From: Symbiodinium sp. CCMP2592
Taxonomy: Eukaryota > Sar > Dinophyceae > Suessiales > Symbiodiniaceae
NCBI GenBank assembly: GCA_905221615.1
Contig: CAJNDT010006014.1
Span: 103,501-167,500, forward strand
Length of the DNA: 64,000 nucleotides
Direction: 5' to 3'
Shown here: positions 1 through 64,000 of the stretch, piece after piece
How positions within the stretch are numbered: the stretch's first letter is position 1
How the letters are laid out: each line of letters begins with the position of its first letter
The notes under the pieces: model-generated
Database searches by the model: none
The model's input: only the letters and a program-made list of their open reading frames with translations
What the model was told of the DNA's origin: nothing
Program-made: the position numbers and the translations under genes

Positions 1-3000
1 GCGCCACTGCCGTCGTAGATGGCCGAGTCGGCTCGTCACCGGTGCTGAGCTTCTCCTGCAAAACGCAACTCGTTGTTCGAATCATTGTCTTCGCCACTAC
101 TACTATTCATAGCGGCAGTAAGCTTGCAGATCCTTGCGCTAATGAACAATGTTCTTACTCTTTGCTCTCTCTTCTGATTCTTACAACCACTACAGAAACG
201 TCACACTGTCGCTATGATTGATACGGTTGCTATTGTCGTTTGCACTACTACCAAGAAAATGATTGTCCGGTATGATCATTGTTGTTGTTGTTGTTGTTGT
301 TGCTGGCGTTGCTGCTGCTCTTGCTGTAGCTGGGGCTGAGCCCGCAGGTTCGCCTGTGGCTTTTGCAGTTGCTACTGCTGCTGCTGCTGCTGTTGATGTT
401 TCTGTGGCTGTTGCTGGCATTGCTGTGTTGCTGTTGCTGCCGTTGCTGTTGTCGTCGTTGTCTCTTTCACGATTTCGTTGTTGTTGCCGTTGTGGTTGAT
501 GTGTCGTTGACGCTGCCTTGTTGCTATTGCACTGTTTGTTGCTGTTGGTGTTGTCGATGTTGTCGTCGTCGTGGCCTTGGTTGTGGTTGTGCGTGTTCTT
601 GTGGCTGTTGTCGCTGTTGCTGGTGGTGTTGTGGCGCTGTTGTTATGGTTCTTGTTGTCGTCGTCAGCATCGTCGTCTTTGTTGTCGGCAGCGGTGGTGG
701 CGTTGTGAACGTCTGAACGAACGGATGCGTGCATGGATGGATGGGTGGATGGAGTGCAATAAGATGAAATGGGAGTCGAAAGAAAAACAAGTGTAAGATA
801 AACAAATTAAGCAAAGAAGGAAACAAACATGCTTTCACGGATGAGTGCATACATGCATGAAGGCATGAGTGAACGAATGAATGGTTGCTGCGCTTGTACT
901 GATGTAAAAACTGAAACTGTGGCGCTGGAACATAGGAAGACGGAACACGACAGCAGCATGAATTTGCTGACTGGCTCGCAGTCAGCACCGTTCAAGCTTG
1001 TCAGCCGAAAATGCAGGTGGCTCCGTTGGAGAAAGTTTTTTTTGCATCCATGTCTCTGACGCTAGCCGGGTTAAGCCAACAGGTGCGCAGCATGATCACC
1101 GAATCCAGGTCTGACAACAGTTCATCGCACAGAATGTTGAAAGTACTAACCTGAGCCTCATACACCCCACTGCTTACGTTGACGAGAGAAGCAAAGGCAG
1201 GGTAGTCGCCACGAACCATTGAAAGGGAAATAGTCCGCGCCTGACCGCCTTCTACTTCATCAAGTCACAGAGCTTTCAGATAGCATGTGTCAGTCCGGGC
1301 TACAGATGAACAAGCTAGGGACGACTTGCAGGACAGTGTACTGGCATCTACCCCACATACAGTGACTAAGGTCCGTTGGAGCTGCCGACCTAAACCACCT
1401 CGGTAAGCCTTTGCCCCTTAAACCTACGAAGCCCTCAGGTTCCTCCAATTCGTCCTCTGGGGTGCAGGTGAGGGCCAACGCAGACTCCTCGGTGAAACCG
1501 CACGAGGGCAAAACATGGTCGTGAAATGTCGATAATGAAGTGTCCTCTACTGCCCACGACAATGATGAGGGCGACGTCGGCATTGGCATGATGATGATAC
1601 TGCTGGTGCTGGTGATGCAAAGGCAACAGAAGAAGCATCCGGAGATGCGGCGGCGGCAGCAGCATCGAACGTGCTACTTCGGTTGCTGCTGCTGGTACAA
1701 AGCATCACAATGGAAAGAAACTTGTACTTTGCAAACGTGCCAGTTATGGCAACTGCCAATCGCAGTTACGCGTCTCGAAGATACACCTCCCGTGACTATG
1801 ACGACTATGCGAGCTGGCACACTCATGTACGGAAGAACTCACACTTTGCAATTCTCTCTCAGCCCCAACCGTCCTCATCGTTAGCAATTGGTTTGCTGTT
1901 CTCGTGCGTGGACGGCAAAGGTACCTCTCGGCTTGGGGACCGTGATCCTGAATCTTTGTTTTTGCTACGGGACCGGATCTTTTGAAACCCAAAACCTCAA
2001 ACCGGTCTAGGATGCTTTTTGCCATCCGCGACTCGGTCTTGGGAAGCCCTTGGCTGGCTTTAGCCTCTGAAGTGATCTCCCTTTTGTGAATTCCTGACAC
2101 GGAGTGATCCTAACACAGAGCCTCAGAACAGGATCCTGTGATCCTTATGCTCGGGACCCCCGTAAATTTCTGACACCACCATTTCCGATGAACTGCCTGG
2201 CTGTGCAGTCAACATCTACCCAGAACGTATGGGAAACTTACTACATATACAAGATTTAACATCTAGTCACTAGTCATGCACTATAGGAGGGAAGTAGTCT
2301 TTGCATAAGGTCACGGCCGAATGATCTCGAGAATGACTGTGACAGGTACATAGCTCTCTTAAACATCACTGCCAACAAACCTGAATCCTTGAGCCCCTCG
2401 CACTGGGCCTCCGTCTGAGCACGTTGGGAGCCAGCTGTCCCACTTCGGCGCCTGCCGTCGGTCGTCAGAAATCCCCGGCTACACCTTCTGCCACGCCACC
2501 CGTATCTTGCTTGCTTGTTCGGAACTGGATGAAACCCAGATGCTATAGATACCCTGTAATACCTATGCCAACTTGCACCAGCTTGAGACAATCCTTGGGG
2601 TACCGGGTATTGAACCAGGACAAGCTGCATCACGCCAAAAGGGAGTCGTTTGGCACCAGAGCCGTTTTCGAGCTGAAACCTACCTACCGAGAAAAGGTCT
2701 TCATCGAGAAGGAAACGAAAAAAGCCTCGACGTGACATCAGTATCAACCCAAGAGAGCGAAACCAATCCGACAATTCTGCAGTACAGGTCAAGCTCTTGT
2801 GAACGTTCTGACCCGGCACCAAAAGGCATGTCCTAGGTCTCTGTAGCTTCGGAAGCTTTTCATATTTGAAGCCGATCGAAATAGACAACTTGAAACAACA
2901 CATGGCTTACTTACGACTGGAATACAAAACCTCATTCTCCTTGACATTCTCAGCCTGAAAGCCCCTTCAACATACCAAGAAACATCCGCTGCAAACCAGA

Positions 3001-3247
3001 AGAACTCGAAACAAGAGGCTTGCGCTGAATCATGAACCGAACTCCCCACAACCCGGCCTACCTGAAAGGTACATCAGGTACATCTCATAAATCCCAAGCA
3101 CCTCTAAGCCCTAAACAACCCTAAACTGCCCTGAAGGCCGCCACCCTCCCTGGCTCCCTGCCTGGCCGCACGCAGCAAAAGCAAAGCCCCCAGAGCCGCC
3201 GCGCCCAGGCCGAGCAACCGCAGCATCGCCAGAAAAGCGCCGAACAT
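1..3247 (-). CDS. Partial multi-exon gene, N-terminally membrane-anchored protein of unknown function
   Basis: I do not recognise the family. Minus-strand exons that join in phase 0 are 3247-3155, 2451-2404, 2064-1996, 1487-1428, 1240-1178 and 55-1 (cut by the window edge). Exon 1 starts at ATG 3247 and encodes a very hydrophobic stretch, MFGAFLAMLRLLGLGAAALG followed by ALLLLRAARQG, that would be a signal anchor or signal peptide. The next exons give APKWDSWLPTCSDGGP, a charged exon with SRMAKSILDRFE, an acidic exon with TPEDELEEPEGF, then RGDYPAFASLVN, and EKLSTGDEPTRPSTTAVA at the edge. The first donor is GC, the others GT (GTGCG, GTTTT, GTAGG, GTAAGC); every acceptor is AG before G. One or more exons may be missing between 1177 and 56. 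The shared phase supports the model, but no homologue was checked. A gene start here and the continuation to the left are inference. Confidence 0.4.
263..690. repeat. Compound TTG/CTG/GTC microsatellite tract
   Basis: About 430 bp of runs of TTG, CTG, GTT and GTC with interruptions. It gives long low-complexity open frames on both strands (poly-Leu/Cys/Val on plus, poly-Gln/Thr/Ala on minus) that should not be taken for genes. It lies in the presumed last large intron of the left-edge gene. A similar tract recurs at 25797-26097. Confidence 0.85.
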
Positions 3248-3289
3248 GGGTATAGTATACACAAGTAGGGTCTTAAACAGCATCTTACA

Positions 3290-3291
<2 letters not shown>

Positions 3292-3323
<32 letters not shown>
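3292..3323. repeat. (TC)n microsatellite
   Basis: Sixteen uninterrupted TC units just upstream of the start of the left-edge gene on the minus strand, where it reads GA. A simple repeat; it might lie in a 5' leader or promoter, which cannot be judged here. Confidence 0.9.
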
Positions 3324-3325
<2 letters not shown>

Positions 3326-4908
3326 TGTGCTCATTAAGACTCGAAATGCATGTTATAGTATGTTATGTTCAGAACACTGAAACCAATGTGAAATTCTCAA
3401 GGCCCAAAGCCCCAAGGCCGCGAGTGCCCAAATCTTAAGGCTTGGAATCCGACCGCGGCAAATGCTCCAAATCACCTACGTAAACAGTTGATGTTCACTT
3501 GATGCTTGCTCATCCAGAAAATGATAGAAAACTCGATTTCCATCCACTCATCTGAGGCTAGCCGCTGCGTAAATAGTGTGGAAGTTGAGTGCCCCAGGTG
3601 CGCTTTCGTGCTAAGTTGGGATCTGCGAACAGGCCAGCAGCAACTAGACGAATCGATCGCCTGCCGTCCGAATGCGACTAATCCTCACCGCCGCCGCATA
3701 CCTGAGCTAGTTATACTTATGGACCTCGATGCTCGACAGTTCTGCTCAGAAGGAAAGACGCCTCCAAAACCACCCACTGCTTCATCCCAGACCCCCTTAA
3801 ACCCTCAAAGTTAATTTATCCCTCAACAGGAAAACTTAACCACAAAATACGAAGACCTGATAGGCCCAAAAGTTCTAAAGTCCACAACCGCCCGATGTTT
3901 TTTCGGCCGCCGTGCGCTGAGTCAGAGCCCTTCGCCCTCGGTGCCGGCCTGCATCAAAAAGCAGTGGGGATGTTTCAGTGCTACCGCTGTTGGGCTTTTT
4001 CTATCGCTATCGCCATCCTCGTTGTTTCTCTCTGTCGTTGTCGTTTTGTCGCTGTCGTTGTTGTTGGTTGGTGGTGCAGTGGGGTGGCATTACTGTTGTG
4101 CTTCTTCTTCTCACCATTTAGGGCACCTCTGTTTTTACCCCCGAATATGCAGAAGTGCTCGACGCTAGGGCATCACACAATATTTCGAAACATCCACAAT
4201 ATGCAAACATACGTACAACATGGTATAGAATGCCTAACCAGATACAGCAAGAAAATATGTGAGGTATCGAAACATGACATATGTACACGGAATGCACTAA
4301 AACGACATCTCATATGAGACAGGGTAATAGCTGCAAAAGCTCCTCGTCACAATCTTCAACCGCGCGAGCATCATCTCTGGTGCCCTAGGACCCCCAAAGA
4401 ACAGGATCCTTAAGACGCCAGGAAGAGGGAATGCCAATCTGTGCGTTTATGGGTCCTGCCTGCAACATGCCGGGCGATCGGGCCTCGACCTGCGGCATTG
4501 AATTAGAAAATTGCGGGCTTTCGGTGTGCGGAGGTATAGATAGTATAGGGCAGTATATAGGCGTCTTGATATTATTCTCGATTTGGGATGATCAAGTGTA
4601 ATATTCCGGTTCCCTAGGCCTTCGCATCGTTCTGGAACTCTCGCGGACTTGCAGGGTCTAATCGAATCTCCGAAACAATCAGTCAGTCTCATCAACCAGC
4701 AGAAACCAGTACGGCGTTGAGGAAAAAATGTGCGTGCGGGCGTGTGAGAGGCGCGAGAGTTTCATAGTGTTACATTCTCCCCCTCGAAACTGTTGGGTGC
4801 GGAGTTCAGGGCTTCTGGCGGGGGAGGTATTGGACACATTTTCCTACAAGCGTGCAAGGCACAAGAAGACCATTGCGTGCTCCATGTAACGCTCTGACGC
4901 ATGCGAGG
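3324..4908. other. Intergenic spacer, no gene seen
   Basis: Spacer between the left-edge gene and the POLI-like gene. It is AT-richer than the exons, with short CTG/GTC-rich text around 4000-4090. I found no exon with coding-like composition and paired splice sites. The 3' untranslated region of POLI must begin immediately left of 4909. Confidence 0.5.
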
Positions 4909-6732
4909 CTAATCCAGCAAGTCGATGATGGCGCTACTCGCTTCTGGTGCGGGGCAGTTCAGTCTTTGCCGCTTCTCGGCTCGGCTCACATCGCGATGTG
5001 GCAGGCGTGTTAGGGAGCTCGAGGACCCACCAGCCAGCAGCATCTCAACAGCCCGTGATACATCGCCGCACTGCACCAGAGCCTGCTGGGCACGATCCTC
5101 TGCGAAACCCATCGAAACCAGCGTCGCCACGGCATCAGACCGCTCCGTGTTCACTGTGGGAGTCTGGTTCCCCCCTGCCTCCGCGTCCCCGTCGCTGTCC
5201 GTCAGCTCGATGCCCTCTATTTGGGCCTGAGGCTGCGCCGCAGACGCAGTGGGGGCAGAAGCCCCGAAGCTGAGGCGGCGCTGCGCGCCCAGTGCTTCGC
5301 CGAAGCCAACCTGCAAGTTCAGGATGTGCAGAACGAAGGGCTCCTCGGCAGGAACCAGTTTGCGGAAGAGGGCGAAGGCTCGATCTGCAATCTGACCCTG
5401 CAGACGCTCATCGTCGCCCTTCTCTCCGGGCTGTCGTGCAATTTGGAAGCTGCCCAGCTGCATCTGCTTCCGACCCCTACGTGCGCCACCCCCCTCCGAA
5501 CTGGGGGCATGCATCAAGCTTAATGAGAAGGTGGGGATTGGACGATATCCATACATGCGCTCGTCACTGCGGATCTTGGTGATCAACTTCTGTGCAAGGG
5601 CCAGGAGGTTTTCTCTAACCTGCGCATCTGTGCGAACAGGCCCCTGCCAGAAGGAATCCTGCACCGAGCAGGTCTTTGGTGCACCAGAGGCTTTCACTGG
5701 TGATGCATCGATGCCCCAGCAGAGCGCTTTCATGGTCCGCAATGTCCCGGCATCGAACTCCGTAAGCAGCCTCCCGTACTCCTCGCCCTCGGGCACCACA
5801 GCAGATAGCACCTCTCCTGTCGTGCGAACACCCAGCTCGTGCAGCTTTTGGGTTGAGGCGAAGCCAATACCAGGGACCTTCTGCACGGCCAAATCATCTG
5901 GCAGAAGATGTCCCAAACGATCGGCCGTTGGCAGAAACAGTGTCTGCTGGCTGGGCTTCTTCCAGGAAGACACCATCTTTGCAAGCTGTTTGGACACGCT
6001 GATGCCGGCAGAGGATGTGAGCCCAATCTCGGAAAGCATGGCCTCGCGGATCTCTCGGCAAATGTCCGAAGCAAGGGCCAGGCGAGCCCAGCAGCGATGA
6101 GCGTCATCCAAGTCCTTCCAGTCCGCCTGCCGAACCTCCCGCACTTCGCTGCTACCGCTACCGCTGCTACCGCTGCTACCGCTCTCCAGCTCTTTGGGGT
6201 ACTCATGACCCGTGGAGCAGAGGCGTAGGCAAGTTTCGGGATCCTCCAGAGCTTTCAAGCGCTCGGCGACGAGCTCCGTGACGTCCACGAAGACTTCGTC
6301 CAGGCCCAGCTTCTCCACTTTCGAGCTCCAGCGTGCTGCAACATCGAAGGCCCGCTGCGACAGCTCCCCGTAGAAGGTTAGGTCCTCACCGTTGCAGATG
6401 GTGATCTCGGGGCACTTCTCTCGGACCACCTGCAAGGAGTCACCCTTCTTGATGCCACAGGCCCTCGCTGCATAGTTGGACGTGATGACCAGCATCTTCT
6501 GCTGCACGCCCACGGGCCTCCCTTTCAGATGCGGGTGTCGGATCTCCTCGCACTGAGCGTAAAAGCAGTCCATGTCGATGGCCAGGATGCAGCTGCTCGC
6601 GGCGAGCAGCTCCGGCGACGAGGCGGCCGCCCGTGCTGTGGAGGGCTCCGAAAGCTTCCCCTCGCCGCAGGCCTCTGGGATCATCTGCGAGGTGAGGATA
6701 TTGCGCCATCTCCGCTCCGTCTCCACCGCCAT
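4909..6732 (-). CDS. POLI: Y-family translesion DNA polymerase, Pol iota-like, with C-terminal UBA domain
   Basis: A single uninterrupted reading frame of 607 residues ending in TAG. It encodes a Y-family DNA polymerase, which inserts nucleotides opposite damaged template bases in the nucleus. The palm/fingers block starts near residue 48 with AIDMDCFYAQCEE (Asp53 is the first metal ligand), followed by the Pol iota-like GRPVGVQQKMLVITSNYAAR and CPEITICNGEDLTFY, and the second catalytic pair in KLGLDEVFVDVTE near residue 145. A helix-hairpin-helix (VPGIGFASTQKL) lies near 290 and the little-finger region follows. Near the C-terminus VSMGFAEDRAQQALVQCGD is a ubiquitin-associated (UBA) fold, fitting recruitment by ubiquitinated PCNA. 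The VQQK block favours Pol iota over eta or kappa. ATG 6732 was chosen because it keeps the N-terminal tail; M17 is an alternative. There are no introns, unlike most genes here. The family is clear; the exact orthology is inference. Confidence 0.93.
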   Translation of the reverse strand: MAVETERRWRNILTSQMIPEACGEGKLSEPSTARAAASSPELLAASSCILAIDMDCFYAQCEEIRHPHLKGRPVGVQQKMLVITSNYAARACGIKKGDSLQVVREKCPEITICNGEDLTFYGELSQRAFDVAARWSSKVEKLGLDEVFVDVTELVAERLKALEDPETCLRLCSTGHEYPKELESGSSGSSGSGSSEVREVRQADWKDLDDAHRCWARLALASDICREIREAMLSEIGLTSSAGISVSKQLAKMVSSWKKPSQQTLFLPTADRLGHLLPDDLAVQKVPGIGFASTQKLHELGVRTTGEVLSAVVPEGEEYGRLLTEFDAGTLRTMKALCWGIDASPVKASGAPKTCSVQDSFWQGPVRTDAQVRENLLALAQKLITKIRSDERMYGYRPIPTFSLSLMHAPSSEGGGARRGRKQMQLGSFQIARQPGEKGDDERLQGQIADRAFALFRKLVPAEEPFVLHILNLQVGFGEALGAQRRLSFGASAPTASAAQPQAQIEGIELTDSDGDAEAGGNQTPTVNTERSDAVATLVSMGFAEDRAQQALVQCGDVSRAVEMLLAGGSSSSLTRLPHRDVSRAEKRQRLNCPAPEASSAIIDLLD

Positions 6733-8549
6733 GGGTGCTAGGTCCCCGATTCAAGGCAAGCAAACCAAAGTACCATATTTATTTATCCATGGCGAAGGCG
6801 CTATTTTCCAGGCCGCTGCGAAAAAATGGCAGCCTACGGCCTCCTGACAGGCTTCTTCCTGAACAAAGACGACGGCCTTCCTGAATCTGAGAAGCTACAT
6901 GACATGAGCTCTCGAAGCAGCTGTGAGCCAGGGGAGCCGGAGAGAGCTGCATACTGCAGTCTGAACCTCTCCATGAAAACCATCCCCGATGCCGATGACA
7001 GTGTACCATGTCGTCTCCCTTGAACCACCCTGGAATCGGGAGTCCTGTGTCCATGTTATCGGTTATTTGCTTTCAGCCTTGGGGGACTCTTTTTCCACCG
7101 TAAGGACCTCCGAACTTTGAACCTCAATCCCCAACCCGACACCAAAACAGCTCAAAGAAACCGATCCTCCAGCAACGACTGCTGTTCCTCGTCCTGTCGG
7201 AGTCTTTCAATTCCAGGAGGTTGCTTCTCGGCTTATTCGGACTATCACGGAATTAGCCGCGGCGGACGCTCACGGAACGCGTGGTATCTCCGAAAGATCC
7301 GCGAGCTCGCACGGAAGGCCCTGTCCTCGCCGTCCTCCCCGACAATACTCCTGATTCGGGGACGGATGCGGCTGAAAGCGATAGGGGAGTTTCCGAAAAT
7401 CGGGGCACCTTATTTGGGGGTCCTTACAATAAGCATCCTAGTATTTAGGGTACTATATTCGGGTCCCCCATTTTCGGAAACTCCTATAGGGGTCCAGGTT
7501 GGATGATAAGTCGACGCCGCCGCCGATGCCAATACCCGCAGGTGTGCTGGTCAGAAATCAGAAACGCGAGAAGAGGCCCACAAGCTAAAGCATCTCCCAA
7601 ACCATCCTGGCAGTCTCTATTGCAGGTGCTCGTGCCTTACACCTTCAGCCTCCAGACCTGGGGACTCTCAGCGTCTCCCTCCAAACCACCCACTTCCATC
7701 AGGTGACGGTTTGAAGCTGAAGGCCCTATAAGCCCTTTTTTTGAGTCACGGGCTGGGGCCGGACGTCTGGGCCCTAAGCCCTCTCCTCCGAAACCCTAAA
7801 CCGTACTGAGAAGGTGAAGGCCCAAGTTTCGTGGCGTGGGAGAGACACGCCAGCACTGGCTCCTGTATTGCGCGCCAGCATGTGTTGTTGTCGCGACCTG
7901 CTGGCGGCCCTCGGCACACACTACGTGGGAACAGGCTCTAGAGTCTAGAGAAGGACTCTGTCACCACTCGGCAAAGCCAAATGCACTATGCGGGATGGGA
8001 TGCCTGAAGACCGTCTGGCGTCCCTCACGCCATCGCTGCCTTTCTCGAAATCTTCGCAGGATCTGGGGCCAAGGCTCTGGGCGGCCCCTCGACGTCACCC
8101 TGGCAGGGCCAAGCATGGAACAGCATTCGATCTCTCGATACAAAGAACCCCAACTCACACGAACCTATGATGAATCAGTATGCTGTATACAAGTAACTTG
8201 AACCTCGAAGTAAAGCCAGGAATTCTCGTGGCAGCTTTCATGTAGCATGTTCTGAGTTCTGAACCTCATCCTCACTCTTTGGCTGGGGAAGGCCGACCAT
8301 TCGCCGACCTGCCTTTGAGGATTTCATGTTCCGGCTTTGAGCCTTGTGGGGCCTTAGGGCTCATTGCGGGCTTCAGGGTCTCGACTCTCTCACACATGGC
8401 AGGACAAGCTATCCATCTAGCCACTGCAACTAAGTGCCGTTGTCAAACCCACGGCAGCAACCAGCACCAAACCGCAGACCGAGCCACCTCACATGCTGCA
8501 TCCCACAGTACGTTCCAACTGGCGCAGAAACCACTTGGCTTTTTCTCTG
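6733..8549. other. Spacer between SSL1 and POLI with one MITE-like element
   Basis: About 1.8 kb. It holds the short inverted-repeat element at 7382-7490. The GC-rich stretch 7990-8130 has open frames on both strands but no convincing splice-bounded exon. A 5' leader of POLI and the 3' end of SSL1 must be here; no promoter motif could be assigned. Confidence 0.45.
7382..7490. mobile_element. MITE-like element with about 25-bp terminal inverted repeats
   Basis: The left arm reads TAGGGGAGTTTCCGAAAATC and the right arm, read backwards on the other strand, TAGGAGTTTCCGAAAATGGG, with about 60 bp between. The centre (GTCCTTACAATAAGCATCC, TATTTAGGGTACTATATTCG) matches, in opposite orientation, the element at 18246-18320, where GGGAGTTTC, GACCCTAATATAGTACCCTA and ATAGCAGGATCC occur in the same order. 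Two diverged copies with shared centres indicate a small non-autonomous DNA transposon family. No transposase is present. Confidence 0.6.
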
Positions 8550-9758
8550 CTACTCCCGGCTAAGTCTCGCTGCGCCGCCATGGGCAAGACAGCTTGGGCA
8601 TTGCCGAAGCGTGGTGTGCATAAAGTCATCACAGGCCTGGCAAAAGCTGGCTTTGCAACTGGGACACTGGCGCCCTGACGAGTGGATAGGCAGAAGGCAA
8701 GCTCCGCAGGAAGTTGCCGGCAGACCTTCGGAAAAGGCCGGCAGCGGTACCACACTCCTGAAGGCCCTCGCAAGCACACTGGCCGACACCAGAGGAAGGT
8801 CGCAGATTTTGCAGCGGCTGGGCAGGCCGCAGCTCCGAGCAGAACATCGAGGGCAAACATACAAAGTTCCGTGCACTTCGAGGTGGCAAGTACAGGTTTC
8901 TGGCTGCTTTTTTGCCTCCGGCCGCAACATCTTTGGGAAACCCATGCGAACGAGCTTCGGTGCCAACTGTCCGGCGGTGCAGGCGGGCGCAGAGAGGTGG
9001 GAGCTGAGGAGGTCCTCGAAGTGCTTCGTGTTCATTGCGACATCAAAGCGCCCAAAGGTATCGACGCAGACCCGCTTCAGCATGTAGATCTCCGGGCTGA
9101 GGGAAACGACCGAAACCTGGACTTTGCGTTCTCGCAGCGTTCGCCCCACGTCCTCCATACTCAAATCCTGCAGGTTGCAGGTGGAGACCGATGTGAAAAG
9201 CATTAAGAGCTCGCGCGAGCCATGGGGTGGTGCCCCGCCCAGCCCTTCTGCAGCGCGCTGCAGCGCTGCAACGGCCGCTGTGCGGCCGGAAGGACCCTCT
9301 TGTGCCGCCGTTGCCAGGCAGCTTCGCAGCGTGGCCGGCGCCGTACCCAGAGGTGCGAGGGCCTGGCATTTGCCATCACGGAGGACTAGCAGCCCAATCT
9401 CGGATAGCGGATTCTCTGCAAGGAACCGCGCCGAAAAGCGGGTTGCAGCTTGGCAAAGGAAATCCAAACGTCGTGGCCGGATGTCGGTACGTGCAGCCGT
9501 GGCCGTCATGTCTACGGCCAAGTACACATAGCGGATGACGCCACGGCGCAAAGCAGTCTCTTCGGCCTCAGAAACTGGCGCTGCCATCTTTGGGGCTGCC
9601 GGCCTTGCCGCCGGCGGCGGGGCTCTTCCGATGGCCCCATCCTCCAGCAGTGACTCCCACCGCCATCGTGCCTCCAACGAACGAGCGGCACGGTTCTGCG
9701 CCCGATCCTCGTCGATGCCACCCTCCTCCTCTGCGATGTCGTCCACGGCAGTGTCCAT
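8550..9758 (-). CDS. SSL1: TFIIH core subunit p44 (Ssl1/GTF2H2)
   Basis: An intronless frame of 402 residues ending in TAG. Ssl1/p44 is a core TFIIH subunit that binds and stimulates the XPD helicase in transcription initiation and nucleotide-excision repair in the nucleus. The N-terminal part contains the family motif RRGVIRYVYLAVDMTATAA that opens the von Willebrand A-like Ssl1 domain, followed by DIRPRRLDFLCQAA, FLAENPLSEIGLLVLRDG and FTSVSTCNLQDL. Then come a C4 zinc finger (CHLEVHGTLYVCPRC, CGLPSRCKICDLPLV) and the C-terminal TFIIH C1-like Cys cluster (CGACLLPIH, CPSCKASFCQACDDFMH, CPSC). I start at ATG 9758 (MDTAVDDIAEEEGG), which gives a length like human p44 (395 residues); the frame stays open to an ATG at 9926, which would add 56 low-complexity residues. 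The POLI gene lies downstream on the same strand. Family assignment is firm. Confidence 0.93.
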   Translation of the reverse strand: MDTAVDDIAEEEGGIDEDRAQNRAARSLEARWRWESLLEDGAIGRAPPPAARPAAPKMAAPVSEAEETALRRGVIRYVYLAVDMTATAARTDIRPRRLDFLCQAATRFSARFLAENPLSEIGLLVLRDGKCQALAPLGTAPATLRSCLATAAQEGPSGRTAAVAALQRAAEGLGGAPPHGSRELLMLFTSVSTCNLQDLSMEDVGRTLRERKVQVSVVSLSPEIYMLKRVCVDTFGRFDVAMNTKHFEDLLSSHLSAPACTAGQLAPKLVRMGFPKMLRPEAKKQPETCTCHLEVHGTLYVCPRCSARSCGLPSRCKICDLPLVSASVLARAFRSVVPLPAFSEGLPATSCGACLLPIHSSGRQCPSCKASFCQACDDFMHTTLRQCPSCLAHGGAARLSRE

Positions 9759-10115
9759 GGCAGGCGTGCCCAATTCGGCACGAGTCTGCGTCTGCGGGGC
9801 TTGGAGGCTAGTGTCGCGGCTTAAGGGTTGAGGGTTTGGCTCGCTGGATGCTGATAGTGGACCGGATTTGCTAGTCACAGCGGGACGACCTTCACTGACC
9901 AAGTGGCTTGCTTCCCGTACTTTCACTGCGAGGAAATGGCAGTAGTGTTGAGCTGGGGACGTCCGGGTTAGGGATTTTGGAAGAGCATGCAGAATGTGAA
10001 AGATACTAAAACCTTAAACCCTCGAGCCATATCTTGGTATTTCCACTGTCCAGTTTTTGGTTGAAGAGAGCTGTCCCATCCGTTCCGTGACCCTGCACTT
10101 TTTTGCCATATCCAA

Positions 10116-13100
10116 TCACCAGACAAGCTGACACGCCCGTCCCAACTGCTGCAAAGCTACGACTGCCACGGCTGCCTGCGCCGAACAGCTCAATATGCGA
10201 AGCCCAAACAAAAAGCCCTCATCAAAGTGCCAGCCTGTCGAGATGTGTCCTAGACCCCCCCGAACCTCCACTCCTGACTCAGGCTGAGGCCAACGGACTC
10301 TTGAAGAAGGCCCAGCAAAACAATGCCAAAACCCCAGAGACCTGAGGGCGGTGCTGTTATCCAAAGAATACGCCTTCATTGATATTTGGCTCTCGGCATC
10401 TGTCTTTCAGGCTATTTGCAAAACCTGGCACTAGGCAGACTACTGGGAACAGAACAGTGATGCTCGATGAAGGTTGCAGAATCGTGCAGAAACCCTCGTA
10501 AGAAGCGATGCGAACACAACGTAGCCCTTTGAAACAGAAGCATCGACAACTCAACTGGTAGGGGTCGCGAATTTCGGCTGTCTTGGAGCCTTGTGGACCA
10601 TGAAAAACACATCCAAACTCACGATCACTCGTAAGAAACGGCGCAGCGAGATCCGACACGCTTGTCCTATCGCAAGGATTCCGAATTTTGAGCTTTGTCG
10701 GGCCATGAAAGAATCATCGAAGTGGACGATACCTCCGTTAGTATGGCGCGGACACCTCTTGCCTTTCTTTAGAGCAAGAGCGCGACACGCAGGATACCCG
10801 CAGAGGCCCACGAAATTCGAGCATCCCCAGAAACCCGAAGTGCCCTGTACATCGCAAACACCAAGGAATCCTGCACATGACATCAACGAAACTCCATTTG
10901 CATTGAAGCTCGAATTCCGGCTGCCACACCCAAAAACATTTCCCCAAGCACCGGCGCGATTTTCAGGTCCAAAGCCAAAATCCTCGCCGCGCCTAGGCAA
11001 AATGACTTTCTGCGCATGTCATCCCATGACTTCCTGAAGACGGAAGTTGCGCGCCTGTGAAGGGTGGCAAACTCCAAAAACCGTCCAACGACTAACGTGC
11101 TCTATTTTTTACGATGGGTCCTGATCGACGCCAAAACACTACAGCAACGGCGCCACAGTACCAGTCACCTCACCTCCACGACACATCGCTCTTCACGAGG
11201 GATCGTGATACAAACGCATAATCCCTCGGAAAACACGTCGTGCAAGCCACTTTTTGGACACCCTAAATGCCTCAAACCTCGCTGCCACCGGTGCTTTTAT
11301 CCGCGCGCAAATTTCCCCGATCAGCCTGCCCCCGCTTTAATTTTATATATAAGATATAAACAGAACGCGCTTAACTAATATAGAATTAAACAAATTTATG
11401 TAAAACATGGACGAATCTATACTAACCGACGGGAACCTCCAATGAGGAACCCTTCGCCGATGTTTTCTGTTTTCTGTACTGTAATAGATACATGCTTAGT
11501 TTAGACAACACTAAATACGGATACTTGGCTTGGGCTGTCTCTGCGAGAAGCTTGGGCCCGAGCCTGGCTGCAGAGGGACAGGAGCGGGTAGATGACCGGC
11601 CTGGTGTTCGGGCTTATGGGTTAGGATTTTTTTGTTGAGCTCCTTTTTATGTCTGCCCAACTGGTCGAGCTAGCTGGGTTAGGAATTTAGGGTTTAGGAT
11701 TTATGCTCAAGCCTTGGATGGGTTTATCAGAGTTTGGGGTTCAGGGTTGAGGGTTTCGCACTTCGCCTTTGAGGGTAAGGCCAGTTTAGGTTTGATGAGT
11801 CTTCCGTTGATGCCTGCGGTTCGGTGCGAAGAGCCATCACCATAGAGATCTCGACACAACTTTTGCTTGTTCCTTGGTTCGCAGCAGTCGCCTGTCTTCA
11901 TGCCAAGCCTGAACGAAGTTCGAGGGCATAGGAATTGAAGTCAAGGTCTTGGATGGTTACTGAAACCCTCTCACTTGACAACATGTGGCAACCCTTTCGG
12001 CACATATGCGCTATGGCCGCAGCCCCACAAAGCTCCAGAACAAGAGGCTCGTGCAAGCGTCTAGGCCTGGCTGCCAACCCCCTTGACCGACCCTACTCAA
12101 GAAGAGCTCAAACCACCCGGCAACGAACAGATTAGTTATCAGAGGGCTGAAGCAATCTCCACCGGACATGACGAAGAGTCAAAGTGGAATTGGGGCTGCG
12201 GCTGTACCCTGTACTCGTATTTTGTGAAATCCTCCAAGGTTATGACCTCCGGAGCAGCATGCAGTTGTGCAACGCGTCTTCTTCTGCTTTCCTTGCTCTT
12301 CTGGCAGCCCATGTTGAGGATGGTAGGCTCAGACTATGGTATTGAAGTTCAGGGTTGTTCCGTGGCACGCGTTTCGGTGGTTTGCATCGAAACACGCGAA
12401 TTCTATGTTTAGGTCATTTATCACGGCCGTGCTATCGCACTCCCCTAACGAGATCCTTCACTCGGGCACATTGGAAGTCTTGGAAAATGGGAGCGTAGAT
12501 GCTTAAGTAGGGCCCCTTAACCTGGTACCCTTGTTTTCCCAAACTCCCGTTCCCATGCTTGCAGTGAGAAGGTGATTCGGGTCTGCTCGTTGAAGGTCTC
12601 AGGGGTTCAGGCCCGTCTCCAATTCCTAAGCCAAGACAGCCAGAGGCTCCAGCAATGTGGGCCACGCTTCTTCGTGACATAGGGGCCTCCAACGGCAAGG
12701 CTCTGATTCTTGTCGCCATATCAAGGGTTCAGCGTTTAGAGCAAGGGTGCAATGGTTTAGGGCCAGGGTCGAGATAGTCCAGTCTAGAATTTGGGGCTAG
12801 CACCCACCTCCTACCATCTGCAAGCCTTCCCCTACAGGAAGGTACGTCCGCGTAGCATGAAGATGTCATTCTGCAAGCGACGGCCTTGCTTGCCAGGCCT
12901 GTATTGTTTACGTTGTGTTGCATAGCAGGTTAAGAGCTACGCCCAAAGTGGGATGCAAGGATTAAGTTGGGCCGTTATGCAGGCACAGCGTCGCTCTACG
13001 CTGTCTACACTCTACACTGTTGGGATTTACATTGAGGCCTTTCGGGCTCGGGACAACAGTTGGCACTCGCACACTCAAGCAAGACTCCTGCGGGCTCACC

Positions 13101-13264
13101 GCACGGACGACAAGGAGCTCACTTGGGAAAGTTCGGCCCTCTCACCGAAATATACGCGCAAACGCGACAACTCTGCCTTCACCCAGTCGCCGTGTTCGTG
13201 GAGAAACGCCTGTTCTGGAACCGAGGCGTTCTCCACGGGCAGAGACGATGCACCATATGTGTAC
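10116..13264 (-). CDS. Multi-exon gene of unknown function (tentative)
   Basis: Not recognised. The best exon is 13264-13123 on the minus strand: acceptor CTCGGAG, 47 codons including LPVENASVPEQAFLHEHGDW and VKAELSRLRVYFGERAELSQ, then donor GTGAGC. Its frame stays open further upstream, so the 5' boundary is uncertain. Candidate downstream exons in phase 0 are 12686-12648 (APMSRRSVAHIAG, GC donor) and a terminal exon 10175-10116 (AAVAVVALQQLGRACQLVW, stop TGA). The start codon and any exons between 12.6 and 10.2 kb were not found. The position between atpE and SSL1, on the same strand and with the same splice habits, supports a real gene; the joining of the three pieces is inference. Confidence 0.33.
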
Positions 13265-13761
13265 CTCCGAGACAGTGCTCCAGCACTGCTCAGCACAGCT
13301 CGGAGATGCTTGCAAGCTGCAACAAAATACGGAGATCTCACTCTCACTTGATTTTTCCTCTGCATGGCTGGAAGCCGAAGCTCCCGAGAGCTTGCACAGG
13401 GCATGCTCTCACGTCGCCAGGATGCCTTAAAGCAGTTGAGCCTGCATGTGGCTTTGCAAGGCTACAGCTGAACCTGTTCTGACAATCTCTCTGACAGTAA
13501 TTCCTTGTCAGAAAAATCCAACCCTTCTTCGCAACTACGATCAAATACCCGAATCACTTGGACATACCTGGACCAATCACCGCTGCTCACTCCAAACCGT
13601 GCCGTGAAAAGCTGTTTATCTAGCCCTGCTTTGTTTCTTGTGAAGCCTGATTTCCCAACCCGCCTGATCCAACCGCTCAGGCCACACTGCATCTCCCCGT
13701 CTTTTGTTTGGAGCTAGAAGTATCACTTTTACACAGCTCGTCACGAGAGATTGTCAGAAGC

Positions 13762-16700
13762 TCATTTTCGCTGGCTGGTGAACATGGCCGCCTGAAGGCG
13801 AGCCGACGCCCTCTTCACAGCCTGCAAGAAGACGCAACAAGAGGATTGGCGAGGTCGGGCTTGAGGCTGGTGTGCTTCGGGGTGGCGAGAGTCCGCAAAG
13901 CGTCAAGTCTCCGAGATGTCTTAACATGAACGGGAAGCATTTAAGCAGAACCTATCTCCGTCTATCGAAAAGAACACTATCTTGCCGTGTAATCCTGCTG
14001 AGCATGCTCCAACTTGCTGTGACAGCAGTTGCTATGACGGCAATCTTTGGTCCGCCTTCATATACGATCCAGTTCTACTGATTTGTTGTTGCAACCGCAA
14101 AGGTATCAGTGCGAAAGCAGGCAGGCAGGCAAGCAAGTAGAAGGCAGGACAGGGTGAGGAGCATTATCGCCCTTAAGCTGTATTAAGCTGTCACAGCCCG
14201 AAACCTTCAAAATGCCCAAAAACAACTGCTCCCTTCCCTCCCCTAAACCGTAAACCCCAGTTGAACCCCGACGCAAACTTTAAACCTCAAATCCCCCTCG
14301 GCCTGCGAAGCCTCCAGCTTCTCGGTCTTCGACTCGGCGACCTCCATGGCTTTGGTGGCCTCAGCAACAGAGCGTAGGGGTCAGGGCTTCTCCGGTGATT
14401 CTGGGCATTCCGGCAGGGCTGGACCAGGTCGCACTGCGTGGAGGCGTGGAACACACTCCAGAACTTTTCAAGTTTTCAATGTTCACGAGGATGGACGAAA
14501 ACGTAGGGCTTCTGTCTTTTTGGCTGAGGGCTCAAGGATCAGGGTTTGCGAGCCCCTGGTACTCATCAGCTTGCGGGCAGGGCCCTTCATTGAGTCGGGG
14601 CTTTGGGCGCTTATTGTTCTACTTCTTGTCTTTTTGTCCGCATAGTGATGCTCAAAGAAACATGCTCTGCGGTGCATGGACTACCGCAGACATGCGCCAG
14701 AGAACTCTGCAGAGGCAATGATCTGTGAGCATCAGCACATGGACAAAAGAAGGTGGAACATTAAACTCCCAAAGCCCCGACTCCGAGAAAGGCCCTACCC
14801 GCACAGTATTAGCATCACGAAAGCCAAACAAAAGCAACACAACCTCTCAAGGAACCCCCACATGAACACCCAATAAAAGCCTCATGAAACCCTAAGAGCA
14901 ACTCCACATGGAAGAGTTGACTCGTCTCGACCCCATAAGCCAAGAACTCCTAAACTCTTCAGCCCAAGCCAACATCGGCAAATATGGATCATCTCATTGG
15001 AAGGGTCTTGACAGTTAGAGTCGGTTTTGGAATACGACACGTTATACCTATAGAGGAACAAAAGTATGAGGGAAAGCTACAATGTTGGCGATTGTTCAAA
15101 GGCGTCGGAGGCCAGCGATCCTGGGCCGCGTTCTAAACCTTGACCCCAACAATCCAAAACGGGCCTCTTCCAGCTCCTCCTTCGCCTGGTCCACGCTGAT
15201 GTCATCACCCGACTCCCAATCGTTCACGAGAATGGACAATGTGTTGGCCTCAAAGTTCGAGGGATCCCCAAAATACCCGCTGGTGAACTCCAAGCAATGT
15301 ACATTGAATGTTGTACAATGCTTTGGTCACCTGCGCAGCCCGAATTGTGTTGGGCTCCATCTTTGGGCAATGTCTTTGTGGTGTGGTTTGCCCAGTGCTT
15401 GATTCCAATATTGTTAGAACCTGGTTAACCAAAGGCCCTTCCCGCGATATCAAGGCCGTCAAGGTTCACAAGTCCCTCTAAACCCCCGGAAGCTGATTAA
15501 GAGGCTGACACACCAAGCTACATTCCTCAAGCCCCGTCATGGAAGAGCACGGGCATTTTGGCACTAAACTGCAACCCTTGGAGAAGCCCCTAAACCATAA
15601 GCCCGAGAGCCGAAACCACCACAACATGCCCTCGTGATGCCATGCATAAACTGTCCCGAAAGCCTCGACGGTCGCAAAGCCTCCCATGACAACGAGGGGC
15701 TTCCACTCGCCGTCCTCTGTGTGAGGGCTTCTTGACTTCTTGCACAGGTCTTCGTCAACATTGGTGGGCTGGTCTGTGCTGAATGAGGGCCTTTGTTGAC
15801 AGAGTTTCGGGCCGTGGGAATTCTTTGTGCCCTGTCATTTGCTCTGCGCCAAGGAGTCATTGGGCAAAGGACTTAAAGGCCTGCTCCGGGACTTCGCTGA
15901 TCCATAGACTGAGGAAGCAAAGCGACCCAACCATTCACGCCCCGCGCGTCACATCATCCTACAGAATCGCACACCTTGCTCAACAAGTAGGGCCCCAACA
16001 ATCGCCACCACCATCATCATCATCATCATCACAGAAAATACAGAAACAATTTTTCAACAAGTGACATGCAAGTAGCTGCGCAGCCGGTTGGGCCATGTAG
16101 CATGAGGTCAACAAACCCACAACCAGGCCGCCCAGAGTACCATCGGAATGATGAGCCACAGTGATGTGAAAGTGCCTTTTCGATTTGACCACGCGTGAGC
16201 GTCGGAAATCAGGTTGCCCGAACGGCAGCAGAGCAGCGAGGAACTTGGGTAGCCAAGTTCGAGCCAGGAGACAGGCGTCTGACACGTTTGTTTCCGTTCT
16301 TATGTGCACATTTTCGGCTCTCACATGTCTTGGTCTTTGACTTCCGTCTCCAAGCGACTTCTCAGGCACAACCCCATCGCTCGCCGTAAACCATAACAAG
16401 AACAGACAAGTGCACCCCTCTGTAGTCGGCAATGACTGCCACCAAAACGGTACGTAGTCCTGATCGCGAGGTCGCGACTCAAGACTCACTTCATGCACTG
16501 TGGGCCCAAACACTGTTTACAGCACAGGCTACAGGCGATCAATTCAATAAGAGCTTCGAAGACTGGCGCACACACACTTGTTGAGTGGCGACGTGCCTAG
16601 GCCATATGGAAAAAGCACATGGCCTACCGTCCTCAATAGCACTGCCAAACGAATCGGGCCAACACGCTGTACAACGATTTGACCAAAGCGTCGATCCCCG

Positions 16701-19700
16701 GAATTGAATGTTTTGCCTCTGGGGTCGTGGTGATCCCATGTAAGGCTGGGGGATTGAATTCAGACAGTATCCAAGGCAGGAAGGGTCCTCTCGGATTACA
16801 TGCGAAATGCTGGCAGTCTACACGAGTCTACACACAGCTCTCGGGCGCTGCAGCTTGATCGCGTGACAAGGTCATGTCCGTGGTCTGTCCGTCAATGACC
16901 TTCGCTTCACCAATCTGGCTGCATGGCTTGCCGATGACTGGCTCGGCTCCACCGGCTACCGACGTCTCCCGAAACCGCTGAAGTTGCGCCTTCTTGCGCC
17001 AGTGGCGACAAGCAAGTGCAGTGAGGACCGTGGAGCATCCAAGCACCACGGCCCCGACAAGCAGCAGCCAGAAACCGACCTCGTCGTGGGCGGCCTCCAT
17101 CCAAGGGACATCGACAACGGCAGGACAGCTGCTGGAGTCGAAATGCGTCTTCGCCTCGAACATGTTCAGCACCCCCGTCGTTGCAGCCAGCCTGATTGTC
17201 AGGTCCGCCTGCTCGGTCTCGCCGCACGTGAGGAGTGCGAAGTGCCAGTCCCGTGCAGCTGACGTCTGATGGACGTGGATACCTTAGCTGCCGAGCTTCC
17301 CGCTCAAATGAACCCAACCCCGAACAAAGCACTGAAAAGGCGAAACAGCTTAAACCTCCTTTGCTAAGATACGGAAGTTGAAGCTTTTCTGTTCGTGGGA
17401 CTTTCCGAGCTGACGCTTCATGTTGGCGCTCCTCAGCTTCTCTTCACAGGTCATTTGGCCCCACGCGTCCTTGACGGCTCCCCAGTGTTGCTCACGCGCG
17501 TCGAAGGCCGCGAGCATCACAGGCCCAGTCGCCCCTAGTGCCTGACTCCCTGCCCATTCCACGTGGGCTCTGATCTCTGCCGCCTTTGACGTCCCCGGAT
17601 CTGCCTGGCCGAAGCAAAAACCTCCCAAGTGCCAAGCACCGTCGTTCTTCAAGGTCATCGAGGCCTCCAGCTGTCCCGGAGTCGCCGAGAAAGTCTCCGC
17701 TACAACAAGCGCTGGCAGGGAAAGCATGCTGCAAAGGCGGTACAAAGCCATTTTGCGACCGGCCCCTGTGCAACGACGGTCACCTAAGCTTGAGCACAAA
17801 TGCCTTCAGCCGAGCTGGCTTTGGGGTGCGATACGCCGGTTTAGACTAGGTATTGGCTGCTGCTGCGGCCATCCTCCTGCAGATCCGAGCTCCTGCTCTA
17901 GTCTGGAAGTATCTGGCTCTATGGTGATGGCGATTTCGAGGGTGCTGAGAGATGCTTTCTGCGGATTCCTGCTGTTGGTCATGGTTCAAAGAAGCCCTCA
18001 GTGTATGAACGTCTTGTCAGTCTGGCTTTCGGTAATTAATCCGAGGCCTGCCACAGCAGGAATCTCCAATCAGAGCCTTGGTTGCAAGGTGTTTAGAGGT
18101 CCTTCTTGCCCCTGTCCCAAACTCAAAGTCCCGAAGCCCCGAGACCTGCCCAAGCGCACCTGCTTGTACCGCAGGACCCCCACGTCCAGGGCCGACATCA
18201 TTGGGGCGTGGTTGGCCAGGATGCCCAGCCTCGAACTACTCTAGAAATCTGGGAGTTTCTTTCCTAAGATAGGGGACCCTAATATAGTACCCTAAATAGC
18301 AGGATCCCTATTATAAAATCTGAATAATCGGGATGTATACTTGCATCTTTACGGATTATAAGGGGGCACAAGTCTCTAAAAAGCAGCCCCTAAACAAGTA
18401 ACAAGACCTTCTTGGAGCAGTCGCGTTATCATCTGATCGGCCCATGGCAGTCAGATTTTGGCAGTTTTGGGTTCTGAATAGTACATCGGCTACTTGTAAC
18501 TCGAAAGGTCAGTAATCTTGAACGCCCTGAAGCTCCAAAGTCCCAAAACCACAACCCCGCTAAAAAAGAAACCTTTGAAAGAGCCTAAAACCCAAAGCCA
18601 AAGCACTGGCCGCTGGCGCTGGGGAGGATGACTTCTGTGGCCTCGGGTCTGTCTTAAAGTCTTAAGCTAGCAATTCGCACGTGGCCTGCTTCCTAGAAAA
18701 CTGTGGCATTTTCGCCTTGTAGTTCTGCGGCTGACGACTTTAGCCGAGCCTGAAGCGATACCGTCCAATCAGGCCGGGTTGGTTACTCACGCTTATACCA
18801 CAAAGGCTTTTACTTTCTGCTGTCTGCCTTTCATTTGTGCCAGAGCGGCGGATTCGGTGAAGCCTTCGCCTTCCGGCGACAGAATCTTCAGCTGCACTCG
18901 ATCAGCCACTGCCGTCGCCTGCTGCGGAGCAAACATGCAAAAACATGATTGCTGTTTTTCCACGTCGGTGAGTTCTGATAAGCTGTAGTCGTGGGCAGCA
19001 AGCATCGACGTCTCAAGACAGCAGACGGTTCGAGTAGGTACATGCTTACTTCAACCGTCACCCGCAGATCGAAGTCCTCCGTTCGGTGACAGCAAGAGAG
19101 AAAAAGGCTCAAGAGTATATTGTCGCTAGATGGTGGGTGGAGACCATGGCGATCTTACGACTAGCATCTGCAGAAGCTCATGCCAATGCTATGGTCAGTA
19201 CTCATCTGATTATCTGACTGCTGGCAGCCAATGCTCGCGATGCTCTCGATGTGCATAGTGCTCGGTGTTGACATGTTGATTCGAGTATCATGTTGGTAGT
19301 GGTTGTGATCTCCACCCACTCTGCACCATCTTCCCGCTAAAGCTGTGGTTCAGACTCGCGCACATTGGGGCTGTTCTTCTTCTTCTCTGTTGCCTCGTTC
19401 TCCTACGATGCCGCGGGGCCTCACCCTCGGCTCGCATCGCTGTTCGGCCACGGATGGTGGGCGCAGACCGAGTCGAAACGAAGCCCTGCAAAGCGAATCT
19501 AGGGGCCTGAATAATTAGAATAGGGTTTTGGGGCCCATTATACTATAGTTACTATAGTCAAAATAGGGAACCTCCCGCAAAAAAATAGCGTAAGGCATTT
19601 ATTTGGGCCCCTATAGGGCCCTATAGTAACCAAGAAATCTTGCGGCGGGGTGGGGAACGACAATGCAGCTGAGAAGGACGATGTAAATTCACCCATGGTT

Positions 19701-20135
19701 TCGGGTATCTGGCATGGGGACATGCATGCGCTCAACAGGCACCCGTGAAAATCTGCTAACGGCAGCTGAACCTCTGTGAAAATCCAAACCCAAAATTACT
19801 TTCGAACCCTTTCCAAAGCCCGCGACGCAACCATGGTTTGCTTTCTTTCAGCCGAGCCTAGCCACCCGCCCACCTTGATAGTCACATTCGGGAACAGACA
19901 AGACTCAGCAGAGCCCATGCCAAGAGAGAGGCACAAGATAAGTGGCAGGGCTCTCCCCTGCCGTCAATTGGTGGCTATGCTGTATCATGCTGTATCGATA
20001 TATTGAAGGCCCTTTGCTTACTTGCCCTTGCTTCGCCCTCGCATATGGTCCAGCTGCTGGGATCCCGGCCTGGCCCAGACGCTGCACAAGGAACACCCCT
20101 GCCACCGCGGCAAAAATGCCACCAAAGCGAGCCAT
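13762..20135 (-). CDS. atpE: Plastid ATP synthase CF1 epsilon subunit, nuclear-encoded, 9 exons
   Basis: A complete gene of 185 codons for the epsilon subunit, which couples rotation of the c-ring to CF1 and inhibits ATP hydrolysis at the thylakoid. Exons: 20135-20070, 19485-19420, 18918-18850, 18641-18607, 18229-18160, 15714-15664, 15248-15165, 14359-14303 and 13821-13762 (stop TGA). All join in phase. Exon 1 is a hydrophobic signal peptide (MARFGGIFAAVAGVFLVQRL), exon 2 a transit peptide (GFVSTRSAPTIRGRTAMRAE), the bipartite leader used for secondary plastids. The mature part has VQLKILSPEGEGFTES, ATEVILPSASGQLGILANHA, DVGVLRYKQDGEWKPLVVMG, GFATVEANTLSILVNDWE and the C-terminal helices DQAKEELEEATKAMEVAESK and AVKRASARLQAAM. 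It aligns almost without gaps to chloroplast AtpE. Introns 1, 2, 3, 6, 7 and 8 start with GC, introns 4 and 5 with GT; all end AG before G. Intron 5 (18159-15715) contains another gene. Confidence 0.9.
16009..16031. repeat. (CAT)n microsatellite in atpE intron 5
   Basis: Short ATC/CAT triplet run inside the large atpE intron, left of the nested gene. It only creates a poly-Asp frame on the minus strand. Confidence 0.8.
16828..17751 (-). CDS. Type I single-pass membrane protein, unknown function, nested in an atpE intron
   Basis: Two exons, 17751-17373 and 17282-16828, give 277 residues. The start is ATG 17751 (MALYRLCSMLSLPALVVAET, a signal peptide); a further ATG lies 16 codons upstream at 17799. 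The luminal part has a few cysteines, with DGAWHLGGFCFGQADPG and RDWHFALLTCGETEQADLTI. One transmembrane segment (EVGFWLLLVGAVVLGCSTVL and TALACRHW) follows near residues 197-222. A basic stop-transfer (RHWRKKAQLQRFRE) and a cytosolic tail of about 55 residues follow, so a type I topology is likely. The 90-nt intron splits an Arg codon (phase 1) and carries a GTAT duplication plus inverted CTTAGC/GCTAAG ends. The whole gene lies inside atpE intron 5 on the same strand, so it must have its own mRNA. The family is not recognised; the layout (signal, luminal domain, TM) recalls cargo or receptor-like proteins, but that is speculation. Confidence 0.72.
17283..17372 (-). mobile_element. Intron with target duplication and terminal inverted repeats (introner-like)
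   Basis: On the minus strand the exon ends ...TTCC, then GTAT, CTTAGC ... GCTAAG, GTAT, CCACG. The GTAT is repeated on both sides and the intron sequence between the copies is bounded by the inverted hexamer CTTAGC/GCTAAG. The splice donor GT lies in the left copy of the duplication and the acceptor AG is the end of the element, so precise splicing restores the target. This is the architecture described for introner elements that insert as small DNA transposons. Length is 90 nt. Confidence 0.6.
18246..18380. mobile_element. Second copy of the 7.4-kb MITE-like element, inside atpE intron 4
   Basis: The stretch GGGAGTTTC ... GGGGACCCTAATATAGTACC ... ATAGCAGGATCCC ... ATTATAA matches the reverse complement of 7400-7490. 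The right half continues into diverged text (TTACGGATTATAAGGGGGC). It sits in atpE intron 4, 17 bp from exon 5, without disturbing the acceptor. Confidence 0.5.
19498..19640. mobile_element. Palindrome-rich repeat in atpE intron 1
   Basis: Begins AGGGGCCTGAATAATTAGAA and has GGGCCCATTATACTATAGTT, ACTATAG, GGGCCCCTATAGGGCCCTAT and AGTAAC. The opening block recurs at 43251 (ATAGGGGCCTGAATAATTTC). The internal complementarity (GGGCCC/TATAG motifs) suggests a MITE-like hairpin, but clear terminal repeats and a target duplication were not found. Confidence 0.4.
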
Positions 20136-21055
20136 CGCTGGAGAAATGCGGGGCAATGAGCCGAGGGGCTTCCGTGGCAGTCAGAGCCTCAAAGAGATTG
20201 CGGGACACATCTGATCCTCTTCCTCAGTGCCTTCGCGGTCCCCAGCCGCTTAACACGGAGACTTCCGAAAGCCTTTTTTGAGAAACCTGGTGCTCACAAC
20301 AAGCCATGAGAAGCGCACCAGTAGTCTCCAGCCTCGGGCAGCAAGATCAGGAAGGGCAACGGTTTTCCGCACGGCTTGGGGTTTAGTTTCGGGTTGAGGA
20401 TCCTGTTTTGCCACTGGTCTCAAGTCTAGCCAGTCCACGACAGGATCCTTTTGCTGCAGGCTTGCTTGCAAGGACGCCTGGTAGTTTGCCGCTCTTCCGC
20501 CAGTTAGGACTGTGCTCGTGACGGATCCTAAACCCTGAACTTGAGGCTACAAGGGCTCTTGGGATTGGAGTGTTCTTCTTGAGCTTCTTAAGCTTTGAAC
20601 CCTCCAATCTAGGGCTGAAGCCCGAAATTTGGGGATATGGGCTCAAGACTTTTGTTTTTAGGGTTTGGTGTTTTTGAGGGGAGGGTGCTTCAAGGCTTAG
20701 TATATCTTAGTTACATCCAAAGTCTCCTTGCACCAAAAGCACCGGCCCTGAACTTCCCTTTAAAGTGGGCTTATGCAGCTGGGAAGCTGTTGCGATCAAA
20801 GCACGAGCGATTGTGCTTAAAAGAAGTCTGTGTCGCAGTTCAAGCGTAGCTTCTTGGCAAACTAAGTGCCTATGTCTGTGGTGTTTCAACCAAAGCCGCC
20901 TGACAAGCCAACCTCTGGTCCCTTATTGCTGTGACTCTTGTGGCCAAAACCGCCTGGCAAACCAATTGGCGCCGCTTTGTGTTCAGAAGCTTTGGCCATG
21001 TCCCTCCTTATCTCCTTGGTGCTTCAAGCAAAACCGCCACCATTGAGCCCACGAA
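20136..21055. other. Spacer upstream of atpE
   Basis: Holds the presumed atpE 5' leader and the 3' flank of the next gene. The part 20880-21045 contains three loose repeats of a motif like CAAAACCGCCTGGCAAACCA. No exon was recognised. Confidence 0.4.
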
Positions 21056-23969
21056 TTAGATTCTTGCGCGGGCAACTCTGGCCTGGCGGTGCACGATCGA
21101 AAGAATCTGCTGCTTGACGGATTCTTGTCGGGGTGATTCAACGAGCGGGCCCGTCTCAGTTTCCTGGTCTTCCATGCCCCTGCCAATCTCTGTTTGTGTG
21201 ATTGTGCGGGTTATGCGGGTTTGCTTATGGAGTGTTGGGGAAGGCAGTGAGCGGGCATACTGAGATGCACTTCTTGGTTGCCTTGCTCGGTAGCTGTCCT
21301 TTCTGTACTCTCTTGTCCCCGGAGGCCCGTAGATGGCTCGAGACGACGGACTTGGGTTGTGAAGAGAACAAAGCATCAGCTCCCAAGAAAGCCCTCGATG
21401 TAATTAATGTAAGCAGGCTGCTGCATGGCGGCCATGGTCTTCGTACTCGGCGAGGAAAAGCCGCGTGACAACCTCGAAGTTCTTCTACATTGGCTATGTG
21501 TATGCCCTTATCCATCTGTCCTTTCTCTCTGTCTGTCTCTCTCTCTTTCTTTCGTCAGGCATGAGGGGCAAGCCCCTTGGCGCTGTTGGCGGGGCTCTCT
21601 CTCTCTTCTGTTACACAGTCTGAGGGGCGACTCCATGGGCTGGGTACATGGACGGGTGGGAGGTTTGGTCATCAAACGGTCGGGGTGTGGCTCCTACAGT
21701 CACTAGCAGCGTTTCCGCAAACATGTCAAGACAACTGCAACGACAAAAATGACAGCCGCAGCAACAAGCACCACCAACATACCAAGACCCAGAACCCACA
21801 ACTTAAATAGGATTTGTCGCAATCGTGAACATGCACTGCCGGCTCTCATTGTCTGGCTTTTGCCTTTCTATTTTGTATGTACTGGGGGCAGGTGTCAGTC
21901 TGCAGTTGTGGCATGGTGCTAGTTGCAGTACATGCCCGTGATAGCAGCACTGCAGTTGATCTGTAGTTACTTCTACTTCTGCAGTGAACGACGGCCAAAA
22001 TTGAGAAGACTCGATGCTTGGTGCTGCTGTGCAGCACCCCGCGTGGGTAGCGAGTAGCTGTGCGGCTCGTAGATTGGCACCTTGTTACTCTTGGGGGAGG
22101 TGGGGAGTTGAGTGTAGGGGGCGGCGGGGGCTTCGCATGAAAAGCAGAACTTAAATTAACTGCAAACAGAAGCTCTGATTTAAGATCCTTCTAGGCGTCT
22201 GTCTGGCTTGAGGACTGTGGCTTAGGGGTTGCTTCAATGTTTTTCGGGGTTGATAGAGTCCAGATCCTACTGTTTCGGGTCTATAGTACTGTAAGGCCTC
22301 CAACACGGCCCAACCCATTTCCAGAATCAGTCGCCTCAAGCAAACTAATTTCACCAGTCCAACCATGTCCAACCCGTACACGAACCCGAGCATTGTAGTC
22401 CTCGCCCACCCACGCAACCACAAACGAGGCTCCTAGGCCTGTTAAGTTATTTGCGCTCATCCATCACCGTCAACCGTCACAGAACCACACAGTGCCGCAA
22501 TGCCACTCGGATCAGCGGGGAGTAGAAGTGCTCAATAGTGGATGGTTCAGATCCCACCTGTGCAAGAACTTCATCGGCTTTGGATGCTTTGGTGAAGGAC
22601 GAACCTACAGTAGCCTACGCCAAGTTCTCTTTCAGTAATAACCAAAGCAAAACCGTCTGATTGCTTCCCCAAACCCAAAGAAAGAAGTATAGCAATCGCA
22701 ATAATACTAATATTAATTGTAGTAGCAATAGTAATAACGCAATAGCAATGATAATGGCAACAAAACATCGCCAACTGTCAAAGAACGAACCTCAACAAAG
22801 GACTGCGTGCGTTTGGCGTGTGGTTTGACTCTTGCGTTTCCACACCGGCGATCAGAACAAACGGACTCGGCCTCCCACTCTCGAGGCAAATATCCAAGCT
22901 CCACCTCCTTGCGAAACAACTCGCGGGCAACTGTGCATTTTACACGGCGTCCTCGGCCTTCAACACCTGCAAGCCCGAAGCCCGAAAGGCCCGAAAGGGC
23001 CGAAGGCCCGAAACATCGAACTTGAACCTTAAAATGAGCCTAGACCCGAAACCACAACTTCAGGAAGAAAAACCTTGAGTCCCCATCTGCTCTGCGCTGC
23101 TTTTCTCGCAAGAGTCCTGGATCATGTCTGTTTCGCCCATGATGTGATTTGGCTGCAAGAAAGCAGCTTTCAGAGAAATCTCGTTCCAAGCGGCGTTCCA
23201 CTCCTGGAGACGACGCAGCCCCGGCCCCGCACATGGTAAACCCTACAGTATGGCTTCCTTGAGCTGCTGTTGTACATGAACTTCCTTGACGGGGAGCACC
23301 GAACGGAAGCAGAGCAGGCCAGAATGCAAGGTCTCACAAAAAGACTCCCCATGACTCCCCAAAACAGTCGAGGCCATGCATTCCCGCCTGTTTCACGCCT
23401 ATTCTGTGCGTCTGAAACTCCAAGCAAGAATCGGACCTGAGGCCAAGACAGGTCGGATGATGGAGATGGAGCACGTGGGAGCGCTGCGGGAATATGACGC
23501 GCAGCATACATGCCATATGCGCCGCGTGCGATACATGGCGAACTTGTGATGATGCCCCCCAAAGCACAGCAACAATGACATACTTGCAGCGATTGGACTG
23601 GTTGGGCTCTTTTGTGCTCACTTCTTGAAGTCTTGATAACCGGGATGGGTGGAAATGTTTCGTGCGCGTGCTACATGTTGAAAAGCTGGGCCGCAGACCA
23701 ATTCTTGCCATGCCGGAAATCCTGGAGGCGCTGAGAAATACGGATTCAGTTCGGACAACGATATGCAACACTTGCTCGCGCAAAGACAGGGATGGCAAGT
23801 TGCCTCACCTCCCCCAAAACCCAAACGCGAACCCGCAACTCCTAAAACTCTACACCAACCCTGAACCCCAAACGGAAACCGTTTATCCTGAACCCTGGCC
23901 CTCTTCTCTCCCGGCTCCTGCGGCTCCTCGCCACCGAAATGCTGCAGTCGAGCGTCGCATTGGGCCACC
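21056..23969 (-). CDS. Multi-exon gene of unknown function (3' part)
   Basis: Not recognised. Minus-strand exons that agree in phase: 23969-23900 (VAQCDARLQHFGGEEPQEPG, EKR; GC donor), 23203-23168 (EWNAAWNEISLK; GC donor), a 21-nt microexon 22966-22946 (VLKAEDA; GT donor), 21472-21419 (VVTRLFLAEYEDHGRHAA; GC donor) and a terminal exon 21179-21056 (GMEDQETETGPLVESPRQES then VKQQILSIVHRQARVARARI, stop TAA). All acceptors are AG before G. Joined, the middle reads EISLKVLKAEDAVVTRLFLA, smooth helical text. The last exon begins in phase 2, so at least one small exon between 21418 and 21180 is still missing, as is the 5' end. The C-terminal part looks like a charged helix. No function can be given. 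Confidence 0.5.
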
Positions 23970-25369
23970 CTCGGGAAGCCACTTGCCGCTAGGGCCGACT
24001 GCAAACTTGAATCAGCTGAAAGCACGCATGCAGACTGGCATGGTTAAATGGTGAAGGCAGGTATGCATGCATGTGGAGCATATGCATCTGCGTTGAACAT
24101 GCACTCGTGCATGTGTGTGTAAGTGCCTATGACTGTGTGTATGTACCCTTGATTAGCTACTTAGCCAGCTGAAACCTAAGCAACTAGCCCAATAATGTCG
24201 TTGTTGCTTGTATATGGTGATAACCAATCGGTTGTATTCTCACCATCTTGTGGGGTGGGGTGTGGGGTCCCCCTTCCCCCTCTGGGGTGGTTGTGGGGTT
24301 TTGGGGCTTAGTGTTTAGCTTGCGCTTTTGAGTTTCGGGTTTAGGGTTTAAGGTTAAAAGGTATATGGCTTCGAGTCGACACTGGCTTCGAGAGGGTTGC
24401 TTGACTGTTTATGTTCTGCTTTAGGCTTAGAGCCTGCATTTAGGCGTGCACGGTTTCAAGTTTAAAAATACATGTTAAGGTCAACAAAAAGAACGCGCTA
24501 CGTGATAGGGTTTATGGCTGGCCCGCCCAGCAGCACCCCACCCTCCAGCTGGAGGGGGGGGGGGGGGAATGCCAGACGCCTGACCATATATATACATATA
24601 TATATGTGTTATAGAAACATATATATATATATATTCATACTCATATGCGTGTCTTGTTTTTTTGATTATCCGGTTCTGGAATGTAGGACCCATTAGAAGC
24701 CCATTTTACGTGTAAATAACGTGTAAAAGTTTTACGATATAAGTGCCTCCATCTTAGACTCAATTATTGTACATTTTCTCATGGACAGGTGATCCTCTTG
24801 TAGCAGCACGAACACAGCACCACAAGACAGTTTATTTTGCAAATCCGAGTCGAGTTTGTAGACCAAAGACACATTATTGAAACGAATATTCCGTGTACGG
24901 CACAGTCGCCCCGACCCTGCGGGGCGCGGCATAAGAAGGAAGTCACTCGAGGCGGCGTTACGCCAGTCCAAAAAACAATCAAGCCCCAAGAGCATGAAGT
25001 GTTTTCTGAGTGTTTCTCGTCTCCACTTAGGCTTAGAAAGCCGTTGGTGCTGCGCACGGTCGGATCAACATGGCTTTCTCCATATAGACAATCGATTTCG
25101 CAAGCATCCGTGCGCGAGACACCCCCCGGCAGGAGGGGGCCTAGGACCCGGGCTGTCAGCCTGAAGGGATGCGCCCAAGTAAAGCTGCAGTCCAAATCTA
25201 CTTCAGAATGTGCATGATCCATCACGGATTGCTATGTCAGTCTCGTTTTACTGCCTGTTCATAAGTGAAATTCGTATATGATCACACCTGTTATGTCGAA
25301 CACGATTCTATGCTACATGCTATATAATGAAAGAACCGGCCAGCAATGGGTACGGTTCTGTGTGTGTTT

Positions 25370-25427
25370 ATACATACATACATACATACATACATACTTT
25401 AAATACATACATACATATATGTATACT
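25370..25427. repeat. (CATA)n microsatellite
   Basis: Two CATA/ATAC runs separated by CTTTAAATA, ending in ATATATGTATAC. Simple sequence; a similar run lies at 44518-44586. Confidence 0.85.
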
Positions 25428-25796
25428 ATGACATACACACATACAGATTCCTAGATCTAGACATGTACACGTGTGACGTTTGGAGAAAATGTGTTAAAAC
25501 CTGTGTGTTTGTGTGTGTGTGTTTGGATATTCACACACATTCGCTTATTCACTCATTCATTCATTTGCTTCTTTTCTTACTTGCTTACATCTTTATGGAA
25601 AAAACAAGATGTGGCTATACGCAAAAATAAACAGACAAAGCAGCCTACCTGACTAACTGCCTTTCCATCTAACGACCGACCATCAGCGACCTGTACACCG
25701 ACAGGCTCCTACCAACCTGCGCACGTGCACCATAAAAGAATCAAACGAAAAAAACATGCATGCACGCAGGGTCCGTGAGCCTATTGTCTATCTGAT

Positions 25797-26097
25797 TATT
25801 GTTGTTGTTGCTGCTGCCGCTGTTTTGTTTTTGTGTTTTTTGTTATTGTCGTCGTCTTTGTGTTGGTGTTGTTGCTGCTGCTGTTTGAGCGTTTGAGTGT
25901 TTGATTGTTGTGGTTATTGCCATTGCTGTTATATGCTGTTATTACTGTCCTTGTGGTTCTTGTGGTTGTGGTTGTTGTTGTTGTGGTGGTGGTGGTGGCG
26001 GTGGCGGTGGTGTTTGTCGTTGCTGCTGCTGCTGCTTTTGCTGGCGCTTGTTCTGGTGCTGGTGCTGTTGCTGTCGTTTGTTGTTGCTGTCGCTTAT
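25797..26097. repeat. Compound TTG/CTG/GGT microsatellite
   Basis: About 300 bp of TTG, GTT, GGT and CTG runs, resembling the tract at 263-690. It produces false poly-Val/Leu/Gly frames on plus and poly-Gln/Thr frames on minus. Confidence 0.85.
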
Positions 26098-29000
26098 TCA
26101 TTGTCGCGAAGAACTACCCATGGACTTTGGCAAAGGTTAAGTTGCTCTGGGAACAATTGGACAACCCTTGTCCCTTTGTGAAGATTTTGTCACTGGAATA
26201 GTGCATCAGGTTTGTTGACTTGTCCTTGCTGCTAGTTTTATCTCTTGTGAACGTCAACAGGGTCGACTTTCTATTGTGCTTTCAGACTTCATGTCGCATG
26301 CCGCCGGGGTCCGCACTCCATCTTGTATGACAGAGAACCTGAGAAAGGAAACTCCAACAAAGATCAAAAAGGAGCCAACCCCACGGACGGCAACACATCT
26401 TTGCTACATAGATAAGGACTTTCGATGACATGAGATCCGGACATTCGTAGGAATTCCAAATGACGCCAGCCTGGCATATTTGTCGCCATGTTTCTTGCTT
26501 AGATTGTTTAATAAAGTAGACCTGGAGAACACACAAGGAGCTTCCTTGCCTGGCGGTACCGATCTGCGGGACAGAAAAACAATCGAGGAAGTCGCACCTT
26601 GGCGGTCGGAGAGAAATTGCGTTGCTGGACACCTCTCGGCCCTCAAAGCTGCACACCCTAGAACCCTACTCTATGACCTCGCCAATGAAAACTCTAGACT
26701 CCAAGCCCTGCGCCCGTCAAACATGGAAGAGCTGTGCTAAGGCACCCGACGACTGCGATGTCTCTCATCACCCGCTGGGTGGGCGGAGCCTGAGTAGACT
26801 GTTCTCACCATGGGCAACGCACATCTCGAACCCACGGCAACTGATACTGTTATGCCGTAGGAACTGAGACGAGACAGCAATGTGAAACGCCGCCCCCATG
26901 CCATGATCTTGGCGTGTTGGGCCGGCCAGCTACTGCCGATGCCATCTCCAGTTCAATGGGCTCTTCAACATGTGTTGGGATGCCTCAAGGTTCTGGGCTG
27001 CTCCTGTGCCTGTACTGTGCAATGCTCCGGCATCCCAAGCATTTACACAAATCTATGACATGTACGCCGAAAGTCCCTGCAAGCAACCTCAACACCTGTT
27101 CCCTGTCCCTCGCAAGCTTCAAGTCTTCTTTTGCCTCCAGGGTTCAGGCCTTGTCGCATAGACATGACTGCACCCCAACTGCGCGCAAAGCCCTCCATCT
27201 GATCCATGGTTGCAGCCTACAGTACAATCTGGCTGAAAGCTGCACGCATTCTGGGGCCTTGACCAACAGCGTGTCCTCAAACCGCACTAGCCTCAGTTTG
27301 CCAAGCGATTGCTTGTTCAAACCGATGCAAGCGCTGCGCCAACTCTCGTTGCATCGAGTAGCACTCTCAGCTCCGGGCAATACGGTAACATAAATGACCA
27401 AAAGGAAGATCCTTGGAGATGGATGCTTAGGTGTGGAGCATTGGCAACACAGCCAGGATGTCCCTCGCGGATACCCCACGTTCAAAGCCGTAGGGTGCAT
27501 CCAAGAGTCGCAACGGCAAGCGGAACAAGTTGCTTGAAGTCTTGCATCTTCTGAATTCGAGCGGCTTCGCTCCATAAGTTGTGCACACTCGTGCTGCTAA
27601 CGATGCGCGTCGTGGTGCTTCGGACTCAACCTCACTCGACTGCGTAGCTGACATGGTGACAAGATGCATATGGCTCTGATATGCCGATCGTCGAGGTCTT
27701 GGATTCTCAAGCGGGTCAGACTATGTCAGTAACCCAAGGTTCATTGCTTAAGTGAGACAGTTCGCCTGATGATTGGCGCCAATGTTCTGTGGCTCTCACA
27801 TCACAAATCATGGTGCTATGGACAAGCTGGAATAAACAGCTGCGCCACTGAGATCGGTACCAAGTGACAACCAAGACAGTCACAATGCTTTTAAATCGTC
27901 GTGTCAGTGTTGTTTCTTTATTTCTTTCTGCCGTCTTGCCCGCGGACCAAAAAAAAACACCAGCCAAAACCTACAGGAGATGACGTTCCAAAATCAAATC
28001 TTTGCTAGGAGGGACACGGACAAAAATCGTCGTGTGAAGACCGTGGCATGCCAAACCGACAATGCCCCCGAAAGCTTGACGACCTGCCTGTTTGGGCAGC
28101 CCAAGGGCCGATAATCCCATACATCATTGCAGGAATCCGAAAATTCCCAGCCGACGAATCGCGAGAGATTTGTTGCCTTGCCGACTTGCAGGGCAGATGC
28201 TCGGATGATGTAACTGAAGATGTGCCTGGCCAGGGCTGCTTCGGGCAAACCGACTTACAAACATACAGAGGGAAGGGTTTCATGAGCATAAGAAAGAAGT
28301 CTATTGATATGTCCTGCTTGCTTGCTCTTGAATCGCCGCTCTTTCTAGGGATCCCTAATTTTGACTGCGTGCAGTGGGGCGAAAACAAGTCCTGGGGCAC
28401 TGGCAGATCCAATCAGCGTTGGTCGCAAAGGCGACGTCGGCAACAAACCAGTAAGTTGGTTTTGCGGCTTGCGGTCATGCACATGGGTCTGGGTGCATCG
28501 ATGTTGCCGAAAACGAGAAAGCCAAAATGATCTGAGGACACATCTTAACGTGTTTCCCAAGATGTGATTTGGCTGCTTGCAGCTTCGTGGGTGGGCCTTT
28601 TGGTGCAAGTCAGCAGTGTTTGGATATGAGTGTGCCATCAGCGTCGTCACTGGCGTGAACTTGCAGGTCTGTCCCTGATGCATCTTGGTGCTAGTTTTAT
28701 GCCGCGACCAGCGGACCCTGAATTCGCAAAGACTCTTAGCTCGAAGTTCCAAGCTCATTTGAACTGCTACATGTCGCCACGCCAATCAATCCCGAGCCCA
28801 CGTGTAGCTGCACGTCCAACTTCAAGAACTTCAGATTGTGTTCGGCGTCGGCTGCGCGATTGCGCATGGATAAACAGTGCACGAAAAACCCAGGCCATGT
28901 GTGGTGTGATGCGGAGTGTACGGTGAACGTAACACAACTTGCCGTTGAAGGTTTACGCTTTCTTTCTGAAACTTCGCAAGGGTCTTACAGCTTCGATGGT

Positions 29001-29460
29001 ACATTCATTGTCTCGTTCAGTTGCCAACCACAATGCAACATTTTTATCTGCAACCGTCCGTGTTGATACTGGGCTCAACAGAACGACTATGCGGCCGCTA
29101 GGAAGGGTTATCTGCAACATCCATCGAAATCAGAAATTAAATCGCTAGTGGACGCAACCGTTTCAAACGACCTGTGCGTCAAGGCTCTGACAGCCATGTC
29201 CTTCATATGTCCTTCCAGAGCCTCGAACTTTTCCAGCAACGTCCACAAGAATAGTCATGCACTGGAACCACGGCTGATCCACGCCAAAAGTCTCCGTGCC
29301 AAGACACAACGTTGGAAGTAAATTAAATGAACAGTGCAGCCAAGCCCCATGAAATTCAAAGCTTATGGTCTATCCATCGCCAACACAAGACTCTTAGTGG
29401 AAGATCGAGCACACGCACACAAGCTACGAGTCGGAGCACGCAGAAGCGCCACGGCGTAGC

Positions 29461-29526
29461 CTTGTTCTTGGGCGCCCGCTCCAACTTCGTGGCGATGAAC
29501 TCCTTCGCGGCCTCCATGACGTTGTC
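29461..29526 (-). CDS. Isolated internal exon of an unknown gene
   Basis: A 22-codon GC-rich exon (DNVMEAAKEFIATKLERAPK, NK) bounded by acceptor GTAGAG before GAC and donor GC (AACAAG before GCTACG). The coding frame is also open upstream of the acceptor (RTDAAEVQGLPRGGVE), so the exon could be longer. It lies just downstream of the terminal exon at 30130, so it probably begins a different gene. The composition matches confirmed exons here; family unknown. Confidence 0.4.
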
Positions 29527-30129
29527 CTCTACTCCACCTCGAGGAAGGCCCTGCACTTCTGCGGCATCGGTCCGAACCAAGATCAACACGACGGTCGGGA
29601 TGCAAAGTGAAAGGAAAATACTGTGAAGCCGAAATGTTCATAGTGATACTACAAGTTGCGGAATCACAAATACAAGTAAACCGCGCGCGTTCTCCACGCC
29701 ACTGTACCTTCTGCCAAAACGTGATGGGCCTCAGATACATTAACTTTCATTAACCTTTATCACTGCCAACTTGCAGTGGTTTTCATGTGACTGAACCCAT
29801 GTTGAGCAAGCTTGGAGCATTTTCCAACTGCATGTGCATACTTTGCATATTTTCCATGATGTGACGGCCAAAAGCATTTACCCATGCCCATGCCAAGACC
29901 TCTCGTAATCTGTTTTTGGTTGACAGACGCAGCCAATGGCAGCCCCAAGTCCCACAACTGCTGCCAAACTTTCATGGAAGCGAAAGAGTTTGAACCGTTC
30001 TGAACCTGAAGTCGCAGGACAACTCCTAACACTGAAGCCGACATCAGCATGCCTCAGTACATGCGCCAGAACGCCCAGGATAACGCACTCGCCGATAGCT
30101 CTAAATCACAATAAGCCTTGGGCCAAGAA

Positions 30130-32773
30130 TTAATGTGCGGTGGCGGCCGGCGAGCCGGAGCTAGCGAATGCCAGGTCCTTTACCACAGGAGTCTGTTTTT
30201 CCTCTTCGTACTGACGTAGCTGCGACGTTGCCAGGGAAACCACCCACTTACAGTAGAGCTTCAAGCAAAGGAGTGTACGCGTCTGTTTCGTTTCTGTTTT
30301 GCGGATGCGTGGCCGCAGGACGCACATGCCCATGCCGAGTTACAGTTCACGATGCTTCTGGCCTCCAGAACATTAAACGGACGGATGGGCGCAGGCTGAA
30401 AGCTCCCATGCCAGCTGCTGTTTTGTAAGCTACAGAAGGTAAGCTACTGCCCGCTGACAAAAACACTGCTAATTTCAGTTTTCATCTACGACGCCCAGCA
30501 TGCGTCTCCGCGTTTTGCGAACATTGACACGCGGAAGGTAACACTCATACTGCCGGATGGTTATGACATGTGAGGAACCAACATACTCTTGCACATGCTC
30601 GCAAATGGATGCTTCCTTCCGTGGCCCGAAACAAAGTGGATCTCTCACAATCACATCCGTGCACCTGCCACGACACATGACGGGATTCTACGACTCGCGC
30701 CCGCGGCACTTAGAAACTGCTCATGCTGATGGAGACGCCTCTGACAAAACAGGCCGCTCCCGGCACCCTGAACACCTCAGGAGTACCTCAGGCCCTAACC
30801 GCCCCCAAACCCTGTTCTGATTATTCAAACCCTTAAATTACTCTGGACGTCAAACTGCCGGAGGCCGAGCCCAAACTGGGCTCTTGTTAAGGAATGTAGA
30901 TTAAGTTACCATCATCGGGATCTATAGCAAATAAAGTAATTTCCTTATTATGGTAACTGGCGATTCGGCTGCGGTGGTTACGGGATTATGTCGTTTGGGT
31001 TCTACAGTTATAGCCGTTATAGCAACGAACGGATAAAATAGTATTGGGCCCTTATGGTACGGAGTTCCCGTACATGCAAGTGGCGCTTGACTCCCAGATG
31101 CTAAACGCAATGATCATGTAGATTTTTGCGGGGACTCATGACGAGGAACGAAAGATACTAAAATCCTACAGCCTTCTGAATGTTTGGTGCCCTTTTCAAG
31201 AACGTCTAGGTCTACCTACCCATGTTTACTGTCCCCATTTCGAAGACGGCTGCATGACTTCTGCCACTGCAAACGGTGTTGCTGTTGCTTCTTTGTCGGG
31301 CCAGTTGCAAACAGGCTTGCCAATTACTGATGAACACTGAACCGTACTCCTGCACCTTCTAAGATTGCGACTGCTTGGAAAAAAGAAGGGGCTTCTCAAG
31401 CCTAGAGCTTAGCTTCGCGTGCGGGTGCGCGTGCGGGTGGGTGGGTGTGGGTGTGGGTGTGGGCGTGGGCGTGGGCGTGGGCGTGGGCGTGGGCGTGGGC
31501 GTGGGCGTGGGTGTGTGGGTGTGGGTGTGGGCGGGTGGGCCCTTCCTCGTCCTGATCTCCGAAATCCCGCAGGAACCAGGGTTTAAGCATGCGGCGCGGA
31601 TTTCTGTGCCTTGTTGTGTCACTGTACACGAGGCTTTGACTGACTGACTGTTGTTGTTTCGTTTTGTGGGTGGGCGGGGGGTGGGGTAGAGGGGTGATGG
31701 CATTCTGTGTTTCCAAATTGAAATACATTAATAAGAGCTGGGCGCCCCTTCAGAACCCGGCCCTGAAATTCAGAACCTCGCTAAGTCAGCCGGTCGCCCC
31801 AACGGGCGCAGCAGCAGAGACTTCAGAAGATTCTCCCAAAAGACATCAAAACGGGTCATTGGGTCGGAAAAACACCCTCTCGTGGCATAATTATGCTGTA
31901 CTCTCCCGCTGACTATCCAACTAAACCCTAAGCACCCCTAAGCCCTGACCTTGAACCCATAAAACCCTAACATGGTACCTCGGCATGCGCATCGTCTCGG
32001 TGCTTTGGCGGCTGCCACCTTGCAGATGGGCACATGATCGGCACGACGTTCGGATGGGGGAGCCAATTTCATGCGGCCAAGCAGCTGCACCGAGCCCGTT
32101 GGTACATGCCAGTAGTACCATTCCCTGGGCTGCTGTTTGGGTTCGGAGTTCAAGGAGAGAGGAGGGTAGATCGAATCAAGGAGCAATGGCTATGATGGGC
32201 TTCCCATCAGTCCCCAAACACTTCCCGTTTAGGCCAGGCCCCTGAGGCAATACAGTTTAAGGACAGGGCAAAGATGCACATTGCTGTTCAAAGATGCATC
32301 GGCACTGGGCTGCCAGGGCTTCACGCCGCGCTGTTCGTGCTTCCGCGCACGCATCCTCTGTCTGATCATGGGCTTAGGAATGCCACTCCCCCTCCTCCCC
32401 CTCGCAGAAAAGTCCTGCCACCCGAAACCTGCATTGCCAGGAATCTTACCCGAAACTGCCCTGGAGGGGATAAGAACGTCATTCATATTGCGTCCATGCC
32501 CAAAACACCGGTGTTTACAGCGTTTTCACTTCTTTGCACAACATTGCGCAAGGATGTGGAACAAGACACGCTGTCACAAACGTCCATACCCTTGGCAGCC
32601 ATGCCCAAAACTGGTATTTACAGCGTTTTGGTCTGTATATGCTGGCGATAACATTCGCGCAATAGCACAGGAACTCCAGCAATGCCTTCAAACATGCGAG
32701 CAAGAATGTTCTGCTCTGCGATTTAGCCGGCTGACAGCTACCTTATGGCGGCTGGCGGCAGCACCTCGGTGAC
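30130..32773 (-). CDS. Multi-exon gene of unknown function
   Basis: Not recognised. Firm exons: 32773-32742 (VTEVLPPAAI plus two bases; GT donor), 32355-32311 (MRARKHEQRGVKPW; GC donor), 32124-32019 (EWYYWHVPTGSVQLLGRMKL then APPSERRADHVPICK; donor GTGGCA). Phases 2, 2 and 0 agree, and the join reads GVKPWQEWYYWHVPTG. The second intron has the octamer CAGCCCAG at both ends, so its exact boundaries are ambiguous. A likely terminal exon is 30201-30130 (EKQTPVVKDLAFASSGSPAA, TAH, stop TAA). One or more exons between 32018 and 30202 are unresolved; 30680-30480 (ICEHVQEYVGSSHVITIRQY) is a possible one. The EWYYWHVPTGSVQ block faintly recalls GYF- or WW-like aromatic motifs, but I would not assign it. 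Confidence 0.45.
31419..31538. repeat. GTGGGC/GTGGGT minisatellite
   Basis: About 20 hexamer units, mainly GTGGGC in the middle and GTGGGT at the edges. Strongly G-rich on the plus strand. It lies in an unresolved intron of the gene at 30.1-32.8 kb. Confidence 0.85.
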
Positions 32774-33286
32774 CTTGAATACCTCCTACTAATCTTATCT
32801 TACATTGGTTCTGGACTTAAGGCTCACTGATTCAAAAAAGGCCGCTCCTGGCGCCCTGAACACCTCAGGCCCAAACCGTGGACGGGAAAAGCTTCCGTCA
32901 AGGGGCGCATGCAGTTGCGAAGACTTGGTGGCCACACAAGTAAAATGCGGGTTTGGGGTATGCCATTAGAAGACAGCCGACTAGTCGGCTTGCAAACCTT
33001 GTGCTACGGGTATCGATCACTCACGAAAAACCGGACATGACGGACTGCATCATAGCAAGGAACCCGTTTATGGACGACCATGGCATGGACCCCTTGGAAG
33101 ACCATTGAACAGCCCCCCACTTCTGCAAGGCTTCATTTTTGGACCGTGCTGGGGGCACAAGCTCAAGACCTACAGAGTCCCAACAACTCTAAGACCCCAC
33201 CTACTACGGCCAGCCCTTCATCTTCACATCTTTTGGCCCGAACCATCTTGAAATCGAAACGTAAGGATTCGGATCCTGCAAAAAGC

Positions 33287-35428
33287 TTAGGCTCCCGCCG
33301 ACGTCCCGGAGCGAAGCTGAACAGGGTGGAACGCCTTGTCCTGGCGTTCATATTCTCCAATTAAGTGTTCCGGAGATTTGAGGTGTAGTGTCCATGGTCC
33401 CTATAATCACCCTCTTCTATGCCCTCTTCAAGCCCAGCGCGGGTTTGGTGCATGCCGTGCTACGCACGATAAAAAAAACGTCATGATTTGTGCAGCTCCC
33501 CGGGATGACTGCGCATTCATTTCCAAGAAATTAAAATTTTCAGGTTTAATCCTGCTCCACGAGATACAACCACGCCTTTTCTAATTTGGTTGAATATAAA
33601 TGCATGTGGTCTTGCCCAGGTCTTCGCTTTTCCGAAGCTTACGAATCTGGCGCCGCAACTGAGGTTCTGGGTTCTTGCTCACGCAGCTGATACATCACGA
33701 CTAGGCCTCCTGCCTGTCGAAGCATACGAAGCATCCACGAACCAAGTGCCCAAATGTGCCCCCTGAAGAGCTTGTGCACTTGTGCCAACCTGTCATTTCA
33801 GCCTGGCTTTGTACTTCAATTGCTGAATCTGTGAAGAACTGCAGCGCACCCCAAGGCACCAAATTATCTTACCTAGTTTGGCAAGCCTGGCGAGGTCCTG
33901 GCCAATGTAAGGAGTGTCGAGGGAGCCTGGGGGACACCTCCGACCCCCACCCATCCACCTAGAAGCGACCCTCATCTGTTCAAAAAACTTACTGCAGGCC
34001 ACTCCCGCTTTGGGTATGGCCTTCGGCGCCAACGTGGCAGCAGTGGCGGCCTCCAAAAGAAAATTCACTTGGGAGGTTTCGGTTTAAGTACCTTTTGTTT
34101 TCTTAAGTACCTCGTGCTGCTGGAGATCTACATACCTAAACCTTCGAAGCTTTCAGCCCGTGAGGAAAACTGTTGCCAGTTGAACACTGCCAAACTGCTG
34201 AAGCCACCGGCTGCATTAGCCCAGCGAAGCTGTGACATCTGCCGAATCGAGTCACGTCGAACCCTTGTGATGTACTGCGATGTCGCCGCTCTCGGCCTAG
34301 TGCCTGAATCAATGAATGTCCTCGCACCAGCCGCGAACACATACATCCCAGAAATTCTTTTGGGCAGATCGAACATTCCAATAAAGTTGGCCATCAACGT
34401 CTTCGCCTCGGCATCGGCCGCCCTTTGCTTCGCTACCTCCTATCCATACTAAAAATTACCAATAAACTAGCCCGCTCTTGCGGTGCGTTGCTCGACATGT
34501 TGCTGCTGTTTGCGGTTTGAGGCTTCGTGATTGCTTTCAGAAACCTACCTGGACCTTCCCGAACCTTTCATTACTTGCCATTGTTAGTGCACGAGGTCTA
34601 TCTTGCAAGAGCTCGATTGACCTAAAATTGAAGAAATGCCCTCCAGCAAAGCTCAGCTACCCATAGCCAATGCATCCCAAAACCACCTAACCAAAAACAC
34701 CTAAAGCCGGACGTACAACCTCCTCAAGTCACAGGACGCGCCTTCAGCTGTGCGGCCCTCTGGGCAAGCGACAAAGCCTGCACGCGAATCTGTCCTTTTC
34801 TGATTTGGTTGAATATGAATATGAATGCATACGGTCTTGCCCAGGTCTTCGCTTTTCCGAAGCTTACGAATCTGGCGCCGCAACTGAGGTTCTGGGTTCT
34901 TGCTCACGCAGCTGATACATCACGACTAGGCCTCCTGCCTGTCGAAGCATACGAAGCATCCACGAACCAAGTGCCCAAATATGCCCCCTGAAGAGCTTGT
35001 GCACTTGTGCCAACTTGTCATTTGAGCCTGGCTTTCTAATTCAATTGCAGAGTCTGTGAAAAACTGCAGCGCACCCCAGGGCACCAAATTATCTTACCTA
35101 GTTTGGCAAGCCTGGCGAGGTCCTGGCCAATGTAAGGAGTGTCGAGGGAGCCTGGGGGACACCTCCGACCCCCACCCATCCACCTAGAAGCGACCCTCAT
35201 CTGTTCAAAAAACTTACTGCAGGCCACTCCCGCTTTGGGTATGGCCTTCGGCGCCAACGTGGCAGCAGTGGCGGCCTCCGAGAGAAAATTCGCTTGGGAT
35301 GTTTCGGTTTAAGCACCTCGTGCTGCAGGAGATCTACTGGATGCCAAGGAGTTTAAACGCTGGCGAAGCTCGCTCGATCTTCAAACTTTGGATTTCAGCC
35401 TTCTCTTCTTGGATCGGGCGTTCCAGGC
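33287..35428 (-). CDS. Unknown gene with an in-frame tandem duplication of a three-exon cassette
   Basis: Family not recognised. Minus-strand exons, all phase-consistent: 35428-35361 (LERPIQEEKAEIQSLKIERA), 35275-35218, 35151-35098, 34931-34885 (cassette copy 1), 34777-34733 (ALSLAQRAAQLKARP), 34436-34392 (VAKQRAADAEAKTLM), 34050-33993, 33926-33873, 33706-33660 (cassette copy 2), and terminal 33340-33287 (DKAFHPVQLRSGTSAGA, stop TAA). Each cassette encodes the same 53 residues: AATAATLAPKAIPKAGVAC, SSLDTPYIGQDLARLAKLG and LVVMYQLREQEPRTS. Donors include strong GTAAGT and GTAAGA; two exons have GC donors. The 66-nt and 166-nt cassette introns have the same lengths in both copies. The cassette starts and ends in phase 0, so duplication kept the frame. 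Flanking exons are Ala/Lys/Glu-rich and probably helical. The 5' end upstream of 35428 is missing. An alternative is two adjacent genes, the first ending at a TGA just after 34733. Confidence 0.6.
33577..34135. repeat. Tandem segmental duplication, copy at left
   Basis: This stretch and 34796-35338 are near-identical (about 95 percent or more by eye), with offset about 1.22 kb. Differences include a GAATAT insertion at the left end, a few substitutions, and about 20 extra bases (AGTACCTTTTGTTTTCTTA) near 34085 in this copy. The embedded exons are identical in both copies. Confidence 0.92.
34796..35338. repeat. Tandem segmental duplication, copy at right
   Basis: Partner of 33577-34135. Both copies begin with TTTTCT.ATTTGGTTGAATAT and end in CTCGTGCTGC.GGAGATCTAC. 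The duplication carries three exons and two introns of the gene at 33.3-35.4 kb. Confidence 0.92.
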
Positions 35429-36119
35429 CTCAGCTTCCAGCCTTAAGGGGAAAACTGCCAGAGACATTCACCGCTTACGGAGGAAAAAGGATGATGGTAA
35501 GGAACCCACGGAGACGCCGCTCAACAGACTCTTCATCCAAAGAATACATTATGGTCGAGCCGAAGCAGCAGAAGTCACGAACATGATGGGGATCATGGGG
35601 CCGTCACGTTCTGACATTCCCCGCAGAGCTGCCACGGATCAGGATCGTACTCCCTAAGCACTTCAGAAAGAGCCACCGCGTTGTGGCCTCCGGCTTTTGT
35701 ACGATGCAGGAGCCTATGTATGGGCGGATGGGGTTGATGTCATGGGGCTGAAAGGGGCTCGGGGTGTGGAGTTGCGATTTCTGTTTTCGGCAATGAGCAT
35801 CTGGCATAACGGACGGCACAATGGGTCCCAGGGCAGGGACCATTAGGGACAGCACAAACCACCCGAAAACCAGGCCCGCCTCCTGTGCTAAGTTCTCCCT
35901 GCCTTGCCTTCCAGCCAAGAGCTCACCAGAGCTCACTTATCGATGGTATTCTTTCGAAAGTTGCCGCATGCATCACCCTGGGGGGACAGGAGCGCCGATG
36001 AAAAAGAAGTGTCGCACGCAGAATTGCCCAAGGCTTTGGCACCCACCAGCCATGGAACGATGCAGTTCTGCATCTTCGATTCACTGATGATGTGGTTCTT
36101 TTCTCATTAGCACGTTGTT

Positions 36120-37480
36120 TTGCCGGCACTGTTTCGCTCAACTTTTGAAGCTCAACTTTTTTGGATTTCGATGTGTGTGAGCAACTCCTCTCGTCTCGCG
36201 AGGTTGGACATGTGCCTTGACCTTAACTCCTGCCAAGTGAGCCTCCACTGCAAGAGCTTCTGCCGTCCTCCGCTCCGCATTGGAGTGCTCCAAGACATTT
36301 CTTGCGGTCCATTCTGCTTGGCAGATTCAGCAGATGGCGGGCTATTGACCTTCCAGCACAAGACTGGCAGCGAGCATGTTTGTTTCGGTTGCATGATTTA
36401 CGTCAAGTGGCATGGCCGAATTCGCGCGTTTTGCCTGCATTGTTTCCTATCAACAACCTTCAGTTCATTCCGTTCGTTGAATTCGCAAAAGCAGCTTGGA
36501 AGCTGTTTTCCAGCATTGCGCTCGGCCGAAGGCTCCGGTTCAAGCTTTGCCCAAAGACCGCAAACAGTGCGATGGTGTCTTCGGCGCTTCGTGTGCCAGT
36601 CGGGCTTGCTCCTTGCCCGTGCTCCGCAGGCTGGGGTGACGGCAGAAGCACGTGCCGAAGCCGTTCGTACCCGAAGCACGAGCAGTCTAACTACGGCAGA
36701 GGCTACAGACAGCACTCCTACTCTCGAAGTGGCAAAGGAGGCTACGGAGGGTTCGGCAGCGGCAACAGCATGGCCGAAGCGGTGGCATTTCTGGCATATG
36801 GTCTGGGCAAGTGAACAAGCCGCCGGTGTCACCGAGGCCGTTCTTCCTCTGTTTTTTTCCCGCTCCCGTTCTTCCGTCGCACGTGCCGCAGGGATCCGCA
36901 GGGCATCTTCTTCTGCAACGCGTAAAGAACTCGAGGAGCTCAAGCGCCACAGATAGGAAGAGGCTGCTAGGACCAGGAGGGCGGCTGAGCAGAAACAAAA
37001 ACAAAAAATGATGCTAACAAGCAGCACTTCAAAGAGCTCGAAAAGCGTCTCTTGGGTGCGATTCCGACGCTACATTCTGCCAAAACTCGGGCCAGTGCTC
37101 CCAAGAGCTCTACATGAGCTGCAGGCCACAGTGGGCCACAAGTGTCCATGTCCAGCTCAGTTGCAAAACTCATCGAGGCTCTGACAGGCAAGCGCGTCTG
37201 CTGCAAGCATTTCTCCTCTTGGGGTGAGCAACAGCAGCTGCTGATCCGGATTCTTTTGGTGCTTTCTCATGGATCATCGCGTACGGGAGCTCTGTACGCA
37301 CCATCGCATGGGATTGCAGTGCGTTTTCCCAATGGCTGCAGCATGCTCGCGGGTGCCAGATCTATACAGCCTCCAATTGCATTATTTTCCTAGGTTGGGG
37401 TGTTGCGGGAAACTGCGCAGGTGGCTATTAGAAACTGGTTCTTGCCGGAAGCTGCAGCGCCAAGATCACGGCCGCCCCTA
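36120..37480 (+). pseudogene. Degenerate protein-coding debris, possibly retroelement-derived
   Basis: GC-rich text on the plus strand in which coding-like pieces switch frame: QSNYGRGYRQHSYSRSGKGG with YGGFGSGNSMAEAVAFLAYG (36680-36813), then ATRKELEELKRHR (36920-36955), a stop, and EEAARTRRAAEQKQKQK. The Arg/Gly/Ser-rich and coiled-coil pieces resemble a nucleic-acid-binding ORF1/gag-like protein, but this is weak. Stops and frameshifts argue that it is not functional. Confidence 0.3.
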
Positions 37481-37937
37481 AAGCATCCTAAAGCAGACTT
37501 GATCAGACCCTGGGTCGAGTTTTGATACTGTCCTTGCAAGTGATGATTGTGTCGTCTGCGGGTGAGTGCAAGGGACGTGTCAGAGCCGCCCAGCTCCCTC
37601 AGAGCGAAGTCTTTCAGCGATGATCGTTTATCTCTGATGACTCCTGATGAGTGAACCAGTGAGCCAGTTGACCTCTGCACTAGTGTTCAGGAGCGCTGTG
37701 TGCAGAAGCGCATTCCGCAGCTCCTTGTCGCTTAGGCCGGCGCTTAAGCCCGAAAGCGGGCGCACATGGCTATGGGTGCAAGGAGTCCGAAGCAGAAACG
37801 CCATGCCTTTTGAGTTTGCTTTGCATGCATCAATGTAAACAAAGCATGCCCTTCGGAAAATCGAGGCAAAGGCTCTGCGAACCGCTGGACGCTACTGGTT
37901 TGCCCATGTTGTCCTCAGGATAGTACTACTTAACATT

Positions 37938-39480
37938 TAGTTAATGACGGTTGCCTGTGTGACGTGTCCGGTGAATGACCGGGCCGTTCACATCCTGCTT
38001 GGCGCACATGCCGGTGCGTGGCTGATGGCAGTCTGAGCACGCCACCTCGAGGGATCGGCAGGCAATGCAGTTGGCCCTGCGCCGCCACTTGCACCTTCCC
38101 GGTCGCTGCAGCCTGACGCCGGCGTGCGGATGCTCGTTGCACGACAGGCAGTGAGCCCACATGATCGACGCCGCTCGAACGCTCGAACCTGGTCGTTTAC
38201 GGCACGTCGCCTACACAGTATGGGTTGCCATGCAGTCTCCACATGAGTCGCCGCCGAGTTCGACGAAGGCGGCCCGCGGAGACTGGTGCCTGAAATCGCA
38301 AGGCGCAAGGCGGCAGAATACCAAGACAGCGCGAGTGTTGCAAAACCATGTCCTCCGGGCAATGTCCTGGAGATCCGATCGTACCGCACCCCGCGAGGAA
38401 GTGGCGCAGGTGGAGCCAAGTTTCAGTCGCCTTTGAACCTTCGACCGCATTAAGCAACAATTCGCACGAGCCATGATAATGTATGCTCGGGAAGCGCCCC
38501 GTTGGCAGTCAAGGAATTCCCGCGTTTTGGAGGGCGGTGGGGCTCTTGCTTGGACGACCAGGGTGTCGCACCAAAACGCCCAGTGTGCCGCGAGGCGGTC
38601 TGCTGCACCATGGTGCCACGTTCGAGCAGCGTGGCTAAGCAACGTGAAGCCGCAGGTTCCTGCCGAAGTTCGCAGCATTTCTTGGATCTGAAACCGCAGT
38701 GTCTTCGGTTGTTGTAGTGGCCGAAAATGAGACCCGAAAGAAAAATAACTTTTCAATTCTTCGGCGCAAACGTTGCCAAAGCAGAATTTGAATTTCATCT
38801 CGGCATATTCCGGGCATCACGGAATATCCCGGAGCTTGCAAAGCCGGTGTGCCGGTAACTTCCATGTCACGAAGGAAGTCCGAACTCGAAGCCTCGAAGC
38901 TCTCCGCTCCTCCGGCCTTCATCTTCGTGCTCTCCTCGCCCGGATCAGGTACTTGTACCCGGAGGCATCCGGGTCCCAGCAAGTTGCGCTGTAGCTGGCA
39001 CAATGTGTTGCCAAGGGCGGCTCATCGAATTCCTGCGCAGCTGTGCGAATACGTCTTACTTGGAGCTCGTCGCGATCCTGACAGCTCCGGTCAATCGCCG
39101 CTTCCGGCAGACGTGCAATGCATCCGGCAATCGGGCCTTTTACGGCGGTCCTGACTGCCCATGCCTTCCCCAGCAAGCTGGGTGCTTCATGGAATGGTAG
39201 TGGGACAAGGCTTTGCTGCCCAAGAATTTTGATTTGGTCCAACACCTTTTTTCGGTTCGGAAACCCGTGGCTTTGCGGCCTGGCAGTGCCAGAAAGTGTG
39301 CGCAGCATGCTTTCCGCTGGTGGCGCAGATCGATCGCGGTCGTATTTGCAAAGAGGCCACCAGCCGAAATCGGGCTGATGTCACAGGGCCGCAGTCCGTG
39401 CTCAGCTTGACGAACACTGATCCGCGACAGTTTCGTCGATTCGTGTGCACTTGCCTTGCCCAGCGAAGAGGAAACAGGCC
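37938..39480 (-). pseudogene. Frameshifted 3' remnant of a LINE-like retroelement
   Basis: A 1.5-kb GC-rich block with coding-like minus-strand pieces in changing frames. ICATSGKHAAHTFWHCQAAK (about 39320) resembles the Cys-His motif (C, H, FW.C) found near the C-terminus of LINE-type reverse transcriptases, with one cysteine changed to Ser. Further pieces are AVRTAVKGPIAGCIARLPEA, MKAGGAESFEASSSDFLRDM, and a Cys-rich end with CLSCNEHPHAGVRLQ and RRRANCIACRSLEVACSDCH before a stop at 37938. Stops and frameshifts separate them. No reverse transcriptase or endonuclease domain lies upstream, as expected for a 5'-truncated insertion. The retroelement origin is inference. Confidence 0.35.
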
Positions 39481-41415
39481 CTACAGACCCTGAAACCCCC
39501 AAAAACCGCCACTAGCTCCAAAACCACCCTTTTTTGGACCGCAAGGGCTTTAAAACGTCAGTCTACTGCGCTGGCATCAGTTACCTCACGAATCAGGAGC
39601 TGACCTCCGACAAGGCGGGGTGAAGGCGAAGCCAAGGTCGGGACTTGAAATCGTATCTGACTAAGGTTTTGGGGGGGTTTAAGGGGTGTTGGGGGAATCT
39701 AGTTTGAAATCGAACTAGCTAGGGTTTTGAAAGGAGGGGGTTAAAAGCTTAGGCGGTGTTGGGGGGTTTAAGGGGTTTGGGCTTAAGGGTTTTACTGATT
39801 CACCTCTATGTGTATCCTGCCACGACTTGCAGGAAAAGCAAGCAAAAGCGGGGAGTGGCATTGAGTTTGTTAGATTCTGTTGCAATGTAAGTCGTCGCAC
39901 AACGGAATCTGAGGGGATCATTGATAGATGATAGAGGCTATGTTGTAGGACTGGGTCCTAGGATGTGTAGCCGGGAGTAGAGACAGGATAACATGCGGTT
40001 GGAAATTATGTTTCATGATACCATCATGTTTATTTCTGGCTAAGATGTGGGTTCTACAATGTTGCAGATTTTGCCGATGGTGATGCGTATGTTCACCATT
40101 CAAGAACTCCTTTAAGTGTTATGTATATACGCATATACACCTACATATGTATATGCATATTCATAAACCTGTGTCATTCATATTCCTATCTACACAAGTA
40201 CACGTCGGTTCGATCATTGGTGGGGTGACCTGGAACTACAGGACAATGGCACTCCCTCGCTGGAGAATGCGAGCCTTCTGCCAGTGTGCCGCAGAACTGC
40301 AGAGTTACATCCTCGGTGGAGTCCATTATTGATCCTTTCGTGGGAGCCGGACTCAAGCAGAACCGGGGATTCATTGAACATCTGTTGATCGCAATTCCCA
40401 GGTTTATCCCCCAGTCCTGTTGTCCCTCAACCACCTTCTGCACGCAGTTTGGACGCAGACATCCTGGACACATCCGCACCACCAACCCGAAAGCATTCCA
40501 ACCGTAACCCCCACATCGCCAGGTTCCTACAAACCCTGCCAAGCCAGCCCTTACCACAAAAGGATCTTCCCAAACGTGCAGAACGCACCCTGAGAGTGCT
40601 ACATTCGTGTCGGAAGCTCAAAGCTGCAGGGCAGTGTTCGATCCAACATTCTATAACCGAGACCGGTAGACCCGAACACACTGCATGTGCAAAGGTGTCT
40701 CCTGTCTTCGGTTGCAAGCCCGAAAGCCCCAGACCCTCGCAGCGTACCTATCCGGAGGCTGGAAAGCCCTTGACCCGGGCCCCTGCTTGGCGCTCGCGGC
40801 GCCCAGTGCCTCAAAGCGAACCGGCGTCCCGATTCCGTGTTCTCGGCTTGGGGTTTTCGGAGTGCTGCGAGTTTGGAGCGTTCAGCTTGGAATCGAGGCA
40901 ACGCGGGGTGAGGACCAGCCTCTAAGGCTTCATTGAGGTATTTGGAGCCTCTCTCCGTCGCGAGATTAGATTAACAAAGGTTTCTAAACTACAGATATAA
41001 CAACGCTAAGTCCTCCACTCTATAGTCTATTGGAATTCCACATTCTAGACCCTAGGCCCTACCCCCAATCCCGGATTACACCCGAGACTCGCACCCAGAA
41101 AGCCGCCGCCCCTCATCGAAGCTCAGACTAAGCCAAAGGCAAGGAATCCGTCTTGGAGCTCCTTGCGCAGACCCCAGTCCTTAGTTGCGCAAACGCTTCC
41201 GAGCTGCGGTTTGGAGTCTTAGAGCTTTGTGGCGGGCCTAGTTAAGTTCTGAGGGTAGCTGCTCTTGGAAAACTCCTAAATCGTAACCTCATGTCTACCT
41301 ATCCATGCACCTGCAAACCGAGTTTCGGCACCGTTGTTGCTCCTCTCTTTGATTCTCTCACTCAAAGAAGTCCCAGCGAGTGTAAGGTCGCGGCCGACAC
41401 GCGGCCAATGATCAC
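39481..41415. other. Spacer, no supported gene
   Basis: Includes degenerate GGGGTTTAAGGGGTT-like text (39665-39790) that resembles scrambled telomere-type repeats. A short GC-rich piece near 40,760-40,820 (minus ALGAASAKQGPGS) could be an exon, but it has no partners. Confidence 0.35.
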
Positions 41416-41637
41416 CAGGCGACTGGTGGCGGGTTGCAGGTCGGACGCCTTTCTCAACATCCAAGAGCAAAACCTAGAACTACACGACCGTGAAGGGCTA
41501 CTGCCGCTTCTGCGGGCTTTCACATAGAACCGGCATGAGACTGAGGTTTGCTTCTTTCGTTTATGTATACTCTTGAAGAACAAACCGCAACTCAAACACG
41601 CCAGCTGCACATCGGAGACGTCAATGTGCCCGCCTAC
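41416..41637 (-). CDS. Two consecutive exons of an unknown gene
   Basis: Exon 41637-41602 (VGGHIDVSDVQL; acceptor GCCGAG, GC donor) and exon 41448-41416 (ASDLQPATSRL; acceptor AGAAAG, donor GTGATC) join in phase 0. The second frame also stays open past its donor (VIIGRVSAATLHSLG). Composition and splice signals match other exons here. The rest of the gene was not found; no family is recognised. Confidence 0.35.
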
Positions 41638-42340
41638 CTCGGCAGTCAAAGAGGGCTCAGAGATTCACACGGAAGGCAAAAAATCCCACGGAGCTCGAAA
41701 CGTAGCACGAAACGCAAGCTAAGAACCTCGAGCCTGAATCCAACGGCTTCAAGCCACCTTGGAACAATTCTCGAACTTCAGGGATTCCGGCTCAAAGACG
41801 CCCCAAGACCACGGTGGCCACTAATCTAAAGCCTGAACTTATCCCGAAAGTCGACACCTTCCTGACAGATTGCGTGTGCAAATATATCCCGAACCCCCAA
41901 ACCCAAAGCCCAAAAATGCCAAAAGCCTCTGGAACCTGTCGGCACCCCGAGTCTCGCACACCTTGCACCACGAGGCAGCTTGCCTGCCCGAAACCCGAAG
42001 GCCAGACGGCTACATGGGACATCACCCGAACTGATGCCAAAGACGCACGGAGGCCAAAAAGCCCAAAACCCCAAACCCAGAGATTCCCAATCCTTGAAAC
42101 ACATAAGCCACAAGCCTACGAGTCTGTGATTGATAAAGCCTGCTCTGTCAGGGAGCCAAGGCCTAGTCAGAGTTCCTAAATCCGATAAGGGAAGCGCCAA
42201 AGCCTAAACACCCCTATCCCGCCCTTGGAGCCCTTTGCAATTTTCGGGATCGGGGCCAAGGGCCTTAAGGCTTCGAAGCAGAGGCATCGTGCACTCGGTC
42301 CGTCGGTCGGTTTGGCTCTCTGTCTCTGTCTACATACATA

Positions 42341-42364
42341 GACAGACAGACAGACAGACAGACA
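42341..42364. repeat. (GACA)n microsatellite
   Basis: Six GACA units in spacer DNA. Confidence 0.85.
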
Positions 42365-42821
42365 GTCAGACACTACATATTTCTCATCGCATCTCATCGC
42401 TCTCTTCGCTTCCCGGCTATCTGTTTCCAGAAAGGTCATAACGGAATCATCTCGGAACTTACGTCAAAATGCTGCTTCACCTGGACAGGCAGAATCAGAA
42501 GCCTTCGCCTTTTCTCGCGCTGTGCTTTGCCCGTCTTGCCATGGCTCCAGACGGTGGGTGCAGTCTACTTGCGCGATTACGGTTTCACAAAACTCTCACA
42601 AGTCCATCTTCACCTCTATCCAGTAAGCACTGAGAACTTAAAGTCCGAAACCCTGAAACGCTCTTTGTGCAGAATGGGCAACGCCGAAAAGCGTCCATAC
42701 TCTCTGAGTCGACCGCAAACAACCTGACAAAACCCACGCATTGCTGCTGCGAAGCCTGAACCTGAAGACAACAAACACCACTCAACATTCGTCACGACGT
42801 CATGCGTGCATAGATGCGCCA

Positions 42822-42846
42822 GTGTGTGTGTGTGTGTGTGTGTGTG
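42822..42846. repeat. (GT)n microsatellite
   Basis: About twelve GT units followed by GCATGCACGACATGCACGAC in spacer DNA. Confidence 0.85.
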
Positions 42847-44517
42847 CATGCACGACATGCACGACGCAGGCATGGATGGATATGTGCACAGATTGCACGT
42901 ACACATGCATGCAGATTTGTGCTTGTTGCTTACAAGGTGATCCTCTATGAACAGTCCCCATCTGTGTAAGAATACGGTGACCTGCAGCCTCAGTCCGGGC
43001 CATGTCTTCGACCTGCCGAGGGTCGCTGCCATCACGTGGCCCGGGAATCTCAGACTGCCGGGCCCCGGAAAACTTCTGCCGGCCACTGGAAGCTGTCGAT
43101 TTGCGAGTTCCTGTCAATTGCTTTGCCGCCGTGGGTTCGGTACTGGGCCGTGGTTCGCATCCATGCGCAACCACATATCAATGGTCAAAGTGCCGCATAT
43201 GCCTCTTCATGTTTCTGGTCTGGCCTGCATCGCAGGTGCGGATAGGAGGCATAGGGGCCTGAATAATTTCAACAGGAATTGGGGTTCGCTAAACCGCTTA
43301 ACGCAAGAAACAAGAAGGCTGTACGGGCAATATGCTACGAAATCTTGGGGCTCTTTGTCGGGAGTGGGGGCTGTCGAAGTCATGCTGTTTGCGAGGCGAC
43401 AGGTTCGGTGGCTCACAGGACGCAATCGGGGCGCAGAGTACATGCAGCATTCATGGCACCCAGCCAACGGCCTCTCAGAATGAACTTTAAGTCGAACGCA
43501 GTGTGTAGGGTTGTGTGCTACCTGTGCTTCCCGGATTTTTGCATGGTGATAGGTAGGGAGATGAGGTCAAGATGCTTACATATGCTTATAGCTAATGTCA
43601 CAAATGTACCTACAACCCCAGTTGCAAAACCCTTGTACAGGCTGCGAAACCCAGCAAGAGGTCCTTTCTCAAACCGTGACATATCTGAAAGGCCGTTGGA
43701 GCCCTCGCTCTTTGCGACGGCTTCAGCATACCGTCAATCGCTGCAGGCTACGGTGGCCCGAGCTTGTCACAGATGCTCCGAGTATCAAACTGGGCTCCTG
43801 AAAGGGATGCTCTACCTGCGGTTTGGCTTAACTTTGATCACCCCTTTCAGGGGTTCGGGTCTCATGGCTTCTGTGTCGCTGAGGCTTAACCAGAAACCTC
43901 TCGACGCTTCAAGACCAAAAAAACTGAAGATGTAGGCTTTCGGCCTGAACCCTTCTGATTAGAAAAACCTTGGTGAAGAAGAAACCTCCAGATGTTGCAA
44001 GGTACGAACTCGCCCTTCCAAGCTCCCGAATCACGCGGAACGCGGGAGCCTTGAGTTCTGGGCTGCGGCTAAGGTTCAGGGACGAGGTTTGTGGCTCAGG
44101 TCCTAACTTTGGGCTTAACTTTAGCGCCTGTTTAGGGTTCGTGCTTCAGGTTCATGATTTATAAGCTTCTGAGGTTTAAGATTTAAGGTTCGGGTTTTGG
44201 ACTTGAAGCGTTAAGACGGCATGTTCGAGAATGCTGGAAGCCGAAGGTATGATTACATGCAGGAGCTTTCTCACAGAGACACTTGAAAAAGGCACATCTT
44301 GACTTCAAGCAGCCCCGTACAACTACAAATCTCGGATTCCAGGGGCCCAAGCCATTCGAACTACGAAGAGAAGCTGATTCCGAAAGGCTGTCCAACGAAC
44401 GACTGATGTGTCGCCTTTTTCTACAAAACATCACCTTTTCGGCATGTACCAGTATATGTGGATGTGTGGGCATGCGGGTGCGCACGTGCCACACGAGTAC
44501 GTAGACGTACGTAGACA

Positions 44518-44586
44518 TACGCATATATATGTATATATATATATACATACATACATACATACATACATACATACATGCATGCATGC
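44518..44586. repeat. (CATA)n microsatellite
   Basis: ATAT-rich run followed by about ten CATA units and GCATGCATGC. Produces false Tyr/His/Ile-rich frames on both strands. Confidence 0.85.
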
Positions 44587-45381
44587 AGACATACATATAT
44601 CCTGGCTTTAGCCTGTCTACCATGGATCTGCGCAATCGCTTTTTCGGAATCAGCCAGCGGCCGTCGGAGTTGGCGCCGAAGCGGCACCCCCCAAAGACCC
44701 GCCGCGAGGGAACGTCCAAGAACATGAAGATAAGGGAGCGGTTTGTGAAATTACGATTGGGGTTTAATTTGGAACACTCTCCCAGGTAGCCCCGCTATAT
44801 ACTTATAGGAGTTTGGGGCCTCAGGCTCTGGTTGCGGATCTGAGTGACCACATAAACTTTAAAGAGCGACAAGGGACTCTGCAATTATGATTGCATGCTC
44901 AGGAAGCAAGCTCTGTGACAGAGAGATGTGCTTGAAGATGACAACTTGCGAGACACAACTGAGGTGAAGGAGTCAACGCTGCAGCCCTATCGTGGAAAGA
45001 CCAGACACGAAAGCCTCAAGAGCTAAAGCCTGCCCCCGAGAATAAACTAGACTATGCTGTCTCAGCATACCCATCGCTGAAGAGTCAAAACCGCTCCCTT
45101 TGAATTAATGATGCCGCTACAACTGCTCAGCAGCGCTGCTGTGCATTTTGTCACCCTTGCGGCTTTATTTCGCCACGGCCCGGAACCTGGGCAGTACTCT
45201 CACTGTACTCTCTAAACACGTTCGGAAAGCGAGGAGAACCGCTGGGACAGGATAGCTTCACGCAATCGCCTACGGCTTATGAGCTGAGGGGATGCGGTGT
45301 AATAACAGTTTTTTCGCAAATCCGCTCTACATGTAGTAAGCAATGAAAAAAGCAGGAAAATTAGTCGGGAGGCATGGGACC

Positions 45382-48300
45382 TTAATGGGACCTGAATGAG
45401 TCTGAAGTTTCACCCTCAACCCTTTCGCGAGCCGTCAAGCCGTCAACATCAAGGTCAGGGAACGCATCGACGAACTCCTCAGGGGGCTGCGCACCAGAGA
45501 TCTGCTGCGCCTTCCTCGTCAAGACATTTCTTTCGAAAACGTTGCAGCTAGGGGCTGTCACCATTTCGACAGCTGGAGGTTTCAAAACTTTGCTCTCTGG
45601 CTCGACAGGACGATCCATGAAGCTCCTCTCAGAACGTCGGGCACGAAGGGTTCAGCCTCCTTACTGTTTCTGTTCTGGCTCTTGCTTTGTTCGTTTGGCT
45701 TTTGGGGCCCAACGCTTCTTCAGGAAGACCGAAGCCTGAACCGACTGAACCACCAAGCTGTCTGCAACCCGGGCGCGAAGATCCATCTGCCCGAATCACG
45801 AAGTGAGGCACTCCGCGCACCTCGGATGCGGGATTTCAAGCTCCGAACTCGCTCCGACTGATCGGTGGAGTGGCTGGGTCTAGATGCGCAGAAGGTAGGG
45901 CCGCATCCAGGGGGTTACTCGGTCTGCATCAGGAATGGGCACCCCTTTCCCTCGCTTCCCAAACAGTTACAGTAGCTGTAGCTGTCACAGCGAGGTAGCC
46001 ACGTAGAAGGCTTCAAAGATTCTGGACTGGAGTGTCCGAATCGAACAGGGTCTAAATAAGTTCCTTAAAGGGATCTACACTTACAAGGGCTTCTATAAGG
46101 GTACGAGAAGGTTTAGGGTACAGAGCTCCGACCAAACTGCAGCACAAAGGGCGCGAAGCCGCTGCCCGACCTTGAGCTCCTGAATGCCAGCTGCAGCTCT
46201 GAAGTCTCTTAGCTTTTCACGGACCTTCTTCCGACTTGTCTTCTAAAGAATTCCACGCCCAGAAAAAGGGAACCCGACACGGATGAACCGTCAGGGAAGA
46301 ACTAGCCTGCAAAGCTGCTGAAGCTTAAACCCTGAACCCCAAACTTTGCGATGGCTCCTCCTTCACCTCTGCTGCAGCCAGGGACTTGTCGGCGACCCTG
46401 GGCCCCATCAGCTCGAATTTGGGGTTAGCCCTTTATTGCAGGGGCATGAAATGCCTAAAAACTAGAATACGGTGAAGGTCTTTAAGTGAAGTTTCGAACA
46501 TTCTCCTAGCGACTCGAAGGAAATTCACTCGAATTGTTCCCGTCGGATTTCAGAGTTCGGGCTTCCTGGGAAAGGCATGTAGAAGCCCCGTCGGGGAAGT
46601 CCCAGCTCTGGGGCTCCAGGACTTGAACCTGAGGCCACCGAGGTGCAACTTGTCGCCATCCAGGCCCGCCGCCACGGCTGCCTGCGGTCGTTACGGGAGG
46701 TATGGGGCAGTGGGGGGCAGTGGGTGTGCGGGGGACTTGGGTATGGGGTTGCGCCCTGGAATCAGGCACCTCAGGCTGCTGCTATGAAGGATGTTTCGGT
46801 CGCAAGACTTTGGGGTGGTCTTGTCTCGGGACATCTTTCAGTTCCACCTCTGGACAGTGGGGCATTGCTCGGTTCCATACTTGTCGGACCCTTTCGCTGC
46901 ATTCGGCCCGTTCAAGCAAAGTGAGAAAAACAGCAAACAAGGGAGTCTGAGGCATAGCATAGACATCTACACCTGGAACCCTGTGCCTGTCACGACTACA
47001 ATAAAACCGTCCTCGCCCACATCATCAGCAGCGCCATCAGCGGGGGCCACCATCGTGATCATTTTGCATCGTGGACACCATCTTCAGCAGGAGCACGATG
47101 AAGAATTACAATTACAAAAACCCTATAAACCCTAAACCGTTTGTTGCAGCGCCTTCTTCAGCTCTTCCGGATCGTTGGGCGCCTTCCTTGGGCATCAAGT
47201 AAAAGGGCCGTCTGGTTTGGGCTGTTTGGGCGACCACGCCAGAAACTCGCAGCGCACGTTATGGACCGTCTTCTCTTATCTGCGGCCTATCCTTGACGTT
47301 TTAGCGGAACAGCCCTGCAACCCAGCCCCACATCTGGTTGCAGAACAGGGAGGAGTCTTCGCGAAGACGATTCTGTGATAGAGTGATAGAAACTGAGGTC
47401 AGCGTCATGCTAATATTCGGAAAAAAGAATGCAATGTAATCCTGAACCTGGCAGCCCTCCAAATCAAAGCCCTACATCCTGCAGCCCCAATCAAACGTTG
47501 TACCCCAGTCCCACCTCAGAGGCAGGATGCCTAAATTTCCCTACTCCCATGAGCCCATGTCAGAAGGTTGGGGTAGTCTAAGCAAGGTTTCGGAATGGGA
47601 TGAGTGCTTCTGCTTGATGGATGACAGAGCTGTAAGGCTCCAGGGTTCTCGTAGTCTCCTGAGTTTGCCGAGTTGAGGTGAAGGGCCCGTTGCCCGCCTG
47701 CTTTTACAGAAAACGAGGGCCTTTTTTCGAGTTATGTTGGCAGTTGCTGTTACGGTGCTGAGTCTCATCTTCATCGTCAAGACCAATGTTTCACCATCAT
47801 AGCTGAGATTGCAAGCATGGTCAGTCAGACGGCAGCTGTTGCTGGCACAGCAGCTACCACTGCAACCAACAGCAACAAAACAGAAACAACGGCTGAGAAT
47901 AATGCACTACGAATCCATCCAAGCGACTCTTCTGCGAAGTAGGAGTGGAACAAAGCCTGCACACCGGCAGCAGATCTGAGAAGTTGGGATTGGGGCTCAA
48001 GAAGCTCAAGGTTTAGGGCAGATGCGGGATTCTCGGGCTTGGCGCTTAGGGTCCTCTGAAGCACCTGGGCGAGTTGAGAGTCCCGTCCGTCACTCTGAGA
48101 GCTAGACCAACGGCTCAAGGCAAAAGTTTGTAATTTCGTCCGCCCACCTCAGCTGCCTTGTCTTGGGCAGCAGCGCCACCCTGCCTCAAAGAGAAGCTGA
48201 AGCTTCTGGTTGTTAGGGGGTCTTGGGATGTCTTGGGTTGTGGTCCAGTAAAAATCTTAAAGCTCAGGTGCGGGGGTTTACATCAGGAAGAACCGGCTAC

Positions 48301-51300
48301 AGGGTGGAACGCCATGCGCCATGCGCAACCAAGAGGTATAGACTCGATACAAGCCATGGCGGTGGTCACGAAGACGATCACAATTGTGATGATGATGATG
48401 ATGATGACGATGATCAGGGCCACGGCCGGGTAGATGGTGCACCACGCTGGTGATGGTAATGGTTGTGATATATGCTTGGAAATGGCAATGGTAAGAGTTC
48501 GAATAAGGAATGATGCTGGTGATGATGATAATCTGATGGTGCTGCTACTAACGATCATACGCTACTACTGATGATAATGACTCTCATCATCGTGATGTTG
48601 ACGACGATGATGACAACGACGAAGGTGCGAATATCGTTTACGATGGTGACGATGATGACGACGACGGCGATGGTGATGATAATGATGGCGTCGACGATGA
48701 TGACGACAACGAAGATGATGGCGATGATGATAATGACAAACGATGACGACGATGACATGATGGCGATGGTGATGATGCTGGCGATGACGATGACGACGAC
48801 GATGATGATAATGATGATGATGGTGCAGTCACAACCATTCAGGCTGCAAGTATTGTGGAGCAAACGGTCAGTATTGTTGAAGATTTTTTCGAGCTGCAAA
48901 TAAACTGCTCTATCGCCGCTTAAGGGCTGCTTCGCAACTACGGTCTGTAACATGCGGGCTTCATCATGACCACCATCGGCAGCATCGCCTGCATCTTCAA
49001 CGCCATCATCGCTACCACCGTCACAGCCATCATCATCACCACCACCACCACCATCATCATCACGGTCATGGTCACCATCATCACTGTCACGACCAGCGGC
49101 CGGTAGGCTTCGGTGAGGACTCTGTGCGCATCGAAGGTGCTGCTCACCTGAGCTGGGGTGTGCGTGGAATGCGGCCATCGCGCCCTGCAGCTTTGCAGCG
49201 AAGAGGCCAAGCCCTTCTCCGTGAAGGCGTAGGGCAGTCCCACCGCATCGAACTTGCCTTTTGCTATGGCAGGCTCACGGTGTTCGATGCAGGTCTAAGG
49301 ATTTAGGCCTAGATTTAGACGCATGATCTACCATACCTTTCGTTGTGTGTCCTTAGCCCACATGCATCAGTTATCATCAGTTGTCCTAGGTGGTTGCGAC
49401 GGATGGCCGATGAGTGAGTTCTATCGGTGAGGAAGTTCTGTCATGCGGGCCGAAAATCAAACAGCCTACGGAGGGCTGGCCGTGATACTGCATCGGAATG
49501 AGGTACTGTAAATTGCAACATGCAGAACCACATTGACGTGGCGTCTCAAGCCTTTGATGGAACATGTGTCAGCAGCAGACTACCATGATGATCCAGCACG
49601 GCATTGCTTCGCAAGATATGACAACAGGCAATCGCTACGTTACTGCAAAGCCTGATGGTTTATGCACAGAATGTGGACTGTCACCATGCACCAGCACCAC
49701 TACCAGTCCTTTGCAATGCTGACTACTACTACTGCCTGCTGCTGTTTCTGACTACTACTGGTGACTACTGCTGTTTCGGAGGAAGCCCAGGCCTTTCATC
49801 CAGTCACCCATCTGCTTCACTTCTTCCTGCAACAGCGGGACTCGGGAATATCTCTTCGGGAAGCTTGAACCAATCACAACACTCGTCGGCATTCGGGGAA
49901 TATCGAGTAGCGTCAGCTCAAGGGTCAGAAGTCTAATTCGGAATGCTGGTTCATGGACTTGTTACGATGTGGTTGCCTGCTACCCCGTCCAGTGCTCAAA
50001 TTGTCGCCCGAAAGCATCGATTATGCAACTATGCACGAGCAGCTGGCAAAGCTTCTAACACATGTGTTCGAAGCCTTGCTCTTGCCAAACTTGTCCGCAT
50101 AGGCCTGCATCCTTAGTCGAGTCGAGCTCGATACTTGTCGCAGGAATGAAAAATCTGGCGCCGCCCGACAACCTCAGCATCTTCATCTCAACCTTCTTGT
50201 GATCACAGAAAATTGAATCAAAACATCCACAGACAGGTCTTTCAGTCACCTGCCAAGCAGTTTCGCGTATACCGGAGGAGCAGTGGGATTGAGGGTGCAA
50301 GGGGTCATGGTCTCAGGGATGTTGAGACGTCTATGCAGCATCCATCTCAGCTAGCCGGGACCCCAATGCCTCGAAGCCCTGAGCGGTCCTTGCCTAATGC
50401 AGCTGCGAGTCTTGCTGGATGGCTTGTCGGATGCTTGGGGATTCAGCTGATATGGCAGCCAGCGCACTTCAAAGTCAACGTCAGAGAACCTCACAGAGCA
50501 GAGCCAGGTTTTTATGAGCCAGAAACACTACACACGGATCAAAAATCGGCTACCCACACACGCAACCAATGGCAATCAAATCCGAGCTCGTCGGAAGAGG
50601 ACGTGTTTGCTTGTCTGCCCTTTATTGCCTTTACCCCGCATGAACCAGGACCTCACATGGACGCCAGCCGCAAGAATAGCCTGGAAAGCGTCATGCAAAC
50701 ACACGGAAGCTTCCAGTGGGCCCACTTGCTTTCAGAATGTCCTTCCCTGTCATCGACTGAACCCTGCAGGCGTCGTCGTCGTCGTCGCGATGGCGGTTCC
50801 GGCAGTACTGTCAGGAGCAGCGGTAGCAGCACCCATTTGAGAGGCACCGTGGCTGTCATGTGGCTGTTGCTTGCTGACTGTGATAAGAGCTATAATATCA
50901 ATATTGATAATGAGATTACCTTTCATGATTAGACATTCGTTATCGTAACACTATTGATACCAATAATAAAGCAATATACACAACAACTGTTATTGTAACA
51001 TACAGGTAACTGGTAGCATCCTTCTTTCTGGGCCCGACCCGAGGAGCCTCCGCTCCCCGGGCTCTTTTTGGGGTTTAGCCGAGGCTCTGCTTCATGGCTC
51101 CCTCCAGATTGCGCTTCCCGATCCAGCAGAAGGGTCAGACGACGTCGCTGATCACATCGACCATGACCTATTGGGGGAGGGGGTGAAATTTGTTGTTAGG
51201 TTCGGGAGTTTTCGGGCGTAGAGTTCAAGGCCTGGGGGACAGGGACATTGCCTGCAGCTTTCGGGTGATGGCCGTACAAGCCCTGAGCAAACAGATCCCC

Positions 51301-51402
51301 GCCATTACCAGAACCATCAACGTCATCGCCAGAACATGACTATTCCCACTTGTTCCTGAAGCGTAGCAATTCAGCAGTACTCGCCTTCTTCTTGGCCGCC
51401 AT
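45382..51402 (-). CDS. FrnE/DsbA-like thiol-disulfide oxidoreductase, probable selenoprotein (TGA = Sec), 14 exons
   Basis: A phase-consistent 238-codon model. Exons: 51402-51385, 51167-51088, 50489-50412, 50111-50075, 49826-49793, 49257-49208, 49147-49101, 48184-48148, 47956-47930, 47182-47138, 46681-46629, 46397-46356, 46170-46138, 45514-45382 (stop TAA). It follows the FrnE branch of the thioredoxin-fold DsbA family end to end: KVMVDVISDVV, then TGA, then PFCWIGKRNLEGAMK, FSDVDFEVRWLPYQLNPQAS, MQAYADKFGKSKEEVKQMGD, FDAVGLPYAFTEKGLVSSTF, DAHRVLTEAYRQGGAAAQDK, ALFHSYFAE, SGSGFAPFVLQ and KAQQISGAQPPEEFVDAF. The TGA (51137-51135) replaces the first Cys of the CPxC redox site, giving UxxC. Donors are GC six times, GT four times and GA three times; the donor of intron 9 is the least certain. 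All acceptors are AG before G. Intron 6 is only 60 nt. There is no leader, so a cytosolic site is likely. A SECIS element was not identified by eye. Confidence 0.85.
48389..49085. repeat. (GAT)n-rich tract inside intron 7 of the FrnE-like gene
   Basis: About 700 bp of GAT/GAC/ATG triplets with interruptions, changing to CAT/CAC triplets near 48950. It fills most of the intron between exons 49147-49101 and 48184-48148 and generates false Met/Thr/Asp and Ile/Val-rich frames. Confidence 0.85.
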
Positions 51403-53620
51403 TGCTCCCGACTTGCCCGTGCAGTCGCGGGCCACTTTCGCCGAGAAGGGTTTCGGGGCGCACACGCTGCAGCCCAGACGTCCGATGCCGGGTAAGGTTC
51501 AGCGCCGCAGGGTGCTGGGTTGAAGGGACAAGAAGCTCAGAGAAACGCGCCAGGTTCAGCTGTCTTTCAAAGTCTGCGCGCTCTTAGTCGTACCCGAGGC
51601 GATTCAGAAACCGCTGCAATGTGTTCCCCCCGCCCAGAAACAGCACCGCAGGGATCCAGAATAACAGCTGGGGCGGAGGGGGCTCTGGGACTAATGAACG
51701 GCGCTGCCTCTCCGTGTTGGCGTAGGACGCCCTTCAGACCTGGTATTTGGAGTTCAGGCGGTTTTGGATTTGGGGCTTCGTGTTCAGGTGCAAGGCTGGC
51801 GAACTGCTGCCCGTGCCTCAGAGCCTAAAGCTGATACCCCAGAAACCTTCGACCCCGAGAGCTAATGCAGCCGTGCTTGCATAGGAGATCCTGTTGACAC
51901 CAAAGCGGAACCCCACATGTGGAAGGCGCACAAGAGCTACTCAAAGGACGTGTTCACAGTGAATACGCTCAAAAGGGCGATGCGAAATCGAAAGCTTGGC
52001 TGCTAAACCCAAACGACAAGCTGCATTCGAAATCGAAAGCTTGGCTGCTAAACCCAAACGACAAGCTGCATTGATGGATCCAAAAGGGGCACCAAACACG
52101 AACCTCAAACTCCAATCACTCACACCCTGGACCCTAGCGCCCTGAATCCCAAAAAAAACCCAAACATCATCGATCATCGAAGCACCGAGAACCGGGCGAA
52201 TCAGATCCTGCCCCAAGCGCTCCACGACGCTCCGGAGCCAGTCCTATTCGATAGCTGTGCGCAAGGATTGTCTCAGACGTCCTGATAGTGAAGAGACAGG
52301 ACGATTACGATGGTGATGCTGGTGATGAGTATGGCCATGTTCCCAGCAATCGAAGCTCCACCTCCTTTGCAAGCCGTTTCTACACACCTTGTTCCTGCTG
52401 AAGCTATCCGCGAGCCAGCCTAATCCAAGCGTTTGAGAACACTCGATGTCTAGTCGATGCATCCTATTGGTGTGGTACACCCCAAACACACAGCCGCAGA
52501 ACCCCAAAAGGAGCCAATCGCCTTAAGCTCCAGGCACATCTAAGCACCAAAGCGGATTTGCTTTTAAGGTTTCTGGTATGGTGGTTTTCAGGGTAGAGAT
52601 CATGGTTTGAGGACCCGTGTTTACACCTAGGGATTCGCTGTGCGGTTTGGGGATTCAACAGGCAAGCCTGAACCAATCCACCCACCTCGAGAGCCGAGCG
52701 TTCGATGGCCTCCGCTATTTCAAGGCCTGTCAGTTACTGCCATTTCTCAGTACTGCTGATGGACAAACTCCGCCAATGTCAAGAGCTAGGGACAGACCAC
52801 AACTCCCGTTCCTGTGGTACTTCGTATCGCAGCTGCTATCACTCTGATTTCTGCAGCAAGTGCTGCTCGTGCCATCGCTAGTATTCGTCCGCTTGCTCTA
52901 GTTCACGCGGAACTTGCGACCACAACAACTGGTTCTTCTGTTCATATTGGCAAAGGAAATGCGAGTGTGGGTTGTGCTTCTCCCCAATAGCTTAATGAGT
53001 TTTCGCGTGTCATTATGGGTGTTATATGGATTTCTGGGTTCTGGGAGGATTTCTTGATAGGGTCTCAGACTTTATATGTGTATGAGACTGACTCACTGGG
53101 CGCATTCTCTGGTGTTCCCGGATTCGGCGTTTGGGCAGAGTCACCTGCGTGGAGTGTTTAGGTGTTGAAATTGAGGCTTTTCGAGTTTGGGCTGACCTGG
53201 GCTTTTCGGGAGGGGGTCATTGCAGGCCCCCGATCACTGCGACTTTGCAAAAAGCCATGTTCAGCAGTGCATTCTGCTCGTCTGGCTTCTTGCTCAACCC
53301 GGAACTGAACCATGCAGCCCTGGCAGGACAGTACATAAGACAAAAGAGCGTATTTCAAATTGCTGTCGGCTGGGCACGTCAGCGGAAAGTAGTCGTGCGT
53401 AACGGATCTCTTACCCACAAGACATCCCAAGACGTTGCGCCTTACACCAGAACCCTGAAGTCTAAATCCCGCAAAATCTTCTCCCGGAGCCCGCATTTCT
53501 GCATCCAAGCCAGGAAATGAAGCATGCAGAATCTAGGGACCCTCAGTGATAGGCTAACTCGAGGACTACTCCTTGCGCAATTTGAGGAGGGATCCTGGCT
53601 GGCGGGTTCGGGCGTCAGGC
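51403..53620. other. Spacer between the CobW-like and FrnE-like genes
   Basis: The 5' leader of the FrnE-like gene lies right of 51402; CTGCAG at 51470 is a plausible acceptor for spliced-leader addition. The rest holds the 45-bp tandem repeat (51984-52073). A minus-strand frame at 53519-53442 (LAWMQKCGLREKILRDLDFR) might be the last exon of the CobW-like gene. Confidence 0.35.
51984..52073. repeat. Two tandem 45-bp units
   Basis: Two consecutive 45-bp units that start GAAATCGAAAGCTTGGCTGC and differ only in the last base. The length is a multiple of three, and the minus strand reads a repeated 15-residue peptide (NAACRLGLAAKLSIS) in an otherwise unremarkable frame. A recent tandem duplication. 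Confidence 0.9.
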
Positions 53621-56600
53621 CTAGGCTGCTCATGGCGCTGTGAGCGTGGGGGTGCTCCTGTTTCATGGCAGGAGCGGCATCGCGGTAATCACCCTCGAGA
53701 CTCTGGAGCTCTGACATTTAAAGCTTCCGGGCTTCAGTCCCTTCTTGCAGGGTGTGAAGAAAGGGCTTCTCGCACAAATCAGCTCTCGGCAAGGCCTCAC
53801 GCCCGTGTCCATGATCGTGACCTTCTCCATGGCCGTCCCCTTGGCCATCACACTTCTGGCATTCAGCTGGCTTAGACCAAGGGTCGGTACACAGCACGAA
53901 AGTTACAGGTAAAGCGAGCCCCCATGTTTCGTTGCTTCACTCGTACCTCTGCGCATATTACCACTACGGCGACTTCTGCTGCTGCTCCTATAAATAGACC
54001 CGGGTTCTTATTCCGACCCCTTGCCCTACAACTCTGCGCCTACCACTGCCACATTCCGCACCACTACTGTACCATGCAAACTGACGGCCCTAAAACCTGC
54101 CAGATTCTGGGGAATGAGCCATGGTCGGCATCCGACGTCAGGAAGTGCGCATCCTGACTTCCAGCTGCTTATCGCGTGTGCCGGGCATGAGGGTTTGGTC
54201 TCAGAGCGAGGGTTGAGTAGGCTTGGGACCAACTATACTGGACCGGGCACCCCCAAACTGCAAAGCCGGGGGCACATGAAGTCGGATGTCAAGCTATGGA
54301 GCTGGAAACGTTGGCTTCTAGTTTGGGCGGGGGGCTAAAGCTCAATGTAATCCAAGTATTCAGAACTGGATGCATAGATGCAATGGTCTGCACGTGCGTC
54401 AGATCAGGTGACATCACAGCATGTTCTGGTTAAGAAACAGGGCTTCCAAACTCCCAATTAAGACTTAGGTCAAAGCCAACTCCAAGCCGATGTCCCAAAA
54501 TGCTCAATCATGCAAAGCCTAACTTTGCAACTCTCCGACAGCCGCGCCAGCGAGATCGCCCCGTCGAGTGAGAAAGAGTTCACCTGCAGGACCTGCGCCA
54601 AATTCACCTGAGCCATGAGAGGCCGAGAGCCTTGGAGACAAGGCCTAAGGCCGGGGTCGTGAGATCGGGTTGAGAATCAGCATTTAAAGACAAGGACTTC
54701 ATAGCAAGTTTCACCAGGATGTCGATCTTTGAGGCAGGCATACTCCTGCTGCTCTTGCACAGCACATTGCCCTTTTTAACGCTCGCTTTGAGCGGTCTGC
54801 TTTCTCGATATTTTAACTGTCGTAGGCAGCCGGTAATTTCACGCCAACTCCTTTACTGTTTCTGAGCACGAGCCCCCAGCATTGCGGAAGCAACTCACCT
54901 CACGTCCTGGACCAAACACCCCTTGCTCCAGAAATGAGTTCAAGGGAAGGGATCTTAAACTCTACTCTGAACAAACCCTTTCGGCCATGTACCCTGTGAT
55001 CCATTGTCGAGCCGATATCGAACCCAAAAAACCCTCATAGAAAGGGCCTTGCCATGTCGGCAGGGGACCACCCGCACGGCCGGGTTCACCTCGCGAATGC
55101 GAGAGGACACCTGGCTGTCAGAGCAATTACGCCAATTAGGTTGAGGATATGTGTGATCCCTGCAGTCAAACATCACGCCCACCCCCTAACGCCCTGAGCC
55201 GGGCTTCAGCAAAGCGCCTGGTCCCTCTGAGCCGAATCCACGAGGTCGCACTTGTTCAGCAAACAGACCTCCACGGAGTTGCTATCGGAGTCTCAGCAGC
55301 ACTGGCAGAAGCAGCGGTAGCAGGAGTAAGAGTGGGAGCCGGAGTTCGAGTAGTGTTGCTGTTGTCTTAGGGTTTAGGGCTGTTTCTGCTTATCGCCAAC
55401 GCACGATTGAGTAGGGCTGCAGGCCCCGTCGTAGCAACATCCTGTGAACACCCGAGTGGAACTCGCAATACGGCATACAGTCTAGACGGACGTAGGAACG
55501 CACTCACAACTTCGCAAGCACGTAAGATTGTTGATGGGCCCAATCAGGTAGACAAGCAGAGCTTAGGAATCCCTGCACCGCAAGGCCGCAAGCCGGCCAG
55601 GCCCCCGGCGTCGCTGATGGCAAGCTGCTCTCTGAGGAGCTGCCTGGTAGCTTCTCTGAGAAATTACAGCTCAATGCATCTAAAGCCTCGAGTTTACCGA
55701 CGTAGGGCTTTTAGGGATGTGGCGCTGTGGGGTTTAGAACTGTAAGGTAAGGGTAATTTCGCACCTAGTACTGGCGTTTTGGGTTTATGATTTGTAGTGA
55801 ACTGTTGAACTGGTGGTGCTTCCAGGTATGCTTGGGATTCCTTGATATCATGAACAACCACTAGAACCTGATTTGCTGACACTCCGTGCGCCTAGTTGAA
55901 AAGAGTCTAAGCTCCCGTAAACCACAAACCCTAAAAGACACCCAAACCCTTCACACTCCCAAAACCCAGTTTCAAAACCTGACAAATCCCCACAACCAAG
56001 ACCCTAATGCTAAACATCTCCCAGACCCAAACCCTAAGGCCCCATTGTTTTCCAAACCCAGCTCGAAAAAGCACCCGAGCACAAACCATGCCAAACCACA
56101 ACCCTAAAACTCCAAAACCCAAACCCTGAACCCTGTCTACCATTTGCTTAAGAAACCCCCAAAAAATAGAGATAATAATCCCTATATTACCCCCATAAGG
56201 AATATATTTTTCATTTTTTGGGGTTCTTAAGCAAATAGTAGCTGTCAATTTCCAAACCCAAGCCAAAACCCTGAAACAAAATAGACTAAACCTCAACACG
56301 CTGCACTCCCAAACCCAAACATATTTTGTACCTCCAAGCCCTAAAACCTCGCAAACCCAAATCCCAAACCCTGCAGCTCCCAAACAACTCCCAAAATCAA
56401 ACCCTGAACTCCCAAACCCCAAAGACTCTCAACCTTCCAAACCCTAACACCTAACGACTCCCAAACCCATACCTCTCAGCCCCGAGCGCCACATCTGCGC
56501 CAGCGGCACCCTCGGAGGCAACGCCGCCCTGGGGCTCCATTACGCTTTTTTGTATGTCGCCCCTTTTCCATCCGCCACACGTGTTAGTTGGAAAGTCTAT

Positions 56601-57175
56601 TAGGCTGAAGCACTGGGCCGGAACTGCAACAGCGGGATTCACCACCACACAGCACCCAAATAACCCGCAGACTGACCCCTCCGTTGGCTGTTCCTTAGAT
56701 GTCCACTGGCTATCACTCTACTGAGTACCACAAACCACTTCATTACGGCTTAGGGTTTAAGGGTTTAGGGGTTTAGGGTGCTTGGAGTTTTCGGGCTAAG
56801 GCTTGACGAGGGCTTTGGAGATGGAGGGCCCGAGCTGTCAGGGCATGCAGAGAATAACGGAAAGCAGTTTTCAAGGTGCTCAAAATGCAGAGGCTTCGGT
56901 GCTGAAGATGTGGGACCTGGAGGAACTGGGGTCTTGCGAGCCTCGGACTCCGACCTTCCAGTCTGAAACGGTGTGCTGCAGACCTGCACCTAAAAAATGC
57001 TCGTCATGAGTCCACTACGAGCTTTTCCGCTTGCATGTTATACCTAAACGTCTTACTGCCCTGCCGCAGTGGCCCCTTGTGATCCCTTCGTCCTTTCGCC
57101 CCCATCTGCAATCCATCTGGAAGTGAAGAGCCTACCCTAACACAGCCTCGAGCTGGTCAAAGCTGGCTGCATCAC
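53621..57175 (-). CDS. CobW/ZNG1-family GTPase metallochaperone, 5' part not found
   Basis: COG0523 (CobW) proteins are P-loop GTPases that insert metals, for example zinc, into client enzymes. Minus-strand exons: 57175-57147 (DAASFDQLE, the Walker B-region Asp of VVDA), 56528-56473 (GGVASEGAAGADVALGAE), 55643-55610 (QLLREQLAISD), 55268-55218 (VCLLNKCDLVDSAQRDQ, the NKxD base-recognition motif), 55110-55048 (VSSRIREVNPAVRVVPCRHG), 54607-54548 (VNLAQVLQVNSFSLDGAISL), 53870-53796 (CQKCDGQGDGHGEGHDHGHG, a His-rich metal-binding linker) and 53657-53621 (EHPHAHSAMSSL). Phases agree. The order EQLxxxD-LLNKxDLV-IRxxNPxA-His-rich is diagnostic for the family. The exons for the P-loop and CxCC motif should lie right of 57175 but I did not find them. 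The C-terminal CobW_C domain is incomplete. The start of exon 53870 (AG before C) and the end of exon 54548 are uncertain. Confidence 0.65.
55915..56470. repeat. Degenerate CCCTAAA/CCCAAAC-like sequence
   Basis: An intron stretch of the CobW-like gene made of irregular CCCTAAAC, CCCAAAAC and CCAAACCC words. These resemble scrambled copies of the TTTAGGG-type telomere repeat. They are never in perfect tandem, so this is not a telomere; similar text occurs thinly elsewhere in the window. Confidence 0.5.
56142..56239. mobile_element. MITE-like hairpin element with about 25-bp inverted ends
   Basis: Left arm ATTTGCTTAAGAAACCCCCA followed by AAAAAT. The right arm, reverse complemented, is ATTTGCTTAAGAACCCCAAA followed by AAAT. 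About 45 bp of AT-rich sequence (ATAATAATCCCTATATTACC) lie between. It sits in an intron of the CobW-like gene. Different in sequence from the 7.4-kb family. Confidence 0.65.
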
Positions 57176-60100
57176 CTCGGTGGCAGAAGGCTGCTGTCAA
57201 GCCGGGCCTTTTGCAGCTCAGGGTGAAGTAGCTAGAACATGCTAGACGAAGATGTGTTGAGTCTTCATACTTTATACTGACGCTACTACAACTACTCACT
57301 AATCTGTTCTGTATACGAGGATGCTATGCAATACAGCACACAAGATATCACAACTTGGCACAACACAAGACAAGACAACACGGTGCAAGACAAGACCGTG
57401 CTAGAAAATGTTGCATGTCTTCAGCCATGGCTGCTTGATGGGTGTTTGCAGTCCGTCGCAAGAAGCGGACATAAACTCGCACAGCAACCAAACACCAGTT
57501 TCGTTGAGCAACATCTCAACAGGAGTACAGGATTCTGAATGGCATCAGAGCAACGTGTGGCAGGGCCGCACTACATTGTACTGGAGTACATCAGCAGCTT
57601 CTGCTACTACATCACAAGACGGGCGAATGCTACATTACCTGGCATTGCCAGGCGCTGCAGTAGACTACCTCCACACAAGTATTGCATACCATGCCATGCC
57701 ATGGCATACATGCACAGCACATGCACACATGTAGACATATGTACACGTATGTAACAGGCCGAAGCCATGCAGAATTAAAAACAAAAATGTATACTCTAGT
57801 ACTTCACTATGTCACACGTCCTGCATAGAATGCATGACATTGCGCAACACCACTACTGTACATAATTTGTGTGACCTTTGACCAACCTTACATGGCAGCA
57901 ATATCAAGTTCCACATCATTCTCCTACCTTTGCATGGCAGCACATTGCATTGCAGCTCTACACCAGCGTTCCAGTATAATCCATTACAGTAGATTGCAGT
58001 CCTTTGCGGCGCATTCGGTTACGGAGATTTTTAAGCAGCACTACACTACACCTCATCATAATGCATTGATTGCAGTGCCGGCAATGCATACAGTACTCTC
58101 ACTCAATGCACACATGCATGCCTGCCAAATGCATACATTACATACCTAGGACGCCTGAGGGGCCTGCGGCCACCGTCCGCCTACTCGCATCCCTTCGCAG
58201 CATAAGTACCCGGCAAACACAGACCACGCTGTCAAGCTTGAAAGATGCCTTCCAGGTGCATCTGGGATGGACGGGCTTTCTGACACCCTGCGCTGTTTGT
58301 AAGAAATCACAAGATTGCGATAACGGGAACTTGCGGTTCACACCCTGGACTCGGAGAAAACACCTTGCAGGCCTTACTTTGCCTTGTGGTTGCAAACACA
58401 AGCTGGGTGTCAAAAGCTCAAGCTTTCCGGGTCCAGGATGTAGACTTGAAGCCTAAGACACGAAGTCGACATCAAGACCAAGGTCCTCAAAGTCACAAGC
58501 CCCACCCTGCCTTGCCCTCCCAATCCTGAGATCCCATGTGAAGGAGCCGTGGTCGTAAGGCCATTTTCGGTCGGTGCTTTGTCCCTCTGCGAGGGAATCC
58601 GTGCTGATTGCGCGATGGCTCTCTACCGAGAATAGCCCTGCTCGGAAAGGAATGGCCCTCGCCTCATAGTCATCATGTTGACTATAATGGAGCTTGCGGC
58701 CCTGCGAACTCTACTTAGATCCGTAGGAGATGCTCGTATCGTAAATGTAGGAGCATGAAGGTACTGAGCCAGATGCAGGACAGAAACTGATGATAGTGAT
58801 GACGATAGCGATGGTGGTGATGATGGTGATGGCGCGATGGCAGTGACGGACGGTTCTCAGCATCACTGTCATCCCCTGCTCATGCTGACCATCATCTTTG
58901 CCAACCCCATTATCATCACCGTCATCATCAACCTTCCGCTCCAGCAGTAGTCAGGCTTTGTTGGCCTAGCAGGCGGAGGAGGGGCAGCAGCCGAAAAAGC
59001 ACAGGCAACGGTTGATGCAGGAGGAGGAGGGGGTCGGGAGTAGGAGGAGCAGCTGAGAGCAGAATCCCAGCAGCTGTCGCAGTTGCTGTGGTTTGTAGTT
59101 GTGTCCGTCGCTGGGGTCGTAGTAATGTCCCGCTGATGCTGGAAATTCTCTACGGCTGTAGGACCAGTCCTACAGTGGGTCTAAAATCTGGAAGAGGCTG
59201 TGCCTCTGAGATTTCGGCTGAGGCTCAGATGTTAATATGCGAGGGCCAGGGGCGGTCGACAAAGCGAGCCGCCGAGTGGAAATCTGCGAGTTATCGCACT
59301 CAACCTGCCGCAAGTTCGGGATTCTAGCTTTGAGAGTCCAGGCTCAAAGTGAAGTCGTTTCTTCAGGGTTCGTGACACTTCGCAGCATTCGGCAATGAGG
59401 CGATGCTTCAAACTTGCAGGAGCTTGAAGTCGAAAAACACGTGCATTGGCGAGTTTGGCCAAATTTCCTGCCACAGCAGTAGCGACGGCAACTACCACCT
59501 CCACGAGGACTGCTGCTGCCGCTACTCCTACTTCTGCTGCTGCTGTCGCTATTGCTGACACCGCTTCTACTTCCGTGGCTCCAGAGTAGTGTCGCCACCC
59601 GATCATAGAAATTGAAGCCTAGTTCACGGTAACTCCATCGTGTTGCTGAAGGTGAAGAGCGCGACGATCGTGATCGTGCGCTGCTTGAGACTGACACCGA
59701 AGATGCTGACGATGATAACGATTCTGAGGCACAGGGCATATGCGAACAAGGACGGCGGGCTCAATGATGATGAAGCTGAAGAGGATGGTGATGATGCCGA
59801 TAGTTGTGCTGTGGCAAGGAAGTCGTAGGGAAGCTGATGATGCGAATGCAGGACACACACTCAGAACAAGATGAGGATGACTCATCTACCCTGTCACTGT
59901 TAAATTGGTGCTTACTTTTGGGGGACAGCTACTCTTCTGCTCGCATGTCATCGATGCGTCACCTGTGGCTGGTACTTAACCGGTCTTGATGCATCTACTG
60001 CCGCTGTTAACGTCATTCTTACGGCCATAGACCATGTTAGTCAAGTTGGCACTACGCTGACGGCCACTTTGTGTTTCCACGATGTGGAAACCTGCCTTCT

Positions 60101-61511
60101 GGCGTCACTTACCGTGTTCTATTCTCTTCAAAATTAGGATCCTCTGGAAAGCAACCTGGGCCAGTCATCTCTAGGTAGCTACGTCTTCGTACGAGTACGC
60201 GACACTGGTCTGTTCCGCTTCGCGGACAGACCCCTGCACATGGCAGCAGCGATAAAACTTCGGTCAAAAGCCCGTAAAGGTAGGCAGGGTCGAGTGTGCG
60301 CTTTCTTCCGCTACCGGTGGTTGCTGTTACGGAAATGTATCGCTGTTTTCCTGCAGGAATAGCCAACCCCGCATGAATCTTCGAAAGGTGAATCGTTCCT
60401 GAAAGGCAGGGGCCGCCCCTGTGAATTCCAAATCCCGCTACGAGCTGTCTCTGCTCAGAAGAAGCAGCCCAAAGCAAGAATCCTAGACCCAAAACAACGA
60501 GGAAAGGGCCATGTACCGGGCACTTGATTTTGTCGGGTAAAGAATGCGCTCTGGAGTGGGGAAGGCGCACTGGACCCCCTTACCATCCCTTACACGGCCT
60601 CAACCTGAACTCTCAGATTCTTTCGACCTCAGGTCTGGATCGTGGGCAGCTGTGGCCTGAGCGGTCGATCTGGAGGGGCTTCAGGAACTTGGACTTATGT
60701 CTTTGGCAGGTGGGGCCAGGGGCTTCGGCAGACGGTGGGGCCCACACCCGTCAACAGAAATGTGGGGACAGGAATTCAATGACAAGCTCACAGTTGTGAG
60801 GGGAAGGCCTTTGATTGCACTATTGGAGCGTCCAGCAACCTCACATTGAATTCAACAAAATCCCAACCCTCCCGAAGAAAATCTACTGCTTCTTATTGAA
60901 AGCATGCACCTGCAGTGAGAAATTACAGTAGGAATTTCAAGCAATTTGGCGATTGTTCGCAAACAAGCCTAACTAAAGCACCCACCTCCAGCAGGTTGCA
61001 GATTAACGATGGAAGTTTGCTGAGAAATCACAGCCAACAGAAGACCTACATGCACGTTTAAACACACCGGCGGAAGGTTTATGCACACAGGAGTATGTGT
61101 ACCAATATCAAGCGACATGTGGCACGAGATACCTTCACAAATTTGAGGACTTGGGACAAATACAGAGCAGGCCAGTCTCGAACAGAAGAGACCTGAAGCA
61201 GACTGCGAGCAAGCATCAACCAGCTGTCTGGAGGCATGCCGGAACGCAAACATGTGTTTCTTTAAGTGCTGGGAAGCGTACAGCAGGCATACTGGCAAAC
61301 TCTTTGATGCTGGTTGAACGTGGCACCGAGTTCCCAGATGCGTAACAACATTTGGGACCTAGAAATCCCGAAGTTTCCCAAACTACACGCTCCTGAGCCT
61401 GCACCCAGCCGGCTAAAACTAACCCCAAGCTGAACCCTGAATGTTGCAGAGGTCCCCAGCCCCTCCGAAACCACTGCGGCAGGGTAGCAGCCCATCTGCA
61501 TTTGGGTCTAC
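57176..61511. other. Long spacer or unresolved 5' region of the CobW-like gene
   Basis: The missing P-loop exons are expected here. I saw GAT-rich text (58790-58930), GGA-rich text (58975-59060) and ATG/GAT text (59700-59800). A plus-strand piece at 58230-58440 (TPCAVCKKSQDCDNGNLRFT) is Cys-rich but lacks partners. No exon could be placed with confidence. Confidence 0.3.
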
Positions 61512-61547
61512 GTCTAGAAACTCCGCAGTGTCCCCCATGTCCAGGAC
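61512..61547 (-). CDS. Isolated exon of an unknown gene
   Basis: Twelve codons (VLDMGDTAEFLD) between acceptor CCAAG before GTC and donor GTAGAC. The frame continues past the donor (VDPNADGLLPC). Composition is exon-like but the exon stands alone, so confidence is low. Confidence 0.25.
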
Positions 61548-62496
61548 CTTGGAGCTTGGATGCATGCTTTGGTTAGGCTTGGAGGCTGCTTGAAGATTGA
61601 AAATTGTAAATTCAATTTTCGACCTTTTCGGGAACAGTGTCCGAGCTGGCGGTTGTAACGAGAGAAGCAGGGATTCAGGGTTTGGGCTTGGGATTTCTGA
61701 AACACGACCGTTTGCCAGCCAGTGGGAGCAGCGGAGACCTGAAGCAGCCTGAACCTTCCGCCCGACCCTCCGAATTTGGAAGTTCGGAGTCCTCATGATC
61801 TTATGGGAAGCTTGTACTAGGTCTTGGTTTTGGGAGGCTGAGGATGCCGAAGCCCTGCTAAGTCCAAAGCTCCCACCCTCGACAGTAAGTAAGACTCGAC
61901 CACCCTCCGTTCTCAAACCCCTGAAGCCAACGTCCGAAGTGGGTTGTCTACACCCTCGCACACATGCACGTGCACGCGCTCGGGGCACGCTCGGCCTACT
62001 TGCAACCACCAGACAGTTCACTTCAAGAAATTGGAGCTCGCAGCCCAGGGGCGGTTTGCCCGTCGGGGCTGTCAGCCAGGTATCCTCAGCCGCATGTGTT
62101 CCCTCTCCGGAAAAATGAGTTCAGACTTCAGGCAGCCTAGGATTCTTCAGGTCCGGTTCACAAGACGAGGATTGTCTGCTGCTGGACCAGGAGCTCTGAT
62201 ATAATCTGCACGATCCGGTGTGATGCGGATGACGGTACTGAAGATTAAGACGACGATGGCGGGTCGGTGAGTAGTGATGGGTGATGTCAGGGTGCTGGTG
62301 GTCATTGCGGCGGTGGTGCTGCAAGCGGCCGTAGCGGCGGCACGGTGATCGTGTAATAGCACTACCTATGGTAGTTTATGCTTCCGAAGTTCTTCCCGAT
62401 ATTGTAGGCCCCGGACATCCAATAACAGGTGCTGGGTCACTCCGCTCTCTCATCCCAAGCAAGCCTCAACGCTCCAAAAAGCCTGAAGTGTTGCAC

Positions 62497-62509
62497 CCCC
62501 CCCCCCCCC
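62497..62509. repeat. C homopolymer
   Basis: Run of 13 to 14 C residues followed by GAAAAAAT. Simple sequence. Confidence 0.8.
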
Positions 62510-62642
62510 GAAAAAATACGCTATGCCGTAAACCCTGAACCCTACATGTGGACCCTAACCCTAGACCCCATCAACTACAATCAACCCGAAACACCTCAGA
62601 TCCTTGCGCCACCCCTTCCAGACCCCGGAAGCCGGACAGCTC

Positions 62643-62708
62643 TCAGGCGGCCAGGAGACCCTCCGGCGGCGCCAGGGGCATCATGCCGGCCATGCTCCCC
62701 GAGAAGAC
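62643..62708 (-). CDS. Terminal exon of an unknown gene
   Basis: Acceptor GGTGAG before GTC, then VFSGSMAGMMPLAPPEGLLA, A and stop TGA. The frame is also open upstream of the acceptor (PELKPGE). GC-rich coding composition matches the other exons. The upstream exons would be between 62.8 and 64 kb or beyond the window; none was identified, so the protein is unknown. Confidence 0.35.
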   Translation of the reverse strand, partial: VFSGSMAGMMPLAPPEGLLAA

Positions 62709-64000
62709 CTCACCGGGTTTCAGCTCTGGGGTTCTCCATCTTTCTACCTTTGCTTAGTAGGGAATGGAGCAATGGGCCACAGTTATAACTACTATTACTA
62801 CCATTCTTCTGCATTCCCTACGAACCAAAGGTAAGTCTTCCAGGCTCAAGTTTCAGTGTCCATTCTTTAGGGCTCAGAACAAGGTTCCGGGCTTGGGGCA
62901 TGGAGTTCAGGGCTTTGTGCTGGCTTTGTGCGTTTTTAAAGTGATCGTCTCGTCGCCTTTCCAAAAAGAAGCTCTGACATCCGATCATGTATACTGGCTC
63001 AGGACTTAGGGAAAAACGTACACTTTGGAAGGTCATATCGTTGTAGAGGGCCAAGCTCCGATACTTCATTTTTGCGTGCTTGTTGGTCGAAGGTTCTTGC
63101 TATCCTTGGACAGAAGAGGAGATCACACATAAATTCATATAAACCACTGGGTCATAAACCCTTCCCCGTGAATGTAAAATAGATCAGAACGCGGATCCTC
63201 TTTACATCCTTGAGAAAAGGGGTTGGGCGGGGTGGATCGGCTCGGACTGGTGCACAAACTTAAGATTACGCGCTGTAGCTTGTAGCTCGTGTCTAATATC
63301 TTGCTACCTGGGGCACCGCTGACTGCTGTACTGGAAAATGCTTGCTGGGTCCCTTCATCCGGGTTGGGCTTGGGCACCCAACCTTTCGGGCTTGAAGCCT
63401 AGGAGGGGTGGCTCAGGGGTGACGGACTCAGAAGAGCAGCCTCCAGCGTGTCTATTCTTTGGCTGATCTTGACGTCCTGTTCGTCCTGGAGCAAAGGCTG
63501 TTTCTGTCGCCTACAAGTACCCCTCGAAAGCTAAAGCATCCCCAAAGCCCAAGCCCAAAGTCCTGAAATCCCCGTTCGGGAGAAAGAAAAACAGACGACG
63601 AAATGCTGACTTACGTCATGATAGGCTCTTTGAGCTCTTCGTGGTTGTCTTTGTGCTCCCTGGGGATGAAGCACCGTGTTTGGAACTTCAACGCTGCCCC
63701 TTCAGGGCTGAAGATTTAGGACTGAACGTTGAGGTTCTGGCTGGCACCAAGTGTTGATGGGTGCTGGCATGTCATGGAGTTGAAGATAGTTGAAGTGACA
63801 GTGCTTAAGCATCGGGTTTGATGTTGGGCCCTTTGCTTGGGAACTTAGTCTTGGGACGCCTCAGTGCACGTTGATATTAAAGCCTATGTTTCTGAAAGCG
63901 GCCTCCAGAACAGTTCCACTACGAATTGAGCCCCTTTTATGAAGTGGAGAAGCTTGGAGTCTCTCGGGACAGGCCGATGGGGGCCCTGCTCTGGCTTATG
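62709..64000. other. Right-edge sequence, no gene assigned
   Basis: AT-rich spacer-like sequence. A minus-strand frame at 63380-63310 (DEGTQQAFSSTAVSGAP, donor GTAGC) is weakly exon-like. Nothing else supported. Confidence 0.3.

Follow-up and report, generated by a model that had tools for sequence, protein, structure and literature searches.

A FrnE/DsbA-type oxidoreductase gene with TGA at its redox cysteine: a probable selenoprotein gene of a known kind in an intron-rich protist locus

Does a single in-frame TGA end the protein of an otherwise open gene, or is it read as an amino acid? The question is raised by a locus on the minus strand of the 64-kb stretch of DNA analysed here (the window). 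The codon, at 51137-51135 (-), lies within ...VISDVV-TGA-PFCWIGKR..., where an oxidoreductase of the FrnE/DsbA type (PF01323) has the first Cys of its CPxC site.

The TGA codon and the spliced FrnE gene

The locus was modelled by splice-aware profile alignment, in which GT, GC and GA donors and AG acceptors were accepted and TGA was allowed as Cys at a penalty. The profile was built from 32 bacterial sequences, and robustness was assessed with three profiles at three intron costs, giving nine settings. The spliced FrnE model, at 52.5-44.8 kb, scored 101.6 bits, against a mean of 19.7 bits (sd 2.1, maximum 24.3) for 40 dinucleotide shuffles. When 61.6 of the 64 kb was covered on each strand by 16 tiles of the same length, the 14 tiles without the gene on their sense strand scored at most 27.0 bits, and the two tiles holding the FrnE gene, which is split by a tile border, scored 75.8 and 35.5 bits. 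All nine models contained exactly one TGA (VISDVV-U-PFCW) and no TAA or TAG, with the reservation that the Sec column was set to Cys in the profiles, which favours a codon read as Cys there. The in-frame TGA at the redox Cys of a FrnE-like protein, which an earlier sequence-only reading of this DNA had proposed, was thereby confirmed at 51137-51135 (-), in an open frame.

The family assignment was examined with a protein pieced by hand from the exons, with Cys typed at the TGA. This protein matched Pfam DSBA (PF01323) with an E-value of 1.6e-18, PDB entry 3gl5 (putative DsbA oxidoreductase SCO1869) with 1.3e-11 and 5cnw (FrnE) with 9.2e-11; our own FrnE profile, run against this single sequence, gave 3.1e-33, and NCBIfam gave no match at 0.001. 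The window protein shares its family and motifs with 5cnw and 3gl5, whereas both of these have Cys, by alignment, at the site where the window gene has TGA. The encoded active site is U-P-F-C, and the SDVV-CPxC-xIGKR context is kept. The features of the gene are as follows.

51086..51167, minus strand: active-site exon, (V)MVDVISDVV-U-PFCWIGKRNLEGAMKQ, with an ATG at 51164
51135..51137, minus strand: TGA at the first Cys of CPxC, predicted Sec; the sole stop-type codon in 9/9 spliced models
50412..50489, minus strand: exon FSDVDFEVRWLPYQLNPQASDKPSS(K), exact in 7/9 models
50060..50111, minus strand: exon MQAYADKFGKSKA..., 5' border in 8/9 models, 3' border variable
49769..49826, minus strand: possible exon EEVKQMGDWMKGLGF..., 3/9 models; included in the hand-pieced Pfam query
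49200..49252, minus strand: exon FDAVGLPYAFTEKGLASS, 5' border in at least 5/9 models, 3' border variable
49101..49152, minus strand: exon (..)STFDAHRVLTEAYR, at least 8/9 models, borders variable
47928..47956, minus strand: exon (VQ)ALFHSYFAE, 3' border in at least 8/9 models, 5' border at 47956 (5 models) or 48004 (3 models)
47153..47186, minus strand: possible exon KAPNDPEELKK, 2/9 models
46646..46681, minus strand: possible exon AAVAAGLDGDKL, with AAVAAGLDGD in 2/9 models; included in the hand-pieced Pfam query
45788..45820, minus strand: exon with the GVP loop, VRGVPHFVIRA, 9/9 models
45382..45510, minus strand: last recognised exon, AQQISGAQPPEEFVDAF, 45510-45460 in 9/9 models, the remainder by open frame

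The FrnE peptides recognised on the minus strand are DVDFEVRWLPYQLNP, QAYADKFGKSK, EEVKQMGDWMKGLGF, FDAVGLPYAFTEKGLASS, STFDAHRVLTEAY, VQALFHSYFAE, NDPEELKK, AAVAAGLDGDKL, GVPHFVIRA and QQISGAQPPEEFVDAF. The GVPxF (cis-Pro) loop VRGVPHFVIRA and the C-terminal SGAQ motif QQISGAQPPEEF were both present in 9/9 models. The first three and the last two exons were stable across models, and the 5' border of the active-site exon was at 51167 in all nine, with its 3' border at 51091 (3 models), 51088 (2) or 51086 (4). The middle of the gene, at about 49.8-45.8 kb, was variable. NDPEELKK and AAVAAGLDGDKL were each found in only 2/9 models, yet both are family-like in the hand-pieced protein; in place of the KAPNDPEELKK part, the models more often took 47835-47817 (6/9) and 47768-47687 (5/9). 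These two segments and 48092-48065 (5/9) were left off the list because they carry no clear family motif.

A spliced FrnE gene therefore stands, but the fourteen phase-consistent exons first proposed for it do not stand as a count: between 9 and 16 exons were modelled depending on the setting. Exon number and exact splice points are not fixed, because the GT/GC/GA donors are permissive and the 49.8-45.8 kb part depends on the settings. Likewise, the claim that everything downstream is intact as far as a TAA holds for the open frame, with no other stop in 9/9 models and a TAA at 45384-45382 (-) that ends the open frame of the last recognised exon; this TAA is a putative rather than a proven stop. 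The long introns with GT, GC and GA donors, which the splice model allowed, presumably fit a dinoflagellate, and the host is best described as an intron-rich protist that may be one. Long trinucleotide repeat tracts of ATG/ATC type at 48380-49080 (-) lie between two FrnE exons and are therefore probably intronic.

Long introns and permissive splice signals also give some room to the idea that the TGA exon is an alternative or a decoy and that another exon supplies the Cys. However, no second match was found, the 14 other tiles of the window being at background, and we consider this idea extremely unlikely. The degenerate motif GAYNTNRYNTGACCNTKBTGYTDBVTNGG has a single match in the 64-kb window, at the TGA site, and was found in 0/100 shuffles.

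The same substitution in bacteria and in other eukaryotes

A degenerate pattern scan of bacterial genome contigs returned at least 117 stretches with TGA at the FrnE site (L001-L117), of which at least 108 of those listed have 180 or more open residues downstream of the TGA. The nine listed stretches with fewer than 180 downstream residues were dropped; several of these are cut by the end of the locus, and at least two (L097 and L100) are probably chance matches. From base frequencies, about five chance matches to the pattern would be expected. All 117 listed stretches gave a blastp match to the window pieces at E <= 0.01, to which the motif itself contributes. Removing the motif region left 58 of the 108 listed with a match at E <= 1e-3, 36 of them also at 1e-5; the remaining listed stretches are more distant relatives. 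Labelled taxa among the matches listed include Betaproteobacteria, Bacillales, Chloroflexota, Myxococcota and others. FrnE genes with an in-frame TGA are thus widespread in bacteria, and many are from Bacillales isolates (Neobacillus, Fictibacillus, Cytobacillus).

The Sec-decoding proteins SelA and SelB were both found over curated cut-offs in 12/12 genomes tested with a TGA-containing FrnE, chosen from those of the at least 117 stretches, versus 1/12 genomes with a Cys-containing FrnE. The latter were all 12 Cys forms of a class-wide sample, in which 13 of 143 genomes had a FrnE match; the one among these with TGA was the centre genome itself, and the other 12 lacked it. The TGA at this FrnE site is selenocysteine in many bacteria.

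Given that the TGA of the window gene sits at the right site, that the frame is intact and that the same substitution occurs in Sec-decoding bacteria, Sec is the best reading of the codon. The TGA aligns with the Cys or Sec of the homologues and the frame continues intact beyond it, as looked for in a eukaryotic selenoprotein gene. Judged from sequence, the window gene is most probably a true selenoprotein gene belonging to the known Sec-FrnE/DsbA type, with UGA read as Sec. It would be an intact, intron-rich nuclear protist gene for a thiol-disulfide oxidoreductase of FrnE/DsbA type, in which the eukaryotic SECIS/SBP2/eEFSec pathway would insert selenocysteine at the UGA. The predicted active site U-P-F-C would replace C-P-x-C; the cis-proline loop (GVP) and the C-terminal motif SGAQ are retained. 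In the predicted enzyme activity, we take the selenolate to attack and the downstream Cys to resolve, roles that we assume from the family.

A sequencing or assembly error, in which a TGC or TGT was recorded as TGA, would produce the same letters in an otherwise intact gene. Such an error would, however, have to hit a known Sec site by chance, and it seems quite unlikely to us.

Selenoproteins of this kind have been described in several lineages. One report places a Sec-containing FrnE in Mamiellophyceae and in M. viride (PMC6627142); these are algal FrnE selenoproteins too, of the green lineage, and the comparison with them is by description only. According to a second, DSBA is among the most widely distributed algal Sec proteins, and the number of selenoprotein genes in Symbiodinium minutum is given as 29 in one place and 26 in another (PMC7539508). 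Among marine invertebrates, DsbA selenoproteins have been reported from sea squirts, amphioxus and others (PMC2874816, PMC3473315). As in the window gene, the upstream Cys of their CXXC is replaced by Sec; they are metazoan, and the same sources report a SECIS in amphioxus and in two sea squirts. PMC2398784 and PMC5029168 list DsbA-type selenoproteins of bacteria, which are pfam01323 proteins with UxxC, and among the bacterial matches listed here the Sec position is that of the window TGA. Unlike the intron-rich window gene, they are intronless and use SelA/SelB decoding.

The sequence-only reading had called the gene a probable new selenoprotein. Its Sec part is supported by the site, the frame and the bacterial parallel, but "new" is wrong at the family level, because Sec-FrnE/DsbA is already published from bacteria, algae and marine invertebrates. 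In the literature searched, no paper clearly dealt with a FrnE selenoprotein of a dinoflagellate, which is weak evidence of absence as subscription journals were mostly outside it. Newness amounts at most to there being no description for this group in that literature, and the gene is most likely ordinary for its family and perhaps the first noted in its group. With it the Sec-FrnE/DsbA family gains an intron-rich protist member, and Sec is seen to recur at this active site in lineages far apart. Automatic annotation is likely to truncate the FrnE gene at the TGA or to miss it. The finding alters neither our picture of the genetic code nor that of selenoproteins in general.

Decoding of the UGA

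The 3' side of the gene was searched for SECIS beyond 45382, a check suggested in the sequence-only reading. Four Rfam searches of this side were all negative for SECIS, and a simple pattern scan and two fold-based scans gave a few weak SECIS-like candidates. The best of these is the following.

43650..43745, minus strand: best SECIS-shaped hairpin (CUGA ... AAA ... GA, apical helix), candidate at 43725, about 1.66 kb past the TAA

In this long hairpin with an apical helix, UGA and GA face each other and AAA lies in a bulge; the base before UGA is C instead of A/G. The predicted stability is -32.5 kcal/mol (z -1.59), and 14/200 shuffles were as stable or more so. A second candidate, at 42438 (-), has ATGA, AAA and GA, in a context that disfavours the fold (z +1.17). 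Over both strands of the window, the SECIS shape test gave 36 hits, some of them duplicates. Four of its hits, at two distinct TGAs, fell in the 3-kb 3' flank, where 200 shuffles gave a mean of 1.1 hits; four hits were reached in 6/200 shuffles and two distinct TGAs in 54/200. By these folding models, SECIS-like folds in the 3' flank appear few and not clearly above chance, which together with the negative Rfam searches counts against the Sec reading. It is conceivable that the gene is an alveolate FrnE selenoprotein whose UGA is read through a divergent SECIS, with CUGA rather than RUGA, a long apical helix and a position about 1.7 kb past the stop; we hold this specific proposal to be a long shot. 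If true, the divergent SECIS would be a lineage-specific relaxation of the SECIS core. A bacterial-type SECIS hairpin directly 3' of the TGA was also considered and found no support (z +1.95, with 198/200 shuffles folding equally well or better).

That no SECIS was established by Rfam or by the fold scans of the 3' flank, and that only one copy of the gene is known, would fit a recently inactivated gene in which a Cys codon has mutated to TGA and the protein is truncated. Against this, the family motifs are intact downstream, and the TGA, the single stop in about 190 codons, falls exactly where many bacteria that decode Sec also have TGA. In the exon cores (eleven cores, one short core being out of frame), about 64 different single-base changes would create a nonsense codon, and the one observed is at the attacking Cys. 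We therefore consider inactivation unlikely, and decoding as Sec remains the preferred reading.

Alternatively, TGA might be reassigned or ambiguous in this genome, for example to Cys or Trp, rather than read as Sec. Alveolates with reassigned stops exist, such as Amoebophrya (PMC6394959). However, in the FrnE exon cores, whose detection permitted TGA as a sense codon, the other Cys is encoded by TGC and all three Trp by TGG, and similar usage was seen in two long open frames nearby.

4912-6750, minus strand: 613-codon intronless open frame with an impB/mucB/samB (Y-family polymerase, IMS) domain and a C-terminal UBA
8553-10013, minus strand: 487-codon intronless open frame with an Ssl1-like (TFIIH subunit) domain

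These frames, of 613 and 487 codons, stop at TAG and enclose, respectively, a complete Y-polymerase and a complete Ssl1 domain; together they encode 37 Cys, all by TGC/TGT, and 9 Trp, all by TGG. The frames were picked for lacking stops, so that the absence of TGA from them is partly by construction and serves only as supporting evidence. On this codon usage, TGA seems not to serve generally as a sense codon, and we regard its reassignment as very unlikely. An intronless frame for a Y-family polymerase shares the window with the intron-rich FrnE gene.

Origin of the gene and its surroundings

A tree was made from 35 of the at least 108 bacterial Sec sequences, the 12 Cys forms and the window protein. 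In it, the window protein forms a very long branch and pairs with a Cys form (L118; support 96/92), a placement that counts against the Sec reading. The tree does not support the idea that the Sec was inherited from bacteria of a Sec-bearing clade. By identity, the window protein is most similar to L088, a Sec form (40% over 173 columns). The record of L088 is labelled Bordetella parapertussis (isolate TH-...), a species label that may be doubtful; it is a betaproteobacterial Sec-FrnE and pairs with a Burkholderiales MAG.

Among plasmid records, FrnE-type matches had 27-34% identity among the 40 listed of 60. In viral contigs, the peptide pattern of the pieced protein fitted five stretches, of which none could be confirmed to be a relative, and there were 0 matches to the pattern for the Sec site.

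In the flanks (36.0-45.5 and 51.0-60.5 kb), no Pfam family reached E <= 0.1 in the three minus-strand frames, which is weak evidence because the exons are short. ARAGORN found no tRNA. As a sign of dinoflagellate origin, a spliced-leader relic was sought in the 64-kb window, with 0 matches; this says little, since most genes need not carry a relic. The telomere-like sequence CCCTAAA occurs 14 times on each strand of the window.
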